Below, piece by piece: positions 1-34,137 of a DNA stretch of 34,137 nucleotides (within the stretch, counting starts at the first letter, position 1; each line of letters begins with the position of its first letter). A program made the translations under genes and the position numbers. Location: NCBI GenBank assembly GCA_009700025.1, contig WLMW01000008.1, positions 1 through 34,137 on the forward strand. The letters are read 5' to 3'. Below the pieces are notes generated by a model, which was not told the origin of the DNA, did no database searches, and worked only from the letters and a program-made list of their open reading frames with translations. The stretch is from Actinomycetota bacterium (GTDB lineage Bacteria; Actinomycetota; Actinomycetes; Nanopelagicales; Nanopelagicaceae).

Positions 1-123
1 ATGTCACAACCAGAATTACTCGCTGCCTATGGTTCTGCTGGCAGAGTACGCGCCATGACCGAATTTGGATGGGACGCAGTTGCTGCTGCAACCGTTGCTT
101 TGTATCGACGCGTGATTGCTTAA
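1..123 (+). CDS. C-terminal end of a glycosyltransferase (GT4/GT5-like), partial
   Basis: The last 40 residues of a protein run in frame 1 to a TAA at 121-123. The pattern (AYGSAGRVRAMTEFGWDAVA, then TVALYRRV) is the closing helix of GT-B glycosyltransferases such as actinobacterial GT4 enzymes and glycogen synthases, where GxxGRxR...FxWdxiAxxTxxlY is typical. The ATG at position 1 is therefore probably an internal Met and the gene extends left of the window. The stop codon directly abuts the start of the next gene, suggesting co-transcription. The sugar donor and acceptor cannot be told from this fragment. Confidence 0.7.
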   Translation: MSQPELLAAYGSAGRVRAMTEFGWDAVAAATVALYRRVIA

Positions 124-987
124 ATGACGCGTAAATCCTGGATCCACTTTGGCATAGTCGGCTTTTTATGGGGAATTCCATACCTACTAATGAAGGTTGC
201 TGTTGCTGATATTCCCCCTCCCCTGATCGTTGCCGGTCGTACATTAATTGGTGCAGCAATATTGATTCCCATTGCTATTCGAAAAAATACTTTTAAGGAT
301 GCAATCAAAGGCATTAGATATGTTGCACCTTACGCAGTTCTTGAAATGGTTGGTCCCTGGATTCTGATCACCAATGCTGAAAAAGAGATTACTTCGGGAT
401 TAGCGGGTTTATTAGTTGCAACGGTTCCAATCTTTTCAACGATTTTCTCTTCGCTACGCGGGGATCATTCAGTTTGGCAACCTAAGCGAATCTTTGGTCT
501 CGTTGTTGGATTCGTTGGCATAGTTGCACTCGTTGGAATCGAATCAATTACAGGTAGTAGCAATCCAAAAGCAATTGCCATGGTAATTCTTGCCTCAATT
601 TTGTATGCATATGCAGTCCTGATGATTACAGCAAACTTGCCAGGTGTTGATGGAATTGCAATTAACGGCGTAGCAATGGCAATTACTTCACTGATTTATA
701 CGCCTATTGCTATTGCAATGTGGCCAACTAATCCCGTTTCAGTAAATGCAATCGCAGCGCTAATTGCCCTTGGAGTCTTTAGTACCGCAATCGCTTTTAT
801 GCTCTTCTTTATCGTTATCGTAGAAATCGGCCCGGCCAGAGGTTCTCTAACTACGTATGTAAACACTGCCGTTGCAGTTGTACTTGGAATTATTATTTTA
901 GGTGAACCTATAACTTTAGGAATTATCGTTGGTTTACCTATGGTGGTTCTAGGTTCTTACTTGGCTAGCCGAAAATCAGCGGTTTAA
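124..987 (+). CDS. EamA/DMT-family permease
   Basis: A 287-residue hydrophobic protein with about ten predicted membrane helices arranged as two EamA repeats of five. The first begins GFLWGIPYLLMKVAV, the usual EamA opening, and the last helix ends in a short basic tail (ASRKSAV). DMT permeases export or import small metabolites such as amino acids or nucleosides; the substrate cannot be inferred. The ATG follows the upstream TAA with no gap and there is no clear Shine-Dalgarno sequence, so translation probably depends on the upstream glycosyltransferase. Its TAA shares bases with the stop codon of era on the other strand (984-987). Confidence 0.85.
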   Translation: MTRKSWIHFGIVGFLWGIPYLLMKVAVADIPPPLIVAGRTLIGAAILIPIAIRKNTFKDAIKGIRYVAPYAVLEMVGPWILITNAEKEITSGLAGLLVATVPIFSTIFSSLRGDHSVWQPKRIFGLVVGFVGIVALVGIESITGSSNPKAIAMVILASILYAYAVLMITANLPGVDGIAINGVAMAITSLIYTPIAIAMWPTNPVSVNAIAALIALGVFSTAIAFMLFFIVIVEIGPARGSLTTYVNTAVAVVLGIIILGEPITLGIIVGLPMVVLGSYLASRKSAV

Positions 988-1904
988 CGGCGCTCTTCAA
1001 AACCTAACTTATCGAGCATTCGGGCATCACGTTGCCACTCTTTTGAAACTTTAATATGTAAGCCTAAGAAAATCTTGGCAACCAATGCGCGTTCGATATC
1101 AGCGCGTGCTCGAATACCTATTTCTTTTAGGCGCGTACCTTGATGACCTAATAAAATTGCTCGCTGCGTGTCACGCTCCACGTGAATAGTTGCATGCACA
1201 TCATAAAAAGGGCGTGAACCTTTTTCTTCACGCTCGCCGAATTCATCGATAGTTACAACGATGGAGTGTGGCAACTCTTCACGCACATCTTGTAGTGCAG
1301 CTTCGCGGATAAATTCACAGATTAACTGTTCGATTGCTTGATCACTCGTGGTGCCTTCTGGGTAATACTGCGGACCCGCTGGCAAATTTTCACCAATCAA
1401 CTTATTCAAAAGTTCGATTTGATCATGAATTGCAGCTGATACCGGAATAATTTCGTCCCAAGTAAATCCTTGTGCCAAATCCATGATCCCGGTTAAGCGA
1501 AGTGCAAGCTTTTCTTTTGACAGTAAATCAGTTTTAGTAATTACCGCAAATTTCTTTGCCTTTGGGTGCTTAGCGATTTCTTGAGCAATAAAAACATCAC
1601 CTGCACCAGAAGTTTCATCGGCTGGAATACATAAAATTACAACATCGACAGAATCCATAGATTGATCAACTACTGCATTGAGGCGTTGTCCGAGCAAAGT
1701 CTTTGGCTTGTGTACCCCTGGAGTATCTACAAGGACTGCCTGGAAGTTATCTCCGTGAACAATTCCACGAATAGCACTTCGAGTTGTATTGGGATGGTGT
1801 GAAGTAATTGCAATCTTGCTTCCAACTAATGCATTGATCAAAGTCGATTTTCCAACGTTTGGGCGGCCAACAATGGCAACAAAGCCCGAACGGAAATCAC
1901 TCAT
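984..1904 (-). CDS. era: GTPase Era (30S assembly)
   Basis: A 306-residue GTPase of full Era length. The G domain shows G1 GRPNVGKS (residues 13-20), G3 DTPGV, G4 TKTD and G5 SAA. The C-terminal KH domain carries GHQG followed by a basic helix (LKEIGIRARADIE). Era binds the 3' end of 16S rRNA through the KH domain and acts as a checkpoint in 30S maturation. It starts 12 nt after the dprA stop, with GAGAG about 9 nt upstream of the ATG, so it is probably the last gene of the rplS operon. Its stop overlaps the EamA stop, leaving no room for a terminator between them. Confidence 0.95.
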   Translation of the reverse strand: MSDFRSGFVAIVGRPNVGKSTLINALVGSKIAITSHHPNTTRSAIRGIVHGDNFQAVLVDTPGVHKPKTLLGQRLNAVVDQSMDSVDVVILCIPADETSGAGDVFIAQEIAKHPKAKKFAVITKTDLLSKEKLALRLTGIMDLAQGFTWDEIIPVSAAIHDQIELLNKLIGENLPAGPQYYPEGTTSDQAIEQLICEFIREAALQDVREELPHSIVVTIDEFGEREEKGSRPFYDVHATIHVERDTQRAILLGHQGTRLKEIGIRARADIERALVAKIFLGLHIKVSKEWQRDARMLDKLGFEERR

Positions 1905-1916
1905 AGCGCTATTCTC

Positions 1917-2777
1917 TCATTGATTTATACCTATGAACTCCACAGCATCTGCCACAGAAGTAACAATTTCTGCAGCTCTTTCTCCAATTAATCGATGACA
2001 CCCTTCGCTAGTTGGTGAATTAATAGGTCCTGGAATTGCCATTACTGGTCGCATTAATTCGGCAGCATCGCGCGCTGTACGCAATGATCCACTTCTGAAA
2101 GCTGCTTCGACAACTAATGTGGCGTTTGAGATCGCTGCAATTAAACGGTTGCGAGTAAGGAATCTATGTGGCAAAGCTTTAAGTCCGGGCATTACTTCGG
2201 TCACCAATGCACCGCTTTCGCAAATTTCGGCGAAGAGTCTGATATTTCCTGCCGGGTAATTAACGTCGATGCCACAAGCAATTACTGCAACCGTTGCACC
2301 TTCGGCAATGAGTGCACCTTTATGTGCAAACGAGTCGATGCCATAAGCACCACCACTAACTATGACCCATTGTCGATCTACAAAACCTGCAGCAAAATCA
2401 CCAGCAATGCGTGCACCGTAATTAGTGGGATTACGAGTTCCCACAATTGCTAGCGAGTCAGCGTTTAGTGAATCCAAATTGCCTTTTGCAATAAGGGCAA
2501 TGGGCGGGGAAGCTAACTCTTCGCACCCTTGTGGCCACTGCAAATCTCCAGGAATTAAAAACTCTGCTCCGTGGGCTGTAATACTGCTAAGCACATGATC
2601 GGCAGTTAAAGTTTTTACTTCCGTGATTAACGATGCGTACTTGATTGAGTCATAGCCGCCTGCAAGGATTTTTTCTAAAACAGATAGGGCCGTTGAACCA
2701 AAGATTTCTTGGGACCAAAATCCATGTCCACCTTCAATCGCCGCAAAAAGAATCGCTCTGGCTTCGCGTTCATTCAT
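1917..2777 (-). CDS. dprA: DNA processing protein DprA (Smf)
   Basis: 286 residues containing the DprA Rossmann-like core: GTRNPTNYGARIA, the SGGAYGIDSFAHKGAL loop, GIDVNYPAGN, and the GSLRTARDA segment near the C-terminus. DprA binds incoming single-stranded DNA and loads RecA during natural transformation. The longer frame could start at 2864, but the ATG at 2777 is preferred: it overlaps the comM stop as ATGA, has GGGGGA about 8 nt upstream, and the residues before it resemble no DprA N-terminus. No C-terminal winged-helix extension is evident, so this is a short form. Confidence 0.93.
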   Translation of the reverse strand: MNEREARAILFAAIEGGHGFWSQEIFGSTALSVLEKILAGGYDSIKYASLITEVKTLTADHVLSSITAHGAEFLIPGDLQWPQGCEELASPPIALIAKGNLDSLNADSLAIVGTRNPTNYGARIAGDFAAGFVDRQWVIVSGGAYGIDSFAHKGALIAEGATVAVIACGIDVNYPAGNIRLFAEICESGALVTEVMPGLKALPHRFLTRNRLIAAISNATLVVEAAFRSGSLRTARDAAELMRPVMAIPGPINSPTSEGCHRLIGERAAEIVTSVADAVEFIGINQ

Positions 2778-4294
2778 AAGTCGATTCCCCCTCGAAGTGC
2801 GTGCCCTTGCTGCACATCTGCAAGAGTTGGAATTTTGTTGCCATGTAAATCTGCAAGGCTCCAAGAAACACGAATAATCTTGTGCAACCCTCTGGCCGTT
2901 ATGTGTTCTTTATCGAGTTCTTCATGCAGAAAATTCATGGCAGTACGTTCTGGAGCAAAAACCGATCGAAGCGCACGCGATGGGATTTGCGAATTTAGTG
3001 ACCAAGGGTGATTAATGAAACGTTGCTGTGCGATAGCTCTTGCGGCAATAACACGTTCGCGAATATGCGCGCTGGACTCGCCTAACTCCGGGCGCGCCAT
3101 ATCTACGCGGCCAACAGGATCTACATGAACGCGCATATCAATTCGATCCATGAGCGGCCCAGACAAACGACCTAAATAGCGACGCACTTGTTGCGATGAA
3201 CATGTGCAGTTGTGACCTCTGCCTGTGAATTTTCCGCATGGACATGGATTTGCGGCTAGGACGAGTAAAAATTGAGCCGGAAAAGTTACATTTCCAATAC
3301 TGCGCGCGATTGTGATTGTGCCTGCTTCAAGTGGTTGACGAAGAGAATCTAAAACACCTGATGGACATTCCGGAGCTTCATCGATGAAAAGAACCCCGTT
3401 GTGTGCAAGTGAACACGCTCCCGGTTTAATGGCATGAGCTCCGCCGCCCACCATTGCTACACGCGTAGTTGTGTGATGCGGTGAAACTATAGGTGCAACA
3501 AGAGATGTTGGCGAACGCGTAGCAAATGATCCGGCAATCGAATGAACCGCGGCAACTTCCAAAGCTTGCGAGACGGTTAATGCCGGAAGGATTGTTGGAA
3601 TTCGTTCTGCAATCATTGTTTTTCCGGCACCAGGTGGGCCAATTAATAAAATATGGTGACCACCAATTGCTGCAACTTCTGCAGCCAAGCGTGCTTGAGG
3701 TTGGCCGGCAACGTCAGCAAAATCAATATTGAGATCACTGGGTTGCCATTGCATATCAATTACATCAGCTATTTCTCGCTCTCCCGTACGCAGCCAACGT
3801 ATAACTTGTTTTATGTGCTCCATTGCAATGATTTCGATTCCTTGCATCAGTTGCGCCTCACCGTAATTTGCTTTCGGAACTACAGCTACTTTAATTCCAG
3901 CTTTTTGTGCAGCGATTAACGCAGGTAAAACTCCGCGTACTGACCGGATTTTTCCATCAAGTGATAGCTCGCCTAAAAAGACAACTTCGGCAATTGAATC
4001 AGGCGCAACCGTTGCATTTGCTGACAAAATTGCAATACATATTGCCAAATCAAAACTTGATCCACTTTTTGGTAGCCAAGCTGGTGAAAGTGAAACAGTT
4101 ACTTTTCGATTTGGCCAGATTTCTGCGCAGTTCACAATCGCCGCTCTCACACGATCTCGTGATTCTGAAAGTGCGGCATCGGGCAGGCCAAGCAATGAAT
4201 ACATGGGCAAGCCATCGGCAATATCTACTTCGACAGTAACTACATGGCCATCAAGTCCAAGCAATGCCACCGATTTTGTTTGCGCAAGGCTCAT
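2774..4294 (-). CDS. comM: ComM/YifB-family AAA+ helicase (Mg-chelatase-like)
   Basis: 506 residues, the usual ComM length. An N-terminal Lon-protease-like fold (SLSPAWLPKSGSSFDLAI) precedes the AAA+ core with Walker A GPPGAGKT (about 219-226) and Walker B LFIDEAPE (about 302-309). A Cys-rich CPCGKFTG...CTC loop and the C-terminal Mg-chelatase lid follow. In Vibrio ComM is a hexameric helicase that promotes branch migration during integration of transforming DNA. The start overlaps the yraN stop as ATGA and the end overlaps the dprA start the same way, so the three genes look translationally coupled. Confidence 0.93.
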   Translation of the reverse strand: MSLAQTKSVALLGLDGHVVTVEVDIADGLPMYSLLGLPDAALSESRDRVRAAIVNCAEIWPNRKVTVSLSPAWLPKSGSSFDLAICIAILSANATVAPDSIAEVVFLGELSLDGKIRSVRGVLPALIAAQKAGIKVAVVPKANYGEAQLMQGIEIIAMEHIKQVIRWLRTGEREIADVIDMQWQPSDLNIDFADVAGQPQARLAAEVAAIGGHHILLIGPPGAGKTMIAERIPTILPALTVSQALEVAAVHSIAGSFATRSPTSLVAPIVSPHHTTTRVAMVGGGAHAIKPGACSLAHNGVLFIDEAPECPSGVLDSLRQPLEAGTITIARSIGNVTFPAQFLLVLAANPCPCGKFTGRGHNCTCSSQQVRRYLGRLSGPLMDRIDMRVHVDPVGRVDMARPELGESSAHIRERVIAARAIAQQRFINHPWSLNSQIPSRALRSVFAPERTAMNFLHEELDKEHITARGLHKIIRVSWSLADLHGNKIPTLADVQQGHALRGGIDL

Positions 4295-4656
4295 AGGACT
4301 GCGGCGCGATATTCAATTGTGTGCGAACCATCGGCGGCGATTAGTACCGCGGCAACATCTATTTGATAGTCACACCCCAAGCAGCCGTGAGTTGCAAGCC
4401 AACCTAAAGCTAGGCGTTGCATGCGATGAGCTTTTTCACGGTTGATAGCTTCGAATGGATGACCAAAAGCTACAGATGACCTGGTTTTGACTTCAACAAA
4501 AGCAAATGTGCCAGATGGATACATGGCAATGATGTCGATTTCACCTTCGCGGATTCGCCAGTTTCGCTCGATTATCTCTGCATTTTTTCCCGTTAAGAAC
4601 TTGCTAACAACTTCTTCGCCAAAAGCTCCAGTTATTTGATTAGTTTTTCTCTGCAT
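4291..4656 (-). CDS. yraN: YraN/UPF0102 putative endonuclease
   Basis: A 121-residue protein with the UPF0102 core: GEIDIIA followed by FVEVKTR, matching the D...ExK pattern of the PD-(D/E)XK nuclease fold. The family is nearly always found next to rnhB, comM or dprA, as here, but its biochemical role is not settled. It starts 48 nt after the rnhB stop, without an obvious Shine-Dalgarno sequence, and its TGA overlaps the comM ATG. Length and motif spacing are normal for the family. Confidence 0.88.
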   Translation of the reverse strand: MQRKTNQITGAFGEEVVSKFLTGKNAEIIERNWRIREGEIDIIAMYPSGTFAFVEVKTRSSVAFGHPFEAINREKAHRMQRLALGWLATHGCLGCDYQIDVAAVLIAADGSHTIEYRAAVL

Positions 4657-4704
4657 GGTCGGGAACGATAATTTCCCATGCAGACCTAACTTAACGCTGC
4701 TGTT

Positions 4705-5313
4705 TTACTTGTGAATAAGCGCAGCGACATTAGAAAATGAGCGGCGATGTTGAACACATGGACCATGTTCAATAAGAGCGTTGGTGTGTGAGGCTGTGAT
4801 GTAACCCTTATGTCCAGCAAAACCATAGTTTGGAAATTCGATATCCATTTCGCGCATTATTCGATCTCGGGTGACTTTAGCAATTATTGAAGCGGCGCTA
4901 ATTGTGACTACAACTTGATCGCCTTTCCAAACTGCCAAATTAGGTAGCGCTAAGCCTTCAATTGCATAACCATCAGTTAGAACATAAGCAGGAGTGTGTG
5001 AAAGTCCATTTACCGCGCGGCGCATTCCATCAAGATTGGCAGCATGCACGCCACGAGAATCAACTTCAGCTGCAGGGACTACAACAACACTGATGTCTGC
5101 AGCAATTGATTGAATAAGTTCGTATAGCTCTTCGCGTTTATTTTCACTTAACTCTTTTGAATCCCGCACTGGTGAAAGTTCTGGTGCAAACGGATCGTGC
5201 AAGACAACCGAAGCGATAACTAATGGACCTGCGCATGCACCGCGACCTGCTTCATCGACTCCAGCAATTGGTGAGATACCTGCTTGAATGAGCAGTTGCT
5301 CGATGACCTTCAT
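4705..5313 (-). CDS. rnhB: Ribonuclease HII
   Basis: A 202-residue type 2 RNase H. It carries GVDEAGRG (Asp20-Glu21), the LTDG aspartate (about Asp114) and SIIAKVTRDR (about Asp150), the metal-binding carboxylates of the family, plus DSKELSENKREEL. The enzyme cuts RNA in RNA/DNA hybrids and at single ribonucleotides left in DNA. The ATG lies 6 nt after the lepB stop and no clear Shine-Dalgarno sequence is seen, so re-initiation from lepB is likely. The lepB-rnhB-yraN order is conserved in actinobacteria. Confidence 0.95.
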   Translation of the reverse strand: MKVIEQLLIQAGISPIAGVDEAGRGACAGPLVIASVVLHDPFAPELSPVRDSKELSENKREELYELIQSIAADISVVVVPAAEVDSRGVHAANLDGMRRAVNGLSHTPAYVLTDGYAIEGLALPNLAVWKGDQVVVTISAASIIAKVTRDRIMREMDIEFPNYGFAGHKGYITASHTNALIEHGPCVQHRRSFSNVAALIHK

Positions 5314-5319
5314 TAAAAA

Positions 5320-5973
5320 CTATTTCAGGACATCTATTTTTGGGACTAGTGCCACATGTTTAAAGGGCCAAATAACTGCAACAACTCGACCAGTAACGCG
5401 GCTTAAAGGAACAAATCCCTTATTGACATCTTCTTGGTGATATCTAGAGTCCGCACTTGCTCCGCGGTGATCTCCCATTACCCAGATTTTTCCTTTAGGT
5501 ACAGTGACATCAAAGTTCATTTCGCTAGGTTTATTGCCTGCAAAAATATAAGGCTCGGTAATTGCCTTGTCATTAACTGTTAGCAGGCCGGCCTTATCGC
5601 AACAAACGATGTGGTCTCCTGCAACACCAATAACGCGCTTAACTAAATACTGCTTTGCTGGGTTAGGCAACACACCAACGGCCACAAGCCCGGTTTTTAA
5701 CTTTGCAATATATTTATTTGAGGATGAATCTGAAATCTCCGGTAACCAACCTGCAGGATCTCGGAATACCACTACATCGCCGCGACTAATATCCCTTGAT
5801 ATAAAGGGAACTTTATTTACGGCTACACGATCTTTTATTTGTAGCGTATTTTCCATTGACCCAGAAGGGATGTAGAAAAACTGAACTAAGAAAGTTTTTA
5901 TAAGCAGGGAAACAACAAGTGCAACGACAACAAGGATTGGGAGCTCCCGTAAAAGGGAACCCTTACTGCGCAT
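5320..5973 (-). CDS. lepB: Signal peptidase I
   Basis: 217 residues. One N-terminal membrane helix (about 11-32) is followed by the S26 peptidase core: nucleophile Ser39 in PSGSM, general-base Lys112 in VKRVIGVAGD, and the late MGDHRGASADSR box. It removes signal peptides from exported proteins on the outer face of the membrane. The start is 8 nt after the rplS stop, and rplS-lepB is a common actinobacterial pair. The box reads GDHR rather than the usual GDNR, a tolerated variant. No second lepB copy is present in the window. Confidence 0.95.
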   Translation of the reverse strand: MRSKGSLLRELPILVVVALVVSLLIKTFLVQFFYIPSGSMENTLQIKDRVAVNKVPFISRDISRGDVVVFRDPAGWLPEISDSSSNKYIAKLKTGLVAVGVLPNPAKQYLVKRVIGVAGDHIVCCDKAGLLTVNDKAITEPYIFAGNKPSEMNFDVTVPKGKIWVMGDHRGASADSRYHQEDVNKGFVPLSRVTGRVVAVIWPFKHVALVPKIDVLK

Positions 5974-5981
5974 TGAGGTGA

Positions 5982-6515
5982 TTATTCGGCTGCTGGTGTT
6001 GCTTCAGCTACAGGTGCGTCAACAACTGCATCAGCTACAGGTGCGTCAACAACTGCTTCAACAACTGGTGCTTCGACTACAGCTTCTACAACTGGTGCTT
6101 CTTCTACAACTGGTGCAATAACTGCAACAGGTTCAGGTGTTGAAAGAATTCCATCGCCGTAACCTTCAATGCCATCGCGCTTTTCGCGAATCTTTGCAGC
6201 CTTACCGCGTAGATCGCGAAGGTAGTAAAGCTTGGCGCGACGTACTTCGCCTTTTTTAACTAACTCAATCTTTTCAATTACTGGAGTGTGAACTGGGAAA
6301 GTACGCTCTACGCCAACACCATATGAAACTTTACGAACTGTAAAAGTCTCGCGAACGCCATCGCCCTGACGACGCATAACGATTCCTTGGAATACCTGAA
6401 GACGGCTCTTGCTACCTTCGATAACACGTACGTGAATCTTGAGCTCATCACCAGCACGAAACTGTGGGATGTCATGGCGCAGGGATACTGCATCTACGGC
6501 GTCAAGGATGTTCAT
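5982..6515 (-). CDS. rplS: Ribosomal protein L19 (bL19) with an acidic repeat tail
   Basis: Residues 1-122 are a complete bL19, including [49 protein letters not shown] and the basic [12 protein letters not shown] end. It sits at the 30S-50S interface. A tail of about 55 residues follows, made only of Val, Ala, Pro, Glu, Asp and Thr, with a 9-residue repeat. Standard bL19 is about 115-120 residues, so the tail is an addition. The first gene of the minus-strand operon, it has AGG 7 nt before the ATG. A weak candidate promoter is TTTAAT (6539-6544) with TCTGCA 17 bp upstream. Confidence 0.93.
5994..6101 (-). repeat. Four tandem 27-bp units encoding the L19 tail
   Basis: Residues 139-174 of L19 consist of four 9-residue units: [27 protein letters not shown] and DAPVAEATP. 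The DNA repeats with the same 27-bp period (for example ggtgcgtcaacaactgc recurs). The array stays in frame and ends just before the stop codon. It probably grew by replication slippage. Confidence 0.85.
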
Positions 6516-6612
6516 CTACGTACCTATTTCTCTTTGCGATTAAAAGCACTCGCTCTGGCGGTGCAGACTGCGTATCTTGCCACATAAGGGGGTTCGAGCG
6601 TAAATCGGGGTT

Positions 6613-7377
6613 TTACAGGGGAATCTCTAGGCTCAACTGTGCATGAAGATCTGCTCCTGCGGCAATTGTGAGCTCAAGGCCTCGCCACGAGCGTGTGGTG
6701 ACCACCGCCCCTGCTTCACGAGCGATGAGGGAACCAGCGGCCAAATCCCACTCCTGCAAACCAGTCTCAATATAACCATCGACCATTCCGGTGGCCACCA
6801 TGCACAGATCGGTAGCAGCAGCGCCCATTCGACGAATATCTCTAATGCGTGGAATTAAGTGATTAATGATTTCGATTTGATGGTGACGATCACTAACTTC
6901 GTAAGCAAAACCTGTAGCAACAAGTGCTTTATCTAACTTAATCGGATTATTACATGTAATTGCCATGCCATTGAAAAAAGCACCACCTGCCCGAGTTGCG
7001 TGCCAAGTTGATGCAACCGTTGGGGCATGTACTACTCCCACTAACGTTCCAATTTCATCTTTGACTGCAATGCTGATGTTCCAGCCAGGTAGTCCATAAA
7101 AATAATTTACAGTGCCATCGACTGGGTCGATAACCCAAGTCAAACCACTTCGACTAGCGCGACTCGCACCTTCTTCGCCAATAATTCCATCGCCTGGACG
7201 TGCGGCCAGAATTGCTTCAACAATGAGTTTCTCACTGGCATGATCCATCTGCGTCGCTATATCAATCGCAGTTGTTTTTGATGTCAACTCCCATGATGCT
7301 GGACGATCCACCAAAAGTTCTCCCGCTTGCCGCGCGATTTTTAGCGCAAGCTCTAGGATCTCTTTCGTTTCAATCAT
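6613..7377 (-). CDS. Inositol-1-monophosphatase family phosphatase
   Basis: 254 residues with both metal-binding signatures of the FIG superfamily: GEEG (about 67-70), DPVDGTVN (about 84-91), and EWDLAAGSLIAREAGA near the C-terminus. Family members hydrolyse myo-inositol phosphates, histidinol phosphate or 3'-phosphoadenosine phosphate. Inositol phosphate is plausible because actinobacteria use inositol lipids, but the substrate cannot be decided from sequence. The ATG at 7377 fits a leaderless transcript: TAGACT ends 6 nt upstream. It is divergent from the MFS gene, and its stop lies 97 bp before rplS. Confidence 0.9.
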   Translation of the reverse strand: MIETKEILELALKIARQAGELLVDRPASWELTSKTTAIDIATQMDHASEKLIVEAILAARPGDGIIGEEGASRASRSGLTWVIDPVDGTVNYFYGLPGWNISIAVKDEIGTLVGVVHAPTVASTWHATRAGGAFFNGMAITCNNPIKLDKALVATGFAYEVSDRHHQIEIINHLIPRIRDIRRMGAAATDLCMVATGMVDGYIETGLQEWDLAAGSLIAREAGAVVTTRSWRGLELTIAAGADLHAQLSLEIPL

Positions 7378-7383
7378 AGAAGA

Positions 7384-7389
7384 AGTCTA
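7384..7389 (-). promoter_or_regulatory. -10 element TAGACT of the IMPase gene, leaderless
   Basis: On the minus strand TAGACT is followed by 6 nt and then the ATG at 7377. This is the spacing expected if transcription starts at or next to the start codon. No convincing -35 hexamer is visible. Confidence 0.6.
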
Positions 7390-7397
7390 GCCTGACG

Positions 7398-7403
7398 TAG
7401 ACT
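7398..7403 (+). promoter_or_regulatory. -10 element TAGACT of the MFS gene, leaderless
   Basis: The identical hexamer TAGACT lies on the plus strand 7 nt before the ATG at 7411. The two divergent -10 boxes are only 8 bp apart, so the promoters overlap and each -35 region falls inside the other promoter or gene. Confidence 0.6.
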
Positions 7404-7410
7404 CTCCCAT

Positions 7411-8652
7411 ATGTTTTCGGCATATATAACGCTCTTTCGTACTCCTGGAGCACTTCGATTTTCTATAGCTGGCTTATTTGCGCGTATGCCAATTTCCATG
7501 GATTCGCTGGCTCTTGTTTTTATTGTTGTTGCAGCAAGCGATTCCTATGCAATTGCCGGTGCTTTAAGTGCATCAGCTTCTATCGTGATGTCAATTGTGA
7601 TGCCTTATTGGGCGGGCGTAGCTGATCGAATAGGTCAACGTGCACTTCTAATAAGAGTTGTTCCATTTAAAGTCGCTGGGATGCTTATCTTTATTGCACT
7701 TGTCTTAAATAATGCTCCAACATGGAGTTGGTTTGTCTCAATAATCTTTGCCGAAGCATTCTCCGTAAATTTAGGTGGACTAGTGCGCCGTCGGTGGCTG
7801 CACATTTTGAGCCCTGATAAGAGTTCGACTGCTGAGGACATGAGTGATCGTCATCTAGTTAATACTGCTTACTCGCTGGAAGCGCTCAATGATGAGTTCG
7901 TTTATATCGCTGGTCCAATTATTGCAACCGCTTGTGCAACATCAATTGCACCTGCTGCAGGTCTTATGGCAGGAATTATTTTCCTAGTGACTGGTATTCC
8001 CGCTTTTTTGAGCCTTCGAGCGACCGAACCTCCCCCAGCACCACGGCTGGAGCATGCGCCACATCCAGCAGTGATTAGAAATAAATCGCTCCAAGCAGTC
8101 GTGCTTCCGATTTTATTTGTCGGAGGCTTTTTTGGTGCAATCTCAATTGTTACTGTTGCATTTGCAGATTCTTATGGGCATAAATCTCAATCTGGAATAC
8201 TTTTGGCAATTTGGGCCATTGGGAGTGCAATTGCTGCCATTGTAAATGGGCTCATTAAGTGGAAAATCTCGCATGCCGGCCGTTTTATTCTCTCTCTTTT
8301 CGCCTTGACCGTTTTGGCCATTCCACTTCTTTTCGTGCATTCAATTCTCGCACTTGCCCTTGCACTCTTCTTTAATGGTTTTGCAATTGCACCTCTGATC
8401 ATTAATGCATATGGAGTTGCTGAATCATCAGTTCCACCTGAGCAAATTACACAAACTCTCAGTTGGGTTGTGGCCGGTGCACCGCTTGGTGGGGCAGCTG
8501 CTAGTGCAATCGCTGGATGGAGTATTGATATCTACGGTGCTAAAAATGCGTACTGGGTCCCAGTGGGTTTTTTAGCTGCGGCGCTTATAGCCACGCTGCC
8601 CTATTTGAGCACATATAAGCGGCTCATCGGATATTCTTCCAAACATGACTGA
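7411..8652 (+). CDS. MFS transporter
   Basis: A 413-residue protein with about twelve hydrophobic segments. The cytoplasmic loop between helices 2 and 3 reads YWAGVADRIGQRALLIR, a degenerate form of the MFS G-x-L-a-D-r-x-G-r-k motif. A longer polar loop (LHILSPDKSSTAEDMSDRH) and a Pro-rich central loop (TEPPPAPRLEHAPHP) separate the two six-helix halves. The transported compound cannot be inferred. Its end overlaps the start of sepH by 8 bp, and the sepH promoter lies inside its last codons. Confidence 0.85.
   Translation: MFSAYITLFRTPGALRFSIAGLFARMPISMDSLALVFIVVAASDSYAIAGALSASASIVMSIVMPYWAGVADRIGQRALLIRVVPFKVAGMLIFIALVLNNAPTWSWFVSIIFAEAFSVNLGGLVRRRWLHILSPDKSSTAEDMSDRHLVNTAYSLEALNDEFVYIAGPIIATACATSIAPAAGLMAGIIFLVTGIPAFLSLRATEPPPAPRLEHAPHPAVIRNKSLQAVVLPILFVGGFFGAISIVTVAFADSYGHKSQSGILLAIWAIGSAIAAIVNGLIKWKISHAGRFILSLFALTVLAIPLLFVHSILALALALFFNGFAIAPLIINAYGVAESSVPPEQITQTLSWVVAGAPLGGAAASAIAGWSIDIYGAKNAYWVPVGFLAAALIATLPYLSTYKRLIGYSSKHD
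8632..8637 (+). promoter_or_regulatory. -10 element TATTCT for sepH inside the MFS gene
   Basis: TATTCT is followed by 7 nt and the sepH ATG at 8645. It matches the leaderless spacing seen elsewhere in the window, giving sepH its own transcript start within the MFS coding sequence. Confidence 0.5.
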
Positions 8653-9424
8653 ACTGCGATTCATCGGCAAGAATGATGAAGGCACCCATCTTTCTCTCCA
8701 CGATAGCCAAGGCCAAGAATTCTTGCTACAAATTAGTGACTCTTTACGTGCCTCAATCAATCAGCCTCGTCTTTCTTCAGTACCAGAACAAACCACCGAA
8801 TCAATTTCTGTAAAAGAAATTCAGCGTCGTTTAAGGGCTGGAGAACTTGCTGAAGAGCTTGCACGTGAAAATAACATTTCAATTGAAAAAATCGAACGCT
8901 TTTCAGGTCCAATTCTGCAAGAACGAATTTATATTATTGACCAAGCTCAGCAGGTTCCTGTCAGAAAAGAAGGAGGTAGAGATCCGGTAACACTTTTAGG
9001 AGTAGTGGTTTCTCGACTTGCTCCAAGAAATGTTGATCTCTCCGATCTTTCATGGAACACATGGCGACATGAAGATTCAACCTGGACGCTTGAACTCCAC
9101 TACCCAAATAGCAACGGTCGAGGTGTTGCACAATGGAATTTTGATCCAACCCGTCGCATTGTCACTTCTCTTGATGAGAATGCTCGCTGGATGATGGGCG
9201 ATGAGCCTGCACCACGACCAATGCCTGCACCCGGACTTGTTTATGTCGAATCTAACCACCCAACATTTCGCGAAGAGCGCACTTCCGAACCTGAAGTTCC
9301 ACGCTTAGCAGTAATTCGCGAAACACCTGACGATGAAGCAGCTCGAGATGGAATTGTGGCAAGAGCAAAGGTTCCTAGTTGGGATGAAATTATGTTTGGA
9401 ATTAAACCAACAGAAGATCAGTGA
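8645..9424 (+). CDS. sepH: SepH-like septation regulator (DUF3071)
   Basis: 259 residues. An N-terminal DUF3071 domain contains the helix-turn-helix-like SVKEIQRRLRAGELAEELA, then IERFSGPILQERIYI. A flexible Pro/Glu-rich linker follows, and the C-terminus closes with RAKVPSWDEIMFG, the signature ending of the family. SepH in Streptomyces and Mycobacterium binds FtsZ and stimulates assembly of the division ring. The ATG overlaps the MFS end but has its own -10 box, so it can be expressed alone. It is a little shorter than Streptomyces SepH, mainly in the linker. Confidence 0.88.
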   Translation: MTELRFIGKNDEGTHLSLHDSQGQEFLLQISDSLRASINQPRLSSVPEQTTESISVKEIQRRLRAGELAEELARENNISIEKIERFSGPILQERIYIIDQAQQVPVRKEGGRDPVTLLGVVVSRLAPRNVDLSDLSWNTWRHEDSTWTLELHYPNSNGRGVAQWNFDPTRRIVTSLDENARWMMGDEPAPRPMPAPGLVYVESNHPTFREERTSEPEVPRLAVIRETPDDEAARDGIVARAKVPSWDEIMFGIKPTEDQ

Positions 9425-9433
9425 CTTAATCGC

Positions 9434-10405
9434 ATGATTGTAGATTCAGCTCTGTACCAAAATGGAAATCGCGTTGCTGGCCCAACTGACATATCCGACT
9501 TAGTAGAAATTGCAACTGCTTCAGGTGGATTTGTCTGGTTAGGTCTAGCTGAACCAACTCAAAGTGAGTTTGAACATGTGGTTGGAGAGCTTAATTTTCA
9601 CCCACTTGCAGTGGAAGATGCCGTTCATGCTCAACAGCGACCTAAAATCGAAGAGTATGAAGGCCTTACTTTTTTTACGCTGAAGACTGTTTTTTACAAT
9701 GAAGCAAATAGTGCGATTTCAACTGGAGAATTAATCTGTTTTATTGAAAAATCTTTTATCGTAATCGTGCGCCACGGTGAAGGTACACCTTTAGCTACGG
9801 TTCGCCACGAGACCGAGTTGCGACCTGAGTTCCTAAATTTAGGACCATTTGCAGTTTTGCACGCGGTTATCGATAGAGTAATCGACGGTTATACAACGAT
9901 TGCGACTGAACTAGAAAATGACGTAATCAATCTTGAAACTAAAGTCTTTAGTGGTCAACGCCAGACTTTTTCTCAAGAAATTTACTTTCTTAAACGAGAA
10001 ATAATTGAGTATCGACATGCGATTGAGCCACTTCTAATTCCGTTACAAAAGCTGGTTTCAGAAACATATTCGCAGGCACCTGAAAAATTGAAGCCTTTCT
10101 TCCGAGACACTCTTGATCATCTACTGCGTGCTTGTGAGCATGCATCTGGAATGGATTCATTATTGACTTCAGCATTGCAAGCAGATTTGGCACACGTTCA
10201 AGTACGCCAGAACGAAGATGTTAGAAAGATATCTGCCTGGGTTGCTCTGGCTGCAGGGCCTACTATGGTGGCTGGAATTTACGGGATGAACTTCAAATAT
10301 ATGCCAGAACTAGAATGGAAATTTGGCTATCCACTTGTAATAGTGATTATTACATCACTGAGTGGATTACTTTTGTATAAGTTCCGTAAATCAAAATGGC
10401 TTTAA
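9434..10405 (+). CDS. corA: CorA-family magnesium/cobalt transporter
   Basis: 323 residues. The large N-terminal cytoplasmic domain (HPLAVEDAVHAQQRPKIEEY is characteristic) leads into a long helical stalk. Two C-terminal membrane helices follow, with the selectivity-filter motif YGMN (about 283-286) and the periplasmic MPELEW between them. The protein ends in the basic KFRKSKWL. CorA forms pentameric channels for Mg2+ or Co2+. It starts 9 nt after sepH, without a convincing Shine-Dalgarno sequence. Its TAA overlaps the stop of the convergent phosphodiesterase. Confidence 0.92.
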   Translation: MIVDSALYQNGNRVAGPTDISDLVEIATASGGFVWLGLAEPTQSEFEHVVGELNFHPLAVEDAVHAQQRPKIEEYEGLTFFTLKTVFYNEANSAISTGELICFIEKSFIVIVRHGEGTPLATVRHETELRPEFLNLGPFAVLHAVIDRVIDGYTTIATELENDVINLETKVFSGQRQTFSQEIYFLKREIIEYRHAIEPLLIPLQKLVSETYSQAPEKLKPFFRDTLDHLLRACEHASGMDSLLTSALQADLAHVQVRQNEDVRKISAWVALAAGPTMVAGIYGMNFKYMPELEWKFGYPLVIVIITSLSGLLLYKFRKSKWL

Positions 10406-11508
10406 CTTAAAACAGTTGTCAATAATCCGACTTGCGTTTCAATTAAACTGTCAGATCCGTGGTGTCCCACCATTGCACTTTCTTTATCTGCTCTAGTGGG
10501 ATCAATCAAAACCACATCTGCCTGGGCAATAGCAATGACTTCTCCCATTCGATCTTTAGAATCATCGCTGACATCTTCACCAAAGAGATTACTAATCAGA
10601 GCTTGCTCGCGAGTGAAAACTTGCACTCTTTCACCTAAGAACTCTTGCCAGATGCTGGCTACATCATTTCGCCCTGATGGACTATCGTAATCTGCATTTA
10701 AGTACAGATGTCGCGCTCGTGGCTCTCCACCAATTACTGAAATGTTTTCTAGTAATGGATTTTTCTCACCTATAACTATTTTCTCGCCTACATTTATCAT
10801 TCCATGGTCAGATGTAAGCCAAATGCGCGTCCCTTGCGGAACCTCCCTCATCAGGTTTGCGAGCATTTGATCAATCATTAAAAGCGCTGCCAACCACTTG
10901 TCACTACCCACGCCATCGCTGTGTCCAGCAACATCTAGATCATTCATGTAGAGATAAACAAAAGAAGGTGTCTTTTTCAGTGCATCCTTGGTTTGGGCGA
11001 TGAGATCAGGCACCACATTCGCGCCTTTGTACTGAGCACCACGAAAGACCGCACGAGTAAAACCGGTGTTTTCATAACGTTTGGCCGCAACGTGTGAAAC
11101 CTGAATATCTTGTGCCGCGGCTCTCTCAAATAATGTAGGTACTGGTTGCCAAATATTAGGGTCGACACGTTCGTCCCACTTGAGTGCATTTAAAATTCGT
11201 CCACCACTACGTGGAACTTGTACGGTGTAACCCAACATTCCATGTACTCCTGGAAGAGTTCCAGTTGTTAATGTTGCAAGGCTTGTAGCCGTTGTAGATG
11301 GAAAGGCTGTATTAATAATTCCATGACGTGTAAGTCTTGTAATTGTTGGTATTACACTCGAAAATGTTTCTAAAGCATCGGCTCCGAAACCGTCTATGAG
11401 GAAAAGTATTTCGCGCCCCATTGGGCTCTGGCCTATACCTAGAAGGTCTTGTGCATCCGTCAGCCCCAGAGATGAAAAAATCGAAGGAGTTATCTGCGAT
11501 AAATGCAC
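10402..11508 (-). CDS. Nucleotide pyrophosphatase/phosphodiesterase-like enzyme (alkaline phosphatase superfamily)
   Basis: 368 residues. Metal-site motifs of the NPP/AP fold are visible: LIDGFGADALE (Asp39), the nucleophile segment FPSTTATSLATL (about 70-80), YMNDLDVAGHSDG, and TSDHGM. Family members hydrolyse phosphodiester or pyrophosphate bonds of nucleotides. No clear signal peptide is seen, so it may be cytoplasmic. The ATG at 11508 has GAGAAG 8 nt upstream, so this gene has a short leader, unlike the divergent psuG. The exact substrate is unknown. Confidence 0.85.
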   Translation of the reverse strand: MHLSQITPSIFSSLGLTDAQDLLGIGQSPMGREILFLIDGFGADALETFSSVIPTITRLTRHGIINTAFPSTTATSLATLTTGTLPGVHGMLGYTVQVPRSGGRILNALKWDERVDPNIWQPVPTLFERAAAQDIQVSHVAAKRYENTGFTRAVFRGAQYKGANVVPDLIAQTKDALKKTPSFVYLYMNDLDVAGHSDGVGSDKWLAALLMIDQMLANLMREVPQGTRIWLTSDHGMINVGEKIVIGEKNPLLENISVIGGEPRARHLYLNADYDSPSGRNDVASIWQEFLGERVQVFTREQALISNLFGEDVSDDSKDRMGEVIAIAQADVVLIDPTRADKESAMVGHHGSDSLIETQVGLLTTVLS

Positions 11509-11533
11509 GTGCTTATCTTCTCATTACATCCGC

Positions 11534-11539
11534 TAAGGT
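11534..11539 (+). promoter_or_regulatory. -10 element TAAGGT of psuG, leaderless
   Basis: TAAGGT is followed by 7 nt and the ATG at 11547. The same hexamer precedes dinG on the other strand (29686-29691). Its position favours the 11547 start over the longer frame beginning at 11421. Confidence 0.6.
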
Positions 11540-11546
11540 TGTACAT

Positions 11547-12449
11547 ATGAAGAGCGCGATCAGATTTTCATCTGAGGTCTCGGCTGCCATGGCCGCCAAG
11601 AAGCCAATTGTTGCCCTCGAATCCACAATCATTAGTCATGGCCTACCCCGTCCCACAAATTTAAGCGTTGCAATTGAGTGCGAAGAAATTGTTCGTACTT
11701 ACGGCGCAATTCCAGCAACAATCGCCCTCTTAGATGGTGTTGTTCATGTCGGGTTAGAAGTTAACGAGCTTCAAGCAATTGCCAGCCGCGATGATATTTC
11801 TAAGGCCTCAATTAGAGATTTAGCCATCATTGTTGCCAGTGGGAAAAGTGCAGCAACCACGGTTGCGGCAACTGCCCATATCGCAGCTGTCGCCGGAATA
11901 AAGATATTTGCAACGGGAGGTCTGGGTGGAGTTCATCGCGGAGCCAATGAATCTTTTGATGAATCAGCCGATCTGACTGCTTTGTCGCAATTAGATATGA
12001 CAGTGGTGTGCGCAGGGGTTAAATCAATTTTGGATGTTCATGCAACGTTAGAGCGTCTTGAAACTCTTGCAATTGGTTTAGTTGGTTATAAAACTAATCG
12101 ATTCCCTGGGTTTTACTTAACGGACTCTGGTTTCGAACTCGAACATCGTGTTGATAGCGCCGAAGAAATTTCAGCAATCATAAGAGCACGAACAAGTATT
12201 GGAACTCAGTTCAAATCTTTAATCGTTGCGAACCCTGTCCTTAAAGAGATGAATAGAGCGGTGCATGATCGAATTTTGGCATCTGGCTTAGAGCGAGCAG
12301 CACGTGAAGGAATTGAAGGAAAAGCTGTCACGCCATTTTTACTTGAGCATTTCCACTCGGCATCTGAGGGAGAATCTCTTTCAATTAATACTGAAATAAT
12401 AAAATCTAATTGCGCTCTCGCCGCCAAAATCGCGGTGGCTTTGCAATGA
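11547..12449 (+). CDS. psuG: Pseudouridine-5'-phosphate glycosidase
   Basis: 300 residues, the normal family length. The N-terminal ALESTIISHGLP holds the catalytic Glu (residue 25). SGKSAATTVAATAHIA and FATGGLGGVHRGA are further family blocks, and VANP appears near the end. PsuG cleaves pseudouridine 5'-phosphate reversibly to uracil and ribose 5-phosphate. The frame is open back to 11421, but the earlier residues are unlike the family, overlap the phosphodiesterase gene, and lie upstream of the -10 box. The stop overlaps the psuK start as ATGA, so the two enzymes should be made together. Confidence 0.93.
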   Translation: MKSAIRFSSEVSAAMAAKKPIVALESTIISHGLPRPTNLSVAIECEEIVRTYGAIPATIALLDGVVHVGLEVNELQAIASRDDISKASIRDLAIIVASGKSAATTVAATAHIAAVAGIKIFATGGLGGVHRGANESFDESADLTALSQLDMTVVCAGVKSILDVHATLERLETLAIGLVGYKTNRFPGFYLTDSGFELEHRVDSAEEISAIIRARTSIGTQFKSLIVANPVLKEMNRAVHDRILASGLERAAREGIEGKAVTPFLLEHFHSASEGESLSINTEIIKSNCALAAKIAVALQ

Positions 12450-13327
12450 GAAAAATTCTCTGCATTGGCGATCTAGCCCTCGATGTTATTGCACAACTAA
12501 AAGAGAGTATTAACTACGGAAATGATACGGCCAGCCGAATTTCAACACATCCAGGTGGACAAGCCGCCAACGTTTCAACGTGGATTACCCGCACCAACAC
12601 CAGAGCGCAGTTAGTTGCTCGAGTCGGCAATGACCCCGTTGGCTTTGCGCTGATTTCGGATTTAGATAAATACGGCGTTGAGCATCTGAATTTGATGCGC
12701 TCTGGGCGCCCAACAGGCGTTGTTGTAATTTTGGTTGACGCAAATGGAGAACGTACGATGTTTCCAGATAATGGTGCCAACGCAGATTTAGAGGTAAGTG
12801 ACTTGCCTCCATTAGATGACATTGATGGTGCCTATTTAAGTGGCTATGCACTTCTAGATTTTCGTAGTCGTGATGCAGTCTTAGCCATGGTGGCTAAGGT
12901 CAAATCTGCGGGCATTCCAATTTTCTTTGATCCCACAACAACTGGAGCTATGAAGATTGTTTCGAGAGAAGAAGTTTTATCGTGGGTAAGTCTCATGGAT
13001 GGAATTTTGCTAAACGCCGAAGAGGCGCACTACTTGGGCGACTCGACCGATCTCAAGATTGCTGAGGAAAATATTACGAAGTCGACGCCGCTCGTTGTCA
13101 CAAAATTAGGTTCACGCGGCGCAATGGCGATTCTCAACAATCAAAGTGCTAGGGTCCCAGCAGTCACCACCAATGTGGTTGATACAACTGGGGCTGGAGA
13201 TTCATTTGCAGCTGGATTTATTCCAATGTGGCTTGAAACACGTGACTTGGAGCAAGCACTCGCGGCTGGAACTTCATTGGCCGCAAAGTGTGTAGCAACA
13301 GTTGGGGCGCGCCCTCCCCTGAATTAA
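12446..13327 (+). CDS. psuK: PfkB-family kinase, probable pseudouridine kinase
   Basis: 293 residues of the ribokinase/PfkB fold. The N-terminal HPGGQAANVS block and the C-terminal DTTGAGDSFAAGF motif (catalytic Asp about residue 252) are both intact. Alone, the family assignment would not give a substrate. The ATGA overlap with psuG makes pseudouridine kinase the likely role: it makes the pseudouridine 5'-phosphate that PsuG splits. The start at 12446 was chosen for this overlap and because MRKILCIGDLALDV is a typical PfkB opening. Specificity remains an inference. Confidence 0.85.
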   Translation: MRKILCIGDLALDVIAQLKESINYGNDTASRISTHPGGQAANVSTWITRTNTRAQLVARVGNDPVGFALISDLDKYGVEHLNLMRSGRPTGVVVILVDANGERTMFPDNGANADLEVSDLPPLDDIDGAYLSGYALLDFRSRDAVLAMVAKVKSAGIPIFFDPTTTGAMKIVSREEVLSWVSLMDGILLNAEEAHYLGDSTDLKIAEENITKSTPLVVTKLGSRGAMAILNNQSARVPAVTTNVVDTTGAGDSFAAGFIPMWLETRDLEQALAAGTSLAAKCVATVGARPPLN

Positions 13328-13340
13328 CCCATGTAGTTGG

Positions 13341-13346
13341 CACAAT
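13341..13346 (+). promoter_or_regulatory. Candidate -10 element CACAAT of parC, leaderless
   Basis: CACAAT is followed by 7 nt and the ATG at 13354. The first base departs from TANNNT, so this is weaker than the others, but spacing and position agree and no Shine-Dalgarno sequence is present. Confidence 0.4.
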
Positions 13347-13353
13347 CTCCCCC

Positions 13354-14874
13354 ATGGCAAAGACACCGACCCAAAGTAAGGCTAAGAAACCAGCTGGTCC
13401 AAAACCTGGAGAGTATCCCGGCAAGATCGTTGACATCGATGTCTCCAAAGAAGTTTCAGAATCATTTCTTGAGTATGCATACTCGGTTATTTATTCACGC
13501 GCGCTTCCTGATGCACGCGATGGTTTAAAACCCGTACACCGCCGCATTCTTCATCAGATGGCAGATATGGGTCTGCGACCAGAGCGCGGTCATGTAAAGA
13601 GTGCACGAGTTGTCGGTGAAGTTATGGGTAAGTTGCACCCACACGGAGACGGTGCAATCTATGATGCGTTAGTCCGTATGGCGCAATCTTTTTCAATGCG
13701 ACTTCCACTCATCGATGGCCATGGAAACTTTGGCTCACTTGATGCAGGTCCAGCTGCAATGCGTTACACCGAAGCCCGACTTGCAACTGCTGCAATGGCA
13801 ATGGTCGCAGAAGCCGATGAAAATACCGTTGATTTTGGACCCAACTATGACGGTCAACTTTCTGAGCCATTAGTTTTACCTGCTGCTTACCCCAACCTCC
13901 TAGTCAACGGTGGTTCTGGCATCGCAGTTGGAATGGCGACGAATATGGCACCGCATAATTTAGGTGAAGTCATTGCTGCAACGAAGTATTTAATTGATAA
14001 TCCTTCTGCCACAGTCAAACAATTAATGAAATATATTCCTGGACCTGATTTTCCAACTGGTGGAGAACTCGTTGGTCTTGAAGGTGTTCGCGAAGCATAC
14101 GCAACAGGTAAAGGTTCATTTAAAGTACGTGCCAGTGTAGAGATTGAAAAAGTTACATCACGTAAAATGGGTCTAGTAATTAAGGAACTCCCATTCACCA
14201 TTGGCCCTGAAAAAGTTGTTGAACGAATAGCAGCCCTTGTTAAGAGCAAAAAAATTCAAGGAATTAGCGACATCATTGATCTAACTGATGGTCAAACCGG
14301 CACCAACGTGGTTATCGAAATCAAAAATGGCTTTGAGCCAGAAAAAGTTCTTGAGCAGTTGTATGCCTTGACGCCTATGGAAGATGCGTTTTCAATAAAT
14401 GCAGTTGCCTTAGTGAAGGGCCGCCCTCAAACTCTAGGCCTCAAAGAACTCTTGAAGGTTTTCATCGACCATCGCATTGAAGTCGTTCGTCGCAGAAGCG
14501 AATTCCGTAAAGCAAAAGCTCAAGCCCGTTTAACCCTAGTTGATGGACTTTTGAAGGCCATCATTGATATAGATAAAGTCATCAAAATCATTCGAGCAAG
14601 TGATGATGCTGCAACTGCGAAAGAAAAACTAATGAAAGACTTTAAGCTAAATGACGAACAGGTCACATATATCTTGGATATGCCGTTGCGCCGGCTTACT
14701 AAAATGAGCAAACTTGAACTTGAAAGTGAACAAAAGGAACTCAAATCGATTATTGCCGAGTTAACTACTCTTCTCAAGAGTGAAGATGCAATCAAAGCGA
14801 GAGTATCTGATGAGTTGACCGCAGTTTCTAAGTCATTTGCTACGCCTCGTAAGACGAGAATTGGTGCGGCGTAA
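13354..14874 (+). CDS. parC: DNA topoisomerase IV subunit A lacking the C-terminal domain
   Basis: 506 residues. After a basic Lys-rich start, the type IIA breakage-reunion domain is complete: ARDGLKPVHRRILH, the HPHGDGAIYDALVRMAQ helix, catalytic Tyr138 in AAMRYTEARL, the tower domain, and the coiled-coil gate ending near EQKELKSIIAEL. The protein stops there. GyrA and ParC normally run 750-850 residues because a beta-pinwheel domain wraps DNA; it is absent here, and the next gene starts 18 bp later. The partner is presumably ParE at 18464-20548. The ATG at 13354 is preferred to 13288, which lies inside psuK. Confidence 0.9.
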   Translation: MAKTPTQSKAKKPAGPKPGEYPGKIVDIDVSKEVSESFLEYAYSVIYSRALPDARDGLKPVHRRILHQMADMGLRPERGHVKSARVVGEVMGKLHPHGDGAIYDALVRMAQSFSMRLPLIDGHGNFGSLDAGPAAMRYTEARLATAAMAMVAEADENTVDFGPNYDGQLSEPLVLPAAYPNLLVNGGSGIAVGMATNMAPHNLGEVIAATKYLIDNPSATVKQLMKYIPGPDFPTGGELVGLEGVREAYATGKGSFKVRASVEIEKVTSRKMGLVIKELPFTIGPEKVVERIAALVKSKKIQGISDIIDLTDGQTGTNVVIEIKNGFEPEKVLEQLYALTPMEDAFSINAVALVKGRPQTLGLKELLKVFIDHRIEVVRRRSEFRKAKAQARLTLVDGLLKAIIDIDKVIKIIRASDDAATAKEKLMKDFKLNDEQVTYILDMPLRRLTKMSKLELESEQKELKSIIAELTTLLKSEDAIKARVSDELTAVSKSFATPRKTRIGAA

Positions 14875-14887
14875 ACTCGGCTAGAAT
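14861..14887 (+). promoter_or_regulatory. Promoter TTGGTG-15 bp-TAGAAT of the ABC-F gene
   Basis: TAGAAT (14882-14887) lies 5 nt before the GTG start, and TTGGTG (14861-14866) is 15 bp further upstream, inside the parC 3' end. The spacer is shorter than the usual 17 bp; the -10 box is the stronger part of the call. Confidence 0.5.
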
Positions 14888-14892
14888 ACGGT

Positions 14893-16491
14893 GTGATTTC
14901 AACTCAAGCCCTAGAACTTCGTGCGGGTGCTCGCCTGCTCGTTAAGGGCGTGACTGTCCGCATCAATAGTGGTGATCGAATTGGTTTTGTGGGCCGAAAT
15001 GGTGCAGGTAAATCCACTCTTGCAAAAGTTCTGGCTGGAGAAACAATGCCAGCTGGTGGCGCAGTAAACCGCGTAGGCAAGATTGGTTATTTACCTCAAG
15101 ACCCTCGCACGGGTGATGAACCTGGATCAGTAATAGAGCGCATCTTGTCAGCGCGAAACTTAGATCAAATCTCACATCGTATGCGCCAAGTAGAAGAAGA
15201 AATGTCTAGCACTGAAGGTGAAGCCCTGGAAAAGGCAATGGATCGATACACCCGTGTTGAACATGAATTCAGTGCTGCAGGTGGATATGCCGCAACGGCA
15301 GAGGCCGAAGCGATTGCAACTTCCTTAGGTGTTACCGAAGCCGTTTTTGGTCACGAGTTATCAACGTTATCTGGTGGTCAACGTCGCCGTATCGAACTAG
15401 CTCGAATCTTGTTTAGTGGCGCAGAAACCCTATTGCTCGACGAGCCAACAAACCACTTGGATGCTGATTCAATTATGTGGCTCCGCGATTTTCTCGCAAA
15501 GTATTCAGGCGGACTTGTCATTATCTCTCACGATGTTAATTTGATTGAGACTGTCGTTAACAAAGTCTTTTACTTAGATGCTAACCGTAACGTTATCGAT
15601 GTCTATAACTTAGGGTGGAAAGCCTATTTGCTCCAACGCGAGCAAGATGAACACCGCCGAAAGAAAGAACGCGCAAATGCTGAAAAGCGAGCTGAGATTT
15701 TGCAAAAGCAAGGCGAGAAGATGCGTGCCAAAGCCAGTAAGGCGACAGCAGCTCAAGGAATGTTGCGACGAGCCGAAAAACTCCGTTCAGGCCTTGAAGA
15801 TGTTCGTGTCAGCGACAAAGTTGCACGCCTGCGCTTTCCAACTCCTGCACCGTGCGGAAAAACTCCGTTATCTGGTGAAGAACTTTCAAAATCATACGGT
15901 TCGCTTGAAATCTTTACCGACGTTTCATGCGTCATTGATAAAGGGTCGCGCGTTGTCATCCTTGGTCTTAACGGTGCAGGAAAAACAACTTTGCTTCGCA
16001 TCTTGGCTGGAGAATTAGAGTCCGACACCGGAACAGTTGAGCATGGGCATGGGCTAAAGATTGGTTATTACGCACAAGAGCATGAATCTCTAGACTTTGA
16101 ACGCACTGTGTTAGAGAACATGATGTCGGCTACCCCGGATCTTCGTGAACCGGAGGCGCGAAACACTCTGGGTTCATTCCTGTTCATCGGCGACGATGTT
16201 CATAAGCCAGTCAAGGTTTTATCTGGCGGAGAACGAACTCGCCTAGCTTTGGCAGTCCTTGTTGTGTCTGCGGCAAATGTTCTACTGCTGGATGAACCAA
16301 CAAACAACTTGGACCCAGCATCCCGCGCGGAAATTCTTGGTGCGTTGACCGAATATCAAGGTGCAGTCATCATGGTGAGCCACGATGAAGGTGCAGTTCA
16401 ATCATTAAAGCCAGAACGTGTGATCTTGCTTCCCGATGGTGATGAAGATTTATGGAAAGACGATTACTTTGATCTAGTCTCTATTGACTAA
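14893..16491 (+). CDS. ABC-F family ATPase (translation factor type)
   Basis: 532 residues with two ABC domains and no membrane segment. Domain 1 has Walker A GRNGAGKS (34-41), signature LSGGQRRRIELA (from 159) and DEPTNHLD (183-190). A Lys/Arg/Glu-rich coiled linker of about 80 residues follows. Domain 2 has GLNGAGKTT, LSGGERTRLALA and DEPTNNLD. ABC-F proteins bind the ribosomal E site and relieve stalled or antibiotic-inhibited translation; whether this one is housekeeping or a resistance factor is not clear. The start is a GTG just after TAGAAT, consistent with a leaderless transcript. Confidence 0.9.
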   Translation: MISTQALELRAGARLLVKGVTVRINSGDRIGFVGRNGAGKSTLAKVLAGETMPAGGAVNRVGKIGYLPQDPRTGDEPGSVIERILSARNLDQISHRMRQVEEEMSSTEGEALEKAMDRYTRVEHEFSAAGGYAATAEAEAIATSLGVTEAVFGHELSTLSGGQRRRIELARILFSGAETLLLDEPTNHLDADSIMWLRDFLAKYSGGLVIISHDVNLIETVVNKVFYLDANRNVIDVYNLGWKAYLLQREQDEHRRKKERANAEKRAEILQKQGEKMRAKASKATAAQGMLRRAEKLRSGLEDVRVSDKVARLRFPTPAPCGKTPLSGEELSKSYGSLEIFTDVSCVIDKGSRVVILGLNGAGKTTLLRILAGELESDTGTVEHGHGLKIGYYAQEHESLDFERTVLENMMSATPDLREPEARNTLGSFLFIGDDVHKPVKVLSGGERTRLALAVLVVSAANVLLLDEPTNNLDPASRAEILGALTEYQGAVIMVSHDEGAVQSLKPERVILLPDGDEDLWKDDYFDLVSID

Positions 16492-17195
16492 ATTTCAAAT
16501 TCAGAACCTACGCTCTTCGATTTTACTTTTTTCTTTCGTAAGAAAATAACGAGAATCAGAATCACAAATAAACCTAAAAATGCATAAACTATCTGCGTTT
16601 TGAACTGCAATGCCTTTGGAATCTCAACTGTGGTTGCCAAATCTAGTTTTTCACCCAATTTTGGAATCCAAGTAACCGTCTTTCCATCTTCGCTAATTAC
16701 ACCAGTCGAGCTCAATACCTTGACGGGAAATTTGACAGAGATTTTCAGATCCGCTGAAGATGAGATTGATTCTGCTAATAAATTTGAGAAAGGGTCTGAT
16801 GCATCGGTTGAATCCCCATAAGAAAAATCCAATGCTCCAGTAAGTTTTATTTGATTGCCTGTACGCTCAACTTTAATGTCATTGCTCGTCGAGCCATCAC
16901 TCTTAAACGCAGAAAACGGAACTCGATCAAAGGTATAAGTGCTTCCTGTGTAGCCATTTTTCTCATACGGGGTGACTGTCACGCCATCCGCCTTAGAGTC
17001 AACTAAAGAATCCGCAGCCGGCAAACTATCGCTTGCATCTGCGCCAAGGCTTGCAAGGGAATCAGAAATTGCAAATATCATCGAACCACTTACTGTTGAG
17101 TCTGCATTGACTTCTAGCGCTAGATCAAGTTTTACACACCCAGTCAACATCAGCGTGGATAGCATTGCAATAACACAGACTCGCAGGATTTTCAT
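16488..17195 (-). CDS. LppM-like membrane lipoprotein (DUF3153)
   Basis: 235 residues. A signal peptide ends in the lipobox LTGC, with lipidated Cys20. The outer domain matches the LppM pattern: VKLDLALEVNADSTVSGSMIF after the Cys, and later KTVTWIPKLGEK. One C-terminal membrane helix (about 205-222) and a basic tail (RKKKVKSKS) follow, so the protein is probably anchored at both ends. Mycobacterium LppM affects phagosome handling; in a free-living relative the role is unknown. It is convergent with the ABC-F gene, with overlapping stop codons. Confidence 0.8.
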   Translation of the reverse strand: MKILRVCVIAMLSTLMLTGCVKLDLALEVNADSTVSGSMIFAISDSLASLGADASDSLPAADSLVDSKADGVTVTPYEKNGYTGSTYTFDRVPFSAFKSDGSTSNDIKVERTGNQIKLTGALDFSYGDSTDASDPFSNLLAESISSSADLKISVKFPVKVLSSTGVISEDGKTVTWIPKLGEKLDLATTVEIPKALQFKTQIVYAFLGLFVILILVIFLRKKKVKSKSVGSEFEI

Positions 17196-17258
17196 GGGAG
17201 TAGAGTTTCAGATTTAATTCGTAAGGGCAAACTACTACTGTCAAAACCTCTTATGACA

Positions 17259-17264
17259 TAGAAT
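17259..17264 (+). promoter_or_regulatory. -10 element TAGAAT of the acyltransferase, leaderless
   Basis: TAGAAT is followed by 6 nt and the ATG at 17271. CTGTCA (17238-17243) lies 15 bp upstream as a possible -35. Confidence 0.55.
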
Positions 17265-17270
17265 TAAACA

Positions 17271-18467
17271 ATGCCTTCATCAACGAGAATTCGTGGAGCA
17301 GATGGCCTGCGTGCATTTGCATGTTTGGCAGTTGTATTTCATCACTTGATACAGAGATTAAATCCTGAAAACCTCACTGGACTTTTATCCATTCTACATT
17401 TCATAGCCATGCGAGGTGAAGTAGGTGTCAGTATTTTCTTTGTACTCTCTGGCGCACTTTTGTCATATCCATTTTGGTTAGCTCACCTTGCAGGAGCCCG
17501 TAAACCATCATTTAGAGATTACTTCATCAATCGCGCTGCACGAATAGCACCTGCGACTTGGCTCAATATCGCTGTAGTGACACTTGTTTCGACCCTTGTT
17601 TATAACCTTCCCGTTGAAATTTTCAGAGCATTTAGCGGAATGCTCTTCATAAGCTCTTTTCATTACACAACATTTTTTCCAACCGAACTCAACGGACCAC
17701 TATGGTCAATTAGTTTGGAAGTTTGCTGCTACTTAATGCTACCGATTATCATCTTTTCAATTGTTCGCAATAAATGCACCTACAGGGCGAGTGCGACTCG
17801 TCTAGTCCTGTGGATCTCCTTGCTGCAACTACTCAACCCACTACTCATTAAGACCTTTATGACTTCTGCAGAACAAAAAGGTTGGGAGTTTGGGCTAGTC
17901 GGCGGAGCTAAACAATGGCTCCCTTACTGGAACATTGATACTTTTTTCACTCAATTCCTATTGGGATCCCTCGCTGCACTCTTTCTTGCTCACCGAAAAA
18001 TCAACTCAAAGCCTGCTCAATTGAAGTTCGACATGGGTGCAGTATTTTCTTTCATAGCTGCCCTCACAGTAGTACTCAGCAGACTGACACCAGGCGCTAC
18101 AGACACTTTCACAAACCAACCCTATGTAGCTCCTTGGTTTCCAGCTTTGGTAGCCGTTTTCCTAAGTTGTTGTGCTGGGAGCAAGTTTATCTGGAGATTT
18201 ATTGATAACCCCTTCTCAGTTTTCTTTGCCAAAATCTCTTTTGGAGTTTATCTCTGGCATTACTTCATAATTTCAATTATTGCGAATTCATATGCGAATG
18301 ACTTTCAATATTTTGGAATCAGCTCGATTTCTCGCTGGATGACTCTGGCCATTATTGTCCTTCTGGCATCGACGTTGATTGCTACATTAAGTTGGTTCTT
18401 ATTTGAAAGACCAATAATTAACCGGGTAAAGCTCGTGAGAAATAAGCTGACAGCTGTTAATGACTAA
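17271..18467 (+). CDS. Acyltransferase 3 family membrane protein (OafA/YrhL-like)
   Basis: 398 residues, strongly hydrophobic, about ten membrane helices. It opens with RIRGADGLRAFACLAVVFHH, the acyltransferase-3 signature in which the His pair (about 24-25) is thought to be catalytic. It also has EVGVSIFFVLSGALLSYPFW, RAARIAPATWL and NGPLWSISLEVCCYL, all conserved family blocks. Such enzymes move acetyl or other acyl groups onto surface sugars or lipids. No C-terminal SGNH domain is present, and the acceptor cannot be inferred. The stop overlaps that of parE. Confidence 0.88.
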   Translation: MPSSTRIRGADGLRAFACLAVVFHHLIQRLNPENLTGLLSILHFIAMRGEVGVSIFFVLSGALLSYPFWLAHLAGARKPSFRDYFINRAARIAPATWLNIAVVTLVSTLVYNLPVEIFRAFSGMLFISSFHYTTFFPTELNGPLWSISLEVCCYLMLPIIIFSIVRNKCTYRASATRLVLWISLLQLLNPLLIKTFMTSAEQKGWEFGLVGGAKQWLPYWNIDTFFTQFLLGSLAALFLAHRKINSKPAQLKFDMGAVFSFIAALTVVLSRLTPGATDTFTNQPYVAPWFPALVAVFLSCCAGSKFIWRFIDNPFSVFFAKISFGVYLWHYFIISIIANSYANDFQYFGISSISRWMTLAIIVLLASTLIATLSWFLFERPIINRVKLVRNKLTAVND

Positions 18468-20548
18468 GCGTCGATGTGGTCGCGATCAATTTCAGCGTTG
18501 GAGATGAACTCTTTACGTGGGGCGACATCACTTCCCATTAAAAGTTCAAACATTGCTTCGGCTGCAGTTGCATCAGAGACTGTTATACGGCGCAGAGTGC
18601 GAGCATCTGGGTCCATAGTGGTCTCACGGAGCTGATCTGCATCCATCTCGCCTAAGCCTTTATATCGCTGAATAGGCTCTTTCCACTTTTTTCCACTCTT
18701 CGTGAGCTCACTTGTTATCTTCTTCATCTCATCATCACTGTAGGTATAGATGTACTGGCCTTTCTTGCCACCGCCACCCATGACTTCAATTCGATGCAGT
18801 GGCGGGATTGCAGCAAACACACGACCTGCATCGATAAGTGGGCGCATGTATCGGTACATCAAAGTTAATAAAAGACAGCGAATATGCGCGCCATCAACGT
18901 CGGCATCAGACATTAAAATTACTCGACCATAGCGTGCTTCATCGAGTTCAAAGGATTTACCAGAGCCTGCACCAATTACTTGGATGATGGACCCGCACTC
19001 TTTATCTTCAAGCATTTGTGAGAGTGATGCCTTTTGAACGTTTAGAATCTTTCCACGAATCGGCAAGATGGCTTGGAACTCACTATTGCGGGCAGCTTTA
19101 GTCGTACCAAGCGCTGAATCACCTTCGACGATAAACAACTCAGTACGTGTCACATCCTCTGAGCGGCAATCTGAGAGCTTTGTAGGCAATGAAGATGACT
19201 CAAGTGCATTCTTTCGCCGTTGTAAATCTTTGTGGGCACGTGCGCTGATTCGAGTACGAGATGCTGCAGCGATTTTCTCAAGAACTAATCGGCCATTAGC
19301 TTTATCAATTCGCTTAGTTGTATTGAAATACTCTTTCATCTTGTCGGCAACAACTGCAGCAACGATACGAGTAGCAGCTGCGGTACCGAGAACCTCTTTA
19401 GTCTGACCTTCAAACTGTGGCTCAGACATTCGAACGGTGACCACTGTGGTCATGCCTTCGAGAATGTCATCTTTAATAACATCAGCCTCTTTATTTGAAA
19501 GTGTCTTAGTTGATCTCAACGCCTCATTAATGACTTTTACGAGTGATCGCTCAAATCCCAGGACGTGAGTTCCACCTTTAGGGGTTGCAATAATGTTGAC
19601 GAAAGAGCGCTGGGTGGTTTCAAAACCGTTACCCCACTTCATCGCAATATCAACTTCCATATCTCGCTCAACCTCAGTTGAGACCATATGACCCTTGTCA
19701 TCTAATACTGGGACAGTCTCTTGATAGTGGCCAGTGCCGTAGATTCGAATGACATCGCCTACTGGCTCATCAGGTTGTAAAAAGTTACAGTATTCAGTGA
19801 TTCCACTTTTGTGGAAAAAGGTTTCAGTGGTTTTAGTTTTTGTGCGATTGTCATTAACAATGAGCGTTAAGCCAGGCACTAAATATGATGTCTGGCGGGC
19901 ACGATCATAAATCTCTTCAAGTTCTAGTTCAGCTTCTTTTAAAAAGATTTGCTTATCGGCCCACCACTTAATGCGTGTTCCAGTTACTTTGCTAGAAATC
20001 TTTCCTATGACTCGAAGGCCTGATTGCGGTTCAAAACTAGCTTTTGGGCCATCACCATCAAAGACGCCTGCGGTACCGCGTTGAAAAGACATCCAATAAA
20101 TCTTTCCATCACGGTCAACTTCAGCATCAAGACGAGATGCAAGGGCATTCACTACTGATGCACCAACACCATGGAGACCGCCAGATGCGGCATACGATCC
20201 CCCGCCAAATTTGCCACCTGCGTGCAACTTTGTGAGAACAACTTCAACGCCAGTTAATCCAGTTTTTGGCTCTTTATCAACTGGTATCCCTCGTCCATCA
20301 TCATGAACTTCCACAGAACCATCGACTTCAAGATTAATTTCAATTTTTTTACAATGGCCCGCTAGTGATTCATCTACAGAGTTATCAATAATTTCCCACA
20401 AGCAGTGCATCAACCCACGTGAATCAGTGGAACCGATATACATTCCAGGGCGTTTACGGACTGCATCAAGGCCCTCAAGAACCGCTAAATCTTTTGCGGT
20501 ATAGCTATCCTGCACATAATTTATTTGAGGTGCATCTTTATCGGCCAC
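18464..20548 (-). CDS. parE: DNA topoisomerase IV subunit B
   Basis: 694 residues from the GTG at 20548. The GHKL ATPase is complete (catalytic Glu in WEIIDNSVDE, DDGRGIPV, the GGLHGVGASVVN lid), followed by the transducer, the TOPRIM motifs EGDSALGT and DADVDGAHIR, and the IQRYKGLGEMDADQL block. The sequence strongly resembles Streptomyces ParE, including MYIGSTDSRGLMHCLWEIID. A TTG at 20578 would add ten residues, but its purine-rich GGGAGA is too close to act as a Shine-Dalgarno, while TAACCT sits 8 nt before the GTG. It pairs with the parC product, encoded 3.6 kb away on the other strand. Confidence 0.93.
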   Translation of the reverse strand: MADKDAPQINYVQDSYTAKDLAVLEGLDAVRKRPGMYIGSTDSRGLMHCLWEIIDNSVDESLAGHCKKIEINLEVDGSVEVHDDGRGIPVDKEPKTGLTGVEVVLTKLHAGGKFGGGSYAASGGLHGVGASVVNALASRLDAEVDRDGKIYWMSFQRGTAGVFDGDGPKASFEPQSGLRVIGKISSKVTGTRIKWWADKQIFLKEAELELEEIYDRARQTSYLVPGLTLIVNDNRTKTKTTETFFHKSGITEYCNFLQPDEPVGDVIRIYGTGHYQETVPVLDDKGHMVSTEVERDMEVDIAMKWGNGFETTQRSFVNIIATPKGGTHVLGFERSLVKVINEALRSTKTLSNKEADVIKDDILEGMTTVVTVRMSEPQFEGQTKEVLGTAAATRIVAAVVADKMKEYFNTTKRIDKANGRLVLEKIAAASRTRISARAHKDLQRRKNALESSSLPTKLSDCRSEDVTRTELFIVEGDSALGTTKAARNSEFQAILPIRGKILNVQKASLSQMLEDKECGSIIQVIGAGSGKSFELDEARYGRVILMSDADVDGAHIRCLLLTLMYRYMRPLIDAGRVFAAIPPLHRIEVMGGGGKKGQYIYTYSDDEMKKITSELTKSGKKWKEPIQRYKGLGEMDADQLRETTMDPDARTLRRITVSDATAAEAMFELLMGSDVAPRKEFISNAEIDRDHIDA

Positions 20549-20556
20549 GGGGCGAA

Positions 20557-20562
20557 AGGTTA
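20557..20562 (-). promoter_or_regulatory. Candidate -10 element TAACCT of parE
   Basis: TAACCT on the minus strand ends 8 nt before the GTG at 20548. It overlaps a second candidate, TATAAC (20559-20564). Either supports a leaderless transcript from the GTG rather than the TTG start. Confidence 0.4.
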
Positions 20563-20732
20563 TATGCCCTTCACCCAATTCTCCCGTAAGCGCGCCGAAT
20601 ACGTCTCATATAGTGATAAGTTGGCAAAAATTGGCAGATTCTCAGCAATTATTTTCAATATTAACGAGCGGGGAATATCTAGACATGGTTTGATGTTCCC
20701 TAGGAAGTAACACACAAAGAACGGAGAGAGAT

Positions 20733-20948
20733 ATGTCAGAACAATTAATGCTCCAGTCAGTACCTCTTAACGCCCTTGACCGCTGTGATCGATGCGGAGC
20801 CCAGGCATATGTACGGGCAGTGCTTCTCAATGGTGGCGAACTCATGTTCTGTGCACATCATGGCAAGGAGTACGCTGAAAAACTCAAGACTGTTGCTGCC
20901 AAAATTATCGATGAGAGCGAAAAACTCGTCGAAACTTCAGCTAACTAG
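20733..20948 (+). CDS. DUF7455-like small zinc-ribbon protein
   Basis: 71 residues. CDRCGAQAYVRAVLLNGGELMFCAHH supplies a Cys-x2-Cys and a Cys-x-His-His cluster likely to bind zinc, followed by a charged C-terminal helix. The family is common in actinobacteria beside the principal sigma factor and parE, as here; its function is unknown. It has one of the clearest ribosome binding sites in the window, GGAGAG 4 nt before the ATG, so it is translated from a leader. A direct repeat of TTGGCA (20621-20626 and 20631-20636) lies in the 184-bp divergent gap shared with parE. Confidence 0.85.
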   Translation: MSEQLMLQSVPLNALDRCDRCGAQAYVRAVLLNGGELMFCAHHGKEYAEKLKTVAAKIIDESEKLVETSAN

Positions 20949-20965
20949 AAGTTTAACTCGCGCAT

Positions 20966-21157
20966 TTAATTACCAGGCTGCGTTATTGCCTTATGGCTGC
21001 CATCGCACCAAGGCTTATCTTTACTGAGTGAGCAACCACAAAACTTCACATTGTCGCGAGTTTCAACAATGTTTCCCTGCGCATCAACAAAATCAACTGC
21101 ACCAATAATTTTTATAGAGCCACTATTGGGGTTAATGTAAATAGTTGGATTTGCCAT
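20966..21157 (-). CDS. CDGSH iron-sulfur domain protein
   Basis: 63 residues consisting almost entirely of one CDGSH domain. The motif CGCSLSKDKPWCDGSH matches C-x-C-x2-S-x3-P-x-C-D-G-S-H, the three-Cys one-His ligand set of a 2Fe-2S cluster. Small bacterial proteins of this type are probably redox or cluster-transfer proteins. Only 1 nt separates it from the sigma-factor stop (TAAAATG), so it should be translated from the same mRNA as the sigma factor. It converges with DUF7455 across a 17-bp gap with no hairpin. Confidence 0.92.
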   Translation of the reverse strand: MANPTIYINPNSGSIKIIGAVDFVDAQGNIVETRDNVKFCGCSLSKDKPWCDGSHKAITQPGN

Positions 21158-21158
21158 T

Positions 21159-23204
21159 TTAATCTAGATAATCACGCAGTACTTGGCTTCGAGATGGGTG
21201 ACGAAGCTTGGACATTGTCTTAGATTCAATCTGGCGAATACGCTCACGAGTAACTCCATAAACCTTTCCGATTTCATCCAAAGTTTTAGGTTGTCCATCT
21301 GTAAGACCAAAGCGCATCGCAACCACTCCGGCTTCACGCTCTGACAAAGTATCCAAAACTGAATGAAGTTGCTCTTGAAGCAAAGTAAATGAAACTGCAT
21401 CGGCTGGGACAACTGCCTCACTATCTTCAATGAGGTCACCAAATTCGGAGTCTCCTTCTTCACCAAGTGGTGTGAGAAGTGAGATTGGTTCACGACCATA
21501 CTTTTGAACCTCAACGACTTTTTCAGGAGTCATATCTAATTCTTTTGCTAACTCTTCTGGGGTCGGTTCGCGACCAAGATCTTGCAACATCTGTCGCTGA
21601 ACTCGAGCTAACTTATTGATGACTTCAACCATATGGACTGGAATACGAATGGTGCGAGCCTGGTCTGCCATCGCACGAGTGATGGCCTGGCGAATCCACC
21701 ATGTTGCATATGTTGAGAACTTATATCCCTTTGTGTAGTCGAACTTCTCAACTGCACGGATTAATCCCAAGTTACCTTCTTGAATGAGATCCAAGAACAA
21801 CATTCCACGACCTGTGTAACGCTTTGCAAGCGAAACAACGAGTCGAAGGTTTGCTTCGAGCAAGTGGTTCTTAGCGCGCTTGCCGTCTTCAACAAGCCAT
21901 TCCAGTTCACGTTTCAACTTCTTCTCAATCTTCTTTTCATTCTTCAACTTTGCTTCAGCAAACAAGCCGACTTCAACACGAGTTGCTAGCTCAACTTCTA
22001 GCTCTGCGTTCAGAAGTGCTACGCGACCAATCTGCTTCAAATAATCCTTTACAGGATCTGCAGTTGCACCAGCGGTCATAACTGTCTGCTCAGGTGGTAG
22101 ATACTTAATTTCACGCTGAACTACCTTCATTTTTTCAATGAAATAGTTCATGAGATCTTCAAGATTTTTGAGTGAACCAAGCGTGATTGCCTCTGCTGCG
22201 GTCTTTGCTGATTTCTCAGTAAAAGTCTTCATTTCAAATTGTTGCTGAATCTGCTTGTAAGTAAGCGCCTTTGCTTCCGCCTCTGCGATACCGTATCGAA
22301 TAGGTGTTGCAACGTTGTTTATCTTTCCGTTAATCGCTTCAATTACGATGTTAACATTTCTCAAATCTTTCTTTAGCTTTTCACGCTCGTTCTTATCCTC
22401 TTCTTCATCCTCAGCTTCTGAGTCAGCCAAAGTAAATGATCCCTTAGCTTTGCTTGATTCGTCTGACAATGTAACAACGCGAACTTTGTCTTCTGCCTCA
22501 GCATCGACTAATTCAACGGCCTCGGCAATAAGGGTTTCAACATCTTCTAGTTCAACCTCTTCAAGCTCGACCTCTTCGCCATCAATGCTGACAACGGCTG
22601 GCTTACTTGGCTTAACCTCTGCTTTCACAGCTGCTGGTTTTGGTGCAATTAAGTCATACTCAGCTTTTTTCAAAGTACGACTAGGAGATCCAAGACCGGC
22701 TTTGCGGAGCTTTTCAATGATTATTGGGAGCTCAATTGCCAGAGCACGAGCCTCATCAACTAAATCTTTGTTAGCTTTCTTGGGAATTCGGTTAACGGAT
22801 GTAACTCCGCGAGCATTGAGTTCTGCAAGAACGTCATCATTGCGTTTGAATGCATTCTTTGCATCAACAATTGCTTGAACATCTTTTGCGGTTAATTCCT
22901 TTTTCAACTCAATCTTCGTGGGTTTCGCTACCGCTTTAACTGGCGCCGCTTTTTTCGCTACGGTTTTTTTCGCTGGCGCCGCTTTCTTTACTGGCGCTGC
23001 TTTTTTCGCTACGGTTTTTTTCGCTGGCGCTGCTTTCTTTACTGGCGCCGCTTTTTTCGCTACGGCTTTTTTCGCTGGCGCCGCTTTCTTTGCTACGGTT
23101 TTCTTAACAACCGCTTTTTTCGCAACAGCTTTCTTTGCGGGTGCAGCTTTTTTCGCAACGGTCTTCTTCATAACCTTATTTTTGAGCGCACTAAATACAG
23201 CCAC
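21159..23204 (-). CDS. rpoD: Principal sigma-70 factor (HrdB/SigA type) with Lys/Ala repeat N-terminus
   Basis: 681 residues. Regions 1.2-4.2 (from about 375) nearly match Streptomyces Hrd[58 protein letters not shown], and [20 protein letters not shown] recognising the -35. Upstream are residues 12-95, rich in KKAAPAKK repeats; an unassigned helical stretch (96-195); an acidic patch (205-275); and an unfamiliar insert (about 276-376). The start is a GTG with AAAGGA upstream. A TATAAT promoter with an embedded DnaA box precedes it. It should recognise the TANNNT promoters in the window. Confidence 0.95.
22938..23090 (-). repeat. Three tandem 51-bp units in the sigma-factor 5' region
   Basis: Residues 39-89 of the sigma factor are three copies of a 17-residue unit, [17 protein letters not shown]; the upstream copy has Ala for Thr. 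The DNA keeps the same 51-bp period, with 'acgg' at 22960, 23011 and 23062. Shorter KK-x-A elements extend the low-complexity block to about residues 12-95 (22920-23171). Confidence 0.9.
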
Positions 23205-23249
23205 AATCGTCCTTTGGTTTTATCAGCGATGCGCTGAAGCGATGGCTAT

Positions 23250-23278
23250 ATTATAATTTATCCACAGGGGTAAATGCA
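23250..23278 (-). promoter_or_regulatory. Sigma-factor promoter, TATAAT with weak -35
   Basis: A consensus TATAAT lies on the minus strand at 23250-23255, with TGCATT (23273-23278) 17 bp upstream. The expected start, about 7 nt downstream, gives a leader of roughly 38 nt to the GTG, which has AAAGGA before it. It lies between the metX stop and the sigma gene, so the sigma factor can be expressed apart from methionine control. Confidence 0.6.
23258..23266 (+). promoter_or_regulatory. Perfect DnaA box TTATCCACA in the sigma-factor promoter spacer
   Basis: The nine bases match the E. coli consensus DnaA box exactly and sit between the -10 and -35 of the sigma-factor promoter. A DnaA molecule bound there would block RNA polymerase. 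Whether it is used is untested. Confidence 0.5.
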
Positions 23279-23303
23279 CATCGAAAACACTCAATTTTGG
23301 GGA

Positions 23304-24389
23304 TTAGCCAAGGGCGAGCGCGGATCTGATGACACTGCCCACTGATTCGACCTCTACAAGGAAGCCATCGTGGCCAAATGGTGATGAAATCGTGACCAAC
23401 GGCTGGGCGTGAGGGGTAAACTCGACGATTTCTGACTGAAGTCTGACTGGAAACAGGCGGTCACTATCAATTGAGACAGCTACTACTGGAACATTGATGC
23501 TCGATAGAGCTGCGGCGACTCCCCCGCGATCTCTGCCAATGTCATGTGAAATCATTGCTTCGGTGAGCGCGATGTAGGTATTGGCGTCAAAACGCTTGGC
23601 TAACTTGTCTGCCTGGTGGTCTAAATAGGACTCAACAGCATACCGACCTGTGTCATCCCCCTGAAGTTCGCGTCCAAAGCGAATATCCATCTCCGCCTCA
23701 GTTCGATAAGTCAGATGCGCGATACGCCGAGCTATTCCCATGCCAGTGATAGGTCCCAGCTCTTGCTCGTAATAGTCACCTTCATAGAAATGAGGATCGG
23801 TTTTTATCGCTCGAAGTTCGATAGACCATGTTCCAATTTGATCACCCGTTGCAACGGCCGAAGATCCGATAGTGCAGATGGCTCCAACGCGATGCGGCAA
23901 CTGCACTGCCCATTCGAGCGAACGCATTCCGCCTAGAGATGGACCAACCGCCAATGTGTACTTAGTAATTCCTAGCGCATCGCTGAAAGCAACTTCGGCG
24001 GCGACCATGTCTCGAATCGTGACAGAGGGAAAACGTGAACCGTAACGACGGCCATCAGGTGCAATCGATGAGGGGCCAGTACTTCCCTGACAGCCCCCAA
24101 TGACGTTTGGACATACGATGAAATATTTATCACTATCAAATGGCATGCCTGGTCCAACCATTGATGGCCACCAGCCCGGCACATCTGACCAACCAGTCAT
24201 TGCATGGTTAACTAAAATCGCATTGTCTTTTTCTTTATTAAGAACACCCCAACTTTGATAAGCAATCGTGATGTTCTCTAATGTCTCACCATTTTCAAGA
24301 GTGAGGTCACCAATATTTACAAAAAGGCGATCACCGGGTGCATGGGTTTCAAGCCATGCCCCGGTAATCGAAGCCTTTATGTCTGCCAT
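23304..24389 (-). CDS. metX: Homoserine O-acyltransferase MetX
   Basis: 361 residues of the alpha/beta-hydrolase MetX family. The nucleophile is Ser151 in GPSLGGMRSLEW, with the oxyanion region NHAMTGWSDV and the late catalytic pair Asp (about 310, in DSDRLFP) and His (about 340, in FGHDGF). It activates homoserine for methionine synthesis. O-acetylhomoserine is the likely product because the partner is MetY, but the nucleophile elbow reads GPSLGG rather than GGSMGG, so succinyl transfer is not excluded. The ATG shares one base with the metY stop (TAATG), indicating coupling. Confidence 0.9.
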   Translation of the reverse strand: MADIKASITGAWLETHAPGDRLFVNIGDLTLENGETLENITIAYQSWGVLNKEKDNAILVNHAMTGWSDVPGWWPSMVGPGMPFDSDKYFIVCPNVIGGCQGSTGPSSIAPDGRRYGSRFPSVTIRDMVAAEVAFSDALGITKYTLAVGPSLGGMRSLEWAVQLPHRVGAICTIGSSAVATGDQIGTWSIELRAIKTDPHFYEGDYYEQELGPITGMGIARRIAHLTYRTEAEMDIRFGRELQGDDTGRYAVESYLDHQADKLAKRFDANTYIALTEAMISHDIGRDRGGVAAALSSINVPVVAVSIDSDRLFPVRLQSEIVEFTPHAQPLVTISSPFGHDGFLVEVESVGSVIRSALALG

Positions 24390-25711
24390 TACTTAGCCGC
24401 AGCAAACCCGTCAATGAGATCTGCTTTGATATCTGCAAAGTCTTCAAGACCGACAGACAAACGAATCAGACCTGGAGTAACACCTGCATTTAACAACTCA
24501 TCGGCCGAAAGCTGCGAATGTGTCGTAGATGCTGGATGAATCACGAGCGAACGCACGTCACCGATGTTGGCAACGTGTGAATGCAAAGTTAAAGCTTCTA
24601 CGAACTTTTTACCGGCCTCGATGCCGCCCTTGATTTCAAAGGATAAAACCGAGCCAGAGCCTTTAGGCGCGTACTTAATGGCAAGTGCGTTATATGGTGA
24701 ATTAGCCAGTGATGAATAGTTAACTTTCTCCACCTGTGGGTGCTCAGCAAGCCATGTTGCAACGGCCTTAGCATTTTCTAAGTGTTGCTTCATGCGAAGC
24801 GTTAATGTCTCTAGACCTTGCGCAACTAACCAAGCGTTAAATGGACTCACGGCAGCGCCTATATCGCGCAGCAATGTCAAGCGAATTTTAAAGATGTAAG
24901 CCAGATTTGCACCAAATGCACTTCCGACTCCAAGTGCCTGTGCATAGACCAAGCCATGATAAGAAGGATCAGGAGTATTAAAACTTTTGAATTTTTCTGG
25001 GTACTGCGCATAGTCAAAATTACCTGAATCCACAATGGCACCAACAACAGCGTTTCCATGTCCACCTAAGAATTTAGTTGCTGAGTGAACTACAACATCT
25101 GCACCGAATTCAATTGGCTTAATAACATAAGGGGTGGCAACTGTGTTATCGACAATCAAAGGAACATGGCTTTCATGTGCAACCTTTGCAACTGCTGCAA
25201 TATCTAAGATGTCGTTGTTTGGATTTGAAATCGTCTCACCAAAGAATGCTTTAGTATTTGGTCGAACTGCTTTGCGCCATTCCTCAGGATCATTGGGATT
25301 ATCAACGAATGTTACTTCGACGCCAAAAGTTGGCAACGTGTAATGGAACAAGTTGTATGTTCCGCCATAGAGATACTTGGATGACACTATGTGATCTCCA
25401 GCAGTTGCAACTGCAAGAACTGCAAAAGTTGTTGCGGCCGAACCAGAAGCGAGTAGAAGAGCTGCAACACCACCTTCAAGAGATGCAATTCGCTTTTCAA
25501 CTACGTCCTGCGTCGGATTCATAATGCGGGTATAAATGTTTCCAAGCTCTGCTAATCCAAATAAATCAGCGGCATGTTTAGTGTCGCGGAATTGATATGC
25601 AGTTGTCTGATAAAGCGGAAGTGCGCGAGCGCCAGTTGTTGGATCTGCTACTTGCCCTGCATGAATCTGACGGGTTTCAAAACCCGCTTCGTCAAAAGAA
25701 AACGTTGACAT
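24389..25711 (-). CDS. metY: O-acetylhomoserine sulfhydrylase MetY
   Basis: 440 residues of the Cys/Met PLP-dependent family. Lys213 in HSATKFLGGHG is the cofactor lysine; TRIMNPTQDVVEKRIASLEGG and ASGSAATTFA are typical blocks, and VDNTVATPY holds the PLP aspartate. The length (about 430-440) and sequence favour MetY, which uses sulfide directly, over MetB/MetZ (about 380-400). The ATG has GGGAGGA about 9 nt upstream, partly within a hairpin. The gene is preceded by a SAM-IV riboswitch, so metY-metX should be shut off when S-adenosylmethionine is abundant. Confidence 0.93.
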   Translation of the reverse strand: MSTFSFDEAGFETRQIHAGQVADPTTGARALPLYQTTAYQFRDTKHAADLFGLAELGNIYTRIMNPTQDVVEKRIASLEGGVAALLLASGSAATTFAVLAVATAGDHIVSSKYLYGGTYNLFHYTLPTFGVEVTFVDNPNDPEEWRKAVRPNTKAFFGETISNPNNDILDIAAVAKVAHESHVPLIVDNTVATPYVIKPIEFGADVVVHSATKFLGGHGNAVVGAIVDSGNFDYAQYPEKFKSFNTPDPSYHGLVYAQALGVGSAFGANLAYIFKIRLTLLRDIGAAVSPFNAWLVAQGLETLTLRMKQHLENAKAVATWLAEHPQVEKVNYSSLANSPYNALAIKYAPKGSGSVLSFEIKGGIEAGKKFVEALTLHSHVANIGDVRSLVIHPASTTHSQLSADELLNAGVTPGLIRLSVGLEDFADIKADLIDGFAAAK

Positions 25712-25723
25712 GTGCTGTATTCC

Positions 25724-25737
25724 TCCCAGTTATGGGA
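25724..25737 (-). promoter_or_regulatory. Hairpin over the metY Shine-Dalgarno (probable expression platform)
   Basis: In the mRNA, TCCCA-TAAC-TGGGA forms a 5-bp stem whose 3' arm contains the first part of the Shine-Dalgarno GGGAGGA. Pairing would hide the ribosome binding site. No U-tract follows, which fits translational rather than transcriptional control. Confidence 0.5.
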
Positions 25738-25784
25738 CCACTCATGTACCTATGCCGACGCTGGCACTACTTATACATTCGAGT

Positions 25785-25899
25785 GATCCACGCTTATCGA
25801 TGGCGTTGTTGCTATCGATCTGGTCTTCACCCGGAGCACCCCACCGTGGTGGAGGGTTGCCGTCTAGTAAGCCGGGGCTAAACACTAGAACTCATGACC
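25785..25899 (-). ncRNA. SAM-IV riboswitch aptamer
   Basis: The transcribed strand carries the SAM-IV core in order: GGTCATGAG (25899-25891), AGCCCCGGCTTACTAGACGG, CAACCCTCCACCACGGTGG, then GGTGCTCCGGGTGAAGACC. The 5' GGTC pairs with the GACC at 25822-25825 (P1). A second helical region, GATCGATAGC...ATCGATAAGC...GGATC, follows to 25785, as in the mycobacterial SAM-IV RNA of known structure. It binds S-adenosylmethionine and sits upstream of metY-metX, the expected target. The SAM-I type is less likely because of the CCCCGG...CCGG core and the helices outside P1. Confidence 0.9.
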
Positions 25900-25906
25900 T
25901 GGCTAA

Positions 25907-25935
25907 ACCCTAACAGAGAGAAAGCCTTAGTTAAA
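25907..25935 (-). promoter_or_regulatory. Promoter TTTAAC-17 bp-TAGGGT of the metY riboswitch
   Basis: TTTAAC (25930-25935) and TAGGGT (25907-25912) are 17 bp apart on the minus strand. The predicted start is near 25900, so the transcript would begin at the first base of the aptamer. The -35 overlaps the stop region of the upstream DUF4192-like gene. Confidence 0.6.
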
Positions 25936-26472
25936 AATCCCGGCAGTAACTTTTGGGTGCAGCTCTGTGCGCATAGCGGCAAAGGCAGTGGCGGGCCAGC
26001 CAGATCCAAAGACCCGGCGCAAAAGAATCGTGAGTGAATAGTTTGGTTGATCAATGGTTGCTCGATCGAGTGCTTGGTATGCCAGCGAAACATTTCCCTG
26101 CTCATAAGCCAAAGTTGCAAAGAGGCAGGCTACTGGAGCGACAAAGCCTTCAGGTGCTACTTGGAGTAGGTATCTCCACATCCCCCAATACGTTTGAAAG
26201 CTGGTGACGCTATGTGAACCCAATGCAAAGTCACGAACTTGGATATCACTCAAGCGACCTATCACTTTTGCGATTTGTTCGCGTTTACTGAATTCACCAA
26301 ACTCTTGAAACTCCACCGCTAAATCTATGACTGCCGTTGCGCCATCGCGTTGAGAATCATTGAGGTTCGGCGATTCTTCGGGCACTGCAAAGCTGGAAAC
26401 CAACGTAATGAAACTATCCTCACCTGCCAATTCTGTAGAAGTTACTGAGTCTGTGTTGTTTTCAGTTGTCAT
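25927..26472 (-). CDS. DUF4192-like protein, C-terminal half only
   Basis: 181 residues from the ATG at 26472. The second half (YLLQVAPEGFVAPVACLFAT through LAYEQGNVSLAYQALDRA and QPNYSLTILLRRVF) resembles the C-terminal part of actinobacterial DUF4192 proteins, which are usually about twice as long. The first 45 residues are polar and Ser/Thr/Glu-rich. Function is unknown. The frame is open to 26541, but 26472 is preferred because it lies just past the stop of the preceding gene. No remnant of the missing N-terminal half is visible upstream, so this is a short form rather than a fresh frameshift. Confidence 0.65.
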   Translation of the reverse strand: MTTENNTDSVTSTELAGEDSFITLVSSFAVPEESPNLNDSQRDGATAVIDLAVEFQEFGEFSKREQIAKVIGRLSDIQVRDFALGSHSVTSFQTYWGMWRYLLQVAPEGFVAPVACLFATLAYEQGNVSLAYQALDRATIDQPNYSLTILLRRVFGSGWPATAFAAMRTELHPKVTAGIFN

Positions 26473-26479
26473 AGATTGC

Positions 26480-27178
26480 TCATTTCGTAAAGTGAGTAGG
26501 GGCTGATACAACAGTGACCGTTGCCACCGAGGTCTTAACAATCTGTCCAGTTATTGCGCGCACTGCTCCGTTATGGGTAAAACTTCCATTCCATGTTGTC
26601 AAAAGAACTACTGCATAAGTTCCTGGTTTCCTATAAGTGTGAGTTATCACTTGATGCGGATATGGCGCTCCGATATTGGTTGTCGCCCAGACTGAGCCGT
26701 CACCAAATGACCAGATGAAACCTGGGCGCAGTCCCACATCTACAATCTCTCCAATAATGTTTACTCGACTTTGAAATATTTGTGGAACATCTACCCAGAA
26801 AATAACTGGAACCTGTACTAGCGGTTCAAGGGCTGGTTGAAAAGCAATCCCTCCCGTGGGAACTAACTTTGTTAAGCGATCACTGAGATTGGCCGTTTGG
26901 GTCGCGGTTTTTGGCTTAACTATCCGTGGCTTATACGTGCGTTTTACATAGGGATGCGGACTCGGCGATGGTTTAGGTGGAAACCACAATGTGGCGGTCG
27001 GCGATGGCTTAGGTCGCGGGGGTTTCTTCACTTGTGAAGTTCCGGGTTTCTGAGCTTCAATAATAATTTGGTTATCTTGGGTATAAACATCCACGCACAC
27101 GGGCAAGGCACAAACGGCAATTGCAGATGTGGGGAGTGAAAAAAGCATAATAAAACTGATAATGAGTGAGCGTTTCAT
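26480..27178 (-). CDS. Secreted or anchored PKD-domain protein
   Basis: 232 residues. Residues 1-22 (MKRSLIISFIMLFSLPTSAI) form a signal peptide, with cleavage probably after SAIA. A Pro/Lys-rich segment (PPRPKPSPTATLWFPPKPSP) of wall-spanning character follows. The C-terminal half contains a PKD-type Ig-like fold: FIWSFGDGSVW, then HTYRKPGTYAVVLLTTW. Such domains usually mediate extracellular protein or carbohydrate binding. The start at 27178 rather than 27202 is set by TATCGT 7 nt upstream (leaderless). It probably forms an operon with the DUF4192-like gene 7 bp downstream. Confidence 0.75.
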   Translation of the reverse strand: MKRSLIISFIMLFSLPTSAIAVCALPVCVDVYTQDNQIIIEAQKPGTSQVKKPPRPKPSPTATLWFPPKPSPSPHPYVKRTYKPRIVKPKTATQTANLSDRLTKLVPTGGIAFQPALEPLVQVPVIFWVDVPQIFQSRVNIIGEIVDVGLRPGFIWSFGDGSVWATTNIGAPYPHQVITHTYRKPGTYAVVLLTTWNGSFTHNGAVRAITGQIVKTSVATVTVVSAPTHFTK

Positions 27179-27185
27179 GCGCGCC

Positions 27186-27191
27186 ACGATA
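27186..27191 (-). promoter_or_regulatory. -10 element TATCGT of the PKD-protein gene, leaderless
   Basis: TATCGT is followed by 7 nt and the ATG at 27178. TTAACA (27207-27212) lies 15 bp upstream as a possible -35. Confidence 0.55.
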
Positions 27192-27258
27192 AGTGCGAGC
27201 AACGACTGTTAACCGACTTCACAGCACTAACTGTGGATAGTTGTGAGAGTCTTTATCC

Positions 27259-27717
27259 ATGGTGGCGCGCGATGGTGATGGTTGGTTGTTATGCGACTGC
27301 GGAAATAAGCACTGGGGTCTAAACGGTGCAGCCGGGATTTTATTAGTGCGCGGCCAGCAAATTTTGCTACAGCATCGGGCCCCCTGGGTCCACAACGGAG
27401 ATACGTGGGGAATTCCTGGTGGCGCTAGAGATAGTCATGAAAGCGTGCTGGAAGGTGCGATTCGTGAAGCAGTTGAAGAAACTGGTGTTGATCCACAGTT
27501 GATCCAGGCGTTACACACCTTTAGTGATGACCACGGTAACTGGCGCTATGACACTGTTATTGCACGTGCCGGCCAAGATTTAATCGCACATGAAGTCAAC
27601 GACGAGTCTCATGAAGTTCGCTGGGTGGATATTGATTCGGTTTCAGATTTAAATCTTCATCCTAGTTTTGCAAAAACTTGGCCCGAGCTAAAGGCTCTCA
27701 TTCAAACGCTTCAGTGA
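27259..27717 (+). CDS. NUDIX hydrolase
   Basis: 152 residues. The NUDIX box is complete (residues 55-77): G-x5-E (GARDSHE), then REAVEETGV. The start LLCDCGNKHWGLNGAAGILL is shared with a group of actinobacterial NUDIX proteins; its two Cys and His might bind a metal. The family hydrolyses nucleoside diphosphates linked to another moiety; the substrate is unknown. GAGAG lies 9 nt before the ATG. The last 30 bp overlap the 3' end of dinG on the opposite strand, the longest overlap in the window. Confidence 0.9.
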   Translation: MVARDGDGWLLCDCGNKHWGLNGAAGILLVRGQQILLQHRAPWVHNGDTWGIPGGARDSHESVLEGAIREAVEETGVDPQLIQALHTFSDDHGNWRYDTVIARAGQDLIAHEVNDESHEVRWVDIDSVSDLNLHPSFAKTWPELKALIQTLQ

Positions 27718-29679
27718 ATCACGCACTACATCTTTATCTGAAGTTCGCCAGAGCGGTGGCATAGAGTTTAAAAGAACGCTTCCATATCGCTTGGTAACAA
27801 TTCGCGAATCTAGAATTGCGACAACACCGCGATCATCAACTGACCTAATCAAACGCCCGGTCCCCTGTGCTAAAAGAAGCGCTGCCCGTGGCAAAGAAAC
27901 CTGCATAAAACCACTGCCGCCAGCTGCATCGGCTTGTGCGGCACGCGCCGACATCACGGGTTCATCGGGTCTTGGAAATGGAATGCGATCGATAGCAACC
28001 AGGATGCAACTATTGCCGGGAACATCTACTCCTTGCCACAGTGACATGGTGCCAAGCAGAATCGAAGTTTCATCTTTTGCAAATTTTTCGACCAACGGAC
28101 CAACTGCGTCTCCACGCTTTTGCGTAAAAATCCTAATCGGAAGTTCGGCAAGAACTTTGCGCAAATGTGCATCTGCAGCTTCTACTCCACGCCAGGATGA
28201 AAATAACGCCAAGGTACGCCCACCCGCTGCATCAATGAGTTCGCCGAGCTCGGTGAGAACTTCGATGCTGGGCCCATCGCGGCCTGGTTCGGGTAAATGC
28301 TTTGGCATATACAAAACACCTTGGTTAGCGAAATCAAAGGGCGAACCAACATCGAGCATCTGCACATTTGCAGGATCAACTTCGCCGGCTTTGCTCTCAC
28401 TATTTAATTCTTCACCCACCAGAAAACCAATACTTTTTGCCAAAGCATTAAATGAATTACCGACAGTTAACGTGGCTGACGTTGCAATCACTGGAGTTTG
28501 GGTCAATAGATTTTCCCGCAAAACATCTGATACTGAAAGTGGCGCTAAATGCAAAGTCGAAAAAGTTGGTTCATACCAAAGAACAAAACCATCACCGAGT
28601 TTGAGCAATGTCGCCGCCGTTGTAGAGATTTCGCTGACAGCGCCTTTTACTCGTGCGCGTTCTGCCAAAATATCGGTGTCGATGATTTCGTCATCGGCGG
28701 AAAGAAACTGCGTAATTGCTTGGGCGCTTTCGCGCACTTTTCTGATGGGCGATTCCAGCGATTGCGGAATCTCTTCTAGTCGACCTTGGGCTAAAAAATC
28801 ACCTCTGATTGATTCGCCATAATCAACCATGGATTCATGAAAATCATTGGCGGCTTTATGAAAAGCATCTGAGAGCTTGCCCGGCATGAATTTACGGGCC
28901 ATCGCCGATGCACGCAGAACTCGCGCTGATGTGAGTTCCTCTGTTACCGCCTGAGTTGCCCGATCCATAAATTCGTGTGCTTCATCTAGTACAACTGCGT
29001 CGCGCTCTGGCAAAATCGGATGTGAATCAACGATTTCAATTGCCAGCAGGGTGTGATTAGTGACGACAACATCTGCTCCTTGTGCTTTAGCTTTTGCATT
29101 GGCGGCAAAGCACTGCGAACCAAATGCACACTTATCTGCACCTACACATTCGCGACCAGAAACTGAGTTCGCTGCCCAGACTCGCCGATCTACTTCTGGG
29201 GCATCATCTCGGTCCCCTGATACTCCGGACTTACGCGCCCATTCATGGAGCCGCTTGGCATCCTTTTCTAGAGTCGAAATTCCCAACATGATTTCGCCAT
29301 CGGGATCTGGCTCTTCGCTATTCATTTTTTGCAGACAAATATAGTTTCCAACGCCTTTATAAATTGCATAAGTAATTTCTCGGCCCAAGACTTTTTCTAG
29401 GGCTGGAACAACCGCAGGTAAATCACGTTCAACTAACTGACGCTGCAAGGCCAATGTGGCAGTTGCGACTAATACTTTGCGCCCATGGACAAGCGGCGGG
29501 ACTATATAGGCAAGTGATTTTCCAGTACCGGTACCGGCCTGAACCATTAAGTGATGGCCATCAGTCAGCGCATTTGCAACGGCTTCGGCCATTTCAATCT
29601 GACCTTCGCGAGGTGCACCACCGATTGCAGTAACTGCCGCATCAAGTGCTTGGCGCACCTTTGCTGACATATCACTCAT
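27688..29679 (-). CDS. dinG: DinG/XPD-family DNA helicase with iron-sulfur cluster motif
   Basis: 663 residues. Walker A AGTGTGKS (48-55) and the DEAH box (232-235) frame an iron-sulfur domain with Cys115, Cys178, Cys184 and Cys190, the four-Cys pattern of XPD-type helicases. C-terminal motifs include GTMSLWQGVDVPG and QGTGRLIRS. Such helicases unwind DNA 5' to 3' and handle R-loops, forks or G-quadruplexes. No exonuclease domain is attached. The ATG at 29679 lies 6 nt after TAAGGT, so the transcript is probably leaderless. A second Met at codon 4 is a less likely start. Confidence 0.92.
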   Translation of the reverse strand: MSDMSAKVRQALDAAVTAIGGAPREGQIEMAEAVANALTDGHHLMVQAGTGTGKSLAYIVPPLVHGRKVLVATATLALQRQLVERDLPAVVPALEKVLGREITYAIYKGVGNYICLQKMNSEEPDPDGEIMLGISTLEKDAKRLHEWARKSGVSGDRDDAPEVDRRVWAANSVSGRECVGADKCAFGSQCFAANAKAKAQGADVVVTNHTLLAIEIVDSHPILPERDAVVLDEAHEFMDRATQAVTEELTSARVLRASAMARKFMPGKLSDAFHKAANDFHESMVDYGESIRGDFLAQGRLEEIPQSLESPIRKVRESAQAITQFLSADDEIIDTDILAERARVKGAVSEISTTAATLLKLGDGFVLWYEPTFSTLHLAPLSVSDVLRENLLTQTPVIATSATLTVGNSFNALAKSIGFLVGEELNSESKAGEVDPANVQMLDVGSPFDFANQGVLYMPKHLPEPGRDGPSIEVLTELGELIDAAGGRTLALFSSWRGVEAADAHLRKVLAELPIRIFTQKRGDAVGPLVEKFAKDETSILLGTMSLWQGVDVPGNSCILVAIDRIPFPRPDEPVMSARAAQADAAGGSGFMQVSLPRAALLLAQGTGRLIRSVDDRGVVAILDSRIVTKRYGSVLLNSMPPLWRTSDKDVVRDSLKRLNESL

Positions 29680-29685
29680 GGGGCA

Positions 29686-29691
29686 ACCTTA
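29686..29691 (-). promoter_or_regulatory. -10 element TAAGGT of dinG, leaderless
   Basis: TAAGGT on the minus strand is followed by 6 nt and the ATG at 29679. It lies in the 25-bp gap after ppdK, so dinG can be transcribed independently. Confidence 0.55.
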
Positions 29692-29704
29692 TCGCCCGCT
29701 GGTG

Positions 29705-32386
29705 TCAGGCTATGACTGCAGCGCGACCTGACTCAAGACGTGCAATGGGTACCCGAAATGGTGAGCAAGAAACATAGTCAAGACCAAGTGAATTAAAGAA
29801 GTGAATGCTTCGCGGATCTCCACCGTGTTCACCGCACACACCTAATTTAAAATCACTTCGCAACCCGCGAGCAAGATCAACTGCGGTGCGCAAAAGAATT
29901 CCAACGCCAGCTTCATCTAATGATTCAAATGGGTTAAAAGGCAACAGTTCCAGATCTAAATAACGGGGCAAGAATGTTGATTCAACATCATCTCGACTAA
30001 ATGCCCAAGTTAATTGCGTTAAATCATTTGTCCCAAATGAGAAGAAATCTGCATAGACCCCTAAACGATCGGCAGTAATTGCTGCACGAGGTGTTTCAAT
30101 CATTGTGCCAATTGGAATTTCAAGGTTAAGACCTGAGCCCTTAAAGGTTTTCACGATTTCTTCTTCTAAAGTCTCACGCAAATAAAGCAGCTCACGCTGC
30201 GTTGCAACTAAAGGAATCATTACTTCAGGGCGAGGATCATGGCCTAACTTGCGAACCTCTAAAAATGCATGAACCAGTGCGCGAACCTGCATCTTGTAGA
30301 GTTCTGGAATCAATACTCCCAATCGAACCCCGCGCAGACCCAACATGGGATTGGCCTCATGCAGACGATTAACCGCAGCAAATAAGGCTTTATCACGTGG
30401 TGCAACTTCTTCATTAAGTGCTTCTGCTCTTGCCATCTCAGAACTAAGGATTACTAACGAAGGTAAGAACTCGTGCAGTGGCGGATCCAGTAATCGAATC
30501 GTCACTGGAAGACCAGACATTGCCATCATGATGCCAACAAAATCGGCGCGTTGAAGTGGCTCCATCTCTGCAATCACAGAGCGTTGAATATCCTCATTTT
30601 CAGCTAGGACTAAACGTTCAACGTATGACCGACGTGGTCCAAGGAACATATGCTCTGTTCGGCAAAGGCCAACACCTTCTGCACCAAGAATGCGTGCTCT
30701 GATGGCATCTTCCGGAGTGTCTGCATTGGTATGAACTTTAAGTCGGCGCAATGCATCTGCATGAACAAGTATGCGATCGACTGCCTTGACAACTGGTGTC
30801 GCCTCATCAGATGCCGCTGAAAGTCGTCCTTCTAAATAAGATGTGACAGAAGATGCGACAACTGGCACATCCCCCAGATATACCGCTCCTGTTGTGCCAT
30901 CGATTGAGATCACATCACCTTCGTAGACCGTGACGGTGCCAGCAGTAAACAAATTAGCGCGTTCATCAACCGAGATTGAATCAGTACCGCACACTGCCGT
31001 TTTTCCCATTCCACGCGCAACAACTGCAGCGTGTGATGTCTTACCTCCGCGACTTGTTAAAATGCCTTCGGATGCCACCATGCCCACTAAGTCATCTGGA
31101 CTAGTTTCACGACGTACCAAAATTACTTTCTTGCCAGCTTTGGAAAGATCGAAGGCTCGCTTTGAATCAAAGACGACTTCACCAACTGCGGCCCCTGGCG
31201 ATGCCGGAATTCCTCGTGCAATCTCCTGTAAATGACCGGATGTATCAAACTGCGGGAACATCAACATGGCTAACTGTTCACCTGATGTGCGCAGTAGCGC
31301 TTCATCCATTGAAATCTTGTTTTCATCTACGAACTGGAGGGCGATTCGAAAAGCCGCTTCTGCTGTGCGCTTACCCACGCGGGTCTGCAGAATCCAAAGC
31401 TTTCCGCGTTCGATAGTGAACTCAATGTCGCACAAGTCTTCATAATGCGCTTCCAGAAGTTCCATCACGGAATCTAACTCGGCTGCGACTTCAGGGCTCA
31501 ACTGTCCAAATTCATCTAAGGACATGGGAGTTCGGATTCCAGCAACTACATCTTCTCCTTGGGCTTTCTGCAAGTAGTCACCATAGCGACCGACTTCGCC
31601 AGTAGATGGATTGCGAGTAAATGCAACTCCTGTACCAGAATCTTCGCTGAGATTTCCAAAGACCATTGATTGAATATTTACCGCAGTTCCAATATCAGAT
31701 GGAATTCTTTCACGGCGGCGATACATCTGTGCCCGCTCTGAGTTCCACGATCTAAAGACTGCTTCGACGGATCGAATGAGGTGTTCCCGAGGGTCTGCTG
31801 GAAAATCCTCTCCTGTTGCAAGCGTAATAATTTTTTTGAATCCATCGCATAGATGTTTTAAACCCTCAACACCTAAATTCTGCAGATCTGTTACTCCTGA
31901 AGCTTGGCACACGCGCTCTTGGACTTTATGAAACTCATCAGGTTCAATTTCGCAGACAATTTTTCCAAACATCTCAATAAATCGTCGATACGAATCCCAA
32001 GCAAAACGTGGGTTCCCTGATGATGCAGCTAATGACTCTGTCACTTCAGGAGTCATGCCTACGTTTAAAACGGTTTCCATCATGCCGGGCATCGAAAATT
32101 TTGCACCAGAACGGACGGAGACTAAAAGTGGATTTGTAATGCCACCAAATTTTTTATCTGTTTGCGCTTCTAAATCTGTGAGCGCACTTTCAATCTCAGC
32201 ATTTAACGTTTCTGGTATTGCACCCGATTGAAGAAACTCACGACATGCTTGAGTTGTAATTGTGAATCCGGGAGGAACTGGTAAACCGATTCGAACCATT
32301 TCTGCCAGGTTTGCGCCTTTTCCGCCAAGCAAATCTTTCTGCGACATATCACCAAAAGTGAAGGGATGAATCAATCGTTTGACCAA
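29705..32386 (-). CDS. ppdK: Pyruvate, phosphate dikinase
   Basis: About 893 residues in the family order: ATP-grasp domain (KDLLGGKGANLAEM, GLPVPPGFTITT), phosphohistidine domain (GGKTSHAAVVARGMGKTAVCG, catalytic His), and the TIM-barrel PEP domain (GAEGVGLCRTEHMF, FGTNDLTQ, GVCGEHGGDP with catalytic Cys). It interconverts pyruvate, ATP and phosphate with PEP, AMP and pyrophosphate. The frame opens at 32491, but those first 35 residues do not look like PPDK. The TTG at 32386 has GTGAGG 6 nt upstream and gives the usual length; a GTG at 32398 is another option. Confidence 0.92.
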   Translation of the reverse strand: MVKRLIHPFTFGDMSQKDLLGGKGANLAEMVRIGLPVPPGFTITTQACREFLQSGAIPETLNAEIESALTDLEAQTDKKFGGITNPLLVSVRSGAKFSMPGMMETVLNVGMTPEVTESLAASSGNPRFAWDSYRRFIEMFGKIVCEIEPDEFHKVQERVCQASGVTDLQNLGVEGLKHLCDGFKKIITLATGEDFPADPREHLIRSVEAVFRSWNSERAQMYRRRERIPSDIGTAVNIQSMVFGNLSEDSGTGVAFTRNPSTGEVGRYGDYLQKAQGEDVVAGIRTPMSLDEFGQLSPEVAAELDSVMELLEAHYEDLCDIEFTIERGKLWILQTRVGKRTAEAAFRIALQFVDENKISMDEALLRTSGEQLAMLMFPQFDTSGHLQEIARGIPASPGAAVGEVVFDSKRAFDLSKAGKKVILVRRETSPDDLVGMVASEGILTSRGGKTSHAAVVARGMGKTAVCGTDSISVDERANLFTAGTVTVYEGDVISIDGTTGAVYLGDVPVVASSVTSYLEGRLSAASDEATPVVKAVDRILVHADALRRLKVHTNADTPEDAIRARILGAEGVGLCRTEHMFLGPRRSYVERLVLAENEDIQRSVIAEMEPLQRADFVGIMMAMSGLPVTIRLLDPPLHEFLPSLVILSSEMARAEALNEEVAPRDKALFAAVNRLHEANPMLGLRGVRLGVLIPELYKMQVRALVHAFLEVRKLGHDPRPEVMIPLVATQRELLYLRETLEEEIVKTFKGSGLNLEIPIGTMIETPRAAITADRLGVYADFFSFGTNDLTQLTWAFSRDDVESTFLPRYLDLELLPFNPFESLDEAGVGILLRTAVDLARGLRSDFKLGVCGEHGGDPRSIHFFNSLGLDYVSCSPFRVPIARLESGRAAVIA

Positions 32387-32491
32387 AATAGACCTCACAT
32401 CTCGGGGCAAAATTGTGTGCTTTGGGGGTTTCTTAGGTCTGAGCATAGCCTCGAATTCCCCATCGATGATCAGATTTAGGAAAAAGCTCAT

Positions 32492-32511
32492 GTAGTTGAA
32501 AGTTCAACTAC
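32492..32511. promoter_or_regulatory. 20-bp palindrome between ppdK and dodA
   Basis: GTAGTTGAA, a 2-bp centre (AG), then TTCAACTAC: nine-base arms with no mismatch. It covers the -35 of dodA on the plus strand and lies upstream of ppdK on the minus strand, a suitable operator for a dimeric regulator. No regulator gene is adjacent. Confidence 0.6.
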
Positions 32512-32524
32512 TTCTCGTTAGTAT
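32496..32524 (+). promoter_or_regulatory. Promoter TTGAAA-17 bp-TAGTAT of dodA, leaderless
   Basis: TTGAAA (32496-32501) and TAGTAT (32519-32524) are separated by 17 bp, and TAGTAT is 6 nt before the ATG at 32531. This is the most complete promoter in the window, and its -35 lies within the palindrome. Confidence 0.65.
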
Positions 32525-32530
32525 CGTGCT

Positions 32531-33304
32531 ATGAGCACAATGCCAGCGCTTTACATTGGCCATGGCGCACCGATGTTGCTAGATGATGCCGTGTGGAGTT
32601 CACAGTTGCTTACAATCTCAGCCGGACTAGCTAAGCCCCGGGCGATCCTGATCGTGAGTGCCCACTGGGAGTCAGCGCCTTTAACTTTGAGTAACCCAAT
32701 GGCCAACACTTCCCTGGTTTATGACTTCAGTGGCTTTGACCGCAAGTTTTATGAAATGACATACAACAGCCCAGATGCAACCGAACTCTTTAATCTTGTT
32801 AGTTCGTTAATGCCAGATAACGAACCAATCCATCATTCACCACGCGGGTTAGATCATGGTGCGTGGGTGCCGTTAAAAGTGATGTATCCCGATGCGGATA
32901 TTCCGGTGTTACAAATGTCTATGCCAACGAGTGATCCTAAAAAACTATTAGCACTTGGTAAGCATCTGCAACCATTGCGTGATCAAGGTGTGCTGGTCAT
33001 TGGTTCTGGATTTATGACACATGGTTTGCAGTATCTACGCGATTGGTCAATCCAAGCCAATGCCCCAAGTTGGTCAAGTGATTTCGATGCTTGGGCTGCG
33101 GGTGCACTTGCTGCCGGCGATGTGGATACGCTTTCAAACTTTCGTGAATTAGCACCCGGAATGCCATACGCGCATCCCACTGTGGAACATTTCATTCCTC
33201 TCTTTATTACCCTAGGTGTAGCTAACTCTGCTGATGCAGCTCCAAGAACCCTTATAGATGGCTACTTTATGGGCCTTAGTAAGCGAAGCATTTTAGTCGC
33301 ATAA
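32531..33304 (+). CDS. LigB/DODA-family extradiol ring-cleavage dioxygenase
   Basis: 257 residues. Zinc or iron ligands typical of the family are present: His11 (IGHGAP), His45 (SAHWES), His109 (RGLDHGAWVPL), plus His164 (MTHGLQ) and His215/His220 (HPTVEHFIPL). It resembles E. coli YgiD and plant DOPA 4,5-dioxygenase, which open catechol rings. The natural substrate in bacteria is usually unknown. The gene stands alone between the palindrome-bearing promoter and a hairpin terminator, so it is a single-gene transcription unit. Confidence 0.9.
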   Translation: MSTMPALYIGHGAPMLLDDAVWSSQLLTISAGLAKPRAILIVSAHWESAPLTLSNPMANTSLVYDFSGFDRKFYEMTYNSPDATELFNLVSSLMPDNEPIHHSPRGLDHGAWVPLKVMYPDADIPVLQMSMPTSDPKKLLALGKHLQPLRDQGVLVIGSGFMTHGLQYLRDWSIQANAPSWSSDFDAWAAGALAAGDVDTLSNFRELAPGMPYAHPTVEHFIPLFITLGVANSADAAPRTLIDGYFMGLSKRSILVA

Positions 33305-33308
33305 TAAA

Positions 33309-33340
33309 AAACTCCCCCAGCAGTTTCGCTGAGGGAGTTT
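33309..33340. terminator. Bidirectional rho-independent terminator
   Basis: AAACTCCC pairs with GGGAGTTT; inside, after one mismatch, CAGC pairs with GCTG around the loop AGTTTC. On the minus strand the stem runs into TTTTTTATTAT, so it is strongest for the ribonucleotide reductase. On the plus strand it ends dodA with only a weak T-tract. It is the only clear intrinsic terminator found in the window. Confidence 0.85.
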
Positions 33341-33355
33341 CTTAATGAATATCTT

Positions 33356-34137
33356 TTATGAGCAACCAGATGTGTTTCCGCATCCTTCGCATACATAGCA
33401 AGCACCTGACATGCGCATCTTGACGCCGCAGGTCATACACAAAGGCGCATCGGCTTTCACGCCTGACAAAGCCTCCATGAGTTCAGTTGATGAACCAAAC
33501 TGTTGCTTGCTATCGATTGTGATAGCAACTGGCTTTGGTGCAACTGGAGCTACCGGCGCTGTTATCTCAAGATTCTCGTAATCTTCAACAACATCTTCGG
33601 TGTACTCACCTGTCTCGAGTGCGCGAGCGCGCTCTGATGATGTGTACAACGCCATAGCGCTGCGAGTTTCAAATGGTAAGTAATCAAGTGCCAAGCGACG
33701 GAAGATGTAATCCATCATGGACTGTGCCATGCGGATATCTGCATCATCTGTCATACCTGATGGCTCAAAGCGTAGGTTCGTAAACTTCTCAACGAAGGTC
33801 TCCAAAGGCACTCCATACTGAAGTCCGATTGATACTGCGATTGAGAAAGCATCCATCACACCGGCCAGCGTTGATCCCTGCTTGCCGAGCTTGAGGAACA
33901 CCTCACCGAGTGCGCCATCTGCATAGGCACCTGATGTCATGTAACCCTCTGCCCCACCAACTGAGAATGATGTAGTTGTTGATGGACGAGACTTTGGAAG
34001 ACGTTTGCGCACTGGTGTTGCAGGATGGGCGCTCTCGACTTCAATCTCTTTCTTCTTTGCCTTGCCATCAGACAATGGCTGGCCAACTTTGCAGTTATCG
34101 CGATAGACAGCTAACGCCTTTACGCCCATCTTCCAAG
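33356..34137 (-). CDS. nrdJ: B12-dependent (class II) ribonucleotide reductase, C-terminal part
   Basis: About 260 residues remain, open at the right edge of the window. WKMGVKALAVYRDNCKVGQPL marks the end of the catalytic barrel of the NrdJ type. AGVMDAFSIAVSIGLQYGVP and VEKFTNLRFEPSGMTDDADI follow. The C-terminus has paired Cys motifs (CMTCGVKMRMSGACYVCEGC, then GNTSGCS), which match actinobacterial NrdJ and probably bind zinc or shuttle electrons. The enzyme reduces ribonucleotides using adenosylcobalamin, so the cell must make or import B12. Transcription stops at the hairpin just downstream. Confidence 0.93.
   Translation of the reverse strand, partial: WKMGVKALAVYRDNCKVGQPLSDGKAKKKEIEVESAHPATPVRKRLPKSRPSTTTSFSVGGAEGYMTSGAYADGALGEVFLKLGKQGSTLAGVMDAFSIAVSIGLQYGVPLETFVEKFTNLRFEPSGMTDDADIRMAQSMMDYIFRRLALDYLPFETRSAMALYTSSERARALETGEYTEDVVEDYENLEITAPVAPVAPKPVAITIDSKQQFGSSTELMEALSGVKADAPLCMTCGVKMRMSGACYVCEGCGNTSGCS

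Follow-up and report, generated by a model that had tools for sequence, protein, structure and literature searches.

The metY gene of this freshwater actinobacterium is preceded by a SAM-IV riboswitch that likely represses translation of metY, and probably that of metX, at high SAM through strand exchange at pseudoknot PK-2. The switch was studied in a stretch of 34,137 nt that makes up positions 1 to 34,137 of contig WLMW01000008.1 (the window), where the presence of a SAM-IV aptamer and a Shine-Dalgarno (SD) hairpin ahead of metY was confirmed. The genes and leader elements are as follows.

25785..25899, minus strand: SAM-IV aptamer (RF00634, 110.4 bits)
25845..25849, minus strand: PK-2 5′ strand CCACG, in the P3 loop (from pairing across 180 leaders)
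25788..25792, minus strand: PK-2 3′ strand CGUGG, its last GG (25789-25788) common to the anti-sequestor
25781..25789, minus strand: anti-sequestor 5′ strand GGAUCACUC (97.2% of cells paired)
25753..25766, minus strand: apical linker hairpin UGCC-AGCGUC-GGCA (from folding and alignment)
25735..25743, minus strand: anti-sequestor 3′ strand GAGUGGUCC, its CC (25736-25735) common to the SD hairpin
25724..25737, minus strand: SD sequestor hairpin UCCCA-UAAC-UGGGA, its four inner pairs present when PK-2 is held in the model
25722..25727, minus strand: Shine-Dalgarno GGGAGG, 10 nt ahead of the metY ATG
24389..25711, minus strand: metY, O-acetylhomoserine sulfhydrylase (NF005872, 725.8 bits, over cut-off)
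23304..24389, minus strand: metX, homoserine O-acetyltransferase (NF001209, 416.3 bits, over cut-off)

A covariance search matched RF00634 (SAM-IV) to 25785-25899 on the minus strand over the full length of the model (positions 1-116); the score was 110.4 bits, the cut-off being 38 (E 9.3e-20). No other Rfam family exceeded its gathering score anywhere in the window, which bears out the class named in the initial annotation. PK-2, which joins the P3 loop to the 3′ end, has all five pairs here (CCACG:CGUGG). Among the 180 of 210 leaders in which a search pattern located the P3 loop, five pairs are present in 113, four in 64 and three in 3; 178 of the 180 have G-C, A-U or G-U as their middle pair. 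Both strands of PK-1 (P2b loop with the strand after P3), CCCGG and CCGGG, can be seen by eye; only column 25 of its columns varies in 32 genus leaders. The aptamer ends in the tail AAG-CGUGG-AUCACUC. In its full-length match, both pseudoknot strand pairs, its actinobacterial host and its position before metY it is like known SAM-IV RNAs, and we see no difference from them: the class is already known, the aptamer is an ordinary member, and to judge by its sequence it presumably binds SAM. The expression platform falls outside the Rfam model. In Mycobacterium avium, too, a SAM-IV element is reported in the 5′ UTR of an O-acetylhomoserine sulfhydrylase gene, according to a passage in PMC3774663.

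The metY ATG (25711) lies 73 nt beyond the aptamer end, and metX comes next. Because the metX start and the metY stop overlap as TAATG, metX is probably translationally coupled to metY. Just downstream of metX, an ORF at 21159-23204 (minus strand) was read by eye as a sigma-70-family factor with a long N-terminal AKKAAPAKK-type repeat. The SD hairpin proposed initially, TCCCA-TAAC-TGGGA overlapping the metY SD, is indeed present at 25737-25724 over GGGAGG, and it is 98.4% paired in the genus leaders, with CCCA/UGGG kept in 29 of 32. Since the hairpin is nearly invariant, its covariation support comes from one sequence, the compensated leader L038, where UUCG stands opposite UGGA. In two metX leaders that carry this type of aptamer (L015 and L016) the hairpin was not recognisable by eye. 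The folding energy of the window leader taken as a single sequence did not by itself reveal the platform (z -1.53, with 15 of 200 shuffles folding equally well).

While the SD hairpin of the initially proposed platform stood, the element that links it to the aptamer had not been given; such an element exists and covaries. In the aptamer tail, formed by the PK-2 strand CGUGG and its continuation, GGAUCACUC can pair with GAGUGGUCC, located just 5′ of the SD hairpin. This helix, the anti-sequestor, has GG in common with PK-2 and CC in common with the SD hairpin, where they are the first two C. In the alignment used for helix covariation (A2, 32 genus leaders), the anti-sequestor had a covariation of 0.367 versus 0.155 when shuffled, 97.2% versus 85.0% paired cells, and 39 versus 15.3 cells changed on both sides; versions slid out of register scored at most 0.069. 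The compensation sits in columns 10/64, 14/60 and 15/59. Thus tails GGAUC and GGAUU match arms GGUCC or GAUCC, tails GGAAC and GGAAU match GUUCC, and the outer tail letters ACUC, ACUU and ACCU occur mostly with GAGU, AAGU and AGGU, respectively. A nucleotide common to the anti-sequestor and the SD helix was found in 33 of 36 genus metY leaders and 42 of 47 metY leaders from the rest of the family, counts that stand without a shuffled control. Both helices are present with no common nucleotide in five of these 47 (L142, L193, L196, L202 and L204) and, in another family, in L169, L176 and L185. The anti-sequestor is only 4 bp long in 11 of the 47.

A local hairpin made from the PK-2 strand, GUGGAA...UUCCAC, is found in 18 of the 33 genus leaders, L022 and L030 among them; all 18 are of the GGAA-tail type, and the window lacks it. 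Its loop contains the anti-sequestor toehold, and it is possibly a folding intermediate; we kept it out of the mechanism because its stem is invariant and lends no covariation support.

Searches for RF00634 gave hits in 117 of 135 genomes of the genus. A sample from the order had it in 120 of 121 genomes, all belonging to the own family, and a sample across the phylum in 33 of 296, counting the own genome; the near named relatives include Candidatus Planktophila records. The genus leaders (29 new loci, 80 taken by region, and L001 and L002) were mostly chosen by rank among the matches listed and leave out most matches with a shorter aptamer of about 105 nt, while the family and phylum sets represent the better-scoring part of their matches. 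Ten of 220 leaders (L015, L038, L159, L165, L174, L175, L179, L183, L209 and L213) were left out as having no start with an SD by rule, and L247 as yielding no aptamer. Four of the ten (L038, L209, L175 and L183) are relay-like by eye, two of them being metX leaders, so their inclusion would slightly weaken the sorting of metX and metY leaders described below.

A model of the platform letters (R1) matched 35 of 296 family genomes, all in the own genus (1 of 17 genera). Despite this result, a design confined to the genus was rejected, as relatives maintain the pairing using different letters. Examples from other genera are GGGUAUC:GAUACCC, GGGUCUG:CAGGCCC, GGAUCG:CGAUCC, GGGUCA:UGACCC and GGGUAA:UUACCC, which precede a C-rich stretch opposite the SD, and other families show GGGUCCG with CGGGCCC or CGGACCC. 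Dinucleotide shuffling of the linkers gave p ≤ 0.05 for 25 of 36 genus metY leaders and for 13 of 47 other family metY leaders, with p > 0.5 for 15 of the 47. This stricter comparison is the less favourable one; it discriminates poorly in other genera because C-rich linkers pair easily with GGG, and a tail-swap test was therefore added, in which each leader received the tail of another leader and the pairing was rescored (200 permutations per set; 117 eligible leaders, 103 after removal of duplicates). Own tails scored above those of others in genus metY leaders (18.37 versus 9.59, n = 30, 0/200 permutations), metY leaders of other genera (12.96 versus 10.41, n = 45, 0/200), leaders of other families (18.55 versus 11.77, n = 11, 0/200) and family leaders before other genes (11.83 versus 9.26, n = 12, 4/200); relatedness among the leaders of a set means that these permutation counts should not be read as probabilities. 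The tails of L148, L154 and L158 were wrongly placed in this test, which counts against the hypothesis, and were mended for the count of common nucleotides. The genus set before other genes, with fewer than four leaders left, gave no line. We conclude that the platform goes beyond chance by covariation and tail-swap, as the aptamer does by its E-value.

Nine genus leaders (L020, L032, L037, L042, L049, L053-L055 and L062) precede a gene other than metY or metX. Their tail is GGGUC; they also have a long linker hairpin, and GAUCCCC precedes UUAGGAGAUU. This group resembles the relay described above, placed at a further gene; none of the nine was significant against linker shuffles (0/9).

The covarying coupling element makes the expected change in SD accessibility concrete, with a median opening between PK-2 held and PK-2 free of 2.46 log10 units in models of 30 genus leaders versus 0.18 in linker-shuffled controls (30 of 32 eligible leaders; L034 and L102 were skipped). 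In the minimum-energy fold of the window leader, withholding the PK-2 nucleotides gives the SD hairpin and freeing them gives the anti-sequestor; with P1 held, the probability of an open SD is 0.0016 and 0.781, respectively. The energy model contains no pseudoknots, so that PK-2 itself is not formed, and its absolute values vary with the 3′ end and with P1 forcing: for the window leader, the free-state openness is 0.78 if P1 is forced and the RNA is truncated after the ATG, 0.23 if it extends 15 nt further, and 0.023 if P1 is left unforced. Opening exceeded 10-fold in 29 of 30 leaders, L006 falling below, versus 45 of 300 shuffled-linker controls. In 23 of the 30 the difference was larger than in each of the ten controls shuffled from the same leader; in 7 it was not. 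A separate fold run with 31 leaders gave no loss of SD openness for L034 (ratio 0.7), and many relatives have a low modelled openness in both states. By computation, the translational reading put forward initially holds up.

We envisage the following exchange. With SAM bound, the aptamer would be stabilised and its tail CGUGG kept in PK-2 with CCACG of the P3 loop; the platform CC, left partnerless, would then pair with the SD in UCCCA-UAAC-UGGGA, turning metY off. In SAM-free RNA, the right arm GAGUGGUCC would invade from the toehold AUCACUC:GAGUGGU and pull the tail GG from PK-2 and the CC from the SD hairpin, leaving the SD open and the gene on. The change would be a small one: the tail GG would pick between two CC partners and the platform CC between two GG partners. 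Both the direction of regulation and the occurrence of strand exchange in the cell are predictions of this model. Passages of the cryo-EM study of SAM-IV (PMC6890682) describe an apo structure that already has five helices and two pseudoknots and that SAM does not change significantly. The isolated aptamer thus forms PK-2 without SAM, which counts against PK-2 needing the ligand, so switching has to depend on kinetics or on how stable the competing pairings are relative to each other; the structure fits a role of SAM in hardening PK-2 against a competitor outside the construct.

The promoter elements upstream of the aptamer are:

25929..25934, minus strand: -35 element TTAACT (TTGACT-like in relatives)
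25907..25915, minus strand: extended -10 element TGTTAGGGT (TG[TC]TAnnnT in 32/32 relay-type genus leaders)

The promoter was initially given as TTTAAC-17-TAGGGT. These letters are present and denote the same site as TTAACT-16-TAGGGT, which has TG ahead of its -10, lies with its end 7 nt from the aptamer, and shares the final base of its -35 with the first base of the stop codon of an upstream ORF (25927-26541). The distance from TG[TC]TAnnnT to the aptamer is 7 nt in 27 and 8 nt in 5 of the 32 relay-type genus leaders, window included. TTGACT-like -35 elements stand at spacers of 15-17 in the genus leaders (weakest match 3/6) when the best-scoring spacer between 15 and 19 is chosen. A generic promoter scanner called no promoter-like sites, this one included. 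Because the conserved promoter ends 7-8 nt before the aptamer, transcription probably starts at G25899 or one base before, close to the position about one base ahead of the aptamer suggested at the outset. From the aptamer start to the base before the ATG (25899 to 25712) the leader measures 188 nt, or 189 nt if it starts at A25900, in agreement with the compact leader of about 190 nt described earlier.

The distance from PK-2 to the SD separates leaders by gene. All measurable metY leaders of the family have a long linker of 20-90 nt (36/36 in the genus, 47/47 elsewhere in the family), whereas the SD of metX leaders follows PK-2 by no more than 6 nt or falls within its strand (55 of 57 in the genus, 7 of 8 elsewhere in the family). 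The metX exceptions are L016 and L034, genus leaders with a longer leader before metX, and L160, whose start was probably misassigned. Beyond the family the separation is less strict: nine metY leaders comprise one direct, one short, five with a long linker and two with an even longer one. Among direct metX leaders the most frequent form is AAGUGCGUGAAGGA (43 of 64), in which the SD starts 2 nt past the PK-2 positions, and in AAGCGCGGAGG, found in four direct metX leaders, it starts within the PK-2 strand. From this anatomy we infer that metX leaders are direct-occlusion switches. We are somewhat inclined to see the actinobacterial PK-2 3′ strand as a general SAM-IV output port with two interchangeable designs sorted by gene: at metX the SD would abut or form part of the strand, and at metY a GG/CC exchange would connect the strand to an SD hairpin tens of nt away. 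If true, this would explain why the isolated aptamer looks alike with and without SAM, the competitor being outside the imaged construct.

Two further arrangements were seen. In eleven leaders of one family (f3: L165-L168, L171, L172, L174, L178, L182, L186 and L187) a tiny GTG-start ORF follows an SD just past the aptamer, reading M-S-K-R-M-R-stop in 8, M-N-Q-R-M-R in 2 and M-S-Q-R-M-R in 1, so in these leaders a leader peptide, and not the enzyme gene directly, may be the target of the switch. The assembly of the window holds a second, divergent SAM-IV (57.5 bits) at 484-599 (minus strand) of an 8.2-kb contig (L332, G000:C47). Its tail is AAGAGCCGGAGGAAAAUUAAUG, its SD apparently lies in the PK-2 strand, and it precedes a 68-codon ORF (ATG at 475 down to 269). 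With a tRNA (6404-6476) beside a tyrosine-integrase-like ORF (5395-6348) and a Dam-methylase-like ORF (812-1693), both named by eye, the setting suggests a riboswitch on an integrated island.

Strand exchange has to be weighed against other readings of the leader. The SD hairpin alone might be a fixed, SAM-independent damper of metY, with the aptamer acting otherwise or not at all; its near invariance and short stem would suit that role, but the leader also has a covarying long-range helix with nucleotides common to PK-2 and the SD hairpin, and this helix recurs in other genera and families, which makes a mere damper improbable. Alternatively, the folded aptamer might block the ribosome directly, the linker helix merely bringing the SD near. 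With the SD against or inside PK-2 in 62 of 65 measured family metX leaders (at most 6 nt after it or within its strand), the aptamer is apparently used in this way elsewhere. In the window leader, however, the SD core starts 61 nt after PK-2, and the measured family metY leaders are all of the long-linker kind (83/83), so that we give direct occlusion at metY very little credence.

Finally, SAM might act on transcription, ending it by an intrinsic or Rho-dependent route within the leader or the first part of metY, either as an effect secondary to translational control or in its place. A passage in PMC8269248 mentions a premature transcript with a predicted SAM-IV in Streptomyces clavuligerus, and a Rho effect following blocked translation is plausible. 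Yet there are 0 terminator-like sites in 25600-26100, with no stem and U-tract before the gene, and the covarying elements act on the SD. For want of such a site attenuation was rejected, as anticipated by the initial annotation, which had called it unlikely on account of the missing U-tract, and we regard SAM-dependent termination in the broader sense as unlikely. Strand exchange at PK-2 thus remains the reading we prefer.

Among the titles and abstract openings listed by the literature searches, none describes this SAM-IV platform, and the passages considered here do not say how the SAM-IV aptamer reaches its gene. As set out in passages of a review of riboswitches (PMC10907184), direct-occlusion switches (group 1) comprise SAM-II/V, SAM-III, SAM-SAH and some preQ1 riboswitches. 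The metX relatives are like these, with the SD against or within the PK-2 strand; the window metY leader is unlike them, as its SD is neither inside nor against the aptamer, the core being 61 nt away. It resembles instead the strand-exchange translational riboswitches (group 3 of the same passages), in which the SD is exposed or hidden by a switching strand that can belong either to the aptamer or to an alternative helix: the alternative helix of the window leader has nucleotides in common with the aptamer and covaries. In that group the switching strand is described as lying most commonly in the first helix, whereas in the window it is the pseudoknot 3′ strand, with two of five pairs contested. 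Seen this way, metX and metY, two genes of a single pathway, would offer a natural comparison between direct occlusion and strand exchange, since both output designs are read from one aptamer and the sensor stays constant.
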